This document shows, piece after piece, positions 1-64,000 of a DNA stretch of 64,000 bases (positions are counted from its first letter, which is position 1; each line of letters begins with the position of its first letter). The notes under the pieces are model-generated. The model had not been told where the DNA came from, ran no database searches, and was given only the letters and a program-made list of their open reading frames with translations. Source of the DNA: Ideonella paludis (GTDB taxonomy: Bacteria; Pseudomonadota; Gammaproteobacteria; Burkholderiales; Burkholderiaceae_C). The stretch is from assembly GCF_018069865.1 (NCBI RefSeq), contig NZ_JAGQDG010000001.1, positions 248,001-312,000 of the forward strand, written 5' to 3'. The position numbers and the translations under genes were made by a program.

Positions 1-2
1 TT

Positions 3-191
3 TACTGCCAACTGGTGCGCGCCATGCAAGACGAGATCGACGCCCTGGAGCGCAAGCTGCTGCAGGTCATCCACGGCTCGGCGGCGCGGGCGCAGGCCCA
101 GACAGTCGCGGCGCAACAGCCGCGCCAAGCCCCGGACGAAGACTCGGCCATGACCCGGCCCATGGTCGGCGGCGATTTCGGCCCTTACTGA
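3..191 (+). CDS. C-terminal end of an unidentified protein (5' partial)
   Basis: An open frame enters from the left edge and stops at TGA 189-191, giving 62 residues. The first half is a charged, helix-like stretch (MQDEIDALERKLLQVI) that could be a short coiled coil; the rest is rich in Ala, Gln and Pro and ends GGDFGPY. No family can be recognised from this fragment. It converges on the metH half gene with a 34-base gap. The reading frame is supported only by its GC-rich codon pattern and clean stop. Confidence 0.55.
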   Translation, partial: YCQLVRAMQDEIDALERKLLQVIHGSAARAQAQTVAAQQPRQAPDEDSAMTRPMVGGDFGPY

Positions 192-225
192 CGCGCCCGC
201 CTGCGAGTGCGTCTGCCCGGCAGGC

Positions 226-1281
226 TTAAGCGGCCAAGCTGCTGAACAGCGGGTCGTGGCGGCTGCGCGGCCGGTAGGTCTTGACGCTGGCCGCGATGGC
301 GGCGATGTGATCCGGCGTGGTGCCGCAGCAGCCGCCCACAATGTTCAAGAAACCCGACTTGGCAAACTCGCCCATCAGCCGGCCCGTCACCTCCGGCGTC
401 TCGTCAAAGCCGGTGTCACTCATGGGGTTGGGCAGGCCCGCATTGGGGTAGCAGCTGATGAAGGTGTCGCCCGCGACGCGGCTCAGCTCCTCGATGTAGG
501 GCCGCATCACGGTGGCGCCCAGGGCGCAGTTCAGGCCCACAGCCAGCGGCCGGGCGTGGCGCACCGAGTGCCAGAACGCGGCCACGGTTTGGCCCGAAAG
601 AATGCGCCCAGACGCGTCGGTCACGGTGCCGGAGATGATGACGGGCAGACGCTCGCCCGTTTCTTCCATCAGCTCGTCCAGCGCAAAGATCGCGGCCTTG
701 GCATTGAGGGTGTCAAAAATGGTTTCGACCAAGAACACATCCACGCCGCCGTCCAGCAGGGCTTGGGCTTGCTCTTTGTAGGCGTCCTTGAGCTGGTCAA
801 AGCTGACATTGCGCGCGCCCGGGTCGTTGACCTCGGGGCTGATGCTGGCGGTGCGCGGCGTGGGGCCTAAGGCGCCCGCCACATAGCGCGGGTGATCCGG
901 CGTGCTGTAAGCATCCGCCGCCGCGCGGGCAATGCGGGCAGCGGCCAGGTTCATGTCGCGCACCAGGGGCGCCAGGTCGTAGTCGTCCTGGGCGATGGAG
1001 GTGGCGCCAAAGGTGTTGGTCTCGATCAGGTCGGCCCCAGCCGCCAGATACTGCTCGTGGATCTCGCGGATCACATCGGGCCGGGTCAGCACCAACAAAT
1101 CGTTGTTGCCCTTGAGGTCCTTGGGGTGGCTTTGCAAGGCCGCGTTGCGGAAGTCCGCCTCGCCCAGCTTGTAGCGCTGGATCATGGTGCCCATGGCGCC
1201 ATCAATGATGGCAATGCGGGACGCCAGAAGTGCGGGCAAGGCCGCTGCGCGGGTGTAGGGCGAGGTGGAGGTGTTCATCAC
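226..1281 (-). CDS. metH: Homocysteine S-methyltransferase half of cobalamin-dependent methionine synthase
   Basis: A 351-residue protein matching the N-terminal homocysteine-binding barrel of MetH, which moves the methyl group from methylcobalamin to zinc-bound homocysteine. It opens with [13 protein letters not shown] and has the zinc ligands expected of the family: Cys in GLNCALG and the Cys pair in GGCCGTT near the C-terminus. [10 protein letters not shown] is also typical of MetH. The folate, cobalamin and reactivation domains are absent, so it must work with a separate second polypeptide, as in many Burkholderiales. That partner is not downstream here, where an unrelated gene converges. 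Start at 1281; a second ATG follows at once. Confidence 0.9.
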
Positions 1282-1324
1282 GAGATTGTAGAAAACTCGT
1301 CAAGCCCCCACGGGCGCGGCGTGC

Positions 1325-1579
1325 TCAGCCCTGGCCGCGCGCCAAACGCCCCACCACAAACAGCAGCGCCAGCGCGCCCAGCACCGAGGCGATCCAGCCC
1401 GCCGCTTGGCCCGGCGCATACCAGCCCATGGCCTGCCCGGCCGTGCTGGCCAAGAAGGACCCCGCCACGCCCAGCACACAGGTCAGGATCCAACCGATTT
1501 TCTGATCGCCCGGCATCAAGAGCCGAGCCACAGCACCCACGATCAAGCCCACAAACAAGGTGGCCAATGCGCTTCCCAT
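1325..1579 (-). CDS. GlsB/YeaQ/YmgE-family small membrane protein
   Basis: An 84-residue protein with three hydrophobic segments and the family pattern of an N-terminal helix ending in GAVARLLMPG, followed by GWILTCVLGVAGSFLA. These transglycosylase-associated proteins are small inner-membrane proteins often tied to stress; their biochemical role is not settled. The frame stays open to 1723, but I chose ATG 1579 because an AGAGGA ribosome site lies just upstream and the family begins at this point. It lies 43 bases upstream of the metH half gene on the same strand and may be cotranscribed with it. Confidence 0.8.
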   Translation of the reverse strand: MGSALATLFVGLIVGAVARLLMPGDQKIGWILTCVLGVAGSFLASTAGQAMGWYAPGQAAGWIASVLGALALLFVVGRLARGQG

Positions 1580-1729
1580 ACGACGTCCTCTGGTAATGAT
1601 GGTGTGAACAATGCGCGCACCGTACCCCAGAGGGTGCCGCAAGACGAGCGGCAAACGAGTCCTAGCGTGAGGCCTTGTCGCTGGGCGTGGGTTGCACCCC
1701 ACAGCCCGCGCCAAGCCCTTCACACCTGC

Positions 1730-2842
1730 TCAGCCCTCGTCCACCCGCACCGGCACCCGCTGCGCCAGCGCGCACATCAGCTCATAGCCGATGGTGCCGC
1801 CCGCACGGGCCACCTCGTCGATGGACAGCGCCGAGCCCTGGGGGCCTTGGCCCCACAGTGTCACCTCGCTGCCCAGGCGGGCGGCGGGCAGGTGGGTGAT
1901 GTCCACGGTGAGCATGTCCATGGACACGCGGCCCACGGTGCGAGTGCGCACACCGTCCACCAGCACCGGGGTGCCGGTGGGGCAGTGGCGCGGGTAGCCA
2001 TCGGCATAGCCGCAGGCCACCACGCCGATGCGCAGAGGCGCCTCGGCCACAAAGCTGGAGCCATAGCCCACGCTCTCGCCGGGCTGCACCTCTTGCACCG
2101 CGATCAGGCGCGAGCGCAGGGTCATGGCCGGCTTCAAGTCCCAGTGCGCGGCGTCGTGCTCGGGGAAGTCCGGCACGCCGCCGTAGCTCATGATGCCGGC
2201 GCGCACCCAGTCGGCCCGCACGCCTGCGTCGGCACAGTGGCGCAGCGTGGCGGCACTGTTGGCCAGGCTGCGCTCACCCGGCAGGTCGTGCGTAGCCTCA
2301 TGGAAGGCTGCCACTTGGTGGGCAATGCCGTTTTGGCCAAAGCGGTCAGCGTCGGCGTCAGAGAAGTGTGTCATCAGCGAGATCTCATCCACCTGCGGCA
2401 ACGCATTCAGCCGGGCCCAGGCGGCCCGGAAGGCCTGAGGCCGAAAGCCCAGGCGGTTCATGCCGGTGTTCATCTTCAAGAACACACGATGCGGCACATG
2501 GGTTTTGTGGGCGGCCAGCCAGTCGATTTGCTCGGTGCAGTGCACGGCATGCCACAGGCCTAGGCGCGAACACAGCTCCAGGTCGCGCGGCTCAAACACC
2601 CCTTCGAGCAGCAGAATGGGGCCGCGCCAGTCCAGGTCGCGCAGGCGCTGGGCCTCGGCCAAGTCCAAGAGGGCAAAGCCGTCCGCGCCCCGCAAGCCTT
2701 CAAACGCACGCTCGATGCCATGCCCGTAGGCATTGGCCTTGACCACGGCCCAGACTTTGGCGTCGGGCGCCAGCGCGCGGGCACGGCCGAGGTTATGGGC
2801 CAGAGCGTCGGGATGGATCAGGGCTTCGATAGGACGGGGCAT
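1730..2842 (-). CDS. alr: Alanine racemase
   Basis: A 370-residue PLP enzyme that interconverts L- and D-alanine for peptidoglycan. The PLP lysine is K35 in [10 protein letters not shown] and the second catalytic base is Y260 in VGYGSSF, at the start of the C-terminal beta domain. The length is normal for Alr. The family includes biosynthetic (alr) and catabolic (dadX) forms, which sequence alone cannot separate here; no D-amino-acid dehydrogenase neighbour argues for dadX, so alr is preferred. It lies upstream of the GlsB-like gene on the same strand and is divergent from the DedA gene. Confidence 0.93.
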
Positions 2843-3021
2843 GGCAGCACGGGCGCAAAACAGGGCAAGCGAGTCAGTGTGCCAGAGGCCCTGCCGAACA
2901 ATTCACTAAGCCTAGGTCAAGGCGGGTTGCGCCGATGCTGCTATAAAGGCGGGCCGCGATGGATCGTGGCGCCCCGTGGCCGCCCAACGCGGCCCCCAGC
3001 AGGCCCTGTTCACAGAGATTC

Positions 3022-3639
3022 ATGGAAGTATTCAACGTCCTGCTCCCCATCTTCACCGAGTACGGCTACTTGGCGGTGTTCACCATGCTGCTGGTCTGTG
3101 GCTTTGGTGTCCCGGTGCCTGAAGACGTGACCCTGGTGACGGGCGGGGTGATTGCCGGCTTGGGCTATGCCGACGTCCACACCATGTTTGCCGTGGGCAT
3201 GGCCGGGGTGATGATCGGCGATGGCTTGGTATTTTTGGTCGGCCGCTATCAGGGCGAGCGCGTGATGCGCTGGGGCTGGGTCCGGCGTCTGATCACCCCC
3301 GAGCGCTTCGAGGCCGCCCAGGGCGCTTTTGAAAAGTACGGCCGCTGGGTGATGTTTGTGGCCCGCTTTCTGCCGGGCTTGCGCACCCCGGTGTTCTTCA
3401 CCGCCGGCATGACACGCCGGGTCAGCTTTGGTACCTGGTTCTTGATGGACGGCGTGGCCGCCCTGATCAGCGTGCCGATCTGGGTCTACCTGGGCTATTT
3501 TGGGGCCCGCAATTTCGATTGGATGTTCGCCATCCTGCACCGCTTCCAGTACGGCATTTTTGCGCTGCTGGGCATTGGTGCGGTGGTGCTGGGTGTGATG
3601 TGGTGGCGCAAGCGCCGCGCCGCCCGCGGCCAAGCCTGA
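3022..3639 (+). CDS. DedA-family inner-membrane protein
   Basis: A 205-residue polytopic membrane protein. It has the DedA signatures: the re-entrant segment FGVPVPEDVTLVTGG (Glu/Asp pair) and ARFLPGLRTPVFFTAG, whose arginines are conserved. DedA proteins are thought to act as proton-dependent lipid scramblases or transporters needed for membrane homeostasis; the substrate here is unknown. The frame is open from 2959, but ATG 3022 starts at the first hydrophobic segment. A DMT transporter gene follows after 26 bases, so the two are probably cotranscribed. Confidence 0.87.
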   Translation: MEVFNVLLPIFTEYGYLAVFTMLLVCGFGVPVPEDVTLVTGGVIAGLGYADVHTMFAVGMAGVMIGDGLVFLVGRYQGERVMRWGWVRRLITPERFEAAQGAFEKYGRWVMFVARFLPGLRTPVFFTAGMTRRVSFGTWFLMDGVAALISVPIWVYLGYFGARNFDWMFAILHRFQYGIFALLGIGAVVLGVMWWRKRRAARGQA

Positions 3640-3665
3640 ACGGGCCCTGGCCCGTCTGACCCATC

Positions 3666-4532
3666 GTGAATCGCCCTGCGCGCCTGCCTCTGCCCGCCGT
3701 CGGCGCATTGTTGATCAATGCCATGGTCTGGGGCCTGGCGTGGTGGCCCATGCGCCAACTGGAGGCTGCTGGCCTGCACCCCTTGATGGCCACCGCCGCC
3801 ATCTTCACCCTGGCGGTGGGCGTGCTGACGGTTTGGCGCCCCGCCGCCTGGCAAGAGGTGCTGACCCACCCCAGCTTGTGGATCATTGTGCTGGCCGCCG
3901 GCACCACCAATGCTAGCTTCAACTGGGGCGTAACCCAGGGCGATGTGGTGCGCGTGGTGCTGCTGTTTTATCTGATGCCGCTGTGGGCTGTGCTGCTGGC
4001 GCGCCTGCTGCTCAAAGAGCGCATCACACCCATGGCCATGGCTCGTGTGGCGCTGGCCTTGGGCGGCGCGCTGATGGTGCTGTGGCCGCGCCAAGGCGGC
4101 CTCTCGCTGACCCTGCACCCGACCGACTTGCTGGGCCTGCTGGGCGGCCTGAGCTTTGCGCTGAACAACATCATGCTGCGGCGCGAATCCGCCCGCAGCG
4201 AGGCAGCACGAGGCTTGGCCATGTTTGCGGGCGGTGCCATTGTCTCGGGCGTGCTGGCTCTGAGCTTGGGCTATGCAGGCTTGCCGCCGCCGGCCGCGCC
4301 GTGGATCGCTTGGGTGCTGGGCTTGGTGGTGGTGATGTTGGCCGGCAACCTGGCGCTGCAGTACGGTGCTTCGCGCCTGCCCGCCCAAGCCACCTCCATC
4401 ATCATGCTGACCGAGATCCTCTGGGCCACCGGCTCCGCCCTGGCCCTGGGCGCTGGTCAGATGGACGCGCAACTGGCGCTGGGGGGTGCGCTGATCATCG
4501 CCAGTGCGGCGCTGGCAGCGTTGCGCCCTTGA
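3666..4532 (+). CDS. EamA/DMT-family transporter
   Basis: A 288-residue inner-membrane protein with about ten hydrophobic segments arranged as two EamA repeats. Typical family stretches are the first helix VGALLINAMVWGLAW and the end of repeat one, LLFYLMPLWAVLLARLLLKERI, which matches the 'Y..P...LL....L.E' pattern. Members export amino acids, metabolites or drugs; the substrate cannot be deduced. The start is GTG 3666, the only sensible start before the first helix. It follows the DedA gene closely. Confidence 0.85.
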   Translation: MNRPARLPLPAVGALLINAMVWGLAWWPMRQLEAAGLHPLMATAAIFTLAVGVLTVWRPAAWQEVLTHPSLWIIVLAAGTTNASFNWGVTQGDVVRVVLLFYLMPLWAVLLARLLLKERITPMAMARVALALGGALMVLWPRQGGLSLTLHPTDLLGLLGGLSFALNNIMLRRESARSEAARGLAMFAGGAIVSGVLALSLGYAGLPPPAAPWIAWVLGLVVVMLAGNLALQYGASRLPAQATSIIMLTEILWATGSALALGAGQMDAQLALGGALIIASAALAALRP

Positions 4533-4686
4533 GCGTGCGAGCCCCCATCCCCCCTGAAGGGCGCCCCTGGGTGCAAGCCCTGAGCCCATCCCGGGTTTAG
4601 GGGCCGCAGCTCAGCGGCGCGCACGGTGCGGGACTAGCATCACAGCCCCACACGCCAGAGAGGCCCCAACAGGCCCATCGCTCACC

Positions 4687-5172
4687 ATGCCTACGATCTA
4701 CGACTTCGACGCTCAATCCATCACCGGCCAGCCGGTGAAGCTGGCCGACTACCAGGGCCAGGTGCTGCTCATCGTCAACACCGCCAGCCAATGCGGCTTC
4801 ACGCCACAGTTCAAGGGCCTACAAGCCTTGCACGAGCAATACGGCGGCAAAGGCCTGACCGTGTTGGGCTTCCCGAGCAATGAGTTTGGTGGCCAGGACC
4901 CCGGCGCCAATGAAGAGATCGCCTCGTTTTGCGAGATGAACTATGGCGTCAGCTTCCCCATGATGGCCAAGATCGAGGTCAACGGCAAAGCCGCCCACCC
5001 GCTCTACCAATGGCTCAAGGCCGAGAAGCCGGGCCTGCTGGGCATTGAGGCCATCAAGTGGAACTTCACCAAGTTCTTGGTGGGCAAAGACGGGCGCGTG
5101 CTGAAGCGCTATGCGCCGCAGGACGCGCCTGAGAAGATGGCCGCCGACATTGAGGCGGCGCTCAAGGGCTGA
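4687..5172 (+). CDS. gpx: Glutathione/thioredoxin peroxidase (GPx family)
   Basis: A 161-residue thioredoxin-fold peroxidase that reduces hydrogen peroxide and organic hydroperoxides. Catalytic residues are visible: peroxidatic C36 in ASQCGFT, Q70 in FGGQDPG, and W125-N126 in KWNFTKFL. It uses Cys, not selenocysteine, and bacterial enzymes of this length usually take electrons from thioredoxin or glutathione. No signal peptide is seen, so it should be cytoplasmic. It appears to be a single-gene unit ending at a hairpin shared with the convergent gene downstream. Confidence 0.92.
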   Translation: MPTIYDFDAQSITGQPVKLADYQGQVLLIVNTASQCGFTPQFKGLQALHEQYGGKGLTVLGFPSNEFGGQDPGANEEIASFCEMNYGVSFPMMAKIEVNGKAAHPLYQWLKAEKPGLLGIEAIKWNFTKFLVGKDGRVLKRYAPQDAPEKMAADIEAALKG

Positions 5173-5177
5173 CCGCT

Positions 5178-5197
5178 GGCCCTGCATGCACAGGGCC
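5178..5197. terminator. Hairpin between convergent genes
   Basis: A perfect 7-bp stem (GGCCCTG / CAGGGCC) with a 6-base loop lies between the stops of the peroxidase gene and the convergent secreted-protein gene. There is no T-run on either side, so it is at best a weak or Rho-assisted terminator. Confidence 0.45.
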
Positions 5198-5214
5198 CGG
5201 GGATTCACCCACGC

Positions 5215-6510
5215 TCAGAGCGGACTCCTTCGCCCCAGGCGCTCACGTTGCGCCTGAACCAGCTCTTGCGGGCCCTTCACCATGCCACCTGCCGAGCGCT
5301 GCGTGGCCGCAGGGGGATCGCCACGGTCCAGCTGCGGATGCACCCGTTTAAAGGTCACATAAGGGCCTGGGCTGCCGTCGGGATAAACGGAGCTATCGTC
5401 CTCCAAGACCCAACGCACATCGCCCACCTTGTTGACGGATTGCCAGGTTCTGTAGCGCTTATAGGCCCCGCTCGATACACGAATGTCTTGCACGACCTTG
5501 CCGTCTTGCAAGCTCCAACGGTTCAAGGGTGACCCTATGAACTCGCCCGTGGCGCGATCCAGGTTCCCTCGCTCACCGCTGCCGTCTGCGCGCAAGCGTG
5601 TGAAGAACCCATAGCCCGGATCATCCACCGTAAAGCCCGCTTCCCAGTTGCGCGCGGCAACGTCTACGCTGCCAAACTTGGACGACGGCTTCGCCGACGT
5701 CATCAAGGCTTTTTGCACCCACTGCTTCTTGCCATTCACGACATCGGCCATCAGCCACACTTGGCCGCCTTGCGCATCCGTCTGCAGACGCGTGTACGCC
5801 CGCTGCCCACTGGGCAGATCCAAGACCCACCAGCCCTGTGCATCCACACGGTAGCTGAAGGTCTGGCTTGCATCAGCAAACTGCAGGCCTCGGCCCTTCG
5901 TCAGCGTGGCAATGTCCGCAGGGGACATGTAGGCCGCGTTGCCGTCTGAAATGGCGCCAGACTTCATGCCGGCAATGCGGGCACCGACCTTCAAATCCGC
6001 CTGGCCTTGGCGGAGGCTCATCAGCACATGGTTGTAGCCATAAGTGTCGGCATCGTCCACCGTGCTCGACCAAACCACCAGCCCTTTGTCGCAGCCGGTC
6101 TCCACCACCTCTTGAGCATCCGCCGTGATGAGCGACTTGCCCATGTCCGCTGAGCCTTCTGACTGCTTGAAGCGAATGCGGGTGGATGTGTATGAGGTCT
6201 GCACGAACTGACTGCAACTGTCGTAGTAAGTGCTGTAGTTCGGAATGACTTTGGCTTGGTCGTAGGTGATGGTTCGCCCTTTGTCGTCGGCCACATAGCG
6301 GCCAAGGTGCCGCCCCACGGTCGACAGCACAAGGGCTCGACCAGGAGCCACATCCCAAGTCACCAGATTGGCCCCTATGCGTCCCCACTCGGCGGGATAG
6401 TAGGCCATGTCTTGCCCAGCGGCAGCCCAGGCCTGCGGAGCCATCACGGTCAGGCTACACACCGCACCGACCATACCGACCAAAACGCCCGCCCTCATCT
6501 TTGCTTTCAT
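5215..6510 (-). CDS. Secreted protein of unknown function
   Basis: A 431-residue protein with an N-terminal signal peptide (basic MKAKMRAG, hydrophobic core, cleavage probably after AWA). The mature part is rich in aromatic residues and short beta-prone stretches such as YYPAEWGRIGANLVTWDV and WVLEDDSSVYPDGSPGPYV, with few cysteines (YDSCSQF, ETGCDKG), and ends in a basic, disordered-looking tail. I recognise no domain. It is monocistronic between the peroxidase and a divergent thioesterase. Periplasmic or outer-membrane location is inferred from the signal peptide alone. Confidence 0.75.
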   Translation of the reverse strand: MKAKMRAGVLVGMVGAVCSLTVMAPQAWAAAGQDMAYYPAEWGRIGANLVTWDVAPGRALVLSTVGRHLGRYVADDKGRTITYDQAKVIPNYSTYYDSCSQFVQTSYTSTRIRFKQSEGSADMGKSLITADAQEVVETGCDKGLVVWSSTVDDADTYGYNHVLMSLRQGQADLKVGARIAGMKSGAISDGNAAYMSPADIATLTKGRGLQFADASQTFSYRVDAQGWWVLDLPSGQRAYTRLQTDAQGGQVWLMADVVNGKKQWVQKALMTSAKPSSKFGSVDVAARNWEAGFTVDDPGYGFFTRLRADGSGERGNLDRATGEFIGSPLNRWSLQDGKVVQDIRVSSGAYKRYRTWQSVNKVGDVRWVLEDDSSVYPDGSPGPYVTFKRVHPQLDRGDPPAATQRSAGGMVKGPQELVQAQRERLGRRSPL

Positions 6511-6637
6511 CGCAATCCTCCACGTGTTTGATGGACGAAGCGGATGCTAGAGAGGACGCCACTCCACTTCTTCCACACTTGTGGGGAAGCGCCGCCACCC
6601 ATGCCGCTCCGCACGCGCTTGACGCTATGCTGCGCCC

Positions 6638-7090
6638 ATGACTTGGGACCACCCTCACCCCTTCACCCTCGCCGTCACACCCGGCCCGGCCGACATCGAC
6701 GGCCTGGGCCACACCAACAACGCGGTCTACGTGCAATGGTGCGAACGCATCGGCTGGGCGCACTCCGAAGCGCTGGGCCTGAGCCTGGCCGACTACCACC
6801 GCCTAGACCGCGCCATGGCCATCCAGCGTGGCGAGTACGACTACCTGCTGCCCACCTTTGCAGGCGACACCCTGACCCTGGCCACTTGGCTCCTACCCGG
6901 CGACGGCAAGCTGCGCATGGAGCGCCACTTTCAACTGCTACGTCAAAACCCCGGCGACAGCAGCCCCACCACTGTGCTGCGCGGCCGCTGGCAATTGGTG
7001 TGCATCGCCATCAGCAGCGGCGCGCCCAAGCGCATGCCGCCGGAGTTTGTGCAGGCATATTTGCCGGCGTGTGTCACGTTGGGGTGTTGA
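6638..7090 (+). CDS. Hotdog-fold acyl-CoA thioesterase
   Basis: A 150-residue 4HBT-type hotdog protein. The signature ADIDGLGHTNNAVYVQWCERI matches the 'D.D..GH.NN..Y....E' motif of 4-hydroxybenzoyl-CoA thioesterase-like enzymes, where the Asp/Asn region binds and hydrolyses acyl-CoA thioesters. The acyl substrate is unknown. Its 3' end carries an overlapping remnant of a convergent VOC gene, and the same junction is found again at 8371-8478. Confidence 0.85.
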   Translation: MTWDHPHPFTLAVTPGPADIDGLGHTNNAVYVQWCERIGWAHSEALGLSLADYHRLDRAMAIQRGEYDYLLPTFAGDTLTLATWLLPGDGKLRMERHFQLLRQNPGDSSPTTVLRGRWQLVCIAISSGAPKRMPPEFVQAYLPACVTLGC

Positions 7091-7138
7091 TCACGACCTC
7101 AATGGCGTGACCATCAGGGTCGATCAAGACGGCGGCGA
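7031..7138 (+). repeat. Direct repeat copy A (thioesterase/VOC gene junction)
   Basis: A 108-base stretch that matches 8371-8478 in the same orientation with about ten mismatches, counted by eye. It spans the real 3' end of the thioesterase gene and a leftover 3' end of a VOC gene on the other strand. Confidence 0.9.
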
Positions 7139-7139
7139 A
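7074..7139 (-). pseudogene. Remnant of the C-terminal end of a VOC (glyoxalase-fold) gene
   Basis: Read on the minus strand this gives 21 residues, FAAVLIDPDGHAIEVVINTPT, and a stop. It differs at only three positions from the end of the intact VOC gene at 8414-8791 (FAAFLIDPD...VVINAPA). No upstream VOC coding sequence is attached, so it is a truncated copy left by the rearrangement that placed the GNAT-DUF4272 gene here. Confidence 0.85.
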
Positions 7140-7231
7140 CCCGGGCAGCAGTTAAGGGTGGATGAACCTAAGGATGCGCTGGCTTTGGTTACGCTATGCC
7201 ACCCTTCCCCTCAAAGCAGGAGACTGCCGCA

Positions 7232-8317
7232 GTGACGCAAGCTCACTCGTTAACGTGGCGCCCCGCCAAGGCCTCTGATGGCCCGCTGGCCTACCGCATT
7301 GAAGAAGATGCCATGCGGCCCTACGCCGAGGCCACCTGGGGTTGCTGGTTACCCGCCGCCGACCCGGACGGCTTCATCGCGCAGTTCGATCCTCAGCATC
7401 ACTTCATCGTTGAGCTCAACGGTGCCCCCATTGGTGTCATTGCCGTGAAAGAGCAGGACGATGCCGTGCTGCTCGAAAAGCTCTACCTGGGCCATGAACA
7501 TCGCAACGTCGGTGTTGGCGCGGCATTGCTGGCTGACGTGGTGGCTACCGCACAAGCCATTGGAAAACCCGTTCGGCTTCGGGCCTTGGCTGTCAATGTG
7601 CGCGCCCAAGCCTTTTACCTGCGCCATGGCTTTGAGGTCACGCATCAAGATGCGCAGCGAGTCCACTTTGTCAAGTGGCCCCGAGATCCCGCTTCAGCTC
7701 ACCCGCTCGCGCCCTCCTATCTCAATAGGAGTTCCGAGATGGACGGCCAAGACTTCGACGATCCGCCGGAAGACAGTGTGAGAGATGCCCAAACCATTGC
7801 GAGGCGCGCCTTGGTGCTGATGTGTGTGGTCGCCATCGCACTCGGTGACGACAAGCAGAAGTTAGTGGCATGGCTGAGGAGTTCGGGCCTATGGGTCGAG
7901 CTCTCGCCCAACGAGTTGGACTTCATCACAGCCGATGAGCCCAATGAGCGCCAAGTCATCAATGCTTCTTGGAGAAGTGAAGCCCTGCTGCTTCTGCTGT
8001 GGTCACTGGACTTGGTGCCCAAAATTCCTGCCGCAACGGAAGTTTGCGATCCTGCTGCATTCAAGGCGCTCCTTCCGCCCTGGGTTCAGGAATCTGCAAC
8101 GCAGTTCATTGAAGGTGCGCGCCGACGATCAGACGAGTCACTGTGGGAAATGTCAAACGAGCTACTCGACCTGCACTGGACTGCACGCGACGCACGCATC
8201 AATGATCGAGATTGCCCGAACGTGAACATCGGCATCATTCAGGAGCGGCACCACGGAATCAATTGGATCATCGGATACGGTGGGGCGCCGTGGGACGAAG
8301 TAGCGACGGACACCTGA
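7232..8317 (+). CDS. GNAT acetyltransferase fused in frame to DUF4272 protein
   Basis: One frame encodes two units. The first is a GNAT N-acetyltransferase with the acetyl-CoA loop HRNVGVGAALL and the usual C-terminal end FYLRHGFEVTHQDAQRVHF. The second is a DUF4272 protein: RRALVLMCVVAIALG, NASWRSEALLLLLWSLDL, LHWTARDARIND, ERHHGINW. I start at GTG 7232, which has AGGAG (7218-7222) nine bases upstream; the frame also opens at ATG 7196. A second good ribosome site, AGGAG 7727-7731, precedes an in-frame ATG at 7739 exactly where DUF4272 begins. The pair may therefore be two genes joined by loss of a stop codon, and DUF4272 may also be made alone. Functions beyond acetyl transfer are unknown. 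Confidence 0.8.
   Translation: MTQAHSLTWRPAKASDGPLAYRIEEDAMRPYAEATWGCWLPAADPDGFIAQFDPQHHFIVELNGAPIGVIAVKEQDDAVLLEKLYLGHEHRNVGVGAALLADVVATAQAIGKPVRLRALAVNVRAQAFYLRHGFEVTHQDAQRVHFVKWPRDPASAHPLAPSYLNRSSEMDGQDFDDPPEDSVRDAQTIARRALVLMCVVAIALGDDKQKLVAWLRSSGLWVELSPNELDFITADEPNERQVINASWRSEALLLLLWSLDLVPKIPAATEVCDPAAFKALLPPWVQESATQFIEGARRRSDESLWEMSNELLDLHWTARDARINDRDCPNVNIGIIQERHHGINWIIGYGGAPWDEVATDT
7727..7741 (+). promoter_or_regulatory. Internal ribosome-binding site and ATG for the DUF4272 part
   Basis: AGGAG at 7727-7731 is followed after 7 bases by ATG 7739, in frame with the upstream GNAT reading frame. Strength and spacing match an ordinary translation start, which suggests DUF4272 was, or still is, a separate product. 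Confidence 0.65.
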
Positions 8318-8370
8318 TATTGTTCGCCCGTGCCCCAAGGGACGCGTCTCATGGGCAACCGCACGCCTTG

Positions 8371-8430
8371 CGCATGGCACCAGAGATTGTGCAGGCCTAT
8401 TTGCCGGCGTGTGTCACGCAGGGGCGTTGA
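8371..8430 (+). pseudogene. Remnant of the C-terminal end of a thioesterase gene
   Basis: Read on the plus strand this gives RMAPEIVQAYLPACVTQGR and a stop, against RMPPEFVQAYLPACVTLGC at the end of the intact thioesterase. Weak similarity continues a few codons further upstream. The rest of the gene is missing. The differences suggest a diverged homologue, not a fresh duplicate. Confidence 0.85.
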
Positions 8431-8478
8431 TCACGACCTCAATGGCGTGACCATCGGGGTCGATCAAGAAGGCGGCGA
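8371..8478 (+). repeat. Direct repeat copy B (thioesterase/VOC gene junction)
   Basis: Second copy of the 108-base junction at 7031-7138. Here the VOC 3' end belongs to the intact gene and the thioesterase end is the leftover. Confidence 0.9.
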
Positions 8479-8791
8479 AGTAATGCGCGCCATAGTGCGG
8501 CCGCAAGCCCGGTGCGCCGTTGTCACGGCCGCCCACTCGCAAAGCAGCCGCATGCGCCTGTTCAACCGCCACACGTTTGGGCGCGCTGAAGGCCACATGA
8601 AAACCTGGGCCCGGTGCTGAGGCTTCGTCGCGCAGTTTCAGGCACAGCTTGTCCTTGCCATCCTCCCAGCCATAGCCGACGGCCGTTTCGTCTTCAAACA
8701 CACGGCGAAAGCCCAAGGGGGAGAGCAAAGCGTCGTAGAACGCTGCCGCGTGTGCGAGGTCGCGAACGCCGAGCGAGAGGTGGTGGAGCAT
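8414..8791 (-). CDS. VOC-family (glyoxalase/bleomycin-resistance fold) protein
   Basis: A 125-residue two-module VOC protein: MLHHLSLGVRDLAHAAAFYDALLSPLGF at the N-terminus and YFAAFLIDPDGHAIEVV at the C-terminus, where the family has a metal-binding His and Glu. Members include glyoxalases, dioxygenases and resistance proteins; small single-domain forms like this are mostly uncharacterised. Its stop lies inside the thioesterase remnant, so the ancestral thioesterase and VOC genes overlapped tail to tail. Confidence 0.83.
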   Translation of the reverse strand: MLHHLSLGVRDLAHAAAFYDALLSPLGFRRVFEDETAVGYGWEDGKDKLCLKLRDEASAPGPGFHVAFSAPKRVAVEQAHAAALRVGGRDNGAPGLRPHYGAHYFAAFLIDPDGHAIEVVINAPA

Positions 8792-8854
8792 AGGCGCATT
8801 GTGAACCTACACTTTGACGACAATGGCACCATCACCCATTCGCGGCCTCTGCCC

Positions 8855-9292
8855 ATGCGCCATTCCCGCCCGTTCACTGACGCTGTCTGGTTCCTGACCT
8901 TGCTTGGTCTGCTCGTCTCCTTGGGAGCAACAGTGCTGATCGGCGCAACCTTACCCCTCAGGTCGTTGGATTGGCTCGATGCTGACTCGCAGCAGTCCTC
9001 GGTTGTTCTGGTGGCTGGAGTGACCTCGTTTTGGGCAGGAGACACCCTTATCCGAGCGGTTTCCTTTGGGCTGGGTGCCTGCTGCGCTTTCCTGATTGCC
9101 CACACACCCACTTGGCGACTTCTGACGAGTCTTGTCCTTGTCGGGCTCCTTGCCACGACGTTCGCTCAGTTCCCGTTACCCGCCACACCATGGCAATTGG
9201 CTCTTTGGGCGAGTGCGGCGCCGGGTGCATCTATGCTGGTTGGTATGGGCTTCCTCCGCTGGGCGAGGACCAACAGGCCTTCAGACCAGTGA
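8855..9292 (+). CDS. Small membrane protein of unknown function
   Basis: A 145-residue protein with four or five hydrophobic segments, for example AVWFLTLLGLLVSLGATVLIG and WRLLTSLVLVGLLATTFAQF. No family is recognised. I start at ATG 8855; the frame is open further upstream but would overlap the divergent VOC gene. The base composition looks somewhat less GC-rich than the flanking genes, in keeping with the accessory character of 5-9.3 kb. Confidence 0.55.
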   Translation: MRHSRPFTDAVWFLTLLGLLVSLGATVLIGATLPLRSLDWLDADSQQSSVVLVAGVTSFWAGDTLIRAVSFGLGACCAFLIAHTPTWRLLTSLVLVGLLATTFAQFPLPATPWQLALWASAAPGASMLVGMGFLRWARTNRPSDQ

Positions 9293-9320
9293 CTCCTCAG
9301 CCATCGCCAAGATCGAACAG

Positions 9321-10001
9321 TCAACCTTTGGGCCACCACCACAGGGCTCCATAACCTCGCCGCACCTTGCCTGCCTGCTCCAGTTGCGCCAACACCGCAC
9401 TCACCGTTTGCCTGCTCAACCCGGCTTGTTCGGCAATTTGGGCTTGGGTGATGGCCAAGCGCAGTGCGCCATCTGGGGTCTTCGCCGCATCCCCTTGCGC
9501 ATGTGCAGCCGCTTGCAGCACCGTGCCCACACGCTCCAGCGCACTGCGGTGGCGGGCAGCTTGCAGCAATTGCAGGTTGCCATCAAAGCGCCGCGCGAAC
9601 TCGGCCATCAACCAGCGCGCAAAGGCGGGCACCTCGTCCATCAGCAAGGCATAGGCTTCAGGGCCGAAGACCCACAGCGTGCTGGCCCGCAGGGCTTGGG
9701 CTTCGTAGCTGGACGGGCGCGCGGTGGCAAAGGCCGCCAGGCCGAACAGCTCGCCCGGGGGCAATTGCGCCAGCACCGAGCTTTGGCCATCCACCCCCTG
9801 AAAGCGGGCGGCCAACACGCCGCTGTGAACGCCATAGAGCGCCGTCACGCGCGCGCCTTGCGCGAAGACCAATCGCCCTTTGGCCAAACGCTTGAGCGGC
9901 ACCAGGCGCTGCAGGTGCTGGCGCTGCGCAGCCGTCCATGCCACGGGGCAGCCAATAGCCGCCAACCAATCTGCGGGATGGGCGGTGCTCAGGTCTGCCA
10001 T
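9321..10001 (-). CDS. Crp/Fnr-family transcriptional regulator
   Basis: A 226-residue protein with an N-terminal cyclic-nucleotide-binding-type beta-roll (VFAQGARVTALYGVHSG, LPPGELFGLAAF) and a C-terminal winged helix with recognition helix QAGLSRQTVSAVLAQLEQAGKV. The Fe-S cysteine cluster of Fnr is absent, so the effector is unknown. It is transcribed away from the DUF2332 gene; the shared 79-base spacer carries a perfect dyad (10028-10047) that is a candidate operator. Confidence 0.85.
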   Translation of the reverse strand: MADLSTAHPADWLAAIGCPVAWTAAQRQHLQRLVPLKRLAKGRLVFAQGARVTALYGVHSGVLAARFQGVDGQSSVLAQLPPGELFGLAAFATARPSSYEAQALRASTLWVFGPEAYALLMDEVPAFARWLMAEFARRFDGNLQLLQAARHRSALERVGTVLQAAAHAQGDAAKTPDGALRLAITQAQIAEQAGLSRQTVSAVLAQLEQAGKVRRGYGALWWWPKG

Positions 10002-10027
10002 GGTGCGTGGCGCTCCTTTCTAGGCTG

Positions 10028-10047
10028 AATGTCAAGCATTGGACATT
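10028..10047. promoter_or_regulatory. Candidate Crp/Fnr operator (AATGTC-N8-GACATT)
   Basis: A perfect 6-8-6 inverted repeat in the divergent spacer between the Crp/Fnr gene and the DUF2332 gene, about 26 bases from one start and 33 from the other. The architecture fits dimeric Crp/Fnr binding, though the half-site differs from the CRP (TGTGA) and FNR (TTGAT) consensus. Confidence 0.45.
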
Positions 10048-10080
10048 TGAGCATGGCCGCAGTGTTTAAGCTCCTAGGCC

Positions 10081-11235
10081 ATGGACACGCATGACATCCC
10101 CGCGCTGCTGCGCGAGTTCGGCCAACACCACTGCCCTGAAGAACCGCTGTACCAGCGCTTGTGTGCGCTGCTGGCTGACTCCCCCCAGGCCTGTGCTTGG
10201 CTGGCCACCGCACCGCCCACCCAGCGCAAAGCCAACCTCTTGCTGGCCGCCGTGCATGATCAAGTGTTGGCGGCGCCCTCAGCCTTGGGCGCTTGGTTTG
10301 CCAGCGCGGGCGGCAACAAGCCGGCTGATGCCCCGGGCTTGGCCGAAGCGCTGCAAGACTTTCTGCAGATCCACGCCACTGCGCTGGCGCATCAGGTGCA
10401 GACGCGCAGCACCCAGACCAACGAAGTGGGGCGCTGTGCGGTGCTGTGGCTGGTGCTGCAGGACATGGCCTTGGCCCGTCTGCGGGCCGATCACGCCACC
10501 CCTGTGCGCATGGCCCTGTTCGACTTTGGTTGCAGCGCAGGCCTGAACCTGGGCCTGCCGTGGATGAACTTCCGCCTGCATCAGCACGGGCGCTCATCAG
10601 GGCACGTCAACGCAGGCCTCCCGCAGGCGCCTCATCTGGACTGCGAGCTCATCGGCCCCTGGCCGCAGGCCGCCACGGCCCCCACCGCGTTCACGCTCAG
10701 CCATCGCGCCGGGGTGGACCCCGCCTTGATCGATGTGCAAGAGCCTGAAGCGGTGCGCTGGCTGCAAGCCAGCTTGTGGCCCAGCGACACGGCCCGCCGC
10801 CAACGCTTGGATGCGGCGGTCGCTCTGGCCCGCACCCAGCCTGCCGAGTTGCAGCAGGCCAGCGCCGGTGCCGCCTGTATCGACACGCTCAGCCGTTGGC
10901 TGGCCGGTCTGCCGGCAGACACCTGGCCCATCATCCTCAACACCTGGGTGCTGTACTACGCCTGCGCCGCTGACTTAGTCGAGCACCGCGCTGCCCTGCA
11001 AGGGCTGCTGCAGCGCTACCGCGCCACCTGGGTCAGCGCTGAGGACGTGGTCACTACCACCACGCTGTTTGGCCCGCCGCCTGCGCTTGCACCGGTCGAA
11101 GGCGTCGGGCGCCAGCAGGCCCACCCCCAGACCTTTTGGGTCACGGCCGAAGCGGGTGCAGCAGGCTTGCAAGCGCGCCATGTGGCGCGCAGCCATCCGC
11201 ATGGGCGGTGGGTGCGGTGGGATGGGCCACCTTAA
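10081..11235 (+). CDS. DUF2332-family protein
   Basis: A 384-residue protein with the DUF2332 hallmarks: QTNEVGRCAVLWLVLQ followed by LFDFGCSAGLNLGL. The latter resembles the glycine-rich motif I of S-adenosylmethionine-dependent methyltransferases, so a methyltransferase-like fold is plausible, but no activity is established for the family. It is divergent from one Crp/Fnr gene and its stop overlaps by four bases the stop of a second, convergent one, which suggests control by one or both. Confidence 0.75.
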   Translation: MDTHDIPALLREFGQHHCPEEPLYQRLCALLADSPQACAWLATAPPTQRKANLLLAAVHDQVLAAPSALGAWFASAGGNKPADAPGLAEALQDFLQIHATALAHQVQTRSTQTNEVGRCAVLWLVLQDMALARLRADHATPVRMALFDFGCSAGLNLGLPWMNFRLHQHGRSSGHVNAGLPQAPHLDCELIGPWPQAATAPTAFTLSHRAGVDPALIDVQEPEAVRWLQASLWPSDTARRQRLDAAVALARTQPAELQQASAGAACIDTLSRWLAGLPADTWPIILNTWVLYYACAADLVEHRAALQGLLQRYRATWVSAEDVVTTTTLFGPPPALAPVEGVGRQQAHPQTFWVTAEAGAAGLQARHVARSHPHGRWVRWDGPP

Positions 11236-11867
11236 GAGGCCGGCCCCGCCAAAGCGCCCTCACGCAATCGCCTTCGGATGCGCGAAAGCCCCACGTCCGT
11301 CAGCCCCAAATAGCTGGCCAAACGGTGTTGGGGCACCTGCTCCAGCCACGAGGGCGCGTCTTGCAAGACCTGCAGATAGCGCTCGGTGGCGCTGAGCATC
11401 AGCCATTGGTGTTCGCGCTGGGTCAGGCGTTGGCGTTCGGCCATCAGGGCTTGCAGCAGCCAGTCGGCCACGCGGGCCTCCAAGGACTTGGCCTGATCGA
11501 GTTGCTGAGGGCTCAGCACCAGCAGGCGGCTGGGCACTTGGGCTTCGATGCGCCAAGCCTGTGCCGGCAAGCCCAGCGGCGGGGCGAGCCAATGGGCCGC
11601 CGGGTGAAAGTGATGCACCCGCTCGCGGCCGTCGGGGCCTGCGAACACGGTGGCCAGCAGGCCCTCTTCCACCCAGCAGGCCGCCACCGCTGCAGGCGCG
11701 GCTAGCCAGGCTTGACCCGCCGCTAAGCTGAGGCGCGGCAAGGCTTGCCAATAGGCGCGCAGCCGCTCTTCGGCCAAGAGCTGGGCCAGCCAATCCGGCG
11801 TGCACACGGCGCAGGCAGGGGTCGAGGTCGAGGTGTCAGGAGGGGTGGCGTGCGTCATCACAGACAT
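11232..11867 (-). CDS. Crp/Fnr-family transcriptional regulator (diverged)
   Basis: A 211-residue protein. The N-terminal effector domain is weakly conserved (WLAAPAAVAACWVEEGLLATVF); the C-terminal helix-turn-helix is clearer (QHRLASYLGLTDVGLSRIRRRLREG), matching Crp/Fnr proteins in which 'YLG.....LSRIR' forms the recognition region. Effector and targets are unknown. A 10-bp palindrome (AACCGCGGTT, 11869-11878) lies directly at its start. The next ATG, at 11858, is an alternative start. Confidence 0.75.
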   Translation of the reverse strand: MSVMTHATPPDTSTSTPACAVCTPDWLAQLLAEERLRAYWQALPRLSLAAGQAWLAAPAAVAACWVEEGLLATVFAGPDGRERVHHFHPAAHWLAPPLGLPAQAWRIEAQVPSRLLVLSPQQLDQAKSLEARVADWLLQALMAERQRLTQREHQWLMLSATERYLQVLQDAPSWLEQVPQHRLASYLGLTDVGLSRIRRRLREGALAGPAS

Positions 11868-11941
11868 GAACCGCGGTTAATGCAGCCAGCGGCATCAGGG
11901 CAGAGAGTCGAGGCTTGGCATCAACGATAAGGCATTCGACC

Positions 11942-12736
11942 ATGGATTGTGACGACCGCATGCGCTGGAACTGGACGCACTTGTTGGCCCTGGGCTTGTG
12001 GACACCGGTGGGTGCAGCACTCCTGGCTCACGGGGCCCCCGCCACGGCCACGGCGGTCTGGCTGGGGCTGTGCTTGCTGGGTTTTGGCCTGGCCGAGCGG
12101 CGCTGGCCTTATCGGCGCGATTGGCAGCCCTCCACCCGGGCCATGAGCATGGACGCCGCGCTGCTGCTGGCCGCTGCCGTGGTGGACGGCATGCTCAAGC
12201 ATGGCGGGCTGTGGCTGGCCCAGGTGCTGGCCAGCTTGGGCCACAGCCCCGGCTGGGCAGCGTCTTGGCCGCTGGGGCTGGCCGTGCCGGCGGCCGTGCT
12301 GGCTGGCGAGCTGGGGCCTTATGCGCTGCACCGCTGGGCGCACCGCAATGCCTGGGGCTGGCGCTGGCACCGCCTCCACCACGCTCCCACGCAGGTCAAC
12401 ACCAGCAACAGCGTGCGCGTGCACCCGCTGAACCTGGCATGGAATGTGGCCTCACGGGGGCTGCCGTGGTGGGCCCTGGGCTTCAGCGCGGAGGCCTTGG
12501 CCTGGGCCACGATGTTCATGCTGCTGCAAGGCGTGGCGGTGCATGCCAATGTGGCCGGCCGCATCGGCCCCCTGGCCTGGTTGATTGGCAGCGCCGAGGC
12601 GCACCGCCTGCACCACAGCACCCAGCCGGACGAGGCGCTGAACTATGGCACCAGTGTGCCGCTGTGGGACCAGCTGCTGGGCACCTGGCGGGCCCCCACC
12701 ACCGCAGGGCCGCAGGAGGTGGGGCTGCACCGATAA
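11942..12736 (+). CDS. Sterol desaturase/fatty acid hydroxylase superfamily protein
   Basis: A 264-residue integral membrane di-iron oxygenase-type protein. The histidine boxes are all present: HRWAH, HRLHH and a final HRLHHS, which bind the two irons. The superfamily hydroxylates or desaturates lipids, carotenoids or ether lipids; the bacterial substrate cannot be inferred. I start at ATG 11942, which precedes the first hydrophobic segment (LLALGLWTPVGAALL). It ends 39 bases before the aminotransferase gene, so cotranscription is likely. Confidence 0.85.
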   Translation: MDCDDRMRWNWTHLLALGLWTPVGAALLAHGAPATATAVWLGLCLLGFGLAERRWPYRRDWQPSTRAMSMDAALLLAAAVVDGMLKHGGLWLAQVLASLGHSPGWAASWPLGLAVPAAVLAGELGPYALHRWAHRNAWGWRWHRLHHAPTQVNTSNSVRVHPLNLAWNVASRGLPWWALGFSAEALAWATMFMLLQGVAVHANVAGRIGPLAWLIGSAEAHRLHHSTQPDEALNYGTSVPLWDQLLGTWRAPTTAGPQEVGLHR

Positions 12737-12775
12737 TGGGCGCACTCCTTTTCCTCCTCATCTGCGAGACAGCCC

Positions 12776-13969
12776 ATGTTTGCCCACATCGAGCCCTATG
12801 GCGGCGACCCGATCCTGACCCTGAACGAGAACTTCCAGAAGGACCCGCGCGAGGGCAAGATCAATTTGTCGATTGGCATCTATTTTGACGATGCGGGCCG
12901 CATTCCGGTGATGGGTGTGGTGCAAGAGGCCGAGCGGCGCATTGCAGCCAATGTGGGCCCCAAGCCTTACCTGCCAATGGAAGGCCTGGCCGCGTTCCGC
13001 AGCGGCGTGCAGAACCTGCTGTTTGGGGCCGAGCATGCCGCCCTGAAGGCAGGCCGCGTGACCACGATTCAAACCGTGGGCTCGTCTGGCGGCTTGAAGG
13101 TGGGGGCAGATTTCATTGCCCGCTGGTTCCCCGGCAGCGCCGTCTGGGTAAGTGACCCGACCTGGGACAACCACCGCGCGGTGTTTGAAGGCTCGGGCCT
13201 GACGGTCAACACCTATCCCTATTACGACCCGGCCACGGGTGGCCTGCGCTTTGACGCGCTGCTGCAGACTTTGCAAGGTCTGCCCGCCAAGAGTGTGGTG
13301 CTCTTGCATGCCTGCTGCCACAACCCGACCGGCGTGGACCTGACCGCCGCCCAGTGGGACGCGCTGATCCCGGTGCTGCGCGAGCGCGGCCTGATCGCCT
13401 TCTTGGACATCGCCTACCAAGGCTTTGGCGACGGCATGGTGGAAGACGCCTATGCCATCCGCGCCCTGGCCGATGCGGGCTTGTCCTTCTTCGTGGCCAA
13501 CTCCTTCTCGAAGAGCTTGTCGGTGTACGGCGAGCGCTGCGGCGCGCTGTCGGTGGTGTGCCCCGACAAGGCGCAGGCGGAGTTGGTGCTGGGCCAGCTC
13601 AAGTTCACCGTTCGTCGCAACTATTCCAACCCGCCGCTGCATGGCGGCCAACTGGTGGCCACCATCTTGAACGACCCAGCTTTGTTCACGCAGTGGGGCG
13701 AGGAGTTGGATGCGATGCGCGTGCGCATCCGCCAAATGCGCGAGCAACTGCATGCCATCGTCAGCGCCAAGGTGCCGGGCCGTGATTTCAGCTACTTCCT
13801 GACCCAGCGCGGCATGTTCAGCTACACCGGCCTCTCCCCGGCTCAGGTGGACCGTCTGCGCGAGGAGTTCGGCGTCTACTTGGTGCGCTCGGGCCGCATC
13901 TGCGTGGCCGGCTTGAACAGCCGCAATGTGGAGCGCACGGCGCAGGCGATGGCTGAGGTGTTGAAGTAA
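12776..13969 (+). CDS. Aromatic/aspartate aminotransferase (class I, PLP)
   Basis: A 397-residue class I aminotransferase of the AspC/TyrB group, moving amino groups between aspartate or aromatic amino acids and 2-oxoglutarate. The PLP lysine is K246 in [16 protein letters not shown]; other markers are [12 protein letters not shown] and the C-terminal [11 protein letters not shown], which holds the substrate-carboxylate arginine. TyrB and AspC cannot be separated by eye. A short palindrome follows the stop, then the long gene-free stretch. Confidence 0.9.
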
Positions 13970-14056
13970 AACCTCGCGAGGTGTCGGCGCTTGCGGCGAC
14001 TCGTGCAAGCGTTGAGTCGTACCGCAAAGTTCGGGAGGCGTGCATACGCTGAGGCG

Positions 14057-14150
14057 TGCGGCAGGGCTTGGGGGCGTGATTCCGCTCATGTCACCCGGCC
14101 TTCGGCCTCCTTCTTTACTTCGCTACACCACACCCCCAAGCCCTGCCGCA
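14057..14150 (+). repeat. Palindromic repeat element, copy 1
   Basis: Terminal inverted repeats of 22 bases (14057-14078 and 14129-14150) match at 21 positions and enclose a 50-base loop. The loop contains CCGCTCATGTC, a small GGCC-TTC-GGCC hairpin and TTTACTTCGCT. The core is shared with copy 2 read on the other strand. Confidence 0.85.
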
Positions 14151-14339
14151 TGTCGGTATGTCGCTGTGTGTTTTCCCGAGTAATGCGGCGACTTTCGTGA
14201 GCTTGCTGAGTTTGTCACCATGCCTGCCCGCCGACCGCTCTGGCGCGGGGTGAGGTCCGTAGTGATTTGATAGGCACCGAGCCGCGCCTCTTCTGCCTTC
14301 AGCGTCATCCCGCATCAACCTTTCCGGCTGCAGTGACGT

Positions 14340-14419
14340 TGGGCTTCCCCAGAGCGAAGTAAAGGGGGAGGAGGAAGCCGTAGGCTGACGACGGAGGACA
14401 TGAGCGGCGGGGAAGCCCA
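14340..14419 (-). repeat. Palindromic repeat element, copy 2 (inverted)
   Basis: A perfect 11-bp terminal inverted repeat (14340-14350 with 14409-14419) encloses 58 bases. On the minus strand the loop reads CCGCTCATGTC, then a CGGCTTCCTCC-type block, then TTTACTTCGCT, in the same order as copy 1, although the stem sequence differs. Loop order is conserved while stems keep pairing, so the element seems to be maintained as a structure. Confidence 0.8.
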
Positions 14420-14557
14420 GCGGCGCTGCGGCTGCACCAACGGTCTTAGGGCACCGATTGCAAGTCGAGTTCTCCTCGTCGACGGTTTAGACCGCCCCCT
14501 CCACAACGCGCCGCACCTCGCCGCTAGCATCACCCGCTTTCACTGAGGAAGACGCCC

Positions 14558-14914
14558 ATGATGCTGGCGGCCAATATCGTCGTGGGCCTGATTGCAGCCC
14601 TGCACATCTACATCCTGGTGCTGGAGATGTTTCTCTGGACCACCCCGCGTGCGCGGCGCGCCTTTGGCACGACGCCTGAGTTTGCGGAAGCCACCAAGGT
14701 GCTGGCAGCCAACCAAGGCCTCTATAACGGCTTCTTGGCAGCAGGCCTGATCTGGGGCTTGGTGCTGGGCGACGCGGGCTTTGGCGTGAAGGTCTTCTTC
14801 TTGGCCTGTGTGGCAGTGGCCGGTTTGTATGGCGGCGCCACGGCCAGCAAGCGCATCGTCTTCATCCAGACCTTGCCGGCCGTCATCGGCCTGCTGCTCT
14901 TGATGGGCCGCTAA
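14558..14914 (+). CDS. DUF1304 membrane protein
   Basis: A 118-residue protein with four transmembrane segments. The pattern AALHIYILVLEMFLWTTPRARRAFG and ANQGLYNGFLAAGLIWG is typical of DUF1304, a family of small inner-membrane proteins of unknown function. GAGGAA seven bases upstream supports ATG 14558. It converges on the LysR gene. Confidence 0.85.
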   Translation: MMLAANIVVGLIAALHIYILVLEMFLWTTPRARRAFGTTPEFAEATKVLAANQGLYNGFLAAGLIWGLVLGDAGFGVKVFFLACVAVAGLYGGATASKRIVFIQTLPAVIGLLLLMGR

Positions 14915-14925
14915 CGCCACCGCGT

Positions 14926-15870
14926 TCAGCCCACCATCGGCCCCTCAATGCCCGCCAGCAGACCGCGCAACCAGCGCTGGGCGGGCAGCGCGTCTTTGCG
15001 CAAGTGCCACATCATCTCCACATGCACGCGCCCCAGCGGCAGCGGCAAGGGTTTGACCACCAAGGCATCCGCAGCACCTGTGGCTTCCACAAAAGATTGC
15101 GGCAGCACCGTCAGCAAGTCGGAGCCGGCCACCACGCGCCCAGCGGTGTAGAACTGGTTGACCGTCAACACAATGCGGCGCTGCTGGCCCACGGCCGCCA
15201 AGGCTTGGTCCACAAAGCCATGGGCCCGGCCTGAGAAGCTCACCAGCAAGTGGTGGGCAGCGCAATAGGCCTCCAGCGTCAACGGTTGGTCAGCCAGCGG
15301 GTGGCCGCGGCGCATCACGCAGACATAGTGGGTGTCGTAGAGGCGCTGGTGGCGCAGGGCCGCGTCGTCGCCCTGGGCCAGCAGAGCGGCCATGGCGTCG
15401 GGGAAGTAGCCCACCGCCACATCCACCTCGCCGCGCTCTAGCATGGCCCGTGGGTCACGCGTGGCCAAGGGCACCACGCGCAAGTTGGCCAGGGCCTGTT
15501 GTGCCTCAATGGCCTGCACCAGGGCCGGCATCAGCAAAGCGGCGGTCGCGTCGGCCATGGCCAGGCGGAAGGCGACGCGGTCGCGCGCCGGGTCAAAGGC
15601 GCTGGGCGCAAAAGCCTGTTGCAGCGTGCCCAGCGCCGCGCGCACCTGCGGCCACAAGGTTTGCGCCAGGGGTGTGGGCCGCATGCCGTGGGCGGTGCGC
15701 TCAAACAGCGGCTCCCCCACCGACTCGTTCAGGCGCTTGAGCGCATGGCTGACGGCCGGCTGCGTCATGGCCAGCACCACAGCGCTGCGCGTCAGGCTGC
15801 CTTCGGCCATCACGGCGTCAAACACGCGCAAAAGGTTCAGGTCCAGGGTGCGGAAGTTAAGGCTGCTCAA
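14926..15870 (-). CDS. LysR-family transcriptional regulator
   Basis: A 314-residue LTTR. Residues 1-65 hold the winged helix-turn-helix (LNLLRVFDAVMAEGSLTRSAVVLAMTQPAVSHALKRL); the rest is a periplasmic-binding-protein-like effector domain. No ATG is available at the right place, so the start is probably TTG 15870. It faces two small ORFs across an AT-rich 103-base spacer, where an LTTR would normally bind. The effector is unknown. Confidence 0.87.
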   Translation of the reverse strand: MSSLNFRTLDLNLLRVFDAVMAEGSLTRSAVVLAMTQPAVSHALKRLNESVGEPLFERTAHGMRPTPLAQTLWPQVRAALGTLQQAFAPSAFDPARDRVAFRLAMADATAALLMPALVQAIEAQQALANLRVVPLATRDPRAMLERGEVDVAVGYFPDAMAALLAQGDDAALRHQRLYDTHYVCVMRRGHPLADQPLTLEAYCAAHHLLVSFSGRAHGFVDQALAAVGQQRRIVLTVNQFYTAGRVVAGSDLLTVLPQSFVEATGAADALVVKPLPLPLGRVHVEMMWHLRKDALPAQRWLRGLLAGIEGPMVG

Positions 15871-15973
15871 GATATTCGGTTTATTGATATCACTTCTGCC
15901 AATTATTCAATAGACACTCATTAGTGCAAACCCTTATGCTTCAGCCCATCTCTTCTTTGATCTGCTGATTGCC
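15871..15973. promoter_or_regulatory. AT-rich divergent spacer between LysR gene and small ORFs
   Basis: This short spacer is clearly richer in A and T than its surroundings, with ATATTCGGTTTATTGATATC and AATTATTCAATAG. Divergent placement next to a LysR gene makes it the likely site of both promoters and of the LysR operator, but no single T-N11-A box can be chosen with confidence. Confidence 0.4.
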
Positions 15974-16222
15974 ATGACCGCCGCCACTTTCACGTTTGCC
16001 CCCGCCCCCCGCCCAGCCCGTGCCATGCGCGCGGTGTCGCTGCGCCAGGCTCTGCAAGCGCAAGTGGACCAAGCGTGGCAAGACCTGAGCCGCGCCCTGG
16101 TGCGTGCCGCCGAGTTGCGTGCCGCCCCGCATCTGCGCCATCTGGCCCAGCAGTACGAACCCGATCTTCCCGCCTTGGCTGCCGAATTGCGCCGCTTGGG
16201 CACCCCGCACACCCGCGCCTGA
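15974..16222 (+). CDS. Small hypothetical protein (82 aa)
   Basis: Encodes a basic, Ala/Arg/Leu-rich protein whose middle (LRQALQAQVDQAWQDLSRALVRAAELRAAPHLRHLAQQY) looks like one long amphipathic helix. There is no signal peptide, membrane segment or known domain. Its ribosome site is not convincing. It sits divergent from the LysR gene and 43 bases ahead of another small ORF, so both could be LysR targets. It could still be spurious, as GC-rich DNA produces such frames. Confidence 0.5.
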   Translation: MTAATFTFAPAPRPARAMRAVSLRQALQAQVDQAWQDLSRALVRAAELRAAPHLRHLAQQYEPDLPALAAELRRLGTPHTRA

Positions 16223-16265
16223 TCGGCCCTGGTGTCTTTCACGCCCTGAACCGCAGGAGTCATTC

Positions 16266-16532
16266 ATGTCTGCCATCACCTCCCAAACCTTTAGCCTCAG
16301 CCCCCGCATCACCGCCCCGCGTGGCGCCCGTGTCGCCGCCGAGGTCTTTCTGTCGGGCGCCCGCTTGCTGGCCCGCCTGAGCAGCGCCCCCAAGATCCGC
16401 GCCGCCCGCTTGGCCCGCTCGCGTGACGCCGAAGCGGTGCGTGGCCTGGCGCGCAGCGTCGAGCGTTCGGACCCCGGCTTTGCCGCCGACCTCTACGCCG
16501 CCGCGGCCCGCCACGACGGCCTGAACGACTGA
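16266..16532 (+). CDS. Small hypothetical protein (88 aa)
   Basis: A basic, Ala/Arg-rich protein starting MSAITSQTFSLSPRITAPRGARVAAEVF, preceded by a strong AGGAG site at good spacing, which makes translation more believable than for the ORF before it. The C-terminal half (EAVRGLARSVERSDPGFAADLYAAAARHDG) looks helical. No family is recognised. It ends seven bases before the convergent aldehyde dehydrogenase stop. Confidence 0.6.
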   Translation: MSAITSQTFSLSPRITAPRGARVAAEVFLSGARLLARLSSAPKIRAARLARSRDAEAVRGLARSVERSDPGFAADLYAAAARHDGLND

Positions 16533-16539
16533 GTGAGCC

Positions 16540-18021
16540 TCATCCGTGGCGCAAGGCCACGGTCTTGGTGCGCGAGAAGCCATACAGGGCTTCAAAGCCC
16601 TTTTCGCGCCCGTGGCCTGAGGCTTTGACGCCGCCGAAGGGCAGCTCCACGCCGCCGCCCGCGCCATAGTTGTTGATGAACACTTGGCCGCAGTGCAACT
16701 TGTGGGTCAAACGCATGGCGCGGCTGATGTCGCGGGTCCACACCCCTGCCACCAGGCCATAGGGTGTGCCATTGGCGATGCGTACTGCCTCGGCTTCGTC
16801 CTCAAAGGGCAGCAAGAGCTGCACCGGGCCAAAGATCTCTTCTTGCGCCAGCACATGCTCGGGCGGCAAGCCCGCCAGCAGCGTGGGCGGCACATAAAAG
16901 CCCCCCGCTGGCAAATCAGCGGGCAAAGAGCATTGGGCCAGCACCTGGGCGGGCCCCGCCACGTCAATGCAGCGCAGCACGGCAGCTTGTTGCTCGGCCG
17001 ACACCAAGGGGCCAACATCCGGCCGGCTCAGCGCCGGGCCCACCCGCAGGGCGCGATAGCCCTCGGCCATGCGCCGGGCCACCTCATCAAACACGGCCGC
17101 CTGCACCAAGATGCGTGACGAGGCGGAGCAGGTTTGCCCGGCGTTTTGCAAACCGGCCTGCAGCAGCACCGGTAGCGCCGCGTCCAGGTCGGCATCGGCA
17201 AACACGATCTGCGGGCTCTTGCCGCCCAGCTCCAAGGTGACGGGGATGGTGTGCTCGGCCGCCGCCCGCTGCACCGCACGGCCCACCGCCACTGAGCCCG
17301 TGAAGGACAGATGCGCCACCCCCGGGTGGGCGGTGAGCGCCGCTCCGGCCTCTTCGCCCAAACCGGTGACCACATTCAAGGCGCCGGGTGGCAAACCGGC
17401 CGCCTGCGCCAAGTGCGCAAAGGCCAGGGCCGTCAGGCACGCTTGCTCGGCGGGCTTGAGCACGCAGGCATTGCCCATGGCCAGGGCCGCGCCCACCGAG
17501 CGGCCGATGATTTGCATGGGGTAGTTCCAGGGCACGATGTGGCCTGTCACCCCATGCGGCTCGCGCAGCGTGAAGGCCGTGAGGTCGCGCGCCACGGGCA
17601 GAGTCTCGCCGCTGACCTTGTCGGCCGCACCGCCATAAAACTCCAGGTAGCGCGCCAAGGCCAGCGCATCGGCCAGGCCTTGCTGCAGCGGCTTGCCCAC
17701 ATCCTGCGCCTCTAAGTGCGCCAAGGTGGGGGCGTGTTCGGCCACCGCGCGGCCAATGGCTTGCAGCAGGCGCCCCCGCTCAGCCGCACTCCAGCGGCCC
17801 CAGGCCTCGGGCCGCTCGTCCACCAGCGCCGCCTGCGCGGCCTGCACGGCCGCATCGATTTCGGCCGCACCGCCACGCGCGACCTGGGTCAGCGCCTGGC
17901 CACTGGACGGGTCGAGCAGGGTCAGCGTGTGGGTGGCCTCGCGCCATTGCCCACCAATCAAGAGGCTCGCACGGGCGTCCAAGGCCGCAGGCTGCAAGTT
18001 CGGGGGATAGAGGGTAGACAT
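16540..18021 (-). CDS. NAD(P)-dependent aldehyde dehydrogenase
   Basis: A 493-residue ALDH-superfamily enzyme oxidising an aldehyde to its acid. Counted from ATG 18021, the general base is E264 (TLELGGKSP) and the nucleophile C298 (NAGQTCSAS). The signature IVPWNYPMQIIGRSVGAALAMGN and C-terminal PFGGVKASGHGREKG place it with the betaine-aldehyde/aminobutyraldehyde-type enzymes, but the substrate is uncertain. The frame is open to a TTG at 18036. It is divergent from the peptide-transporter operon. Confidence 0.88.
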   Translation of the reverse strand: MSTLYPPNLQPAALDARASLLIGGQWREATHTLTLLDPSSGQALTQVARGGAAEIDAAVQAAQAALVDERPEAWGRWSAAERGRLLQAIGRAVAEHAPTLAHLEAQDVGKPLQQGLADALALARYLEFYGGAADKVSGETLPVARDLTAFTLREPHGVTGHIVPWNYPMQIIGRSVGAALAMGNACVLKPAEQACLTALAFAHLAQAAGLPPGALNVVTGLGEEAGAALTAHPGVAHLSFTGSVAVGRAVQRAAAEHTIPVTLELGGKSPQIVFADADLDAALPVLLQAGLQNAGQTCSASSRILVQAAVFDEVARRMAEGYRALRVGPALSRPDVGPLVSAEQQAAVLRCIDVAGPAQVLAQCSLPADLPAGGFYVPPTLLAGLPPEHVLAQEEIFGPVQLLLPFEDEAEAVRIANGTPYGLVAGVWTRDISRAMRLTHKLHCGQVFINNYGAGGGVELPFGGVKASGHGREKGFEALYGFSRTKTVALRHG

Positions 18022-18104
18022 GGCGCAGTCCCGCAAAGCGTCGAGGTTTTACGGGCATCATAAGCAGCTCTGCCCTTCACGCCCTCCACGCCAACCCTCC
18101 CCTC

Positions 18105-19073
18105 ATGGGTGCCCTTGCCCTGCTGCTTCGCCGACTGGCCTCGCTGAGCCTGACCTTGCTGGTGGCCTCGGCCTTGGTGTTTGCGGCCCTGGAATGGCTG
18201 CCGGGCAATGCGGCCGAGGTGATGCTGGGGGAATCCGCCACGCCCGAGGCGGTGACGGCACTCACGCAAAAGCTGGGGCTGGATCAACCCGCAGCGACAC
18301 GCTATGTGCAGTGGGTCAGCGGCTTGCTGCAAGGCCAGCCGGGCATCAGCTTGTCCTATGACGAGCCAACGTTTGCCCTGCTGGCCGAGCGCATGCAGGT
18401 CACCGGCCCCTTGGCGCTGATGGCCATGGTGCTGACCGTCATCGTGGCGCTCAGCCTCGGGGTCTATGCTGCCGCACGGCACGGCCGCCTGGGCGATGTG
18501 GCCGTGATGAGCGCCGGGCAAGTGGGCCTGGCTTTGCCCAACTTCTGGCTGGCGATTTTGCTGATCTTGCTGTTTGCGGTGAAGCTGCAGTGGGTGGGCG
18601 CGGGTGGGTTTCCCGGCTGGTCGGAGGACGACGGTGGCGGGCTCATGGCCGGGCTGAAGGCGCTGCTCTTGCCCGCCTTGGCACTGGCCTGTGTGCAGGC
18701 GGCCATCTTGGCGCGGGTCACGCGCTCGGCCGTGCTGGAAGTGATGCGCGAAGACTTTGTGCGCACCGCGCGGGCCAAGGGCTTGAGCCGCCGCGCAGTG
18801 ATGTGGCGGCATGTGCTGCGCAATGCCATGGTGCCGGTGCTGACCGTGATGGGCCTGCAAATGGCCAACCTGCTGACCGGCACCATCGTGGTGGAAAACG
18901 TGTTCGTCTTGCCCGGCGTCGGGCGCCTGGTGTTCCAGGCCATCAGCAACCGCGACCTGGTCTTGGTGCGCGATGTGGTGATGGCCTTGGTGGCCTTGGT
19001 GGTGCTGATCAACTTTGTGGTGGAGCTGCTCTATCTGTGGCTGGACCCGCGCCTGAAGCGAGGCCGCTCATGA
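18105..19073 (+). CDS. Peptide/oligopeptide-type ABC transporter permease (DppB-like)
   Basis: A 322-residue inner-membrane permease with an N-terminal helix, a periplasmic loop and five further helices. The EAA motif that contacts the ATPase is VRTARAKGLSRRAVMWRHVLRNA. It matches DppB/OppB proteins in length and in the C-terminal FVLPGVGRLVFQAISNRDLVLV. First gene of a five-gene operon; its stop overlaps the next start as ATGA (19070-19073). With its partners it should import a peptide-like or otherwise amidated substrate. Confidence 0.9.
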   Translation: MGALALLLRRLASLSLTLLVASALVFAALEWLPGNAAEVMLGESATPEAVTALTQKLGLDQPAATRYVQWVSGLLQGQPGISLSYDEPTFALLAERMQVTGPLALMAMVLTVIVALSLGVYAAARHGRLGDVAVMSAGQVGLALPNFWLAILLILLFAVKLQWVGAGGFPGWSEDDGGGLMAGLKALLLPALALACVQAAILARVTRSAVLEVMREDFVRTARAKGLSRRAVMWRHVLRNAMVPVLTVMGLQMANLLTGTIVVENVFVLPGVGRLVFQAISNRDLVLVRDVVMALVALVVLINFVVELLYLWLDPRLKRGRS

Positions 19074-19954
19074 GCCCGCAAGGCCAGGCCCACATCGCGC
19101 CCTCAGCCACGCCGCCCCTGCCCGCCACGCTGGGGCAGCGCGCCTTGCGCCACCGCAGCTTCATGCTGGGCGCAGTGCTGGTGGCGCTGGTGGCGGGCGT
19201 GGCGCTGCTGTCCTTGGTCTGGCAGCCTTACCCACCGGCTGAGTTGGACATTCCTAACAAGCTGCAAGGCCCCAGCAGCCTGCACTGGCTGGGCACCGAC
19301 AGCTTGGGGCGCGACATCGCCTCGCAGCTGATGGTGGGCGCGCAAAGTGCGTTGATGGTGGGCTTGCTGGCGGTGGGCTGGGGCCTGGTGCTGGGCCTGG
19401 CCTTGGGGCTGCTCGCCGCCGCACGGCGCGGCTGGGTGGACGAAGTGCTGATGCGTGCGGTGGACTTTGGCTTTGCCTTTCCGGCCCTGCTGACCGCGAT
19501 TCTCTTGGCCGCCGCCCAAGGCCCGGGCCTGGCCACCAGCATCATCGCGATCGGGCTGTTCAACATCCCTGTCTTCATGCGGGTCACACGCGCGGCGGCC
19601 CTGAATGTCTGGGCGCGAGACTACATCCTCGCTGCGCGGCTGTCGGGCCTCGGCACCTGGGCCATCACCCGCAGCCATGTGTTGCCCAATATCGCCGCAC
19701 CGCTGATTGTGCAGGCCACCATCCAATGCGCCCTGGCCATCTTGGCCGAGGCCGCACTGGCCTTTCTGGGCCTGGGCACTCAGGCGCCGCAGCCCAGTTG
19801 GGGCCGCATGCTGGCCGACGCACAACTGCAGTTGTTCAATGCGCCGCTGCTGGCGCTGTGGCCCGGCTTGGCGATTGCCACCACGGTGCTCGGGCTCAAC
19901 TTGCTGGGTGACGGCCTGCGTGACCTGCTGGACCCGAAACTGCGCCATCGCTAG
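19070..19954 (+). CDS. Peptide/oligopeptide-type ABC transporter permease (DppC-like)
   Basis: A 294-residue permease, the second half of the channel. The first helix (FMLGAVLVALVAGVALLSLVW) is followed by the family motif LHWLGTDSLGRDIASQLMVGAQSAL and the EAA loop YILAARLSGLGTWAITRSHVLPNIAAPLIVQ. It starts inside the previous gene's stop (ATGA), so the two are translationally coupled. A sulfotransferase gene follows after nine bases. Confidence 0.9.
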   Translation: MSPQGQAHIAPSATPPLPATLGQRALRHRSFMLGAVLVALVAGVALLSLVWQPYPPAELDIPNKLQGPSSLHWLGTDSLGRDIASQLMVGAQSALMVGLLAVGWGLVLGLALGLLAAARRGWVDEVLMRAVDFGFAFPALLTAILLAAAQGPGLATSIIAIGLFNIPVFMRVTRAAALNVWARDYILAARLSGLGTWAITRSHVLPNIAAPLIVQATIQCALAILAEAALAFLGLGTQAPQPSWGRMLADAQLQLFNAPLLALWPGLAIATTVLGLNLLGDGLRDLLDPKLRHR

Positions 19955-19963
19955 GAGCTGCTC

Positions 19964-20923
19964 ATGCCCACCTTTATTGTTGGTTTCGCACGCTCAGGCA
20001 CCACCTTGTGCCAACGCTTGGTGGCCGAGCGCTTCGGTTTGCCCACCGTGCCGGAGACGCATTACTTTGAGTGCCTGCCCGAGCACCTGCCCGAGGGCGA
20101 GCGACTGACGCGCCGCCAGGCCGAGGGCTTGCTGAGCTCGCTATCGCCTTATCTGCCGCTCAAGCAGGCCGAGCGAGAGGCCTTGCTGCCTGCGCGCGGC
20201 ACGCCCGTGCGCGCGCTGTTCATGCGCTTGATGGAAGCCCTGCTGCCCGCCACAGCCGCCTCGGCCCAGGCCTTGCAAGACGGCCAGTGGCTGGAGAAAA
20301 CACCCGGCCATGTCTGGCATATGGAGCGCATCCTCAAGCTCTTTCCCAAAGCACGCTTTGTGGCCATGGTGCGCTCGCCCTTCACGGCCTTGGCCTCACG
20401 GCGTGAGCTGGCCGAGCCTGGCAAAGGCTGGGGCGAAACCTGGCGGCCGATTGAAGACTATGCGCGCGATTGGGCTTGGACGCAGCAGCACATTTGGCAG
20501 TTTGCGCGAGCACACCCAGAAGCCCTGCTGATGGTGCGCTTGGAAGACTTGAGCCTGCAGCCCGAAGAGGAGCTGGCCCGCATCGGCGCCTTCTTGCACC
20601 GCGCGCCCCGGCGCAGCCGCCGCCTGGGCCGAAGCCGTTTGCTCATGCCCTTTGAAACCTGGAAGCGCGGGGCCATGGGCGAGGTGGACCCGGCCGTCGC
20701 GCAGCGCCAAGGCCGCTCGGGCCTGAGCCCGTTTGAGCGTTGGCGGCTGAGCCAGATTTTGGCCCCGCAACTGGCCGCGCTGGGCTACACCGAGCACGCG
20801 CCTGAGCCGCCGCTCGATGCGCTGCACCGCCAGTTGCTGGCCAGCGTCGATTGGTTTCGGCCCTCGCTGCCCGCGATACCGGAGGGCTGGGTGCCTCTGC
20901 CGCCCACCCGGCCCACGCCATGA
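19964..20923 (+). CDS. Sulfotransferase-family protein inside the ABC transporter operon
   Basis: A 319-residue cytosolic sulfotransferase-fold protein. The N-terminal P-loop FIVGFARSGTTLCQRL is the 5'-phosphosulfate-binding motif for PAPS, and RFVAMVRSPFTALASRR provides the 3'-phosphate-binding Arg/Ser. KTPGHVWHMERIL is also typical. No signal peptide is seen. It lies nine bases after the DppC-like gene, and its stop overlaps the next ATPase start (ATGA 20920-20923), so it is an integral operon member. Transfer of sulfate to an imported or cell-envelope acceptor is the simplest inference; the acceptor is unknown. Confidence 0.85.
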   Translation: MPTFIVGFARSGTTLCQRLVAERFGLPTVPETHYFECLPEHLPEGERLTRRQAEGLLSSLSPYLPLKQAEREALLPARGTPVRALFMRLMEALLPATAASAQALQDGQWLEKTPGHVWHMERILKLFPKARFVAMVRSPFTALASRRELAEPGKGWGETWRPIEDYARDWAWTQQHIWQFARAHPEALLMVRLEDLSLQPEEELARIGAFLHRAPRRSRRLGRSRLLMPFETWKRGAMGEVDPAVAQRQGRSGLSPFERWRLSQILAPQLAALGYTEHAPEPPLDALHRQLLASVDWFRPSLPAIPEGWVPLPPTRPTP

Positions 20924-21906
20924 GCCCCACCACCGCCCCGACCACCGCCCACAGCGGCTTGCAGGTGCACCAGTTGCAAGTCCGCCTGCCCGGCGGCGCG
21001 CAGGTGCTGCGTGAGGTGTCCTTCAGCCTGGAGAAGGGCCAGACCCTGGGGCTGGTGGGCGAGTCGGGCTGCGGCAAGTCCATGACGGCCCTGGCCTTGA
21101 TGGGCTTGCTGCCAGAAGGCGCCCAACAAAGCGGCGAGCTATGGTGGGGCGGCCAGGCCCTGCACCGCATGGACGAAGCCGAATGGTGCGCCTGGCGCGG
21201 GGCTCGGGTGGCCATGGTGTTCCAAGAGCCGATGACCGCCTTGAACCCCCTGCACACCATTGGCCAGCAGATTGCCGAGGGCTTGAGGCTGCACCAGCGG
21301 CTGGGCCGCGCCGAAGCCGAAGCCCAAGCCCTGCAATGGCTGGAGCGCGTGCACATGCCGCAGCCGGCCCAGCGCCTGCGGGCCTATCCGCACCAACTCT
21401 CGGGCGGCCAGCGCCAGCGGGTGGTGCTGGCCATGGCGCTGGCCTGCGGGCCGGAGCTGCTGGTGGCTGATGAGCCCACCACCGCCTTGGACGCCCATGT
21501 GCAGCGCGAGGTGCTGGACCTGATGCGTGACCTGGTGGCCGAGCACGGCATGAGCTTGCTGCTGATCAGCCATGACCTGGCGGTGATGGCCCAGCGCGTG
21601 CAGCAGGTGGCGGTGATGTATGCCGGTGAGGTGGTGGAGATGGGCCCCACCGACGCGGTGTTTGCCCGGCCCCGCCACCCCTACACCCAAGCCTTGATGG
21701 CAGCCCGCCCGCGCTTGGGGCTGCCCCGGGGCACGCGGCTGCCGGTGCTGGCCGGGCGCGTGCCCGCCAGCACCGCTCACATCCAAGGCTGCGCCTTTGC
21801 CCCACGCTGCGGGCGGGCGCAAGCCGGCTGTCATCAGCAAGCCCCCCGCATGGACGAGGCCTCCTCGCACCGCGTGCGCTGCTGGCACCCCTTGGAGGCT
21901 GCATGA
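20920..21906 (+). CDS. Peptide-type ABC transporter ATPase (DppD-like)
   Basis: A 328-residue ATPase. Walker A is [10 protein letters not shown], signature [15 protein letters not shown], Walker [13 protein letters not shown] and the H-loop ISHDLAV. The C-terminal extension ends with a cysteine-containing region ([19 protein letters not shown]) that matches the OppD/DppD oligopeptide-type tail, which carries an Fe-S cluster in some members. It is coupled by ATGA overlaps to the sulfotransferase upstream and the second ATPase downstream. Confidence 0.92.
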
Positions 21907-22682
21907 GCACGCCCTTGCTGCAGGTCGAGTCCCTCAGCCAACGTTATGCCTTGCCGCGCACGGCGGGCTGGCGGCTGGCCACGGTTCAAGCCTTGGCATC
22001 CGTCAGCTTCACACTGCCTGCGGGGCGGAACTTGGGCGTGGTGGGGGAGTCGGGCTCGGGCAAGTCCACCCTGGCGCGCTTGGTCTGCGCTTTAGAGGCG
22101 CCCCACTGCGGCAGCGTGCGCTTTGAGGGGCAGGACTTGCACCGCCTCTCGCCCACCGCCTTGCGGGCCGCGCGGCGCGGCTTTCAAATGGTGTTTCAAG
22201 ACCCGTTTGGCTCGCTGGACCCGCGCATGCGCATTGGCCACAGCGTGGCCGAACCCTTGCGCGGCCTGCGCCTAGGGTCCAGCGCCGAGCAGCACGCCCG
22301 CGTCGCTGAGATGCTCGAAGCCGTGGGGCTGAATGCCACTGATTCCGAACGTTATCCGCATGAGTTCTCAGGCGGCCAGCGCCAGCGCATTGCCTTGGCC
22401 CGGGCCTTGATCACTCGCCCGCAGCTCATCGTCGCCGATGAGCCCGTCAGCGCCCTGGATGTCTCGGTGCAGGCCCAGGTGTTGAACCTGATGCAAGACC
22501 TGCAGGAGCGCTATGGCGTGACCTACCTCTTCATCAGCCACGACTTGGCGGTGGTGGACTTGATCTGCGATGAGGTGCTGGTGCTGCAACACGGCCAGGT
22601 GGTGGAGCATGGCCCCACCGACGAAGTGCTGCGCCACCCTCAACACCCCTACACCCAAAGCCTGCTGGCAGCGGCGCTCTGA
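21903..22682 (+). CDS. Peptide-type ABC transporter ATPase (DppF-like)
   Basis: A 259-residue second ATPase. It has Walker A GESGSGKST, signature FSGGQRQRIALARAL, Walker B LIVADEPVSALDVSVQ and the H-loop ISHDLAV. It is shorter than typical DppF, ending HPYTQSLLAAAL without the cysteine-rich tail. Last gene of the operon; a GC hairpin follows directly. The operon has no solute-binding protein of its own, and the probable one is at 28346-29863. Confidence 0.92.
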   Translation: MSTPLLQVESLSQRYALPRTAGWRLATVQALASVSFTLPAGRNLGVVGESGSGKSTLARLVCALEAPHCGSVRFEGQDLHRLSPTALRAARRGFQMVFQDPFGSLDPRMRIGHSVAEPLRGLRLGSSAEQHARVAEMLEAVGLNATDSERYPHEFSGGQRQRIALARALITRPQLIVADEPVSALDVSVQAQVLNLMQDLQERYGVTYLFISHDLAVVDLICDEVLVLQHGQVVEHGPTDEVLRHPQHPYTQSLLAAAL

Positions 22683-22689
22683 AAAAGAA

Positions 22690-22709
22690 CAGGGGCCCTG
22701 CGGCCCCTG
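22690..22709. terminator. GC-rich hairpin between ABC operon and convergent giant gene
   Basis: A perfect 8-bp stem (CAGGGGCC / GGCCCCTG) with loop CTGC lies eight bases after the last ATPase stop and 31 bases before the convergent gene's stop. There is no long T-run; it probably serves both directions. Confidence 0.55.
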
Positions 22710-22739
22710 TGTGTTGGGAAGAAAACAGCGCAGAACGCG

Positions 22740-25700
22740 TTAACCGCCGCCGCCCTTTTTCAGGCCGCCCGTGCCCGTCGAGGCGGCCTTGGCCCGGGCT
22801 GCGGCTTGCGCTTGCGCGCCGCTGTCCGCGTTGATCTGGCGCAGGTACTCCACCAACTGAGCCATCTCGCCGGCAGGCGGCTGGATGGTGTTCTTGGTGT
22901 GGGCGCGCACGGCATCTTCCAGCGTGGCGGCCGAGCCGTCATGCAGATAAGGCGCGCTGGCCCACACACCCGCCAGCGAGGGCACATCAATGCCGGTCAG
23001 CGCGGCGCCCAGGCGGTTGCCGCTGCTGGCCTTCAAGGTGCCGACATCGCGCAGCGGTGTCGCAGAACCCGGGAAGCCAGGGGTGGCATGGCAGCTAGCG
23101 CACTGCGCATTGATATAGGTCTGGCGACCCAGTTGCGCTGTCGCGGTGAGGTTGCCATCGGCCTGGCGCCATGGGCTGTCGACCGGCGTGGTCAAGGACT
23201 TCACATAGGCCGCCAAGGCATCCAGGTCGGTGCTCAGGCCGGTCTTGCGATCGCCCAAAGGCGTGCTGCGCGTGCCGCCATAGAAGTCGTTGTAGCTCAT
23301 CAGGCCAGAGCCTTGGGCGAAGTTGCGGATCTGACCTTCAAAGTCTTGGATCTCGTCAAAGTTGCCGCTCCAGTGCTGGAAGCCTTGGGCCCCGGCCTTG
23401 CCGCGCAGGTCCACGGTGTTGCGCAGGCCTTCACCAAAGCCGGTGAAGTCCCACACCCGGCCGTCGTCCGCCCCATCGGCGTGGCAGACCGCGCAGCTCA
23501 AGTAGCCATCACGGGCCAGACGGGTGTCCTTGGCGTCGTAGAACAACTGCTTGCCCAGCAGGACGTTGGCGGGCAAGGCCTCGGTCACCACGGTTGAGGC
23601 GGTGGTGATGGGCTTGCTCTCCAGCAGGCCATTGCGCACCAGCGGGCTCAGGTCGACCACGCTGACGCTGCGGTCCATGAAGTTCTGGACATAGAGCGTG
23701 CGGCCATCGGCCGACAGCGTCAGACCTTGCGGGGCACGGCCCACATTGATGCGGAACAGCTCACGGCGACCCACCGGGTCCACCACGGCCACTTCGCGGG
23801 TGGTCTCCAGCGCCACAAAGAGGTAGGCCCCCGTGGGATGGAACGCCGCCGCCGAGGCCAAGCCCGCGTTGTCGTGGTCCACACGGGCGGCGTAGTCCTC
23901 TTGGTTGGCCGTCAGGTCAATGCGCGAGCTGATGGCGCGCACCGAGTTCTGGAAGTCCAGTTGCTGAGCGCTGCGCAGCATGCCGCGGCCGATGTTGTCT
24001 TGCTTGGAAGGAACCCAAGCCGACTTACCATCGGGCGCAATCACGGCCGCGGCCAAGTAGTTGGGCACACCGCTGCCCGTGACCGAGGTGTCGAGCTTGT
24101 CGCTGTGCTGCAGCACGATGCGGCGTTGGGTGGTGAAGGCCGCCGTGCTGACTTCAATCACCTCACCACCGGTCTTCACGCCGTTGAGGTCACCGCGCAC
24201 CTTGCCGGTGGCTTCACCCGGCTGCAGGGCCGTGGTGAAGCGCGAGACAAACAAACGCGAGCCATCGGCCGAGATCGACAGATGGCGCGGATTGCCACCC
24301 ACCGTCACGGTGCCCACCGCGGCGCCCGTCAGGTCGTACTTCACCACCTGACCGGTCGCCTCAAGGCTGACGTAGGCGAAATCGCCCAGCGGTGAGAACA
24401 CGATGCCATAAGGCCGCGAGCCGCGCGGTGTGGGCAGCGAGCCGGAGATGCCACCGCTGTTTTGGTCGATCAGCGCCAAATTGCCGCTGGTCTGGTTGAC
24501 GATCACCACCGGCCCATTGGGCACCAGGCCCAGGCTCGTGGGGCCGGTGCCACCGGTCGAGACTTCTCCCAAGCGGTTCATGCTGGGCAGCTCAAACACG
24601 CTGACCGTGTTGTTGTCGGGCGAGAGCACCCACAAGCGCGGCGCCACATCGGTGCGCGGCTCGATCAAGATGTTGGTGCTGGCCAGCGGCGCCTTGGCCG
24701 TGACGGGCGTGGTCACCGCTTGACGGAAGGTCACCGTCTTGCGGCTGCCATCCACGGTGCTGCGGATGATCAGATTGACCACATACAAGCCCGGCGTGGT
24801 GAAGGTGTGGTCGGCATTGGGTGAAGTGGCCGCAGCAGGGTCTGCGCTGCCGTCCCCAAACTGCCAGAGGTACTCCACACTGCCGGCCCCCTTGACCACG
24901 GGCCGATAGTTGGCCGTCTGGCCGGCCAAGATGGGCGGCGCCTCGATCGGGTCCACCTCCGCCAGGGGCTCCTTGATGGTCCAGGTGAAGCTGGCCTCGC
25001 CGGCCATGCGTGCCGGGTCAGTGGCCACCACGATGACGCTGTAGACGCCACTGACGGTGGGGGTGCCTGAGATCACGCCATCGGCGGCGATGCTCATGCC
25101 GGGCGGCAGGCCACTGGCGGTGTACACCAAGGGTTGAGCTTCGGGGTCGCGGGCCGTGATGGTCAGCGTGTCTGGCACGCCGCGCAGGCCTTCGCGGTTG
25201 GTCATGGCCGGCACCACCGGCGCCGCATTGGCCAGGGTGGAGAGCAGGTTGTTGGCAGGCACCGGCACAAAGGTGCTGGAGCCCGGCGTCTTCCACAACA
25301 GGCGCACCACGGCGGCCTTGTCTTGGTCAAAGTATTCCAAGGTCAGCGGCACCAACTGGCCAGCGGCCAGTGCCACCGGGCCGACGGTGTCGCCCACCAC
25401 AGCGCCAGGGCTGGTCCAGCGGTTGATCACCGGGTCGACAATGCCGCCGCCCCACATCCGCACGCCGTCATCGGCTTCGGTGCGGAACTCGTAGTCACCG
25501 CTGGTGCTGATGACGATGCTGCCTTGCCAGCGCACCGAGAAGCCATCGGGCTGCACATTCGGGCCGGGTGAGCCCAAACCCCAGTCAAAGTTCGGCGTCT
25601 CCACGCGGCTCAACACCGGCACACCAGACAGGGTTGTGTTGTTGAAGTAAGTCGCACGCAGGCCGGTGGCGATGCTGAGGTCGCCAAACAGCACTTCAGC

Positions 25701-27977
25701 AGGCACCACCTCAAAACCGGTGGCGCCCGGCTTCTTCCACAGCAGGCGGACCGTGCCCGAGGCATTGCCGTTGAAGTACTTCAAAGAGATGGGCACGCGC
25801 TGGCCGGCCAGCAATTGCACCGAACCGCTGGTGTTGGTGGTGGTGGCATGGCTGACCCAGTTGTCGATCAGCGAAGCGTTGTTCAAGGTGAGACGCACAC
25901 CATCATCGGAGATGGTTTGGAACTGGTAAGTGCCGCTGGTGGGGGCCTGCAACTGGCCTGACCACTCCACGGAGAAGTCGTTGACCGCCACGCCGGGGGC
26001 CGGAGCCGCACTCCAGGCGAAGTCCACGTTCTCGGTGCGCAGATACACCGCGGTGCCACCCAACGCTTGGCCATTGAAATAGCGGCCGATCAGGCCCGAG
26101 CCTTGGCTGCTAGCACCCGTCACCACCCACTCAAAGGTGGTGGAGGTGACGCCATTGCTGTTGGCTGCTCTGACGGTCACGGTGTAGGTGCCGCCGGCCG
26201 TGGGAGCGCCCGACACCACGCCCGTGGTCTTGTCGATGGTCACACCGGGCGGCAGGCCTGTCGCGCTGTAGTTGAAGCCGGGCTGTGAGGCCGTGGCATT
26301 GACGTTGAAGCTGACGGGCGAATAGGCGTCCGTGCTGCGCGAGGGCACCGGCTGGATCAGCGGCACACCGTCAGCGCTGATGGTGACGATTTTGGCCACC
26401 GAAGGCACACCGTTGGCGTCCATCGCAAACAGCATCCATGGGCCTGGCAGCAACCAGCCGGGGTTGCTGGGGATCTGCACACTGTAGATGTTGTTGCCGA
26501 TGCTGGCCGAGACCAGCGGAACACGGCGTTGGTCGTTGTTGACCGTGTGCGTGGTGGCGCCCAGGCGCACCATCGCAAAGTCGGTGACTGCGCCACTCAT
26601 GGCCACGTTCACCACCGAGCCGTACTTCACCGTGCTCGGCGCAGTCTGGATGACTGGGCGCTGTGCGGCGCTGCCGTCAGCATTGAACAGGTAAGGCGGG
26701 GAGAGCAGTTGTAAGTCGGCATGGTTGGCCGCGCAACCACCGCACAAGCCACCACCCGCCGACAGCACACGGCCGTCCGGCAGCAGCATGGCGATGCTGT
26801 GATAGTTCCGAGGCACCGACATGGCGCTGGGCAAGGTGGTGAAGGTCTCGGTGGTGGGGTCCCAAATCTCGGCCGACATCACCGAATCGTTGTCGGTGAA
26901 AGAGGCCTCAAAAGTCTGGCCGCCAATCACGACCACCCGGCCATCGGGCAGCACCACGCTGTTGTGATAGACGCGCTGGAAGGCCATATTGGCCACTTTG
27001 CGCACCGACACGCCCTTGTCGAACTCGATCACAAAGGCATTGTTGCGAGCCGGCGTCCCCAGCTTGTGGACACCACCCGTCTTCAGCGCACGACCGATGT
27101 CGTACATCACCAAGTTGCCCGCCACACTGGGGCCGTCTGCGCCGCCTTGCACGGACGGGTCAGTCCGATCTCCGATGTAGGTGGTCGCCCCCGTGCCTGC
27201 GGTGTCCAGCCAGTGCATGCGCACACCAGGGCCAGGATGCAAGACCTTGCCATTGCCCGCAGGCACCAGCCAGTAATGGGAGTCGCCGCCCCACGGGCCG
27301 TCGCTGGTGAGGGTGGAGTCGATACGCATGCCGCTCAGCGTGCGCCAGCCCGAGCCCGACGACCAGACCTCTCCGTGCTTGCCACCCGTGCCGCCGCTCC
27401 AGGAGCCCCCAAAGGTCAGCACCGAGCCGTCTTGCAGCAAGGTGTTGGCCTGGTAGCCGCGGGGGATGTTCATCTCGCCGCCACGCGACCAACTGTTCGC
27501 ATTCAGGTCATAAATGCTGGTGGCCGCAGAGTCGCTGCCGCCGTTGACCAGCAAACGACCATCGGCCAGCAGCGTGGTGCCGGTGCAGAACATGGCATGG
27601 CCCGTCTCTTGCACCAGCCGATCACTGGCGGTGTTGGACACCGGGTCATAGACCGTGGTGTAGGTGCTGCCACCGCCACCAAACGACATGGGGTTATTGG
27701 CCGACCACAGCAACACTTTGCCATTGGGCAGCACCGAGCCCGACGAGGGCACCAGGCTCAGCTTCGTCGGCGCAGACCAGCGCGCAGTCGCAGCGGTTTG
27801 GGCGTTCAGGGGTGAGCGGGCTGCGGTGGGCGCGCGGCGCTCATCCGGATCGACGCTGGCCGCAGGTTCTTCCACCTCACTGCCCCCGCCGCCGCCACAG
27901 GCAGTCAAGGCCAACAAGACACCGTAAACAGCCGCCCACAGGGGCGCGCGAGACCAGCGATTCATTTTTGTATTCAT
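22740..27977 (-). CDS. Giant lipoprotein: galactose oxidase + PA14 x2 + PKD + YVTN propeller + di-haem peroxidase-like domain
   Basis: A 1745-residue exported lipoprotein (lipobox LTAC, Cys 27). Start ATG 27977 has GGAG nine bases upstream. Domains: 60-540 kelch propeller plus C-terminal Ig-like set of galactose oxidase, with the copper-radical residues conserved: C131 (MFCTG) and Y175 (RGYQ) for the thioether cofactor, stacking W193 (GGSWSGG), Y392-H393 (NYHS) and H477 (THTVN). Then an Ig-like putative domain (545-620), PA14 (630-765), PA14 (772-910), a second Ig-like domain (920-1005), PKD (1010-1090), a YVTN beta-propeller (1105-1450) and a C-terminal cytochrome module with two haem sites, CAVCH (1495-1499) and CASCH (1626-1630), and APYLHDGSAATLEDAV as in cytochrome c peroxidase/MauG. 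It should oxidise a primary alcohol, probably a glycan, making H2O2 that the peroxidase-like module might reduce. That coupling is inference. Confidence 0.88.
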   Translation of the reverse strand: MNTKMNRWSRAPLWAAVYGVLLALTACGGGGGSEVEEPAASVDPDERRAPTAARSPLNAQTAATARWSAPTKLSLVPSSGSVLPNGKVLLWSANNPMSFGGGGSTYTTVYDPVSNTASDRLVQETGHAMFCTGTTLLADGRLLVNGGSDSAATSIYDLNANSWSRGGEMNIPRGYQANTLLQDGSVLTFGGSWSGGTGGKHGEVWSSGSGWRTLSGMRIDSTLTSDGPWGGDSHYWLVPAGNGKVLHPGPGVRMHWLDTAGTGATTYIGDRTDPSVQGGADGPSVAGNLVMYDIGRALKTGGVHKLGTPARNNAFVIEFDKGVSVRKVANMAFQRVYHNSVVLPDGRVVVIGGQTFEASFTDNDSVMSAEIWDPTTETFTTLPSAMSVPRNYHSIAMLLPDGRVLSAGGGLCGGCAANHADLQLLSPPYLFNADGSAAQRPVIQTAPSTVKYGSVVNVAMSGAVTDFAMVRLGATTHTVNNDQRRVPLVSASIGNNIYSVQIPSNPGWLLPGPWMLFAMDANGVPSVAKIVTISADGVPLIQPVPSRSTDAYSPVSFNVNATASQPGFNYSATGLPPGVTIDKTTGVVSGAPTAGGTYTVTVRAANSNGVTSTTFEWVVTGASSQGSGLIGRYFNGQALGGTAVYLRTENVDFAWSAAPAPGVAVNDFSVEWSGQLQAPTSGTYQFQTISDDGVRLTLNNASLIDNWVSHATTTNTSGSVQLLAGQRVPISLKYFNGNASGTVRLLWKKPGATGFEVVPAEVLFGDLSIATGLRATYFNNTTLSGVPVLSRVETPNFDWGLGSPGPNVQPDGFSVRWQGSIVISTSGDYEFRTEADDGVRMWGGGIVDPVINRWTSPGAVVGDTVGPVALAAGQLVPLTLEYFDQDKAAVVRLLWKTPGSSTFVPVPANNLLSTLANAAPVVPAMTNREGLRGVPDTLTITARDPEAQPLVYTASGLPPGMSIAADGVISGTPTVSGVYSVIVVATDPARMAGEASFTWTIKEPLAEVDPIEAPPILAGQTANYRPVVKGAGSVEYLWQFGDGSADPAAATSPNADHTFTTPGLYVVNLIIRSTVDGSRKTVTFRQAVTTPVTAKAPLASTNILIEPRTDVAPRLWVLSPDNNTVSVFELPSMNRLGEVSTGGTGPTSLGLVPNGPVVIVNQTSGNLALIDQNSGGISGSLPTPRGSRPYGIVFSPLGDFAYVSLEATGQVVKYDLTGAAVGTVTVGGNPRHLSISADGSRLFVSRFTTALQPGEATGKVRGDLNGVKTGGEVIEVSTAAFTTQRRIVLQHSDKLDTSVTGSGVPNYLAAAVIAPDGKSAWVPSKQDNIGRGMLRSAQQLDFQNSVRAISSRIDLTANQEDYAARVDHDNAGLASAAAFHPTGAYLFVALETTREVAVVDPVGRRELFRINVGRAPQGLTLSADGRTLYVQNFMDRSVSVVDLSPLVRNGLLESKPITTASTVVTEALPANVLLGKQLFYDAKDTRLARDGYLSCAVCHADGADDGRVWDFTGFGEGLRNTVDLRGKAGAQGFQHWSGNFDEIQDFEGQIRNFAQGSGLMSYNDFYGGTRSTPLGDRKTGLSTDLDALAAYVKSLTTPVDSPWRQADGNLTATAQLGRQTYINAQCASCHATPGFPGSATPLRDVGTLKASSGNRLGAALTGIDVPSLAGVWASAPYLHDGSAATLEDAVRAHTKNTIQPPAGEMAQLVEYLRQINADSGAQAQAAARAKAASTGTGGLKKGGGG

Positions 27978-28345
27978 GGCGTACAACTCCAGCCCACTCA
28001 GACCCCGACATCGTGGCCCAAGGCGTCATATCGACCACCCGAGCCCACGGCTTGATCACGGCAAGCCCAGGGTCTGCGTGACAGACCAGAGAATTTAACG
28101 CTTTGTTGCGATTAGCCCCAGCCCCTCCTCAGAACTTCGCCCGCGATTAGCCCCATCGGACGTGGCAAAGTTGGCAGCAAATGCAAATCTCACCCGCGAG
28201 AGCAATGTTCTCCATCCAGGCCTACCCCTTCCGCCGCCCTGACCTGCCCTCTGCCCATCGCTCGGGAAACCCTGTGCGCCGAACACCGGCAACGCGCTAA
28301 ATTTCGGGCACCATGCGCCCGTCCTCATTCCAAGGAAACCACGTC
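27978..28345. other. Divergent intergenic region with a 13-bp direct repeat
   Basis: About 370 bases between the giant lipoprotein gene and the divergent solute-binding-protein gene. GCGATTAGCCCCA occurs twice in the same orientation, at 28108-28120 and 28143-28155, about three helical turns apart, which could be a regulator site. AAGGA just before ATG 28346 is the ribosome site of the next gene. No small gene or RNA is recognised. Confidence 0.5.
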
Positions 28346-29863
28346 ATGCGCCCCTCCATCTCCAATGACCCCCTGCACTCATGGGCACTGGCCTGCGCCT
28401 TGGGGGCCAGCGCGGTCGCCTTGGCCCCTTTGGCTGCCCAGGCGCAAAGCAGCAAGACCTCGGCCGTGGTCGGCATGGTCTTGGAGCCGCCAGGCCTGGA
28501 CCCGACCGTCGCGCCGGCGGCAGCCATCGGCGAGATCGTCCACCTCAACGTGCTGGAAGGTCTCACCAAGATCAACGTGGACGGCCAGATCAGCCCCTTG
28601 CTGGCCGAGCGCTGGAGCATGGAGCCCGATGGCAAGTCCTACACATTCACCCTGCGCAAAGGCGTGAAGTTCCATGACGGCGAGGCTTTTGACTCGGCGG
28701 ATGTGAAATTCACCGTCGAGCGGGCGAAGGCCGACGGTTCGACCAACAAGGCCAAAAAGGCGCTGTTCGACAACATCGCGTCCGTCAGCACGCCCGACCC
28801 CCACACCGTCATCTTCACCCTCAACAACCCAGACGGCAATTTCCTCTTCCGCCTGGGCGAGAACCCTGCCGTGATGCTGGACGCCAAGTCAGCCGCCGGC
28901 ACAGCCCAGCGCCCCATCGGCACCGGACCCTTCAAGTTTGAGGACTGGAAGAAGGGCAATGCGGTGGTGCTGAGCCGCTTTGACGGCTATCGCCAGGCCA
29001 GCGCCATCAAGCTCAAGAAAGTGACCTTCCGCTTCATCAGCGACCCAGCCGCCCAGGTGGCGGCCTTGCTGGCCGGTGATGTGGATGGCTTTCCACGTGG
29101 CTTGGCCAACCAGAGCCTGAAGCAATTTCAAAGCGATGCGCGCTTTACCGTCACGATGGGGGCGACGGCCGGCAAAGGCATCATGGCCATCAACAACAAG
29201 CGCAAGCCTTTTGACGATGTGCGCGTGCGCCGGGCCCTGGCCCACGCCATTGACCGCAAGGCCTTCATCGACGGCGTGCTGGATGGCAAAGCCGTGCCCA
29301 TCGGCAGCCACTTTGCGCCCACCGATGCGGGCTATGTGGACCTGACCGCCACCACGCCTTATGACCCCGACAAAGCCCGCGCTTTGCTGAAGGAGGCGGG
29401 GGTCAAAACCCCGCTGGAGGTGACCCTGACCCTGCCACCGCCGCAGTACGCCCGCCAAGGCGGCGAAGTGTTGGCCGCGCAACTCGCCAAGGTCGGCATC
29501 CAAGCCAAGCTGGAAAACGTCGAGTGGGCGCAATGGCTGTCAGGCGCCTACAAGGGCAGCTTTGACCTGACGGTGATCAACCATGTGGAGCCGCTGGACT
29601 ACATGATCTACACCGACCCCAAGTACTACTACGGCTATGACAGCAAGGCCTTCCGCGATCTGGCCACCAAACATGCGGCCAGCACCAATGCCAAAGAACG
29701 CAGCAGCCTGTTCGCGCAGATGCAAAAGCAATTGGCCACCGATGCGGTGAATGTCTACATCTTCAACCCTCAGCAAGCGGCCGTGGCCAAAAAGGGCTTG
29801 AAGGGCCTGTGGCACAACTCGCCGATCTTCGCCAACGACATGGCGGCGGTCTCTTGGCAGTGA
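28346..29863 (+). CDS. ABC transporter solute-binding protein, peptide/nickel family (SBP_bac_5)
   Basis: A 505-residue periplasmic binding protein. The signal peptide ends AAQAQ. Family hallmarks: VLEGLTKINVDGQISPLLAERWSMEPDGKSYTFTLRKGVKFHDGEAF and RPIGTGPFKFEDW. I start at ATG 28346, with AAGGA upstream, not at the earlier in-frame ATG 28313. It fits the DppBCDF-like importer at 18105-22682, which lacks its own binding protein. The last codon overlaps the amidase start (GTGA), so uptake and amide hydrolysis appear coupled. Confidence 0.9.
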   Translation: MRPSISNDPLHSWALACALGASAVALAPLAAQAQSSKTSAVVGMVLEPPGLDPTVAPAAAIGEIVHLNVLEGLTKINVDGQISPLLAERWSMEPDGKSYTFTLRKGVKFHDGEAFDSADVKFTVERAKADGSTNKAKKALFDNIASVSTPDPHTVIFTLNNPDGNFLFRLGENPAVMLDAKSAAGTAQRPIGTGPFKFEDWKKGNAVVLSRFDGYRQASAIKLKKVTFRFISDPAAQVAALLAGDVDGFPRGLANQSLKQFQSDARFTVTMGATAGKGIMAINNKRKPFDDVRVRRALAHAIDRKAFIDGVLDGKAVPIGSHFAPTDAGYVDLTATTPYDPDKARALLKEAGVKTPLEVTLTLPPPQYARQGGEVLAAQLAKVGIQAKLENVEWAQWLSGAYKGSFDLTVINHVEPLDYMIYTDPKYYYGYDSKAFRDLATKHAASTNAKERSSLFAQMQKQLATDAVNVYIFNPQQAAVAKKGLKGLWHNSPIFANDMAAVSWQ

Positions 29864-31269
29864 GCGACTTGCACGCCTTAGAGGCCAGCGCCTTAGGTCC
29901 GCTGTATGCGCGGGGTGAATGCTCGCCCGTGGAGGTGACCCAAGCGGTGCTGGCCCAGATGCAGGCCTGTGAGCCAGTGCTTCGGGCCACCTGGGCCACG
30001 GATGAGCAGGCCGCACTGGCCATGGCCCGGGCCTCGGAGCAGCGCTGGCAACGCGGCCAGGCCTTGGGGCCGCTGGACGGCGTGCCCGTCACCCTCAAAG
30101 AAAACATTGCCACCCAAGGCGTCGCCACACCGCTGGGCTGTGCAGCCACCGTGCTGACGCCAGCCGCGGCCGACGCCCCTCCCGCCGCACGCCTGCGCGA
30201 AGCCGGCGCCGTGTTCATCACCAAGACCACCATGCCCGACTGGGGCATGTTGTCGTCGGGCCTGTCCAGCTTTCATGCCTTGGCCCGCAACCCCTGGGAC
30301 ACGCGCTTGAACCCCGGCGGCAGCAGCGCCGGGGCGGCTGCAGCAGCGGCCGCAGGCTACGGGCCGCTGCACCTGGGCACGGACATCGGTGGCTCCATCC
30401 GCCTGCCCGCGAGTTGGTGCGGCATCGTGGGCTTCAAGCCCAGCCTGGGCCGCATTCCGATCCAGCCGCCCTATGCCGGGCGCGTGGCCGGCCCCATGAC
30501 CCGCAGCGTGGCCGATGCTGCGTTGGCCATGACGGCCCTCTCGCGCCCCGATTGGCGTGACGCGATGAGCCTGCCGCCCCAAGACATTCCGTGGCTGCAG
30601 CTCGACGGCTTGAGCCCACGGGCCTTGCGCATTGGCCTGTGGCTGGACCCGGGCTGGGGCACGCCGCTGTCGGACAGCGTGCGCGCTGTGGTGCTCGACG
30701 CTGCGGCCCGCCTGGAGGCTGCCGGTGCCACCCTGGTGCCGATGGCGCCCTTCATGACGCGCGCCATGATCGACGGCCTGGACAATTTTTGGCGCATGCG
30801 CTCATGGCTGGACTTCGCCGCGCTGCCGCCCGAGCGCCAGGCCCAGGTGCTGCCCTACATCAGCCAGTGGATACGCCGCGGCGAGCGGCTCAGCGCGGCC
30901 GAGGTCTTCACGGGCTACAGCCAGATGGGCGTACTGCGCGACAGCGCCGTGGCCGCCTGCCAAGGGCTGGACTTTGTGCTCTCACCCGTCAGCCCCGATG
31001 TGGCCTTTGCCGCTGAATGGGCCAGCCCGCTGAACGACCCCGAGCGGCCTTTTGAGCACATCGCCTACACCTTACCGTGGAATATGAGCGAGCAACCGGC
31101 CATCAGCGTCAACGCAGGCTACACCTCAGCAGGCCTGCCGGTGGGCGTCCAGTTCATCGGCCATCGGCATGACGACCTGGGGGTGCTGCGCATGGCCGCC
31201 CTCTGGGAGCAGCTCAGGCCCGCGCAACGCCCCTGGCCGCTGAAACCGGTTTGTCACGAGACGGCTTAA
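29860..31269 (+). CDS. Amidase (amidase-signature family)
   Basis: A 469-residue amidase-signature hydrolase. The Ser-cisSer-Lys triad is visible: K80 (VTLKENI), S155 (NPGGSSAG) and nucleophile S179 (GTDIGGSIRLPA). The start is GTG 29860, overlapping the stop of the binding-protein gene. There is no signal peptide, so it probably acts on the imported substrate in the cytoplasm. The substrate is unknown; GatA is unlikely because GatB/GatC are absent nearby. The next gene starts 21 bases on. Confidence 0.88.
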   Translation: MSDLHALEASALGPLYARGECSPVEVTQAVLAQMQACEPVLRATWATDEQAALAMARASEQRWQRGQALGPLDGVPVTLKENIATQGVATPLGCAATVLTPAAADAPPAARLREAGAVFITKTTMPDWGMLSSGLSSFHALARNPWDTRLNPGGSSAGAAAAAAAGYGPLHLGTDIGGSIRLPASWCGIVGFKPSLGRIPIQPPYAGRVAGPMTRSVADAALAMTALSRPDWRDAMSLPPQDIPWLQLDGLSPRALRIGLWLDPGWGTPLSDSVRAVVLDAAARLEAAGATLVPMAPFMTRAMIDGLDNFWRMRSWLDFAALPPERQAQVLPYISQWIRRGERLSAAEVFTGYSQMGVLRDSAVAACQGLDFVLSPVSPDVAFAAEWASPLNDPERPFEHIAYTLPWNMSEQPAISVNAGYTSAGLPVGVQFIGHRHDDLGVLRMAALWEQLRPAQRPWPLKPVCHETA

Positions 31270-31290
31270 CAGACGCGATACAGTAGGCCG

Positions 31291-32658
31291 ATGACCAAGC
31301 CACCGCCTGCCCCGCCTCTGCTCAGAGACTCGCGCAAGCTTTTGCTCGGCACCGCCGACGAGCAGGCGGCCCGGCATGTGGAAGAAGCGCTGCGGCGCAT
31401 GATGGCTTTTGACGCTGACCCGCTCACAGAGCTGGGCAGCGCCCACGATGCCGACCCGCAGTGGCTGCTGCCCTTGGTGATGCGAGCCGGCCACCTGCTG
31501 AGTTTGCGCGACCACGGCCACGACCATGAGATTGGCCTGCTGCTGGAGCAAGCCCAGGCCTTGAGCCAAGACGCGGTAGACCGCGAGCGCATTCACCTGG
31601 CTGCGGTGGCGGCCCTGGCCGAAGGGCGCTGGCACCACGCCTGCCGGCTGTGGGACGAATTGCTGCTGGACCAACCCCGGGATGCGCTGGCCTTGCTCTG
31701 GGCCCACGAGTGGGACTTGGTGCGGGGCGACACGGTGCAGTTGCGCCAACGCCCCGCTCAGGCCTTGCCCGAGTGGGACGAAGCCGACCCGCTCTACCCC
31801 TATGCGCTAGGCCTCTATGCCTTCGGCCTGCAAGAGAACAACCTCTTTCCGCTGGCCGAGGACATGGGCCACCGCGCCACCACTGCCCCCGGCCGCCCTG
31901 TACCCTGGGCCGTGCATGCCGTGGCCCATGTGATGGAGATGCAAGGGCGCTGTGAAGATGGTGCGGCCTGGCTGCGCCACCACCAGCCGGGTTGGGCGGA
32001 GGGCAGCTTGCTGGCCGGGCATTTGTGGTGGCATATGGGCTTGTTCCGGCTGGAGGCCATGGACATGGCCGGCGCGCAGCGTCTGGTCGATGCGCACTTC
32101 AGCCGCCCGGCACTCAACAGTGCTCTGCGGCGCATGGACGCGGCCTCCCTGCTGTGGCGCATGCAATTGCTGGGCATGGACGTGCAGGCCTGCTTTGCGC
32201 AATTGGTGGACGCGTGGCCCCTGGGCAAGGACGAAGCCGGCTGGCATGCCTTTCACGATGTGCATGGCGTGCTGGCCTTGCTGGGGGCCGGTGAGCCCGG
32301 CCGCGCCGAGCAATGGCTGGGCCGCTGCGCGGCCCGCGCCTTTGAGCCCGAAGACGTGCGACGCAGCAACCACCTGCCGGCCCGCGAGGTCGGCCTGCCG
32401 CTGATGCGCGGCCTGCTGGCTTTTGCACGCGGCGAGTTCGCCCAAGCCCTGGCCGCCTTGCATGCACTGCGACCCCAGGCCTGGCGCTTAGGCGGCAGCC
32501 AAGCCCAGCGCGACCTGATCGACCAAACCCTGCTGGCCGCCGCCGCCCGCCTGGGCGGCCACCCTGTAGGCCGCGCCTTGCTCAACGAGCGGCGCTTGGC
32601 CCGCGCCCTGACGCCCCTGACGCGACACTGGGCCCAGCACCTACAGATAGACCTTTGA
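31291..32658 (+). CDS. TTC38-like tetratricopeptide-fold protein
   Basis: A 455-residue all-helical protein. The central part matches the TTC38 family: PWAVHAVAHVMEMQGRCEDGAAWLRHHQPGW followed by LAGHLWWHMGLFRLE, a His-rich helical hairpin conserved in bacterial and animal members. No enzymatic activity is known and no signal peptide is seen. Its stop and the next gene's start share TGATG (32656-32660), so it is translationally coupled to the DNA glycosylase. Confidence 0.8.
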   Translation: MTKPPPAPPLLRDSRKLLLGTADEQAARHVEEALRRMMAFDADPLTELGSAHDADPQWLLPLVMRAGHLLSLRDHGHDHEIGLLLEQAQALSQDAVDRERIHLAAVAALAEGRWHHACRLWDELLLDQPRDALALLWAHEWDLVRGDTVQLRQRPAQALPEWDEADPLYPYALGLYAFGLQENNLFPLAEDMGHRATTAPGRPVPWAVHAVAHVMEMQGRCEDGAAWLRHHQPGWAEGSLLAGHLWWHMGLFRLEAMDMAGAQRLVDAHFSRPALNSALRRMDAASLLWRMQLLGMDVQACFAQLVDAWPLGKDEAGWHAFHDVHGVLALLGAGEPGRAEQWLGRCAARAFEPEDVRRSNHLPAREVGLPLMRGLLAFARGEFAQALAALHALRPQAWRLGGSQAQRDLIDQTLLAAAARLGGHPVGRALLNERRLARALTPLTRHWAQHLQIDL

Positions 32659-33266
32659 TGACCGCCACGCCCCTGCGCTGCGGCTGGTGTGCCGCCAGCC
32701 CGCACTACACCGCCTATCACGACCATGAATGGGGCTTTCCCGTCACCGACGACAGACGCTTGTTCGAAAAAATCTGCCTGGAGGGCTTTCAGTCGGGCTT
32801 GTCGTGGCTGACCATTCTCAACAAGCGTGAGGGCTTCCGAGCCGCTTTTGCACAGTTTGAGCCGGCCGCGATGGCCCGCTTTGACGAACAGGATGTGCAG
32901 CGCCTGCTGGCCGATGCCAGCATCGTGCGCCACCGCGGCAAGATCGAAGCCGCCCTCAACAATGCCCGCCGCGCGCAAGAATTGCTGCAAGAGTTTCCCT
33001 CGCTGGCCGCCTATTTCTGGCGCTTTGAGCCCGCGCCTGGCAGCCGCCCTGAGAAGCTGACGCCCGACGTGCTGCGCACCCTGACCACCTCGCCCGAGGC
33101 CATCGCCTTGGCCAAAGACTTAAAGAAGCGCGGCTGGAAGTTTGTGGGCCCCACCACCGCTTATGCCTTCATGCAGGCCATGGGTTTGGTCAATGACCAT
33201 GTCGAGGGCTGCATCGCCCGCGGCCCGGCATTGGCCGCGCGCGCCGCACTCCAGGTGCCGCGATGA
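32658..33266 (+). CDS. tag: DNA-3-methyladenine glycosylase I
   Basis: A 202-residue base-excision enzyme removing 3-methyladenine from DNA. The structural zinc ligands are all visible: C8 (CGWC) and H21 (YHDHEWG) at the N-terminus, and His/Cys in VNDHVEGC at the C-terminus. FQSGLSWLTILNKREGFR forms part of the substrate pocket. Start at ATG 32658, overlapping the preceding stop; its own stop overlaps the chrA start (ATGA). Confidence 0.93.
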   Translation: MTATPLRCGWCAASPHYTAYHDHEWGFPVTDDRRLFEKICLEGFQSGLSWLTILNKREGFRAAFAQFEPAAMARFDEQDVQRLLADASIVRHRGKIEAALNNARRAQELLQEFPSLAAYFWRFEPAPGSRPEKLTPDVLRTLTTSPEAIALAKDLKKRGWKFVGPTTAYAFMQAMGLVNDHVEGCIARGPALAARAALQVPR

Positions 33267-34624
33267 CGCCCGGCGACACAGCGACTCAAGTCGCTCCCGC
33301 CCCCGTCAGCTTTGGCGAGGCCTTGCGCTTCTGGCTGAAGCTGGGCTTCATCAGTTTTGGTGGGCCGGCCGGTCAGATCGCCATCATGCACAGCGAGCTG
33401 GTGGAGCGCCGCCGCTGGATCAGCGAGAAGCGCTTTTTGCATGCGCTCAATTACTGCATGCTGCTGCCGGGGCCCGAGGCCCAGCAGCTCGCCACCTACC
33501 TGGGCTGGCTGATGCACCGCACCTGGGGCGGGGTGGTGGCCGGCGCCTTGTTTGTGCTGCCCTCGCTGCTGATCTTGATCGCCTTGAGCTGGCTCTATAT
33601 GGCCTGGGGGCATGTGGCGCTGGTGGCGGGCCTCTTTTACGGCATCAAGCCCGCCGTGGCCGCCATCGTGGTGCAAGCGGCCCACCGCATCGGCAGCCGG
33701 GCCTTGAAGAACCGCGCCTTGTGGGGGATTGCGGCCGCGTCCTTCGTCGCCATTTTTGCGGGCAATGTGCCCTTCCCGGCCATTGTGCTGGCGGCCGCCG
33801 TGGTGGGCGCTGTGGGGGGGCGGCTGCGGCCTGATGAGTTCAGCCTAGGCGGTGGCCATGGCAGCGCCAAGGCCAGCTATGGCCCTGCTTTGATCGACGA
33901 CGACACGCCTACGCCCGCCCATGCCCGCTTCTCGCCGGGGCGCCTGAGTGGGGTGGTGGCCGCCGGAGCGCTGCTGTGGCTGCTGCCCTTTGGGCTGCTG
34001 TGGAGCCTCTACGGCAGCCAAGGCACCTTGACGCAGATGGCCTGGTTCTTCACCAAGGCCGCGCTGCTGACTTTTGGCGGCGCCTATGCCGTGCTGCCTT
34101 ATGTGTATCAAGGGGCGGTCGGGCATTTTGGCTGGCTCAATGGCCGCCAGATGATGGACGGCTTGGCGCTGGGCGAAACCACGCCCGGGCCGCTGATCAT
34201 GGTGGTGGCTTTTGTGGGCTTTGTGGGCGGCTGGCAAAGCAGCGAGCTGGCCGCGCTGTGGGGGGCAGATCAGCGCCTGCTGGCCGGCTGTGTAGCCGCG
34301 TGCTTGGTGACCTGGTTCACGTTTCTGCCGTCTTTCATCTTCATCCTGGCCGGCGGGCCGCTGGTGGAGTCCACCCACGGCAAGCTCCACTTCACCGCCC
34401 CCTTGAGCGCCATCACCGCCGCCGTGGTGGGCGTGGTGCTGAACCTGGCCTTGTTCTTTGCCTATCACGCCCTGTGGCCCCAGGGCTGGGCAGGGGGGCT
34501 GGATGGGGCGGCCGCAGTCATTGCGGGCGTGGCCGTGCTGGCGCTGTTCAAGCTCAAGCGCAGTGTGATGGAGACGCTGGCGCTGTGCGCGGCCTTGGGA
34601 CTGGCCTGGACCCTGGCCACCTGA
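33263..34624 (+). CDS. chrA: Chromate transporter, ChrA family (two-domain)
   Basis: A 453-residue inner-membrane protein made of two homologous CHR domains. Domain one carries FWLKLGFISFGGPAGQIAIMH and LPGPEAQQLATYLGW; domain two repeats the pattern with FTKAALLTFGGAYAVLPYVYQ and ETTPGPLIMVVAFVGF. Family members expel chromate using the proton gradient. It overlaps the tag gene by ATGA. No chrB regulator is present nearby. The physiological substrate is not certain without data. Confidence 0.9.
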   Translation: MTPGDTATQVAPAPVSFGEALRFWLKLGFISFGGPAGQIAIMHSELVERRRWISEKRFLHALNYCMLLPGPEAQQLATYLGWLMHRTWGGVVAGALFVLPSLLILIALSWLYMAWGHVALVAGLFYGIKPAVAAIVVQAAHRIGSRALKNRALWGIAAASFVAIFAGNVPFPAIVLAAAVVGAVGGRLRPDEFSLGGGHGSAKASYGPALIDDDTPTPAHARFSPGRLSGVVAAGALLWLLPFGLLWSLYGSQGTLTQMAWFFTKAALLTFGGAYAVLPYVYQGAVGHFGWLNGRQMMDGLALGETTPGPLIMVVAFVGFVGGWQSSELAALWGADQRLLAGCVAACLVTWFTFLPSFIFILAGGPLVESTHGKLHFTAPLSAITAAVVGVVLNLALFFAYHALWPQGWAGGLDGAAAVIAGVAVLALFKLKRSVMETLALCAALGLAWTLAT

Positions 34625-34727
34625 GGCCCCTGCGGCGGCGCCAACACCCCCTTCAGAGTCAGGTCTTTTGGCCGAAAAACCCGTCAGCGGTCTGCGTGGC
34701 AGGCCGCCCTTCAGACGGGAGTGAACG

Positions 34728-36011
34728 ATGAGCGCAGCCCACGAGCTGGCCAGCCGCTGTGCGGTGCTATTGATTGAAGACCAGGCGCTGGTGCGCGACC
34801 TGGCCGCCCAGACCTTGCGCATGCGCCTGGGCTGCACGGTGGAAGCCGCGGGCACGCTGGCCGAGGCCCGGAAGCTGATCGACGCCCGTGGTGCGGACGC
34901 GCCCTTTTTTGTGGCGGTGGCCGACCTGCATTTGCCCGACGCCGACGCGGGCAAGATTCTCTCCACCCTGACCGCTGCTGACATTCCCGCCATCGGCGTG
35001 ACGGCCAGCTTCGACAAAGACCTGCGCGAGTCCATGCTGCTGCGCGGCGCGGTGGACTATGTCATCAAGGACAACACCCAAGTCTTTCGCTATGTGGCCG
35101 ACCAGATCCGACGCCTCTGGTGCAACCGCGGCCAAGCCGCGCTGGTGGTGGACGACTCCGCAGCGGCCCGCCAACTGGTGAAGAACTGGTTGGAGCGCCA
35201 GCAGCTCACCGTGTACTTGGCGGCCGACGGGCAAGAGGCGCTGGAGGTGTTCAAAGAGCACCCGGACATCTGCTTGGTGGTCACCGACTGCCACATGCCG
35301 CGCATGGACGGCTTTGGCCTGGTGGGCCAGTTGCGCCGCAAGCATGACCGCGAACACCTGGCCATCGTTGGCGTCTCGTCGAGCGACGACAACTCGCTCT
35401 CAGCCCGCTTCTTGAAGCTCGGCGCCAATGATTACCTGGGCAAGCCCTTCACCTATGAAGAGCTGTGCGCCCGCGTCAATCAGAACATCGCCATGCTCGA
35501 CAGCGTGGCCACGCTGCGCGAGCAAGCCACGCGCGACGCCCTGACCGGCCTGTTCAACCGCCGCCATTTCTATGACCAAGCGCCGCTGCATGCCCGCAGT
35601 GCGGCGGTGAATGGCCAAGTCCATGCCACGCTGATGCTGGACATCGACTTCTTCAAAAAGGTCAACGACACCTACGGCCACCCGGCGGGCGACGCGGTGA
35701 TCCGCCACATGGCACAACTGCTGGCCCGCCACTTCAATGACGGCTTGGTGGCGCGCCTGGGCGGCGAAGAGTTCTCGGTGATGCTCACCACCACACCCGC
35801 TGAGGCCAAAGCGCGGGCAGAGGCCTTCAGGCAAGCCCTGGAAGAGTCGCCCACCGCCCATGATGGCCGGGTGCTGAGCTGCACCTGCAGCGTGGGCCTG
35901 TGCCTGACGCCCGGCCTGCCCGCGCATGAGCTGCTGCAACGCGCCGACCTGCTGCTCTATGAAGCCAAGAGCAGCGGCCGCAACCGGGTGTGCGCCAGCG
36001 ACGCGCCCTGA
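34728..36011 (+). CDS. Diguanylate cyclase with two receiver domains (REC-REC-GGDEF)
   Basis: A 427-residue response regulator that makes cyclic di-GMP. Receiver 1 has acidic E17/D18, phospho-acceptor D66 and K115; receiver 2 has D143/D144, D188 and K240. The GGDEF domain follows from about 265, with active-site GGEEF at 346-350 and DIDFFKKVND. The RxxD inhibitory site five residues before GGEEF is missing, as Gly replaces the Asp, so product inhibition should be weak. There is no DNA-binding domain, and the cognate kinase is not adjacent. A strong terminator follows. Confidence 0.92.
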   Translation: MSAAHELASRCAVLLIEDQALVRDLAAQTLRMRLGCTVEAAGTLAEARKLIDARGADAPFFVAVADLHLPDADAGKILSTLTAADIPAIGVTASFDKDLRESMLLRGAVDYVIKDNTQVFRYVADQIRRLWCNRGQAALVVDDSAAARQLVKNWLERQQLTVYLAADGQEALEVFKEHPDICLVVTDCHMPRMDGFGLVGQLRRKHDREHLAIVGVSSSDDNSLSARFLKLGANDYLGKPFTYEELCARVNQNIAMLDSVATLREQATRDALTGLFNRRHFYDQAPLHARSAAVNGQVHATLMLDIDFFKKVNDTYGHPAGDAVIRHMAQLLARHFNDGLVARLGGEEFSVMLTTTPAEAKARAEAFRQALEESPTAHDGRVLSCTCSVGLCLTPGLPAHELLQRADLLLYEAKSSGRNRVCASDAP

Positions 36012-36080
36012 GCGGCACCCGCGCAGGCTTGGGCGCAGATGCAGCGCCCAAGCGGAGCAGAAAACAGGGCTGAAAAGCAA

Positions 36081-36108
36081 AAAAGCCAGGTCGTGAAACC
36101 TGGCTTTT
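36081..36108. terminator. Bidirectional Rho-independent terminator
   Basis: Perfect 11-bp stem AAAAGCCAGGT / ACCTGGCTTTT with loop CGTGAA, flanked by A's on the left and T's on the right so that it works on both strands. It ends the cyclase transcript on plus and the tRNA transcript on minus. Confidence 0.88.
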
Positions 36109-36119
36109 TGCTGTGCGTT

Positions 36120-36195
36120 TGGAGCGGGATAAGAGGCTCGAACTCTCGACCTATACCTTGGCAAGGTATCGCTCTACCAACTGAGCTAATCCCGC
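36120..36195 (-). tRNA. tRNA-Gly (anticodon GCC)
   Basis: A 76-base cloverleaf including an encoded CCA. The acceptor GCGGGAT pairs with ATCCCGC, the D-arm is TAGCTCAGTTGGTAGAGC, the anticodon loop CTTGCCAAG, and the T-arm contains GTTCGAG. It is downstream of tRNA-Phe on the same strand and followed by the shared terminator. Confidence 0.95.
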
Positions 36196-36202
36196 ATTTC
36201 TT

Positions 36203-36278
36203 TGGTGGCCTGGGGCGGAATCGAACCACCGACACGCGGATTTTCAATCCGCTGCTCTACCAACTGAGCTACCAGGCC
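36203..36278 (-). tRNA. tRNA-Phe (anticodon GAA)
   Basis: A 76-base cloverleaf with encoded CCA. The acceptor GGCCTGG pairs with CCAGGCC, the anticodon loop is ATTGAAAAT, and the T-loop GTTCGATTC. It lies seven bases upstream of tRNA-Gly, so both are in one transcript from the promoter at 36292-36319. Confidence 0.95.
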
Positions 36279-36291
36279 ACGAAAGACAGCT

Positions 36292-36319
36292 ATTCTAGCA
36301 CGACTTTTTGCGCTGTCTT
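36292..36319 (-). promoter_or_regulatory. Probable sigma-70 promoter of the tRNA-Phe/Gly operon
   Basis: On the minus strand, AAGACA (36319-36314) and TAGAAT (36297-36292) are 16 bases apart and lie 13 bases before the tRNA-Phe 5' end, a good match to -35/-10 boxes. It separates tRNA transcription from the upstream ntrYX-like genes. Confidence 0.6.
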
Positions 36320-36355
36320 GTTTTGTGAGGCCGCGTGTGCAAATTCAGGCGTCGC

Positions 36356-37075
36356 TCAGTGCGAACCGCCGCGTTTGTTGCGCGAGAGATCGACGCCCAA
36401 TTGCTTGAGCTTGCGATAGAGGTGGGTGCGCTCCAGCCCGGTTTTCTCGGCCACGCGGGTCATGGAGCCGTTCTCGCGGGCGAGGTGGAACTCGAAGTAA
36501 GCCTTCTCGAAGGCATCGCGGGCTTCGCGCAGCGGGCGGTCCAGGTCAAAGCTCTGTTCACTCTGAGGGCCCAAATCGACGGGCATGCTGGGCAGGCCCA
36601 TGCCGCCGGTCATGGCGGACTCCACCGTCAGGTCGGCCTCTAGGCGCTGGCCCGGCAGCACATTGACACTGATGGGGCTGATGCTGCCCAAAGCACCAGG
36701 CGCGCGGGCGGGTGCCTTGGCCAAGCCCTGCTCCACCGCACGCAGCAGCTTTTGCAAGGTGATGGGCTTTTCGAGGAAGGCGGTGGCACCGTACTTGGTG
36801 GCTTCAACCGCCGTGTCGATGGTGCCGTGGCCGCTCATCATGATGACGGGCATGTTCAGCTGACCGGTAGCGCCCCACTCTTTGAGCAAGGTGATGCCAT
36901 CGACATCGGGCATCCAGATGTCCAGCAGAACCAAATCGGGGCGGCTGCGCTCACGCGCGGCTCTGGCCTGCGTGGCGTTTTCTGCGATCTCGATCGCGTG
37001 GCCTTCGTCGGTGAGGATTTCCGACAAGAGGGCCCGGATGCCCATTTCGTCGTCGACTACAAGAATGGTTGCCAT
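36356..37075 (-). CDS. NtrX-like response regulator lacking the AAA+ domain
   Basis: A 239-residue protein. Residues 1-115 form a receiver domain (D52 in LLDIWMPDVDG, K in EKPITLQ) very like NtrX. The central region is linker, and the C-terminus is a Fis-type helix-turn-helix (MTRVAEKTGLERTHLYRKLKQLGVDL). The sigma-54-activating ATPase domain that NtrX normally has between them is absent, so it cannot open sigma-54 promoters in the usual way and may act as a simple activator or repressor. It is 21 bases downstream of its likely kinase. Confidence 0.87.
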   Translation of the reverse strand: MATILVVDDEMGIRALLSEILTDEGHAIEIAENATQARAARERSRPDLVLLDIWMPDVDGITLLKEWGATGQLNMPVIMMSGHGTIDTAVEATKYGATAFLEKPITLQKLLRAVEQGLAKAPARAPGALGSISPISVNVLPGQRLEADLTVESAMTGGMGLPSMPVDLGPQSEQSFDLDRPLREARDAFEKAYFEFHLARENGSMTRVAEKTGLERTHLYRKLKQLGVDLSRNKRGGSH

Positions 37076-37096
37076 GAAGTCCCTTGCCTGCGGGGT

Positions 37097-39361
37097 TTAG
37101 CTGGTGCCAGACCCCGGAAGGTGTCCCTGCTCTGCTGTAAAACTTGAAAATGATAACGAAACCTGCGCACCACCGGCCAATGCCTCGCTCCCGTCAGTGG
37201 GGGCCAAGTTTCCGATGCGAACGCGCGCGCCGTGTTCGTCAGCAATCTTCTTGACCACCGCCAGCCCCAGGCCGGTGCCCTTGCTCTTGGTGGTCACGTA
37301 AGGCTCAAAGGCGCGCTTGAGCACCTTCTCGCTGAATCCCGGCCCATTGTCCGTCACTTTAAGGCGAACCATTCGCGGGCGGCCATCCTCGAAGCGCGCC
37401 AGCTCGGTGCTGATCTGCACACGGGCGTCGCTGCGGCCCGACACGGCGTCCAAACCGTTCTGCACCAGGTTGTGGATGACCTGGCGCAATTGCGTCGGAT
37501 CGCCTTGGATGTGCGGCAGCGCCGGCTCGCAGCGCGCCTGCAACTGCCCCAGGTCTTGCTCGTTGCCGTAGAGGGCCAGCACCTCGGCCACCAAGGCGTT
37601 CAGGTCAATGGCGGCCAACCGTGCTGCGGGCAGGCGCGCATAGTCGCGGAACTCGTTGACCAACTGCTTCATGGCCTGCACTTGGTTGACGATGGTCGCC
37701 ACCGAGCGGTTGAGCATGGCGGCGTCAGTGGCCTCCAACTTGGCTTCCAGCTTGTGCTGCAAGCGCTCGGCCGAGAGCTGGATGGGCGTGAGCGGGTTCT
37801 TGATCTCATGAGCCAAGCGGCGCGCCACCTCGCTCCAGGCGGCCGAGCGCTGGGCGGACACCACTTCGGTGATGTCATCAAACACCATCAGCCGCGCGCC
37901 GCGCGGCAGGTCGGCGCCACGCACCAGCAAGGTCAGCACATCGTCGTCGGCCCCCACGCGCAGCTCAAACGCGTCTTGCCAGTGGTCGCGCTCACCGTCT
38001 TCTGGGCTTGTCTCATGCGCATCAAAGCGCTGCCAAACGGCTTGAGCAAAGGCCTCCAGCGCGGGCACCTCGCCCAAGCCGCGGCCCACATAGGCCGACA
38101 AGGGTGCCCGCAGGATGCGGGTGGAGCCGGGGTTGACGGTGTCGATGTGCTTGTCGCGGTCAAACACAATCACGCCCGCCGTGAGGTTGTCCAAAATGGT
38201 TTGGAGCCGGGTGCGAGCGCTCTCCAACTGCCGCAGCGAGGCTTCGGCCTGCTCGCGCGCGCTGCCCAATTGGCCCGTCATATCGGCAAAGCTGCGGGTC
38301 AGGCCGCCCAGCTCGTCGCGCGAGGCAAACACCGGCTTCACGCTCAGGTCGCCCGCCGCCACCTGGCGCATGCCCTCGGCCAGCAGCAGCAGCGGCTTGG
38401 CCAATTGGTTGCCCAGCACCACCGCCAGCAACACCGCGCCGAACACCGACAACACGAGGGAGAGCGTCAGCGTGCCGATGTACATGCGACGCAGACCATC
38501 ACGCGCCAAGATGCGCTGCTGATAATCGCGGTAGGCAGCTTGGACGATCAAGGCATCGCGGGCCAAGGCCTCGGGCAAAACCCGCACCGCCATCAAGAAG
38601 CGCTCACCTTCGGGCACCAAGCTCAGGCTGTTGCTGGGCACGGGCACCAAAACGCGGACTCTGGAGACGACTTTGGGGCTGCCGCCCACTTCGTCCTCCA
38701 GGCCTTCCACCACGGTGGCGACCCGGCTGCCCCGGGCCTGGCGCAAGAGCAAGGCCGAAGGCCGCTCAAGCTCTGCATCGGCCTGGGTGCTGACCGTCAC
38801 CAACATCTGCCCCGAGGCGCCCACGATGGCCATTTCCTGGGCGCCCAATTCCTCGCGCAGGCGCTCCAGCGCGGCCAATTCAGGCTCGCCATTGCGGCGC
38901 TCGCTCAGGCGCAAGGCTGCACTTCGCACCTTCTCGCCCATGTCGTCGGCCATCGCGTTCAAGGTGCCCTTGCCCAAGGCCAGGCCGGCATCCAGCGCGC
39001 GGGCCACCCGCACATCGAACCAGGCCTCCACACTGCGCGACACAAACTGGTAGCTCACCGTGTAGATCAGCGCGCCGGGCAGCACGCCCACCAGCGCAAA
39101 AATGCCGGCCAACTTGATGAGCAGGCGGCTGCCGAACTTGCCCTGGCGCAGGCGCACCACCAAGCGGACAGCCGCCACGAGGATGACCACCAAGAGCAGC
39201 GTGGCCACCACGGCATTGACCACGAACAGCCAACCAATATGGCGTTCATAGCGCTCAGGCCCTTGGGCCAAGAGTGACAGCAAAGCTGCCAGCACCAAGC
39301 CCAGCCCGGACGCCGCCAGCAGGGCAATGCCCCAACCCCAGCGCTTGGACGAGACCCTCAT
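37097..39361 (-). CDS. ntrY: NtrY-like membrane sensor histidine kinase
   Basis: A 754-residue kinase. Two or three N-terminal transmembrane segments are followed by a periplasmic sensor region, another helix near 300-330, a HAMP domain (LLLLAEGMRQVAAGDLSVKP), a PAS domain, a phospho-acceptor helix with the NtrY hallmark LAHEIKNPLTPIQLSAERL, and an ATPase (VTDNGPGFSEKVL, GTGLGLAVVKKIADEHGA). It should phosphorylate the NtrX-like regulator downstream; NtrYX systems respond to nitrogen or redox state. One base separates it from the DUF4390 gene. Confidence 0.92.
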   Translation of the reverse strand: MRVSSKRWGWGIALLAASGLGLVLAALLSLLAQGPERYERHIGWLFVVNAVVATLLLVVILVAAVRLVVRLRQGKFGSRLLIKLAGIFALVGVLPGALIYTVSYQFVSRSVEAWFDVRVARALDAGLALGKGTLNAMADDMGEKVRSAALRLSERRNGEPELAALERLREELGAQEMAIVGASGQMLVTVSTQADAELERPSALLLRQARGSRVATVVEGLEDEVGGSPKVVSRVRVLVPVPSNSLSLVPEGERFLMAVRVLPEALARDALIVQAAYRDYQQRILARDGLRRMYIGTLTLSLVLSVFGAVLLAVVLGNQLAKPLLLLAEGMRQVAAGDLSVKPVFASRDELGGLTRSFADMTGQLGSAREQAEASLRQLESARTRLQTILDNLTAGVIVFDRDKHIDTVNPGSTRILRAPLSAYVGRGLGEVPALEAFAQAVWQRFDAHETSPEDGERDHWQDAFELRVGADDDVLTLLVRGADLPRGARLMVFDDITEVVSAQRSAAWSEVARRLAHEIKNPLTPIQLSAERLQHKLEAKLEATDAAMLNRSVATIVNQVQAMKQLVNEFRDYARLPAARLAAIDLNALVAEVLALYGNEQDLGQLQARCEPALPHIQGDPTQLRQVIHNLVQNGLDAVSGRSDARVQISTELARFEDGRPRMVRLKVTDNGPGFSEKVLKRAFEPYVTTKSKGTGLGLAVVKKIADEHGARVRIGNLAPTDGSEALAGGAQVSLSFSSFTAEQGHLPGSGTS

Positions 39362-39362
39362 G

Positions 39363-39962
39363 TCAGTAGTCGATCTTCAGCTTGCGCTCAATCGCCAGCC
39401 GCCAATCAGCCTGCGCCGCCAGGTCGAGTTGCATGGGGCGCGGCAACTGGTTGGCGTCCAGCCGGTAGCTGAACTCCACCTCGTAGCGCTCACCCAGGTC
39501 CAACTGCTCGGGGTCGGCAATCTTCCAGTCGGTGGCCCGAGTCACGGTGGCCAGGGCCTCGCTCAGGCTGGGGAAGTTTTGGCTCAGCGCACCAAAGCTG
39601 ACGCGCCAAGACGAGGTCAAGGGTTGGTACGACAGCCGCCACGTGCGCGAAGCCCGGGTGATGCGCTCATTGCGCCAATACCAGCGCACCCGGTTGACCT
39701 GGGCCTCGGCCACGAAATAGACCGGCACCCCGCGCTGCAGCGCTTCCTCCACCGCTTTGGACAGCGCCGGCTTGGCCACAAAGCTCAAGACCAGCGCGCC
39801 TTCTTGGCGCTCTAAGGTCAAGGTCGGCAGCTCCATGCTCTGCGCCTGCACCGCCGCACTGGGCAGCAGCAAGAACAGCGCCATGCACCACGCACCCATG
39901 GCCGCGGCCAGACCACGCGCAAGGCGGGTCGCCACAGCCAGCAGGGCAGCGAATGGGTTCAC
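39363..39962 (-). CDS. DUF4390 exported protein
   Basis: A 199-residue protein with an N-terminal signal peptide (hydrophobic core WCMALFLLLPSAAVQAQ). The mature part has the DUF4390 pattern: VPVYFVAEAQVNRVRWYWRNERI and YQPLTSSWRVSFG, probably a beta-rich periplasmic protein. Function is unknown. It sits between rsmB and ntrY, one base from ntrY, the standard position in Burkholderiales, which suggests a role linked to the sensor kinase. Confidence 0.83.
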   Translation of the reverse strand: MNPFAALLAVATRLARGLAAAMGAWCMALFLLLPSAAVQAQSMELPTLTLERQEGALVLSFVAKPALSKAVEEALQRGVPVYFVAEAQVNRVRWYWRNERITRASRTWRLSYQPLTSSWRVSFGALSQNFPSLSEALATVTRATDWKIADPEQLDLGERYEVEFSYRLDANQLPRPMQLDLAAQADWRLAIERKLKIDY

Positions 39963-40007
39963 GTCAATGGCAGCAAAAGGGCAGACCGGTGGGGGTCAAA
40001 CGGCGCT

Positions 40008-41351
40008 TCAGGATGTCGGTTTGTGCAACACCGCATAGAAGAAACCGTCGGCTGCGGCGACAGCCGTCGCAGCCGCGCCATTGTCCGGCAGCGGCAGGCA
40101 ATGGCCAGGAGAGTCCGGGTCTAGCCGGGCTTGATCCTGGGGGATGCGTTGCAAAAATGCGTCGATCTGGTGCTGCCCTTCCGCCTTGAAGAGCGAGCAG
40201 GTGGCATAGACCAAGCGCCCGCCGGGCTTGAGCAGGGGCCACAGCGCGTCCAGCAACTCGGCCTGGGTGCGGGCCAGCGCCGTCACATCCTCGGGGCGGC
40301 GCAGCCAGGCAATGTCCGGGTGGCGCCGCACAATGCCCGAGGCCGTGCAGGGCGCATCCAGCAAGATCGCATCAAAGGGCTGGCCGTCCCACCACGTCGC
40401 GACCTGGCGCGCGTCAGCGGCCTTGAGCTCGGCGGTGGCGCCCACGCGGTCCAAGGTCTGCTTCACCCGAGCCAGGCGGCTGGCATCGGCATCCAAGGCC
40501 AGCAGGTTCAGGCTGGGCGCTCGCTCCAACAGGTGCGCGGTTTTGCCACCGGGCGCTGCGCACGCATCCAGCACACGAGCGCCAGCGGGCAAGCCTGCCC
40601 CCAAGACGAGCCCGGCCGCGCGCTGGGCCGAGAGGTCTTGCACCGAGACATCGCCCTGCGCAAAGCCGGGCAGGCGCTCCACCGGCCAGCCGCGATCCAG
40701 CACCACCGCATCATCAAAACCAGGCACGGCATGCGCGGCAATGCCGGCCTCAGCCAAGCGCGCCACGACGCTCTGCGGCGTGCCCCGGCCGCGATGCACC
40801 CGCAAGGCCATGGGCGGGTGCAGGTGCGCTTGCAGCAGCAGGGTTTGCCACTGCTCGGGCCAATCGCGGCGCACGCGCTCGATCCACCACAGCGGGTGGT
40901 TCCAGGCCGCCACCGGGTCTTGCTGGACCTTGGCCACCCAGACGTCGCGCTCACGCAAAAAACGGCGCAGCACGGCGTTCACAAAGCTGGCGGCCGCAGG
41001 CATGCGCTTGCGGGCCGCCGTGACGGCCTGATCCACCAAGGTGTGCTCGGGGTAGGGCGGGTTCTCATCGGGCCATAACAGGGCCAGCGCGGTGATCAGC
41101 AGCGCCTCGACATTGGGTGGCGGCTGGCGCGGTGCCAAGCCCGCCCGCACAGCCTGGGCCGCGCCCAGGCGGCGCAAGACGGCAAAGCTCAAGGCCTGAG
41201 TGCCACCACGCGCTGCAGGCGGGGCTTTGGCCAGCACATCGGTCAGCGAGCGACCCGAGCGCACGGCCTGCACGGCCTCGCTGGTCAGCTCCAAAAGCCG
41301 CGACAAAGGCGGCCCGGCATGAGGGGAAGGGGAAGTGTTTGACGCATTCAC
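40008..41351 (-). CDS. rsmB: 16S rRNA (cytosine-967 C5)-methyltransferase
   Basis: A 447-residue enzyme. An N-terminal NusB-like RNA-binding domain (about 1-150) precedes a Rossmann methyltransferase domain with SAM motif LDACAAPGGKTAHLLE, LDAPCTASGIVRRHPDIAW and the catalytic cysteine in ATCSLFKAEG. It methylates C967 of 16S rRNA. The start is GTG 41351. First gene of the rsmB - DUF4390 - ntrY - ntrX-like cluster. Confidence 0.92.
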   Translation of the reverse strand: MNASNTSPSPHAGPPLSRLLELTSEAVQAVRSGRSLTDVLAKAPPAARGGTQALSFAVLRRLGAAQAVRAGLAPRQPPPNVEALLITALALLWPDENPPYPEHTLVDQAVTAARKRMPAAASFVNAVLRRFLRERDVWVAKVQQDPVAAWNHPLWWIERVRRDWPEQWQTLLLQAHLHPPMALRVHRGRGTPQSVVARLAEAGIAAHAVPGFDDAVVLDRGWPVERLPGFAQGDVSVQDLSAQRAAGLVLGAGLPAGARVLDACAAPGGKTAHLLERAPSLNLLALDADASRLARVKQTLDRVGATAELKAADARQVATWWDGQPFDAILLDAPCTASGIVRRHPDIAWLRRPEDVTALARTQAELLDALWPLLKPGGRLVYATCSLFKAEGQHQIDAFLQRIPQDQARLDPDSPGHCLPLPDNGAAATAVAAADGFFYAVLHKPTS

Positions 41352-41434
41352 CCACTGAGTCTAGCCCCGCGCCCGCAAGGTCTTTGGCTTCTGCCCCACA
41401 ATCAGCCCTCGATCACGCTCGTCAGGAGCCCGGC

Positions 41435-42178
41435 ATGGCCGACCCCACTCAAGCCCCTTCCCGCCCTTCGGGCCTCATCTTGGATGAGGCCGATCTGGCC
41501 CAAATGCCCGCCTCCGAGCGGATCCGCTACCGCCTGGTGGGCGCAGATAAGCGCTATCACGCCAATGACAACATCTCGGCCTTTGTGCGCGAAGGCGAGC
41601 TCGCCGAGATCAAGGCCGAGGTCCAGGCCAAGATGGCCGAGGTGCTCAAGGCCCTGGTGATCGACACCGAGAGCGACCACAACACCCAAGAGACGGCCAA
41701 GCGCGTGGCCAAAATGTTTGTCGAAGAAGTGTTCCGGGGGCGCTATCAGCCCATGCCCGATGTCACCGAGTTCCCGAACATCTCGCGCTTGAACGAGCTG
41801 ATGATCGTCGGCCCCATCACCGTGCGCAGCGCCTGCTCGCACCACATGTGCCCCATCATCGGCAAGCTCTGGATCGGCGTGCTGCCCAACGAGCACTCCA
41901 ACCTGATTGGCCTGTCTAAGTACGCTCGCATTGCCGACTGGATCATGAGCCGCCCGCAGATCCAGGAAGAAGCCGTGATCATGCTGGCCGACACTTTGTT
42001 GGAACGCGTCAAACCTGACGGTTTAGCCATCGTCATGGAAGCCGATCATTTCTGCATGGCCTGGCGCGGGGTGAAAGACAATGACTCCGCCATGACCAAT
42101 AGCGTGATGCGCGGCGCCTTCCTGAAAGACGCCAACCTGCGTCGCGAATTCCTGTCGCTGCTGCCCAAGAAGTCCTGA
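41435..42178 (+). CDS. folE: GTP cyclohydrolase I
   Basis: A 247-residue enzyme converting GTP to dihydroneopterin triphosphate, the first step of folate biosynthesis. The zinc site is in ACSHHMCPI (Cys and His) and FCMAWRGVKD (Cys); the QIQEE-type segment and IGLSKYARI are typical. AGGAG six bases upstream supports ATG 41435. A BLUF gene follows 14 bases after the stop with its own AAGGAG, so the two are very likely cotranscribed. Confidence 0.93.
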   Translation: MADPTQAPSRPSGLILDEADLAQMPASERIRYRLVGADKRYHANDNISAFVREGELAEIKAEVQAKMAEVLKALVIDTESDHNTQETAKRVAKMFVEEVFRGRYQPMPDVTEFPNISRLNELMIVGPITVRSACSHHMCPIIGKLWIGVLPNEHSNLIGLSKYARIADWIMSRPQIQEEAVIMLADTLLERVKPDGLAIVMEADHFCMAWRGVKDNDSAMTNSVMRGAFLKDANLRREFLSLLPKKS

Positions 42179-42192
42179 AGGAGCCCTTCATC

Positions 42193-42618
42193 ATGCTGGT
42201 GCGTTTGATGTATTGCAGCCGAGCCACCTCGGCGATTGACACCGAAGAATTGGTCGGCATCCTGCGCCAGTCGCGCACCCAAAACCCCGAGCGCGGCATC
42301 ACCGGCGTGCTGTGCTTGTCGCGCGGCATCTTCATCCAGGTGCTCGAAGGCGGCCGCGCTTCGGTCAACGCGCTCTACAACAAGATCGCCGCCGACCCGC
42401 GCCATGCCGAGGTCACCTTGCTGGCCTACGAAGAAATCGCCGAGCGCCGCTTTGCTGGGTGGTCCATGGGCCAGGTGCAAACCAACCGGCTCAACCCGGC
42501 CATGCTGCTCAAATACTCCGAGACCGCCACGCTGGACCCTTACGCCGTCTCGGGTGAGGCAACAGCAGCCCTGTTCGAAGAAATGATGGCGTCTGCGGCC
42601 ATCATGGGGCAGAGCTAA
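42193..42618 (+). CDS. BLUF-domain blue-light sensor (stand-alone)
   Basis: A 141-residue protein with one BLUF domain (1-95) that binds FAD, and a short helical cap (about 96-141). All residues of the photocycle are present at AppA spacing: Y7 (LMYCSR), N31 (TQNPERG), Q49 (FIQVLEG) and W90 (AGWSMG). It therefore should be photoactive. There is no effector domain, so it must signal through a partner protein. It is coupled to folE; the link between light sensing and pterin synthesis is not established. Confidence 0.9.
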   Translation: MLVRLMYCSRATSAIDTEELVGILRQSRTQNPERGITGVLCLSRGIFIQVLEGGRASVNALYNKIAADPRHAEVTLLAYEEIAERRFAGWSMGQVQTNRLNPAMLLKYSETATLDPYAVSGEATAALFEEMMASAAIMGQS

Positions 42619-43022
42619 GGCGACCCCTTCGCCTCGGTCGATCCCGACTGAATCAATCGCTCCATCCGCTGCTCTTTGAGTTTCTGGGCCTCCTCGGCCA
42701 GTTGGGCGCGGTCTTTCTGCAGCGCTTCAGCCGGGTTGAGGGCGGGCCGCTGAGGCGCGGGCGCCGGCACCGTTGGCATCACCGTCAGAGGGGGCAGCTC
42801 GGCCGCGGTGGCGCCGCTGGCAGGCGCGCGGTCGCTGTAGATGACGCGGCCTTGGGCGTCGGTGTGTCGGAACACCGGCGTGGGCTCGCTGCCTGTCCAG
42901 TGCCGCCATTGCGCAGCCATCCAGACCTGGGCTTGGGCGAGCTCGGCGGGCGCCCACCACCCAGCGGCTGCCAATACCAGCATCAGCGCGACGAGGGCCT
43001 TCCAGAGCGAGCTGCTGCGCAT
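42615..43022 (-). CDS. DUF4124 protein
   Basis: A 135-residue protein with an N-terminal hydrophobic signal/anchor (LWKALVALMLVLAAAGWW) and the DUF4124 core FRHTDAQGRVIYSDRAP, a small exported beta domain of unknown function. The C-terminal 60 residues are Pro-rich and then coiled-coil-like (EALQKDRAQLAEEAQKLKEQRMERL). I start at ATG 43022, four bases after the LemA stop, making it the last gene of the proA-queC-lemA operon. Its stop overlaps the BLUF stop by four bases. Confidence 0.8.
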   Translation of the reverse strand: MRSSSLWKALVALMLVLAAAGWWAPAELAQAQVWMAAQWRHWTGSEPTPVFRHTDAQGRVIYSDRAPASGATAAELPPLTVMPTVPAPAPQRPALNPAEALQKDRAQLAEEAQKLKEQRMERLIQSGSTEAKGSP

Positions 43023-43026
43023 GGCG

Positions 43027-43608
43027 TCACAGCGAGGCCGTGGGCCTGAAGCCAAAGGGGCGCTGCAGCAGCCGCGTCGGGAACTCCTGCACCGCCGCGT
43101 TATAGGCGGCCGCCGCATCGTTAAAGCCCTGGCGGGCATAGCTCATGCGCGGCACCAGCTCCACCAATTGGCGGATCAAGGGGCGCACGGCTTCGGCACC
43201 CTCAAAGTCGCGGCGGTGCTCCAGCAGGGCTTGCAGGCGGGCCAAGGGCGAGGCCAGCTCGCTCTCGGCCAACTGCCAGGCTTGCAGGGCTGCGGCCAGA
43301 TGCGGCTTGGCGCGCACCGCCCGCGCGGCCTGTTGCTGGCGCTCTTGAGCGGCAGCCAGCGCGGACAGCGTGGTGACCTCATCGGCCAAGGGCTCGCGCA
43401 CCAGCTCCAGCAAAGAGTCGAGCGCTGCCGCGCGGCGCGCCAATTGCTCGTCGATCTGGCCCCAGGCCGCGCCGATGGCGCTGCGGAGCCGCGTCAGGCG
43501 GTTGTAGGCGCCCACCACCCAGAACAGCAGCACGGCCAGCAGCACGGCCCGCAGCAGCCACGCCCAAGACGAAAACTGGCTAGCCGCGTCCAGGCCGGCG
43601 CCGCTCAT
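43027..43608 (-). CDS. LemA-family membrane protein
   Basis: A 193-residue protein with one N-terminal transmembrane helix ([21 protein letters not shown]) followed by a long helical region. The LemA signature is [36 protein letters not shown]-like here. LemA proteins adopt a four-helix bundle on the outer face of the membrane; their role is unclear. The start overlaps the queC stop (ATGA). Confidence 0.82.
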
Positions 43609-44339
43609 GCGCTGGCCCCCCCATGCTGCAGCCAATGGGTGTGGCCGGCCGCACGCAACTGGCAGGCCGGGCATTCGCCACAGCCATAGCCCCAAGGGTG
43701 GCGCGTGCCGCGCTCGCCCAGGTAGCAGGTGTGGGTGTGCTCGGCAATCAGCGCGTTCAAGGCCTCGCCACCCAGCTCATGCGCCAAGGCCCAGGTCTGG
43801 CCCTTGGTCAGGAACATCAGCGGCGTCTCCAGCGTCATGGGCGTGTCGAGCCCTAAGCTCAGCGCCACTTGCAAGGCCTTGAGTGTGTTGTCGCGGCAGT
43901 CGGGGTAGCCGGAGTAGTCCGTCTCGCACATGCCGCCCACCAGCACGCTGGCGCCGCGCCGGTAAGCCAAGGTGGCGGCAAAGCTCAGGAACAGCAGGTT
44001 GCGGCCCGGCACAAAGGTGTTGGGCAGGCCGTTGGCTTCCAGTTCAATGGCGCGGTTTTCCGTCAAGGCGCAGGCGGAGATCTGGCCCAGCAGGCTCAGG
44101 TCCAGCACATGGTCTTCGCCCAGCTTGGCCGCCCACTGCGGGAACTGGCGCGCCAACTCTTGGCGCACGGTCAGCCGGCAGTCCAGCTCAATGCGATGCC
44201 GCTGGCCATAGTCAAAGCCCAGGGTCTCGACCCGCGCAAAGCGCTGCAAGGCCCAGGCCAGGCAGACGGTGGAGTCTTGCCCGCCCGAGAACAGCACCAG
44301 GGCTGTGCGGTTTTGCGCGGCCATGACAGCTGCGCTCAT
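43605..44339 (-). CDS. queC: 7-cyano-7-deazaguanine synthase
   Basis: A 244-residue ATP-dependent enzyme converting 7-carboxy-7-deazaguanine to preQ0 in queuosine biosynthesis. The PP-loop is [12 protein letters not shown]; the zinc site is the C-terminal cluster [10 protein letters not shown] with an upstream Cys in [20 protein letters not shown] is also diagnostic. I start at ATG 44339, overlapping the proA stop (ATGA). queD and queE are not nearby. Confidence 0.93.
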
Positions 44340-45616
44340 TGCCGCACCTCGCCTTGGCCCAGAACCACCCACTTCATCGAGGTCAGCCCCTCCAGGCCCA
44401 CCGGGCCACGGGCGTGGAATTTGTCGGTGGAGATGCCGATCTCGGCGCCCAGGCCATATTCAAAACCATCGGCAAAGCGGGTCGAGGCATTGACCATCAC
44501 GCTGGCCGAATCGACCTCGCGCAAAAAACGCATGGCGCTGGGGTGGTGGGTGGTCAAAATCGCGTCGGTGTGGTGCGAGCTATAACGGTTGATGTGAGTG
44601 ATGGCTTCATCCAGGCTCGCCACCACCTTGATGCTGATGATGGGGGCGAGGTATTCCTCGCTCCAGTCGCTCTCTTGGGCCTCGGTCAGCTGCGCGCCCG
44701 GCACGCCCGCCAGCAGCGCACGCGCCACCGGGCAGCAGCGCATCTCCACGCCCTTGGCCGCAAACACGGCGCCGATGCGCGGCAAAAAGGCCGCAGCGCT
44801 TTGCGCATGCACCAGCAGCGACTCGGTGGCATTGCACGGGCTGTACTTCTGGGTCTTGGCGTTCTCGGTCACCACCACCGCTTGCTCCAGGTCCACCTGC
44901 GCGTCGATATAGGTGTGGCAGTTGCCGTCCAAGTGCTTGATGACCGGCACGCGGGCTTCGTTGGCGATGCGCTCGATCAGGCCCTTGCCGCCGCGCGGGA
45001 TGATCACGTCCACAAACTCAGGCATGGCGATCAACTGGCCCACGGCTGCGCGGTCGGTGGTCTGCACCAGTTGCACGGCGGCCTCGGGCAGACCCGCCTC
45101 GCGCAGCGCTTCCTGCACCAACTGCCACAGGGCGACATTGCTGTGAAAGGCCTCGGAGCCGCCGCGCAAAATGCAGGCGTTTCCACTCTTGATGGCCAGG
45201 GAGGCCGCCTCAATCGTCACGTTAGGGCGGCTCTCGTAAATCATGCCGAAGACGCCCAGCGGCACCCGCATCTGGCCCACGCTGATGCCGGTGGGGCGGC
45301 GCTTCACCCCCGTGATCTCGCCCACCGGGTCGGGCATGGCAGCCAGTTGCTCGCAGCCCTCGGCGACTGTGGCGATCACGGCAGGGCTCAGCTTGAGGCG
45401 GTCCACCAGAGGCTCGGCCAAGCCAGCGGCACGCGCCGCGTTCAGGTCTTGGGCATTGGCGGCGCTCAAGGGGCTGCCGGCCTCGCGAAGCAGGCGCGCC
45501 AAGTTCAGCAAGGCTTGGTTCTTGGCGCGGGTGGGCGCGGCGGCCATGGTGCGTGATGCCTCCCGGGCAGACGCCCCCAAATGGGACATGTGGGCAGAGA
45601 CATCCATCGCAGTCAT
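44336..45616 (-). CDS. proA: Gamma-glutamyl phosphate reductase
   Basis: A 426-residue NADPH-dependent enzyme of the ALDH superfamily, second step of proline synthesis, producing glutamate-5-semialdehyde. Recognisable segments are [29 protein letters not shown] and the nucleophile region [14 protein letters not shown] (Cys). [23 protein letters not shown] closes the active site. proB is not adjacent. First gene of an operon with queC, lemA and DUF4124. Confidence 0.94.
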
Positions 45617-45775
45617 GTTCGTCGCGCAAAAAAGTCAATTGGGGGGCCATTGTCCCAAATCGCGCACATCCTCGCGCTGAAGGGGCGCGCTACACCCCAC
45701 CGCGCATGACATGCTGCGCGTCGTCCCTTCGGCCTGTGCAGGCGTTAAGCCTGCTCTTTCACTCCAGAGAGCCTC

Positions 45776-46285
45776 ATGAGACTTCATGCCCGCCACACTG
45801 CCCTTGCCCTGCTGACCGCCCTCGCCCTGGCTGGTTTGAGCGCCTGCGACCAAGAGCGCGTGGCCAAGCTCGAAGAAGGCGTGGCCAGCGAGTCCGATGT
45901 GCGCCAGCAGTTTGGCGAGCCCACCCGCACCGTCGAGCGGGCCGATGGCTCCAAGGTGCTGGAGTACCCGCGCCAGCCCGAGGGCACCACCAATTACGTC
46001 ATCGAGATCGGCCCCGACGGCAAGATGAGCTCGCTGCGCCAACTGCTGCAGCCGGCCAACTTTGCCAAGGTGCAGCCAGGCATGAGCGACTTGGAAGTGC
46101 GCCAACTCTTGGGCCAGCCTGCCAAGACCCACCGGTTTGATCTCAAGCCCGACGAAACCATTTGGGATTGGCGCTTTCAAGACGGCCAAGAGCGCAAGGT
46201 CTTCAGCGTGACCTTTGGCAAAGACAAAACCGTGATCGCCACGGCCACGCAAGACGACCCGCGTGAGCGGGATGCGGGGCGCTGA
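45776..46285 (+). CDS. BamE/SmpA-OmlA-like lipoprotein
   Basis: A 169-residue outer-membrane-type lipoprotein. The signal sequence ends LSAC (lipobox). The mature part shows two BamE-like units: VASESDVRQQFGEPTRTVERADG and VQPGMSDLEVRQLLGQPAKTHRFD, each with the 'G.....V...LG.P' pattern. It may assist outer-membrane protein assembly, but with two repeats it is probably a BamE paralogue, not the canonical complex member. Divergent from proA. Confidence 0.8.
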   Translation: MRLHARHTALALLTALALAGLSACDQERVAKLEEGVASESDVRQQFGEPTRTVERADGSKVLEYPRQPEGTTNYVIEIGPDGKMSSLRQLLQPANFAKVQPGMSDLEVRQLLGQPAKTHRFDLKPDETIWDWRFQDGQERKVFSVTFGKDKTVIATATQDDPRERDAGR

Positions 46286-46294
46286 GTCAGCCTA

Positions 46295-47281
46295 TCAAGG
46301 GGTCAACACCCATAACCACAGCGGGACCGCCGCCACCAAGCTCAGCGTCGAGAGCACGATGGCTGCGGTGGTTTCGGCCTCTTGGGCGCGGTAGCGCTGG
46401 GCAAAGAGCAAGGCGTTGGAGCCCACGGGCAGCGCGGCCATCATCACGCACACATTCAGCGGCAGGCCGCTGAGGCCAAACACATAGCGGCCGGCCAGCC
46501 AGACGAGCAAGGGCTGGGCCAGCATCTTCAGCAGGGTCAGGCTCACCGCGTGGTGCAGGGGGCGGGGCAGGCCCAGATAGGCCAGGCTCATGCCGATCAG
46601 GGTCAGGCACAGCGGCACCACGGCCGCGCCCAAGAGCTTGAGCACCTCGTCCATGGCATCGGGGATGGGCCAGCCTGTGACGTTCCAGGCCAGGCCCAAC
46701 AGCACGGGCAGCACCACCGGATGAACAATCGTGTTGCGCAGCGTGCCGCGCAGCAGCCGCCACAGGCTGGCGCGGCCTTGGGTGGCCGAGCCTTCGCGGG
46801 CGCGTGCGAGGGCCAAGTCGGCCTCGACCAACAAGGTGAGCATGGACAGCAAGACCAAGGCGTGCAGGCTGACCAGGGTCAGGTGCAGCCCTAAGCCCGC
46901 CTCGCCAAACAGGGCGGCCGCCAAGGGAATGCCAATCTGCACCGAGTTGCCAAAGCTCACCGTGATGGCCCGCGTGGCCGGGGCGGCCACGGGCAAGCCT
47001 TCAGCCTCACGGCGCCAGCGCTGCCAAGCCCAGACCGCCAGCATGATGGCCACGACCGGGATGAAATAAGCCGCCAGCATGTGCCAAGGCAAGGCCCCCA
47101 AATCAATGCGCGCGGTGGTGCGGAACAGCAGCGCCGGGGCGAAGATGAAGAAGGCCGCATTGGCCAGCACGCGGGCCGGGTCGGCCTGCTCATCGCCCAG
47201 CCAACGCAGCCGCCCCACGGCCCAGCCCAGGCCCACCACGGCCACCATGGCCAGCAGCTTGTAGAACAGCGCCAGCGTCAT
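46295..47281 (-). CDS. AEC-family (auxin efflux carrier-like) transporter
   Basis: A 328-residue inner-membrane protein with about ten transmembrane segments in two halves. Markers are FFIFAPALLFRTTARID, SFGNSVQIGIPLAAALFGEAG and the C-terminal LPVGSNALLFAQRYRAQE. Bacterial members are proposed to carry organic acids such as malate or malonate; the substrate is unknown. I start at ATG 47281 just before the first helix, although the frame is open to 47455. It lies 31 bases downstream of topB on the same strand. Confidence 0.85.
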   Translation of the reverse strand: MTLALFYKLLAMVAVVGLGWAVGRLRWLGDEQADPARVLANAAFFIFAPALLFRTTARIDLGALPWHMLAAYFIPVVAIMLAVWAWQRWRREAEGLPVAAPATRAITVSFGNSVQIGIPLAAALFGEAGLGLHLTLVSLHALVLLSMLTLLVEADLALARAREGSATQGRASLWRLLRGTLRNTIVHPVVLPVLLGLAWNVTGWPIPDAMDEVLKLLGAAVVPLCLTLIGMSLAYLGLPRPLHHAVSLTLLKMLAQPLLVWLAGRYVFGLSGLPLNVCVMMAALPVGSNALLFAQRYRAQEAETTAAIVLSTLSLVAAVPLWLWVLTP

Positions 47282-47312
47282 GCGCCAACGCCCCTCAAGC
47301 CGCTGTGAATGG

Positions 47313-49901
47313 TCACGCCTTGGCGGCCTTTTTGGCCGCCGCTTTCTTGGCCGGCACCTTGGCGGCGCGCGGCTCAAACTCGAAGCTGACCTTGCCTTCC
47401 TTCTTGTCAAAGGCCAGGAAAGCCTTGAACTTGCGGCGGGTCTTGTTGGAGACAAAGTTCTCCAGCAAATCGGTCTTGCCCGTCTCTAGCAGCTTGGCGA
47501 GTTGGGTGTGGTCCACCGGCTGGGTCAGGATGACCTTGCCGGTCTTGAAATCGCAACTGGGGCCAGGGCCCACGCTCTTCTCGCAAACGTAGTTGCTGCC
47601 ATGCTCAAACACACTGCTGCCGCATTTGGGGCAAGCGCCCAGGGTGGTCTGAGCCGAGAAGTCCACCGCCTCGCCTTCTTCGGCCTGCTTGGCGTCTTCG
47701 CCAAAGTCGAACTCCAGCTTCCACTGGCTTTCCACCTCGTCATGGGCCAGCTTCAGCTCAGCCGTGAAGGGCCAACCGGCCTTGGAGCGGAAGCCTTCCA
47801 GCGGGCCGATCTTTTTATCGACCAAGAACTGCTCGACCTCGTGCAGCTCAAAGCTGCGGCCGGCCGGGATCTTGGTGATGGAGAAGCCACAGCCTTCTTC
47901 GGCGCCAGCACTTCCGGTACACGTGAAGCGGCGATAGTTCTCTTTGACCACGCCGCCGCAGTTGGGGCAAGGGGCCTTGAGGGTGGCGTAGTCACCAGGG
48001 ATGGTGTCACGGTCGTACTCTTTGGCCTTTTTGACGATGCGCTCGGCCAGGCCCGCAATCGCCTTCATGAACTGGTCGCGCGAGAGGCGGCCGTGTTCCA
48101 TCTCAGCCAACTGGTGTTCCCAGTTGCCGGTCAGCTCGGGTTTGGTCAGGTCTTCAATGTCCAGGCCGCGCAGCAGGGTCATGAGTTGGAAGGCTTTGGC
48201 CGTGGGCACCAGCTCGCGGCCCTCACGCAGCATGTACTTTTCCAGGATCAAGCCTTCAATGGTGGCAGCGCGGGTGGCAGGGGTGCCCAAGCCCTTTTCT
48301 TGCATCGCCGCCTTGAAGTCCTCATCGTCGATCAGCTTGCCCGCCCCTTCCATGGCCGACAGCAGCGTGGCTTCGGTGTAGCGCGCGGGGGGCTTGGTGG
48401 CCAAAGCGTTCAGGCTCACGCCTTCGTTGCTCACGCTCTCCCCGGGCTGCACGGCCACCAAGTTGGCGTCTTCGTCCTGCGCTTCCTTGCCATACACGGC
48501 CAGCCAACCGGGGTTGACCAGCACCTTGCCGTTGGTTTGGAAGTGGTGCTGCGCGCCAGCCGCCGCCACCTTGGTGATGCGGGTGGTGACCATGAATTCG
48601 GCCGAGGGGTAGAACACCGCCAAAAAGCGCTTGACCACCAGGTCGTAGAGCTTGGCTTCCAGCTCATTCAGCGCTTTAGGTGCTTGCAGCGTGGGGATGA
48701 TGGCAAAGTGGTCTGAGACCTTGGCGTTGTCGAACACCCGTTTGCTGGGCTTCACATAGCCGGCCTTCAGCGCCTTGCTGGCATGCTGCGACAGCTCTTT
48801 GAGCGGCCCGGGCATGTCCTCATGCGCCAGCATCTCGAAGGTCTGCTTGACGGTGCCCAGATAGTCTTCAGGCAGGGCGCGCGAGTCCGTCCGGGGGTAG
48901 GTCAGCACCTTGTGCTTTTCATACAAGGCCTGGGCCAGGCTCAGCGTGGTCTTAGCCGAGAAGCCAAAGCGCGAGTTGGCCTCACGCTGCAGTGTGGTCA
49001 GGTCATAGAGCAGCGGGCTCGCCTGCGTGCTGGGCTTGGCTTCTTCGGTGACGACACCGGGCTGGCCTTTAACGGCAGCGGCAATGCCTTGGGCCTCGGC
49101 CTCACTCCACAAACGGTCGGCACGGCGGTCCGCGTCGTCGTTTTTCTTGAAGTTGGGGTCAAACCACTTGCCTTCGTACTCCCCTGCGGCAGCACCAAAG
49201 TCGGCCTTGATTTCCCAGTAGTTGCGGGCGATGTGCTTGCGGATTTTTTCTTCGCGCTCCACCACGATGGACAGCGTGGGGGTTTGCACCCGGCCCACCG
49301 TCGTCAGGAAAAAGCCGCCATCGCGGGAGTTGAAGGCCGTCATGGCGCGCGTGCCATTGATGCCCACCAGCCAGTCGGCCTCAGAGCGGCTGCGCGCCGC
49401 ATCGGCCAGGCCGCGCATTTGCTCATCGCTGCGCAGCTTCTCGAACCCATCGCGAATGGCCTGCGGCGTCATGCTCTGCAGCCAGAGGCGGCGCACCGGC
49501 TTGTTCAGCGGGGTTTTGAGGTTGTCGGCGTACTGCACGATCAAGCGGAAGATCAGCTCCCCTTCTCGGCCCGCGTCGCAGGCGTTGATGAGTTCGGTCA
49601 CATCCTTGCGCTTGACCAGCTTGACCACCGCCGCCAAGCGGGTCTTGGCTTTGTCGATGGGAGCCAGGTCAAAGTGCGGCGGCACCACGGGCAGGTGGGC
49701 AAAGCTCCACTTGCCGCGCTTGACGTCATATTCCTCGGGCGCCTTGATCTCCACCAAATGGCCCACCGCCGAAGTGACGACATAGCGGTCGTTCTCAAAG
49801 TAGTCGGCGGCCTTCTCGAACTTCCCTGCAGTCGGCGTCAACGCCCGCACGATGTCCTGCGCCACGCTGGGCTTCTCGGCAATGATCAGTGACTTGCTCA
49901 T
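47313..49901 (-). CDS. topB: DNA topoisomerase III (type IA)
   Basis: An 862-residue type IA topoisomerase, which passes single strands and unlinks DNA. The Toprim domain is at the N-terminus (SLIIAEKPSVAQDIV, NACDAGREGELIF); the active-site tyrosine lies in LTYPRTDSRALPEDY. The C-terminus has two cysteine-type zinc-binding modules (CPNCGGVVKENYRRFTC; CPKCGSSVFEHGSNYVC) and ends in a Lys/Ala-rich tail, all seen in betaproteobacterial TopB. I start at ATG 49901 (MSKSLIIAEKP). Confidence 0.93.
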   Translation of the reverse strand: MSKSLIIAEKPSVAQDIVRALTPTAGKFEKAADYFENDRYVVTSAVGHLVEIKAPEEYDVKRGKWSFAHLPVVPPHFDLAPIDKAKTRLAAVVKLVKRKDVTELINACDAGREGELIFRLIVQYADNLKTPLNKPVRRLWLQSMTPQAIRDGFEKLRSDEQMRGLADAARSRSEADWLVGINGTRAMTAFNSRDGGFFLTTVGRVQTPTLSIVVEREEKIRKHIARNYWEIKADFGAAAGEYEGKWFDPNFKKNDDADRRADRLWSEAEAQGIAAAVKGQPGVVTEEAKPSTQASPLLYDLTTLQREANSRFGFSAKTTLSLAQALYEKHKVLTYPRTDSRALPEDYLGTVKQTFEMLAHEDMPGPLKELSQHASKALKAGYVKPSKRVFDNAKVSDHFAIIPTLQAPKALNELEAKLYDLVVKRFLAVFYPSAEFMVTTRITKVAAAGAQHHFQTNGKVLVNPGWLAVYGKEAQDEDANLVAVQPGESVSNEGVSLNALATKPPARYTEATLLSAMEGAGKLIDDEDFKAAMQEKGLGTPATRAATIEGLILEKYMLREGRELVPTAKAFQLMTLLRGLDIEDLTKPELTGNWEHQLAEMEHGRLSRDQFMKAIAGLAERIVKKAKEYDRDTIPGDYATLKAPCPNCGGVVKENYRRFTCTGSAGAEEGCGFSITKIPAGRSFELHEVEQFLVDKKIGPLEGFRSKAGWPFTAELKLAHDEVESQWKLEFDFGEDAKQAEEGEAVDFSAQTTLGACPKCGSSVFEHGSNYVCEKSVGPGPSCDFKTGKVILTQPVDHTQLAKLLETGKTDLLENFVSNKTRRKFKAFLAFDKKEGKVSFEFEPRAAKVPAKKAAAKKAAKA

Positions 49902-49956
49902 TCGTTTCTCAGGTTGACCTTCGGGGCACAGACAAAACGCCATGCCTACAATCGCA

Positions 49957-50012
49957 GCTCGCGCGCGCTTACGCGCACGCGCTCGCAGGTGTGCACGCAC
50001 ACACGCGCGCGC
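49957..50012. repeat. Alternating purine/pyrimidine tract
   Basis: Two runs of alternating bases lie between topB and the SET gene: a CG-repeat run around 49959-49980 with small breaks, and an unbroken 24-base run at 49989-50012 of GT, CA and CG steps. Such tracts can adopt left-handed Z-DNA under negative supercoiling. Confidence 0.7.
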
Positions 50013-50032
50013 CCATGCTTTCAATGTACCTA

Positions 50033-50578
50033 ATGAAATCGCCCACGCAAGCCAAGACGCCCAAGGCCCCCGCCGCCGACTCCACACCGCGCGAGCGGGC
50101 CAAGGGCGGCCGACGCATCCAGGTGCGCCGCAGCGGCGTGCATGGCCGGGGCGTGTTTGCCACCACCACCCTGGAGCCCGGTGAGCGGCTGATTGAATAC
50201 ACCGGCCAGCGCATCTCCTGGCAAGAGGCGCTGGACCGCCATCCCCACGACCCGCTGCAGCCTGACCACACCTTCTACTTCCAGATTGAAGGCGGGCAGG
50301 TGATTGACGCCCTCTACGGCGGCAATGCCTCGCGCTGGATCAACCATGCCTGCGAGCCCAACTGCAAAGCCGAGGAGACCGAGGACGGCCGCGTGTTCAT
50401 CCACGCACTGCGGCCGATTGGCCCCGGCGAAGAGCTGTTCTACGACTACGGCCTGACCATTGACGAGCGCTACACCCCGGCCCTCAAAAAGCGTTATGAA
50501 TGCCGCTGCGGCTCGCCGGAATGCCGTCGCACCATGCTGGCGCCCAAGCGGGCCCCCAGAAAAGCCAAGGGCGGATGA
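50033..50578 (+). CDS. SET-domain protein lysine methyltransferase with post-SET motif
   Basis: A 181-residue SAM-dependent methyltransferase. After a basic, Pro-rich N-terminus the SET domain runs from RRSGVHGRGVFATTTLEPGE through SRWINHACEPNCKAEE (pseudoknot Asn-His) to EELFYDYGL, with catalytic tyrosine. It is followed by a post-SET zinc motif, YECRCGSPECRRTM. The target lysine protein is unknown. The start is uncertain: ATG 50033, 50024 and 50015 are all in frame and none has a clear ribosome site. Its end overlaps the birA start by ATGA. Confidence 0.85.
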   Translation: MKSPTQAKTPKAPAADSTPRERAKGGRRIQVRRSGVHGRGVFATTTLEPGERLIEYTGQRISWQEALDRHPHDPLQPDHTFYFQIEGGQVIDALYGGNASRWINHACEPNCKAEETEDGRVFIHALRPIGPGEELFYDYGLTIDERYTPALKKRYECRCGSPECRRTMLAPKRAPRKAKGG

Positions 50579-51405
50579 TGCGCGCCACCTCCCCCACCCT
50601 GGCCAAATGGGGCACACCGGCCCTGTGGGAGACGCTCTCCCCGCTCTTGCCTGGGCTGAGCATTGAGGTGGTCGAGAGCATTGCCTCCACCAATGCCGAG
50701 TTGGTGGAGCGCCTGCGAGTGGTGGCCAGCAGCGGCCGCGACCGCCATGTGCGCGCCGATGACCTGAACCCCTGCCTGCTCGTGGCCGAGCAACAAACCC
50801 AGGGCCGGGGCCGCTTGGGCCGCACCTGGCAGTCTGCCCTGGGAGCCTCCCTCACCTTCTCTTTGAGCCTGCCGCTGCAGCGCGCCGATTGGTCCGGCCT
50901 GTCGCTGGTGGTGGGCTTGAGCGTGGCCGAAGCCTTGGACCCGGACGGCCAACATCTGGGCCTGAAGTGGCCCAATGACCTCTGGATCAAAGACGGCAGC
51001 CAGCGCAAGCTGGGCGGCATCTTGATCGAGGCCATCGGCGTCGGCGCCAGCCGTGTGGCCGTCATCGGTGTGGGCTTGAACATCCAATCCCTGGGGCAGA
51101 ACATGGCCTCGCTCAGCGAGTTCCACCCCGGCGCCTCTGCGCCCTGGGCCTTGGGCCGGCTCATGCCCGTGCTGGTGCAGCGCCTGCTGCGCTTTGAGCA
51201 GCACGGCTTTGCAGAGGCCGCCGAGGCCTTTGCGCAGCGCGACATTCTGCGCGGCCGCCCCCTCACCACCACCGACCCCGCCTGCCCACAGGGCCTGGCG
51301 GAGGGGGTGGATGTGGACGGTGCGCTGGTCGTGCGGGGCCAGGCCGGGCCGCATCGCATCGTCAGTGGCGAGGTCAGTGTGCGCCCAGCGCCCCTGGCTC
51401 ACTGA
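50575..51405 (+). CDS. birA: Biotin-[acetyl-CoA-carboxylase] ligase (no repressor domain)
   Basis: A 276-residue enzyme that attaches biotin to the carboxyl carrier protein through biotinyl-5'-AMP. Motifs: ESIASTNAELVE, QQTQGRGRLGRTWQS (the GRGRXGR biotin-AMP loop) and LKWPNDLWI...KLGGILIE. The N-terminal DNA-binding domain of E. coli BirA is missing, so it is not the biotin-operon repressor. It starts at ATG 50575 inside the SET-gene stop (a second ATG follows at 50578). Confidence 0.92.
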   Translation: MMRATSPTLAKWGTPALWETLSPLLPGLSIEVVESIASTNAELVERLRVVASSGRDRHVRADDLNPCLLVAEQQTQGRGRLGRTWQSALGASLTFSLSLPLQRADWSGLSLVVGLSVAEALDPDGQHLGLKWPNDLWIKDGSQRKLGGILIEAIGVGASRVAVIGVGLNIQSLGQNMASLSEFHPGASAPWALGRLMPVLVQRLLRFEQHGFAEAAEAFAQRDILRGRPLTTTDPACPQGLAEGVDVDGALVVRGQAGPHRIVSGEVSVRPAPLAH

Positions 51406-51418
51406 AAGGCCCTGAAGC

Positions 51419-52129
51419 ATGCTGCGTGGCCTGGTCATTGCCTTGCTGATTGCCAACCTGGGGTTTTGGGCCTGGAAGCAACCCACCATTGCCCAAGCCT
51501 TGGGCCTGCCCCAACCTCAGGACCGCGAGCCTGAGCGCCTCTTGCGCCAGATCCGCCCAGACGCCATCCGTTTGCAGCCCCTGCCAGCAGCCGCCTCGGC
51601 CGCTCCGGTGACGGCAGCCTCGGCGCCCGCCAGCGTGGCGGCCAGCGCCGCCGCAGAAGCCGCCTCGTTCGATGGCCAGGCCTGCTTGGAGGCCGGCCCG
51701 CTGAGCCCGGCGCAGATTCCCACGGCCACCAAGGCCCTGGTGCAGGCCGGCGTGGCGCCAGGCGGCTGGGCCGAGATCCGGCGTGACATCCCGGGCCGCT
51801 GGGCGATTGCCATGGGCCGCTTTGAAAACCGCGAGCAACTCCAGCGCAAGCTCGCGGAGTTGCAGCGCTTGCAGCTCAAGACCACCGAGGCCACGGGCGA
51901 CTTGGCGCCGGGGCTGATCTTGGGTGAGTTCAGCACCTCGCAAGCCGCCCAAGAGCGGCTCAGTCAGCTCAAAGAGCGCGGCGTGCGCACCGCGCGCGTG
52001 GTGGGCCTGACGGAAGGCCGCGTCGAGGTGCGGCTGCGGGCCGATCAACTCAGCCCAGCCGCCTTGAGCAAGCTACGCGCCTTGACGGCAGCGGATGCGC
52101 CGCTGCGCTGGCGCGCCTGCGAAGAGTAA
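51419..52129 (+). CDS. SPOR-domain membrane protein
   Basis: A 236-residue protein: N-terminal transmembrane helix (LRGLVIALLIANLGFWAW), a Pro/Ala-rich linker, then a SPOR-like region around 110-215 (GGWAEIRRDIPGRWAIAMGRFENREQLQRKLAELQRL...). SPOR domains bind denuded peptidoglycan, often at the septum. It follows birA by 13 bases. Its last 57 bases overlap the 3' end of the convergent subtilase gene. Confidence 0.8.
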   Translation: MLRGLVIALLIANLGFWAWKQPTIAQALGLPQPQDREPERLLRQIRPDAIRLQPLPAAASAAPVTAASAPASVAASAAAEAASFDGQACLEAGPLSPAQIPTATKALVQAGVAPGGWAEIRRDIPGRWAIAMGRFENREQLQRKLAELQRLQLKTTEATGDLAPGLILGEFSTSQAAQERLSQLKERGVRTARVVGLTEGRVEVRLRADQLSPAALSKLRALTAADAPLRWRACEE

Positions 52130-53941
52130 GGCCAGCAGCGCCAGCATCAAGGCGGGCGCCTCCAGCGCCCCACCGCCCGCGCTGGCTGGCGTGGCACTGC
52201 CCACCTCGGGCTGCGCACCGGCACTGGGCTCGCGGTCTGGGCCCAGCGCCAAGGCCTGCACCAGCTCCGGCGTGTCCAGCTCCACCCACGACCATTGCGG
52301 GGCTTGATACACCAAGCCTTGCGCTTTGGCACGGGCATAGCGCAGGGCCTGCTCGGTGTCCAACATACCCGGGCCACAGGTTTGGCGGCTGCACAGGCAG
52401 CGGCCTGGGTTGGCGGCGCTACAGGTCTTCATGAGCCGAGAGCCGACATGCGGCCGGGCGCTGAGCTGCAAGCCGTCCACCAGTTCTTGGGCGGAGAGCT
52501 CCGGGTGAACGGACAGCATCAAGGCCAATGTGCCGCTGACCATGGGGGCGGCAAAGCTGGTGCCCACCAAGCGGCCATAGCTGCCCGCTGCCGGCCCTTG
52601 AGCGCCCTCGTTGTGCAGGGTTAAGAGGCCACCATCCGCCAGCAGCCGGCCCCAGGTGCCTCGGGTGTCATCGCCCCCCACCGTCGCCAAGCCCACCGCC
52701 GCACCGAAGTTGGCATAGCTGGCCTTGAATCCATCCCGGTTGAGCGCGGTCACACCCATCACCTTGTCGCAGTTGGCGGGCCGGGCGGGGTCGCCATGTT
52801 GGTTGCCCGCTGCCGCCACCACCACCACGCCGCGCTGCCACAGCTCATTCACCGTCGCTTGGTACTCGGCGTGGCAGGCGGCAGGGCCGCCAAAGCTGAT
52901 GTTCACCACGCGGGCGGGGTGGGGGTTGAGCGGCACCCAGGCCGCGCAGCCGGAGCCGGGGTCTTGTGCTTGCTGCCAGCGCTGGCAGACCGACAGGCCG
53001 GCGGCCCAACGCATGCCGTCGATGATGTCGCGCACCGAGGCCCCGCACTTGCCGGCCACGCGGACCGGCAAGACCTTGCCTTGCCAGGTGAGTGCCGCCA
53101 CGCCTTGACCGTTTTGGGTGGCCGCAGCCACCACGCCCACCACGCCGGTGCCGTGCCAGGTGCTGGCGCTGAGAGCGCAACTGCCGTAGCGCGCCGGGTC
53201 TTGGGCCTGATCGTCGGCACTGACCCAATCGCCGGGGTCGCTGGGGTCGGCGTCTCGGCCATCGCCGTCATTGGCATAGCCTCGGCCCAGGCGGGTATCC
53301 CAGTCCGAGACGAAGTCGTAGCCAGGCAGCAGGCGCTGCGCGGCCAGATCGGGGTGCACCGTGAGGCCGGTGTCCAGCACCGCCACCACGTCTTGGCTGC
53401 GGCCGGTGGACAGCGCCCAGGCACTTTGCACACCGGGCACGCCGCGACGGCGGTCGGCCAGCGGCACGCTGTTGCTGCCCGCGACGGTTTGCAGCCACCA
53501 TTGGCCGCTGGCACCCGCAAACCACGGGTCGTTGGGCACCACCGCCTGTTGCAAGGGCTCGCGCACGTCCTCTTCGACCCACGCCACCTCCGGACGGGCG
53601 GCCAGCGCGGCCTTCCACTGTGCGGCTTGGGCCGGTGTCAGCGGCGCGGGGGGCACCAAGAGCTGTGAGGCGGCGCCCACAGGCTCCAGGCGCCAGTCGG
53701 CCAGGCCGCGCAAACCGGCCCCTTGCACGACGGCCTGCCAGCGCAGGCTGTGGCGCTGGCGCTGGGCCCGGTCGGCCTCCAGTGCGCTGGCGCGTTGGGG
53801 CGCCCTTTGCAAGGTGGGGGCCTCATGCAAGCGGACGATCAAGCCATGCACCACGGGCGCGGCAGGGCGCTCCGCAGCCACCACACTGGCAGCCAGGGCA
53901 GCCGTCACAAGGCCGCGCACGGCGGCGGACAACAAAGTCAT
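52073..53941 (-). CDS. Secreted S8 (subtilisin-family) serine protease 1
   Basis: A 622-residue exported protease: signal peptide (LLSAAVRGLVTAALAASVVAA), an inhibitor-like propeptide (about 20-130), then a subtilase domain with Asp in VVAVLDTGL, His in SSTWHGTGVVGVVAA-type sequence (STWHGTG) and Ser in GTSFAAPMVSG. Several paired cysteines suggest disulfides. The C-terminus, SAGGGALEAPALMLALLALLFAGAPAQRR, is Gly-rich then hydrophobic then basic, like a GlyGly-CTERM sorting tail. I start at ATG 53941. It is a paralogue of the next gene upstream. Confidence 0.9.
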   Translation of the reverse strand: MTLLSAAVRGLVTAALAASVVAAERPAAPVVHGLIVRLHEAPTLQRAPQRASALEADRAQRQRHSLRWQAVVQGAGLRGLADWRLEPVGAASQLLVPPAPLTPAQAAQWKAALAARPEVAWVEEDVREPLQQAVVPNDPWFAGASGQWWLQTVAGSNSVPLADRRRGVPGVQSAWALSTGRSQDVVAVLDTGLTVHPDLAAQRLLPGYDFVSDWDTRLGRGYANDGDGRDADPSDPGDWVSADDQAQDPARYGSCALSASTWHGTGVVGVVAAATQNGQGVAALTWQGKVLPVRVAGKCGASVRDIIDGMRWAAGLSVCQRWQQAQDPGSGCAAWVPLNPHPARVVNISFGGPAACHAEYQATVNELWQRGVVVVAAAGNQHGDPARPANCDKVMGVTALNRDGFKASYANFGAAVGLATVGGDDTRGTWGRLLADGGLLTLHNEGAQGPAAGSYGRLVGTSFAAPMVSGTLALMLSVHPELSAQELVDGLQLSARPHVGSRLMKTCSAANPGRCLCSRQTCGPGMLDTEQALRYARAKAQGLVYQAPQWSWVELDTPELVQALALGPDREPSAGAQPEVGSATPASAGGGALEAPALMLALLALLFAGAPAQRRIRCRQGA

Positions 53942-53967
53942 GCGTTCGGGTCCAGCAAATGCCGGCA

Positions 53968-54008
53968 CCCGCAACGCTGCGGGCGCCGTGAAGAGAAGTC
54001 TTCACGGC
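53968..54008 (-). terminator. Tandem hairpins between the two subtilase genes
   Basis: A perfect 10-bp stem (GCCGTGAAGA / TCTTCACGGC, loop GAAG, 53985-54008) and beside it a 6-bp stem (CCCGCA / TGCGGG, near 53968-53983). They lie between the stop of protease 2 and the start of protease 1. With no T-run they may limit read-through or stabilise mRNA. Confidence 0.45.
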
Positions 54009-54066
54009 TTATCGACCAACGGCTCCCAAACCAAAGGGCAGTGAGAGGCGCTTGTGCGCCTGTGCT

Positions 54067-56073
54067 TCAGGTGCGGCGACGGCCCAGCAAGACAGCGCAC
54101 AGCGCCAGCACCCAGAGGGCCGCAGGGCTGCTGGAGCCGCCGCCAGACTCCAGCACCGGCTGGGGGGCGGGCGCGCTGCCGATGGTCAGGGTTTGGCTGC
54201 TGACATGGCTACTGCCCAGGTCGTCCGTCACCGTGAGTTGCACCGTCACCGTGCCCGCCGCCACGGGGCTCAGTGTGGCCGTGACGGCGTTGGTCGCACC
54301 ACTGAAACTGGCCAGGGTGCCGCCCGCGGTGATGGCCCATTGATAGGCCGTGAGCGTGCGCCCGGCCGCGGCCGTGCTGGACTGGCCATTGAGCAACACA
54401 TTGACACCAATTTGTGGGCTGGCCGGTGAGAAGCTGAAGGAAGACGTCGGTGCAGCTCCTGACATGGAGGCCACTGCAGCGGCCGCGTTCAACAAGCCCG
54501 CACCACAGGTGCTGGTGGTGCAGTAGCACTCCGAATCTTGAGGGATCAGGCCAGGCGCTTGGCAGGCCGACACCCCAGCGCCCGCCCCACTGCTGGGGAA
54601 GGCCCGCGCGGTCGAGCGCAATGCGGCAATGACCTGCGCGGGGGTGACCTCGGGGTTGATGGCCTGCATCAGCGACACCGTGGCCGACACCAAGGGCGCG
54701 GCAAAGCTGGTGCCAATGGTGGCATCGGCACCCGAGGTGGTGTAGCTCGGTCCCACCGGCGTGGTGGTGCCGGTGTCTGAGGTGGAGAGCAGCGCGTAAA
54801 GGCAAGGGCCGGTGTCCTGGCCGCAGTTGCCCGCCGGCGCCGCCAAGGTCACTTCAGGGCCGAGGTTGGAGTAACCGACCTTGGTGCCTGCATGGCGAAC
54901 ACCCGCCACACTGACCACACCCGCGCAGTTGGCTGGGGCGCCCACGGCCAAGCCTTCGTTGCCCGCCGCCACCACCACCGTGGCCTTGACGGCCGCGAGC
55001 TGCGCCACCGCCTCGGTGTAGGCCGGAGTGCAGGCGCCGGAGCTGCCCAGGCTGAGGTTGATGACCTTGGCGGGATAGCTGTTGCTCGGGATGCCGGGCA
55101 CGGCCAAACCCGCCGCCCACTTCATGCCTGCGATGATCTCGGAGTCAAAGCCCCCGCATTTGCCCAGCACGCGCACCGGTAAGACCTTGGCGTCCCAGGC
55201 CGCGCCGGCCATGCCCGTGCCGTTGTTGGTGGACGCAGCGATCAAGCCGGCCACCTGGGTGCCGTGCCAAGAGCTGGAGGACACCTCGCAGCCCTCAAAG
55301 CGGCTGGTGGCGGCCTCGGCGCTGGTGACCCAATCACCTGGGTCCTCTGGGTTGTCATCAGCCAGCGTGCCGTCATTGGCATAGGCCAAGGCATCGGCAG
55401 TGCTGTAGCCCGTGGCTGGGGCGCTGAAGCCCACAAAGTCATAGCCCGGCAGCAGCTTGCCCGCCAAATCAGGGTGCTCTTTGCGGATGCCGGTGTCCAG
55501 CACCGCCACCACCAGATTGCCGCCGCCCTTGGTGCGGTCCCAGGCCGCCTGGGCATTGATGGCCGATACAAAGGTGGTGTCTGGCGCACGCAAATACCAC
55601 TGGCCCACGACCGGCGTGGTGGTGGTTTGATCAGCACGGAACAAGGGGTCGTTGGGCACGGCACGCACAAAGCGGCGGCGGTCTTCCACCACCCACTCCA
55701 CATCCGGGTGCTGGGCCAAGGCCTGCACCAAGGCGGCGCTGCTCAGGCCGGGCGCCATCAGCACCTGCGAGCGCTCGCTCAAGGCGCGGCCGTCTTGCAG
55801 GCTGAGGCCCAAGCGTTGGCCAATGGCCAGCGCTTGCTGGGGGCCGGCCTTGGCAGCATAAGCGGTGGCCCTCAAGGCCGCCGCACCCGCGCGGTACTTG
55901 ACGATCACGCGGCCTGGGGCTTCAAGCGCCTTCTGGGGCGGCGTCAACAGACCGCGCTCTGCCGCTTGCAGTGGGCTGGCCAGCAGCCCCAGGCTGAGGA
56001 CGGACACCGCCCCCACCACCGCCAGAAATCGGCGTTGCGCCCGCTTAGCGTGCGTTGTCAGAGCTGCGTGCAT
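54067..56073 (-). CDS. Secreted S8 (subtilisin-family) serine protease 2 with PKD-like domain
   Basis: A 668-residue exported protease. Signal peptide (FLAVVGAVSVLSLGLLASPLQAA), propeptide, then a subtilase domain with Asp in VVAVLDTGIRKEHPD, His in SSWHGTQVAGLIAA, oxyanion Asn in AAGNEGL and Ser in GTSFAAPLVSA. After it comes a PKD-like beta domain (QIGVNVLLNGQSST...VTVQLTVTDDLGSSH) and a tail SGGGSSSPAALWVLALCAVLLGRRRT, matching GlyGly-CTERM. I start at ATG 56073 because the signal peptide begins there. It is a paralogue of protease 1 downstream. Confidence 0.9.
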   Translation of the reverse strand: MHAALTTHAKRAQRRFLAVVGAVSVLSLGLLASPLQAAERGLLTPPQKALEAPGRVIVKYRAGAAALRATAYAAKAGPQQALAIGQRLGLSLQDGRALSERSQVLMAPGLSSAALVQALAQHPDVEWVVEDRRRFVRAVPNDPLFRADQTTTTPVVGQWYLRAPDTTFVSAINAQAAWDRTKGGGNLVVAVLDTGIRKEHPDLAGKLLPGYDFVGFSAPATGYSTADALAYANDGTLADDNPEDPGDWVTSAEAATSRFEGCEVSSSSWHGTQVAGLIAASTNNGTGMAGAAWDAKVLPVRVLGKCGGFDSEIIAGMKWAAGLAVPGIPSNSYPAKVINLSLGSSGACTPAYTEAVAQLAAVKATVVVAAGNEGLAVGAPANCAGVVSVAGVRHAGTKVGYSNLGPEVTLAAPAGNCGQDTGPCLYALLSTSDTGTTTPVGPSYTTSGADATIGTSFAAPLVSATVSLMQAINPEVTPAQVIAALRSTARAFPSSGAGAGVSACQAPGLIPQDSECYCTTSTCGAGLLNAAAAVASMSGAAPTSSFSFSPASPQIGVNVLLNGQSSTAAAGRTLTAYQWAITAGGTLASFSGATNAVTATLSPVAAGTVTVQLTVTDDLGSSHVSSQTLTIGSAPAPQPVLESGGGSSSPAALWVLALCAVLLGRRRT

Positions 56074-56188
56074 CCCGGTCTCGCTCGAAAAAATCAAAGA
56101 ACGAAGTCTAGGCGGAGGTCTATAACCCTGCGGCCAGGCTTCGTGACACATTGCAAGATTCTGCCCAGTGCAAACTGGCTTCATCCAA

Positions 56189-56226
56189 GAAAAAGGGCGC
56201 CCCGTTCGCACCGGGCGCCCCTTTTG
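56189..56226 (-). terminator. Rho-independent terminator of gap
   Basis: On the minus strand, AAAGGGGCGCCC pairs with GGGCGCCCTTT around a 10-base loop and is followed by a run of T's. It lies about 35 bases after the gap stop. Confidence 0.85.
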
Positions 56227-56260
56227 GTCTGTCACCCCCTGGGTCGAGGGTGGTCAGCAA

Positions 56261-58254
<1,994 letters not shown>

Positions 58255-58295
58255 CTGCACTGGCCCTCAGCGTAATCGAAAACGGACTGGGCGCC

Positions 58296-60341
58296 TTACT
58301 TGCCCAGCACCTTGCGCACCGTCAGCGCCAGGTTGTCGACGGTGAAGCCGAACAGCTTGAACAGCACACCCGCGGGGGCGGATTCGCCGTAGCGGTCCAG
58401 GCCGATCACGGCGGCGCAGCCGTACTTCCACCAGCCGTCCGTCACACCGGCTTCGATGGCGATGCGCGGCAGGCCCTTGGGCAGCACTTCGAGCTTGTAG
58501 CCCAGGTCTTGCCGGTCAAAGACCGTGGTGCTGGGCATGGAGACCACGCGCACGGCGATCTTGGCCTTGGCCAATTCGGCCTGTGCTTGCAGGGCCAGTT
58601 GCACTTCGGAGCCGGTGGCGATGATGACGGCTTGCGCCTTCTTCTTCAGGCCCACATTCACAGGCTCAGACAGCACATAGCCGCCCTTGGTGATGACGTC
58701 AGCGTCTTCCTTGGGGGCGTAGGGCAGGTTTTGGCGCGACAGCAGCAAGGCGGTGGGGCGATGCTTGTTGGCCAGCGCCATGGTCCAGGCGACGGCCGTC
58801 TCGGTGGTGTCAGCGGGGCGCCAGACATCGAGGTTGGGGATCAGGCGCAGGCTGGCGGCGTGCTCCACCGACTGGTGGGTGGGGCCGTCTTCGCCCAGGC
58901 CGATAGAGTCGTGGGTGAAGACATGGATGACGCGGCGCTTCATCAGCGCGGCCATGCGGATAGCGTTGCGGCTGTAGTCCGAGAAGGTCAGGAAGGTGCC
59001 GCCGTAGGGGATGAAGCCGCCGTGCAGGGCCACACCGTTCATGATGGCGGCCATGCCGAACTCGCGCACACCGTAGTTGATGTGGCGACCCCCCACGCCA
59101 GCGTCGTTCTTGACCACATCACCCGCCAAGTCAAAGCGCAGATTGGGCGTGGACTTGGTGTTGGTCAGGTTGGAGCCGGTCAGGTCGGCCGAGCCGCCCA
59201 GCAGCTCGGGCAGCGCAGCGGTGAAGACTTCCAGCGCGATCTGGCTGGCCTTGCGGCTGGCCACGGTCTCGGCCTTGTCGTGGGCGCTGCCCACGGCTTC
59301 GACGGCCACTTCGGCAAAGTTGGCGGGCAGCTCACCGGCCATGCGGCGGGTGAACTCGGCAGCCAGCTCAGGGAAGGCAGCGGTGTAAGCGGCAAAGCGG
59401 GCGTCCCACTCGGCCTGGTCAGCAGCACCCTGGGCGGTGCAATCCCAGGCGGCGCGGATGTCCTCAGGAATCACAAAGGGCTCTGCCGACCAGCCCAGGG
59501 CTTCGCGGGTGAGCTTGATCTCTTCGGCGCCCAGGGGCTCGCCGTGGGCCTTGGCCGTGCCAGCGCGGTTGGGCGAGCCCTTGCCGATGCTGGTCTTGCA
59601 GACGATCAGCGTGGGCTTTTCGGTGCTGAGCTTGGCTTGGGCAATCGCCGCGTCCACCGCGTCGGCGTTGTGGCCATCCACCGGGCCGATCACATTCCAG
59701 CCATAGGCTTCAAAGCGCTGGGGCGTGTTGTCGATGAACCAAGGGGCGACTTGGCCGTCGATGGAGATGCCGTTGTCGTCGTACAGGGCCACCAGCTTGT
59801 TCAGCTTCCAGGCGCCAGCCAGGGCGCAGGCTTCGTGGCTGATGCCTTCCATCAGGCAGCCGTCGCCCATGAAGACATAGGTGTGGTGGTCGACGATGGT
59901 GTGGCCATCGCGGTTGAACTCGGCGGCCATCAGCTTCTCGGCCAAGGCCATGCCCACGGCATTGGTGATGCCCTGGCCCAGCGGGCCGGTGGTGGTTTCC
60001 ACGCCGGGGGTCACGTCCACTTCAGGGTGGCCGGGGGTCAGGCTGTGCAGTTGGCGGAAGTTCTTCAGCTCGTCCAGCGAGAGCGCGTAGCCGGTCAGGT
60101 TCAACAGCGCATAGATCAGCATGGAGCCATGGCCGTTGGAGAGCACAAAGCGGTCGCGGTCGGCCCACAGCGGCTGCTGGGGGTTGTGTCGCAGGTGGCG
60201 CGTCCACAGCGCCTGGGCCATTTCGGCCATGCCCATGGGCGCGCCGGGGTGGCCGGAGTTGGCTTGCTGCACCCCGTCCATGGCCAGGGCGCGAATGGCA
60301 TGGGCCATCAAGGGAGGTTGGTTCTGGGCGGAAGTGGACAT
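58296..60341 (-). CDS. tktA: Transketolase
   Basis: A 681-residue thiamine-diphosphate enzyme moving two-carbon units between sugar phosphates in the pentose phosphate pathway. The ThDP motif [18 protein letters not shown]...DDNGIS, the N-terminal [13 protein letters not shown] and the central [16 protein letters not shown]-type segment ([20 protein letters not shown]) are all present. Length is standard. It is divergent from speD. Confidence 0.96.
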
Positions 60342-60465
60342 GCGGCGTCTCTCAGGCGGGCTGGCGGGGCGTGGGCCCCGAGAAGGAAGGGAGGGAAGGA
60401 GGAGAAAGGTGAGATTTTAGGCGAGGAGCGTCAGGGATGACCCGCACCGATATGATCCGCCCCCT

Positions 60466-60864
60466 ATGCATGGCCTGCACCTCACCGCTGACCTGCGCGG
60501 CTGCCCTCTGGCGCAGCCCGCCATGACCGACCCCGCCGCGCTGCGCTCGCTGTGCTTGGCCGCCGTGGCGGAGGCCGGTTTGCAGGCCGTGGGCGAGTTG
60601 TTTCATCGCTTTCAAGCCGCCCCAGGACAGCCTGAGGACAGCGCCGGTGTGACGGGCGTGGTGCTGCTGGCCGAATCCCACTTGGCCCTTCACACCTGGC
60701 CTGAGCTGGCCGCGGTGACCTTGGATGTCTATGTCTGCAACCTGGGGCAAGACAACAGCGCCAAGGCCGAGGCCCTGATGGCGCGCCTGCAACAGGCCTT
60801 TGGCGCGACTGAGACGGAATGCCACCGCCTGCAACGCGGCGGGCGCCTTTTGCAAACGATTTGA
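60466..60864 (+). CDS. speD: S-adenosylmethionine decarboxylase proenzyme
   Basis: A 132-residue pyruvoyl enzyme supplying aminopropyl groups for spermidine. The self-cleavage site is in LLAESHLALHTWPE, where the Ser after Glu becomes the pyruvoyl group; GLHLTADLRGCP is the usual N-terminus. It is short, as in the class 1B bacterial form. No clear ribosome site is visible. A hemerythrin gene follows after 62 bases. Confidence 0.92.
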   Translation: MHGLHLTADLRGCPLAQPAMTDPAALRSLCLAAVAEAGLQAVGELFHRFQAAPGQPEDSAGVTGVVLLAESHLALHTWPELAAVTLDVYVCNLGQDNSAKAEALMARLQQAFGATETECHRLQRGGRLLQTI

Positions 60865-60926
60865 CGCGCGTCAAGCTCGAACGGCTCTCCGGCGGGCAGT
60901 CTCCTCCTCTCGTTGGAGACAAAGAC

Positions 60927-61502
60927 ATGCGCCCGCTGACCCTGACCATCATTCAAGAAGAACACGCCGCCCTGGCCGCCATGCTGCGCTCGTTGAGCAT
61001 GCTCTTGCAGCAATCTCGCCGCAACGGCACGCCGCCAGACTTTGAGGTGCTGCGCGCCATGCTCTTCTACATTGATGAGTTCCCCGAGCGGCTGCATCAC
61101 ACCAAAGAAACCACCCTGCTTTTCCCCAAGCTGCGCAGCAAGGTGCCGGGCTTGAGCGAGACGCTCAAGCGCTTAGACCAAGAGCACACGAACGGCGAGC
61201 GCGCGATCCGCCACCTGGAACACCTGATGATTGCCTATGAGGTGATGGGCGAGTCGCGCCGCGAGGCGTTTGAGAACGCGGTCGGCCGCTATGTGGAGTT
61301 TTATCTCTCACACATGGGCCTGGAAGAGCAGACCATCTTGCCCGCCGCCAAGGCCCACCTCAGCCCTGAAGACTGGGCCGAGCTGGACCAAGCCTTCGCC
61401 GAGAATCGCGACCCACTGGCCGGGCATGGCTCTCTCGAAACCTACCAACCGGTGGTTCAAAAAATCCTGCAAAAAGCCCCGGCGCCGATTGGCTTGGGCT
61501 GA
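60927..61502 (+). CDS. Hemerythrin-domain protein
   Basis: A 191-residue all-helical protein with the di-iron ligands of a hemerythrin-like domain: His in QEEHAALAAM, His in RLHHTKETTLLFPKL, EHTNGE and HMGLEEQTILPAA. Such proteins bind oxygen or nitric oxide, or act in iron handling or oxidative stress. GGAGAC upstream supports ATG 60927 over the longer open frame from 60819. It ends just before the convergent chemoreceptor stop. Confidence 0.85.
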   Translation: MRPLTLTIIQEEHAALAAMLRSLSMLLQQSRRNGTPPDFEVLRAMLFYIDEFPERLHHTKETTLLFPKLRSKVPGLSETLKRLDQEHTNGERAIRHLEHLMIAYEVMGESRREAFENAVGRYVEFYLSHMGLEEQTILPAAKAHLSPEDWAELDQAFAENRDPLAGHGSLETYQPVVQKILQKAPAPIGLG

Positions 61503-63446
61503 TCACGCGGCGGCGTAAGCGCCTTGGCTGAGCCGGAACGAGGCGACGGCCCGCTGCAACTCCAAGGCCTGGCCGCGCAGGCTTTCTGCAGCCGCCGCGC
61601 TCTGCTCGACCAAGGCGGCGTTTTGCTGGGTAGCTTGGTCCATTTGAGACACCGCTTGACCCACCTGGCTGACGCCTGAGCTTTGCTCCACGCTGGCCGT
61701 GCTGATCTCGCCCATGATGTCCGAGACGCGCTTGATCGCACTGACGATCTCTTCCATGGTGGCACCGGCGCGGTCCACCTGAGCGCGGCCCTGCTCCACC
61801 CGCTCCACGCTGGTGGTGATCAAACCTTTGATCTCGCGCGCTGCCGCTGCCGAGCGCTGGGCCAGGCTGCGCACCTCGGCCGCCACCACGGCAAAGCCTC
61901 GGCCTTGCTCACCGGCGCGGGCCGCTTCCACCGCCGCGTTCAGGGCCAGGATGTTGGTTTGGAAAGCGATGCCGTCAATCGTGCCGATGATGTCGGCAAT
62001 CTGCTTGGCGCTGGCGCTGATCTGGTGCATGGTGGCCACCACTTCACCCACGGCTTCACCGCCTCGCGCCGCCACATCGCTGGCCCCTTGTGCCAATTGA
62101 TTGGCCTGGCGGGCGTTATCCGCGTTCTGGCTCACGGTCGAACCCAACTCGTCCATGGAAGCTGCCGTTTGCTGCAAGGCGCTGGCCTGCTGCTCGGTGC
62201 GGCTGGAGAGGTCGTGGTTGCCTTGCGCGATCTGGGCGCTGGCTGTGGCCACTTGCTCGGCATTGCCGCGCACCACGGCCACGACCTGCGACAAGCTGTG
62301 GGTCATGCGGCTCAAAGCACGCAGCAACTGAGCCATCTCATCCTCACCTTGAGCCGCCAACTTTTGACTCAGGTCGCCGCTGGCCACAGCCTCCGCCACC
62401 GCAACGGCTTGTCGCAAGGACGTGGTGGTCTGCCGCCAGACGGCCATCATCAACCCAAAGCTACCCAGTAACACCAAGGCAATCCAAATCATCGACAGCC
62501 AGAGTGTCTTTTTGACCGTGCTGACATTCAGCGTCAGGTCGGCAAAAAGCGTCTCTTGCGTCAAGTCACCCAGCTTGAACTGGGCATCGATCACTTGCGT
62601 CATCTTTGCCCAGTAATCGGCGCTCGGGTGGTTCAGCGTTTCAGCTGCCACCAACTGCTGCTCCACCAAGCTCAAGCCCTGCTCAACGGCCGCCTGAGCC
62701 TGCGCCTTGGCCTCACCCAGCGCACTGGCGACTTTGGGGTCTTGCGCGGCCATCTGCAGGGCCCGTTGCACCTCCTGCGCCTGCACGCGCGCCAGGGCGA
62801 TCTGCGCCTGCAGGCGCGCCTTGTCTTGTGCGCTGGCCTCACCCCGGACCAGCAAACCCATGCCAGCACCGCGCATCTGGCCCAAGGTCTCGCTCAGCGC
62901 AGGCAAGGAGCGCAGCAGCACATCTTGCAAAAAGTAGCCCGTAGGTTGAGGGTGAAGCACCAACTCCGCATCCACGGCCACGTCATACAAAAGGTTCAGC
63001 TGCTGCGTGATCAGCTCGGTGTGCAGCTTGAAGCTCTGGCCCGCCGCAATGCGCTTGGCCGCCACATCAGCCCCCAAGGCTTTGAAGCGCTGCTGCAGGG
63101 CCTCCAAATTCTTCACATCTTCAGGATGCCCCACCAAGGCGAGCTTTTCGCTCGCAACAGCCCAACCCGCTTCCACAGCCTCTTGGACCTTGGCCCGCTG
63201 CCCAGCTGCGTCTGCATTGCCGCCCAAGGCGCCATTGGACAAGCCCCGGTGCTGCTGCGTCAGCCGGATGAGCTTCAGCAACTCCGTCGCCGGCTGCAGC
63301 CCCAACTCCTCACGCGAGGCCTGCCGCAAGTCGGACAGTGTGTTTTGAACATGCAGCACCGTGGGCACGGCCAGCATGGCCACAGCCAACACGGCCAGCA
63401 ACAAGAACTTGCCGCTCAAGGTGAGCCGGCTGAGCCATCGGTTCAT
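61503..63446 (-). CDS. Methyl-accepting chemotaxis protein
   Basis: A 647-residue chemoreceptor. An N-terminal helix (LLLAVLAVAMLAVPTVLHV) and a second near 310-330 flank a long helical periplasmic sensor region (RLTQQHRGLSNGALGGN). A HAMP domain follows, then the signalling coiled coil with the highly conserved tip IIGTIDGIAFQTNILALNAAVEAARAGEQGRGFAVVAAEVRSLAQRSA. No C-terminal CheR pentapeptide is present. GGAAGGG upstream fixes ATG 63446. The ligand is unknown, and che genes are not in the window. Confidence 0.92.
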   Translation of the reverse strand: MNRWLSRLTLSGKFLLLAVLAVAMLAVPTVLHVQNTLSDLRQASREELGLQPATELLKLIRLTQQHRGLSNGALGGNADAAGQRAKVQEAVEAGWAVASEKLALVGHPEDVKNLEALQQRFKALGADVAAKRIAAGQSFKLHTELITQQLNLLYDVAVDAELVLHPQPTGYFLQDVLLRSLPALSETLGQMRGAGMGLLVRGEASAQDKARLQAQIALARVQAQEVQRALQMAAQDPKVASALGEAKAQAQAAVEQGLSLVEQQLVAAETLNHPSADYWAKMTQVIDAQFKLGDLTQETLFADLTLNVSTVKKTLWLSMIWIALVLLGSFGLMMAVWRQTTTSLRQAVAVAEAVASGDLSQKLAAQGEDEMAQLLRALSRMTHSLSQVVAVVRGNAEQVATASAQIAQGNHDLSSRTEQQASALQQTAASMDELGSTVSQNADNARQANQLAQGASDVAARGGEAVGEVVATMHQISASAKQIADIIGTIDGIAFQTNILALNAAVEAARAGEQGRGFAVVAAEVRSLAQRSAAAAREIKGLITTSVERVEQGRAQVDRAGATMEEIVSAIKRVSDIMGEISTASVEQSSGVSQVGQAVSQMDQATQQNAALVEQSAAAAESLRGQALELQRAVASFRLSQGAYAAA

Positions 63447-63570
63447 TGCAATCCCTTCCGTACCTGGGCGATAAGCCCATGTTTTCAGCAGGGATGTTGC
63501 AACGTGTGCGCGACATCCGATCAAGGTAAATGGATGCCCATTCGCACCCATTTACCCGCCCCGGTTTGTC

Positions 63571-64000
63571 TTATGGGCACACCACCGTCTTGGGCGCCAC
63601 GCAGCCTTCTGGGTCGATCAACTCATAAGTGTGGCTGCCTGAGGCTTGGCGCGTGAGGCTGGCGCGAGCCAGATCGCCGTTGATGGGCGCGTCTTGGCTA
63701 GCGCCGTCGATGGCGACGACCACCGACTGGCCATCATGGCTGCTGTCTGTCAGACGGACATTGACCGTGATCTTGCCTTTGGCACTGCAAGACGCCTTGA
63801 CGCTGCGAATGCTGCTGCAGGTGGGTGGCGTGGGGGTGGCGCCGCAGACTTGTGTGAAGGCGGCTTGCAGATCAGGGTTGGTGTAGAGGGTGCCTTGGTT
63901 GCCGCCAGTGCCCGAGGTGGTGCAGCCACCGTGGGTGTGAATGGCCACCACATTGCCACCGCTCAGCACCACGGAGCCACTGTTGCCGCCTTCGGTGTCT
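63571..64000 (-). CDS. Trypsin-fold (S1-like) serine protease, N-terminus beyond the window
   Basis: The frame enters from the right edge, giving 143 residues. It starts DTEGGNSGSVVLSGGNVVAIHTHGGC: GNSGS is the catalytic-serine motif of glutamyl-endopeptidase/trypsin-like proteases, and IHTHGGC is the following strand. After this end of the protease domain comes a second, cysteine-containing beta-like domain (residues about 60-143, CSSIRSVKASCSAKGKITVNVRL...) of unknown type. Catalytic His and Asp must lie outside the window. It is probably secreted, like the two subtilases. Confidence 0.8.
   Translation of the reverse strand, partial: DTEGGNSGSVVLSGGNVVAIHTHGGCTTSGTGGNQGTLYTNPDLQAAFTQVCGATPTPPTCSSIRSVKASCSAKGKITVNVRLTDSSHDGQSVVVAIDGASQDAPINGDLARASLTRQASGSHTYELIDPEGCVAPKTVVCP

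What the first reader, a model, noticed from the sequence alone, without database searches (positions are those of the whole stretch)
22740..27977. Galactose oxidase fused to a di-haem peroxidase-like module in one giant lipoprotein
The N-terminal domain keeps the residues of the copper-radical oxidase (C131, Y175, W193, Y392-H393, H477), and the C-terminus has two CxxCH haem sites with a MauG/cytochrome-c-peroxidase tail. The family makes H2O2 from primary alcohols, and the second family uses H2O2. A single envelope-anchored protein might thus oxidise glycans and pass the peroxide to its own peroxidase, or send electrons onward. PA14 domains and a propeller in between could hold glycans. Where classical peroxidases have a Met near 'AVxxM', this protein has His (about residue 1693), so haem properties may differ. 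I know of bacterial galactose-oxidase relatives (GlxA, FbfB) but not of this fusion.
Basis: partly seen in the sequence, partly recalled or inferred. Interest (0 to 1): 0.87.

Follow-up and report, generated by a model that had tools for sequence, protein, structure and literature searches.

The report
Copper-radical oxidase fused to di-haem cytochrome
One large surface lipoprotein joins a galactose-oxidase-type copper enzyme, which should make hydrogen peroxide, to a two-haem protein of the peroxidase fold; the fusion recurs across many bacteria, often beside its own cytochrome and copper-delivery genes, so it looks like a real but unstudied enzyme family.

Summary
Window 22740-27986(-) is one 1748-codon frame: lipobox, galactose oxidase (GO), He_PIG, two PA14, PKD, YVTN propeller, di-haem CCP/MauG-like module. 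It is no artefact: of 81 haem frames in the 80 best-matching loci of named genomes, 70 carry GO N-terminally, 9 are cut at contig edges, 2 are frame-broken. In an even sample of 399 genomes of the order, 12 have the haem module and 5 of 15 readable copies are GO-fused. Copper/radical residues are invariant in 77 GO modules; galactose contacts are lost here. GO classes and haem modules were exchanged. Class-1 fusions, like this one, have a mono-haem cytochrome c and a SCO copper chaperone next door in 26 of 32 loci; in this genome that pair is unlinked. The haem module departs from true peroxidases: His replaces the Met/Tyr ligand and nothing acidic matches Glu114. Most likely it handles GO's peroxide and perhaps keeps the copper radical active, as separate peroxidases do in fungi. 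That step is inference; no structure could be computed.

The parts
22740..27986 (-). Whole fusion gene, 1748 codons (TTG at 27986; likelier ATG starts at 27975-27977 or 27963-27965)
   Evidence: the ORF listing; codons
27897..27899 (-). Cys30, lipobox LTAC: predicted lipoprotein
   Evidence: sequence; a lipobox in 49 of 53 N-terminally complete fusions of GO classes 1, 3, 4, 5 (window included) but 1 of 20 of class 2
26352..27806 (-). Galactose-oxidase-type copper radical oxidase module (residues 61-545), GO class 1
   Evidence: Pfam; PDB match 446 bits; class
27585..27587 (-). Cys134 (= Fusarium GO Cys228, thioether cofactor)
   Evidence: alignment; Cys in 76 of 76 modules that cover the site (77 examined, one truncated)
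27453..27455 (-). Tyr178 (= Tyr272, Cys-Tyr radical)
   Evidence: 77 of 77
27399..27401 (-). Trp196 (= Trp290, stacking Trp)
   Evidence: present here; Trp in 32 of 77 modules
26799..26804 (-). Tyr395-His396 (= Tyr495-His496, Cu ligands)
   Evidence: 77 of 77
26547..26549 (-). His480 (= His581, Cu ligand)
   Evidence: 77 of 77
26118..26360 (-). Ig-like He_PIG domain (543-623); a second He_PIG stretch also passed
   Evidence: Pfam
25212..26111 (-). Two PA14 domains (626-925), variable modules; relatives have F5/8 type C, malectin or PA14 at the C-terminal end instead
   Evidence: Pfam; phmmer
24702..24971 (-). PKD domain (1006-1095)
   Evidence: Pfam; phmmer
23607..24689 (-). YVTN/YncE-type beta-propeller (1100-1460), before the haem module in 13 of 13 proteins compared
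22812..23606 (-). Di-haem CCP/MauG/HZS-gamma-like module (1461-1725)
23481..23495 (-). First haem site CAVCH (1498-1502)
23370..23375 (-). His1538-Trp1539: Trp aligns with the Trp of the FWDGR motif of CCPs (inter-haem Trp, role recalled); His stands where those have Phe
   Evidence: 89 of 89; alignment to 3o5c and 1iqc
23088..23102 (-). Second haem site CASCH (1629-1633)
22899..22901 (-). His1696, in place of the CCP Met / MauG Tyr ligand of the C-terminal haem
   Evidence: alignment; His in 85 of 89

Best explanation
This is a member of an unstudied bacterial family of exported two-centre redox enzymes: a copper-radical oxidase (AA5 type) and a propeller plus di-haem module on one polypeptide. 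SHOWN: the architecture, its recurrence, invariant active-site residues in both modules, and partner genes. INFERRED: the copper module, loaded by a SCO chaperone, oxidises a primary alcohol (or aldehyde) on a surface glycan or small molecule and makes H2O2. The tethered di-haem module uses that H2O2 close to where it is made. In class-1 members, electrons are exchanged with the small dedicated cytochrome c. Its likely benefit is to remove peroxide and, as separate peroxidases do for fungal copper radical oxidases (CROs), to return the copper site to its active Cu(II)-radical state. Substrate and direction of electron flow are not known.
For: GO residues invariant in 77 modules of five classes; purifying selection on every module tested. 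GO in the same frame as the haem module in 70 of 81 frames of the 80 best-matching loci, N-terminal to it in 70 of 70. GO class changes 15 times on the haem tree (least possible 4), so different oxidases were paired with this haem module repeatedly; L030 and L025 of one genome have GO 32% and haem module 89% identical. Copper supply: SCO gene within 2.5 kb in 26 of 32 class-1 and 9 of 11 class-4 loci (six of these SCO proteins built the model); Pfam confirmed 3 of 3 neighbours tested and two further SCO genes of the own genome. A mono-haem cytochrome c (RCxNCH...MPRY) beside the same 26 class-1 fusions (10 of them built the model), 24 of 26 on the strand of the fusion. At over 100 bits this cytochrome is in 5 of 60 relatives, exactly those with class-1 fusions; three others give 26-33 bits (Fisher 1.8e-7, kinship not corrected). 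Own genome and G004 keep the cytochrome-SCO pair away from the fusion. Precedents: a Colletotrichum peroxidase activates a CRO, EPR supporting one-electron oxidation to the radical form (PMC9770985, passages); at low copper GlxA of Streptomyces needs Sco and the peroxidase DtpA to mature, and DtpA uses GlxA's H2O2 (PMC4736821, abstract and sections 3.2-3.3).
Against: No conserved acidic residue stands for CCP Glu114. The presumed bis-His C-terminal haem is like that of RoxA, which has no peroxidase activity and whose active haem is destroyed by H2O2 (PMC6797691, passages). The haem module also exists without GO: 10 of 15 readable copies in an even sample of the order, with the same HW...DFE..IR motif where looked at; in G431 no GO was found in the genome at E 1e-25. 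So the module cannot exist only to serve GO. A bis-His haem is usually of low potential (HZS gamma-II about -330 mV, PMC12607021, passages), so taking electrons from a His/Met cytochrome c would be uphill (general knowledge). Class 2, 3, 4 and 5 fusions have no such cytochrome beside them, and classes 2, 3 and 5 almost no SCO (1 of 34), though both models were built from class-1 and class-4 neighbours. DtpA gave no boost of GlxA turnover over HRP. No structure was obtained, so the copper-haem distance is unknown.
Confidence: 0.42

Rival explanations
1. Electron outlet: the di-haem module and the small cytochrome c carry electrons out of the copper oxidase to the respiratory chain, making a copper-radical alcohol dehydrogenase, by analogy with quinohaemoproteins.
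For: A His/Met-type cytochrome c beside 26 of 32 class-1 fusions; a low-potential bis-His haem feeding a high-potential cytochrome is downhill (general knowledge).
Against: Re-oxidising the copper-radical centre needs a strong oxidant, which a low-potential haem is not, and GO enzymes react readily with O2 (general knowledge). Classes 2-5 have no such cytochrome beside them.
Confidence: 0.17
2. Separate haem chemistry: the propeller plus di-haem module is an oxygenase or small-molecule reductase of its own (RoxA- or HZS-gamma-like), combined with GO only because both act on the same polymer.
For: Haem modules without GO are common in the order (10 of 15) and carry ricin- and laminin-type lectin domains in both G431 copies; no peroxidase-type acid; best solved chain by profile is HZS gamma, 80.5 bits, although by the single window sequence a CCP comes first, 53.1 against 49.6 bits; RoxA-like_Cyt-c above cut-off.
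Against: Repeated pairing with different GO classes and the cytochrome found at over 100 bits only in class-1 genomes point to a functional link with GO. RoxB, RoxC and HZS models score far under their cut-offs.
Confidence: 0.22
3. Maturation only: the haem module helps to build the Cys-Tyr cofactor (MauG-like chemistry on its own polypeptide) and is idle afterwards.
For: DtpA and Sco mutants leave GlxA immature at low copper (PMC4736821, section 3.2); MauG and MbnH are relatives; in class 2 the CCP-type neighbours carry MbnP or YtkA in 5 of 6 tested.
Against: Fungal GO builds the cofactor unaided with Cu and O2 (general knowledge); a standalone GO gene occurs in the same genome without a haem module.
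Confidence: 0.12
4. Assembly artefact, pseudogene or chance fusion.
For: Sister genome G004 has a frame break in the gene.
Against: 70 in-frame fusions in other records (a few near-duplicates), dN/dS 0.06-0.11, invariant sites.
Confidence: 0.02

Closest known systems
Galactose oxidase / AA5 copper radical oxidases (1gof, 9g8h)
   Same: All Cu ligands and the Cys-Tyr pair, kelch repeats and E-set domain
   Different: Galactose contacts lost in the window copy; fused to PA14, propeller and haem modules
Fungal tandem AlcOx-peroxidase pair (PMC9770985) and Streptomyces GlxA-DtpA-Sco (PMC4736821)
   Same: Copper radical oxidase working with a haem peroxidase; Sco chaperone in Streptomyces
   Different: There separate proteins and other peroxidase families (class II, DyP); here one chain and a c-type di-haem module
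Bacterial di-haem cytochrome c peroxidase / MauG / MbnH
   Same: Two CxxCH, inter-haem Trp, sequence similarity
   Different: His instead of Met/Tyr at the C-terminal haem; no residue for Glu114; His before the Trp
Hydrazine synthase beta-gamma (5c2v)
   Same: Propeller followed by di-haem module; best profile match to the haem module (80.5 bits); its bis-His haem is proposed to take electrons from a cytochrome c (PMC12607021, passages)
   Different: Far below the NCBIfam cut-off (60.8 against 1250 bits)
Rubber oxygenases RoxA/RoxB
   Same: CCP fold without acidic residues in the distal pocket; bis-His C-terminal haem (PMC6797691, passages); PF21419 match
   Different: RoxB and RoxC models give 16 and 21 bits against 900; the Phe301 position is His here if Trp302 is the inter-haem Trp (numbering recalled)

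Membership tests
AA5 copper radical oxidase (galactose oxidase type) | Cu ligands Tyr272, Tyr495, His496, His581 and thioether Cys228 | tested here: met
   All present in the window; Cys 76 of 76, the others 77 of 77 modules
AA5 copper radical oxidase (galactose oxidase type) | Sequence similarity to solved members | tested here: met
   446 bits over residues 62-537
AA5 copper radical oxidase (galactose oxidase type) | Oxidase activity, Cys-Tyr cross-link, radical | not testable with these tools
   Needs protein
D-galactose oxidase (substrate) | Galactose contacts Arg330, Tyr405, Gln406 (roles recalled) | tested here: not met
   Gly, Leu, Gly in the window; all kept in plasmid relative L035
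GlxA (NF052501) | NCBIfam curated cut-off 800 bits | tested here: not met
   139.5 bits
Bacterial di-haem CCP | Two CxxCH and inter-haem Trp | tested here: met
Bacterial di-haem CCP | Met ligand at the C-terminal haem | tested here: not met
   His in 85 of 89, Met in none
Bacterial di-haem CCP | Catalytic Glu114 (role recalled) | tested here: not met
   No conserved acidic residue at the aligned site; local register uncertain
Bacterial di-haem CCP | Peroxidase activity | not testable with these tools
   Needs protein
MauG | Tyr294 haem ligand (role recalled); NCBIfam cut-off | tested here: not met
   His; 38.9 against 443.85 bits
RoxA/RoxB/RoxC | NCBIfam curated cut-off (RoxB, RoxC) | tested here: not met
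   RoxB 16, RoxC 20.6 against 900 bits
RoxA/RoxB/RoxC | bis-His C-terminal haem | tested here: inconclusive
   His at the ligand position by alignment only
Hydrazine synthase beta-gamma | NCBIfam cut-off | tested here: not met
   60.8 against 1250 bits
Hydrazine synthase beta-gamma | Distal Asp168 of haem gamma-I | tested here: inconclusive
   Its place in the chain rests on recalled numbering; the aligned residue here would be Gly
SCO copper chaperone (neighbour) | SCO1-SenC Pfam match, CxxxCP, later His | tested here: met
   Pfam: 3 of 3 neighbours tested plus two other own-genome SCO genes; CxxxCP in 36 of 36 neighbours, a loose later-His pattern in 28 of 36

The most novel reading that the evidence does not exclude
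A self-activating copper-radical enzyme: the oxidase's own H2O2 is turned into a ferryl or bis-Fe(IV) state on the tethered di-haem module, which re-oxidises (or first builds) the Cu(II)-tyrosyl-cysteine radical in cis, with an invariant distal His, and perhaps Arg, replacing the classical Glu, and with the small cytochrome c setting the redox poise. It would be a copper-radical and c-haem enzyme on one chain and a covalent version of the fungal CRO-peroxidase tandem.
Probability: 0.22. Interest if true: 0.9.

Novelty: new variant of a known kind. Interest (0 to 1): 0.74.

Why it matters
How copper radical oxidases are kept in the active radical state in nature is an open question; the work I saw uses added HRP or separate partner peroxidases. 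A bacterial family in which a haem module is on the same chain, often with a cytochrome and a copper chaperone encoded next door, makes the question directly testable, and could give self-sufficient oxidases for biocatalysis. It also links the CCP/MauG/hydrazine-synthase fold to a new partner.

Tried and rejected
No fold search was made, so copper-haem distance and haem pockets are untested.

RoxB (NF050034) was sought in 250 genomes of the family to get a residue-level comparison: 0 of 250 at E 1e-60, and no control rang, so this is no evidence of absence. For a comparison with canonical CCPs the script looked in four loci and recovered one protein (L020); that MAFFT alignment put the inter-haem Trp elsewhere than HMMER did. 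I keep the HMMER register and mark the local alignment as uncertain.

My first impression that the haem module always comes with GO was too strong: it holds for the 80 loci, which were chosen by similarity, but not in an even sample.

Rejected: frameshift/assembly join as cause; galactose specificity; true CCP membership; uniqueness of the fusion.

Literature (open-access library only, titles and abstract starts of the listings): galactose oxidase with cytochrome c peroxidase and fusion (4 of 4 listed), copper radical oxidase with peroxidase and activation (20 of 63), GlxA (14 of 14), MauG (11 of 11), DUF1929/PA14/cytochrome c (15 of 288), Pseudoduganella (none), c-type cytochrome (5 of 5), copper chaperone and cytochrome c (4 of 4). 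No listed title reports this fusion.
Full report
WHAT IS THERE. The gene at window 22740-27986(-) is a single open frame of 1748 codons. From the N terminus: lipobox (Cys30), galactose-oxidase (GO) module 61-545, He_PIG, two PA14, He_PIG, PKD, YVTN propeller 1100-1460, di-haem module 1461-1725. The GO module matches solved galactose oxidases with 446 bits.

NOT AN ARTEFACT. The genome holds a second, diverged fusion (G000:C11:946436-950365; GO 29%, haem module 54% identical to the window's) and one standalone GO beside a SCO gene (C17). By record title they are mostly Burkholderiales, also Verrucomicrobiota and Gammaproteobacteria, and single records labelled Blastocatellia, Planctomycetota, Chloroflexi, Trueperaceae and Methylopila (many are MAGs, so labels may be wrong; the Chloroflexi record is cut before GO could show). 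Of 81 strong haem frames in these 80 loci, 70 have GO in the same frame, in all 70 N-terminal of the haems; 9 are cut by a contig edge; 2 (L036 = G004, L087) are frame-broken with GO in a neighbouring piece. Some records are near-duplicates (for example L049/L050, L113/L114). dN/dS between window and G004 is 0.06-0.11 in the modules tested.

HOW COMMON. In 398 evenly drawn genomes of the phylum, the haem module was found in 3 and GO in 10 at E 1e-25. In 399 of the order, 12 genomes had 16 haem modules at E 1e-40: 5 GO-fused (own two, G051, two in G1003), 10 complete without GO (G057, G044, two in G431, two in G875, G783, G773, G947, G920), 1 cut at a contig edge. These searches score only a few candidates per genome, so misses are possible. 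The haem module is thus a wider family: some frames are only 735-864 aa (the one examined, G044, is propeller plus haem), others carry lectin-type domains (G431). GO is its usual partner only among the closest relatives.

CONSERVATION. Across 77 GO modules (5 duplicate records dropped) Tyr272, Tyr495, His496 and His581 are 77 of 77 and Cys228 76 of 76 (one module is truncated); the stacking Trp290 is 32 of 77. Galactose contacts vary widely, and the window copy has lost R330, Y405, Q406 and P463, while L035 keeps them. Across 89 haem modules, the first CxxCH is 88 of 88 (one fragment lacks it), the second 89 of 89, the inter-haem Trp and the His before it 89 of 89, the C-terminal His 85 of 89 (2 of the 4 exceptions are GO-fused). 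Where CCP has Glu114 (role recalled) no acidic residue is conserved; the exact register there is uncertain.

MODULE EXCHANGE. GO modules fall into classes of 32, 21, 12, 11 and 1. On the haem tree the class changes 15 times, against a least possible 4; shuffled labels give about 38.5, which shows only that classes are clustered. Many inner branches of this quick tree are weak (18 of 74 starred); starred branches alone force at least 4, 1, 4 and 2 changes for classes 1 to 4. The starred pairs L030/L025 (haem 89%, GO 32%) and L073/L061 (81%, 33%) show exchange directly.

PARTNER GENES. SCO copper chaperone within 2.5 kb: class 1 26 of 32, class 4 9 of 11, class 3 1 of 12 (a weak 53-bit hit), class 2 0 of 21, class 5 0 of 1; the model was built from six of these neighbours. 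The own genome has 4 SCO genes in 4.8 Mb, so I estimate chance proximity at about 1%. Between fusion and SCO in class 1 lies a mono-haem cytochrome c with at best marginal Pfam matches (invariant RCxNCH-type site and Met-Pro). It is beside the same 26 loci (10 of these proteins built the model), 24 of 26 on the strand of the fusion, adjacent and in some loci overlapping. Of the 6 class-1 loci without the pair, 3 end at the contig edge (L046, L092, L093); the others are the window, its sister G004, and L115. In 60 relatives the cytochrome (over 100 bits) is in exactly the 5 genomes with class-1 fusions; three more genomes have 26-33 bit hits. In the order sample it is in 2 of 399 at E 1e-20, both class-1 carriers (the two G1003 fusions were not classed). 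In the window's genome cytochrome and a SCO gene are adjacent at C11:766936-768071, about 0.5 Mb from the fusion, and in G004 the pair lies on another contig than the fusion. So the window gene looks like a relocated member of a three-gene set. In class 2, 11 of 21 loci have a CCP-type neighbour; of 6 tested 3 are MbnP-CCP/MauG, 2 YtkA-CCP, 1 CCP alone. MbnP is, from memory, a copper-binding protein modified by the MauG relative MbnH, so this too may point to copper supply. One Blastocatellia fusion has a heavy-metal-binding protein next to it. Class 3 has no such neighbour that I recognised. The window's own neighbours (ABC transporter, sulfotransferase, amidase, aldehyde dehydrogenase) give no clue.

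HOW IT PROBABLY WORKS. The copper module is very likely a working copper radical oxidase, loaded with copper through SCO. Copper radical oxidases need one-electron oxidation to be active; a fungal tandem peroxidase does this for its alcohol oxidase (PMC9770985, passages), GlxA of Streptomyces depends at low copper on Sco and the peroxidase DtpA (PMC4736821, abstract and sections 3.2-3.3), and HRP/ABTS reactivates glyoxal oxidase (PMC10928124, passages). The fusion puts a haem module of the CCP family on the same chain. I therefore favour peroxide handling with possible radical activation, at 0.42. Against it stand the missing Glu, the likely bis-His haem (RoxA has no peroxidase activity, passages; HZS gamma-II is about -330 mV, passages), and haem modules without GO. 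Electron export, separate haem chemistry and maturation remain open.

NOVELTY. Both halves are known families; separate CRO-peroxidase partnerships are known; no title listed in my searches reports a copper-radical/di-haem fusion (open-access library, two listings partial). The plasmid relative is annotated only as discoidin domain-containing protein. New variant of a known kind.

Noticed in passing
L129:6392-7653 (own genome C11:766891-768152): Orphan pair of mono-haem cytochrome c and SCO genes that elsewhere sits beside class-1 fusions; the next gene (L129:7650-8657) has no Pfam match and no phmmer match among the frames of the fusion loci searched.
   Followed up: partly
L057:1969-3768, L090:3067-4821, L098:2155-4008: MbnP fused to a CCP/MauG protein directly upstream of GO/di-haem fusions in Verrucomicrobia; gammaproteobacterial loci L052 and L082 have a YtkA-CCP protein downstream instead.
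   Followed up: partly
L071:183-9980: Three GO-type genes in tandem in Rivibacter subsaxonicus (two without haem module, one fusion).
   Followed up: no
L123:1154-10711: 3185-aa fusion with five malectin stretches, extra kelch repeats, GO and di-haem modules.
   Followed up: no
L121, L122 (G431) and L033 (G057): Di-haem proteins of this family without GO but with laminin-G and ricin-type lectin domains (G431) or LVIVD repeats (G057).
   Followed up: partly
L027:7744-13507 (G004): Sister gene of the window fusion is in two overlapping frames, broken between GO and PA14; real or sequencing error not known.
   Followed up: no
window 19964-20923: Sulfotransferase-like gene inside what looks like a peptide ABC transporter operon (18590-22682).
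   Followed up: no
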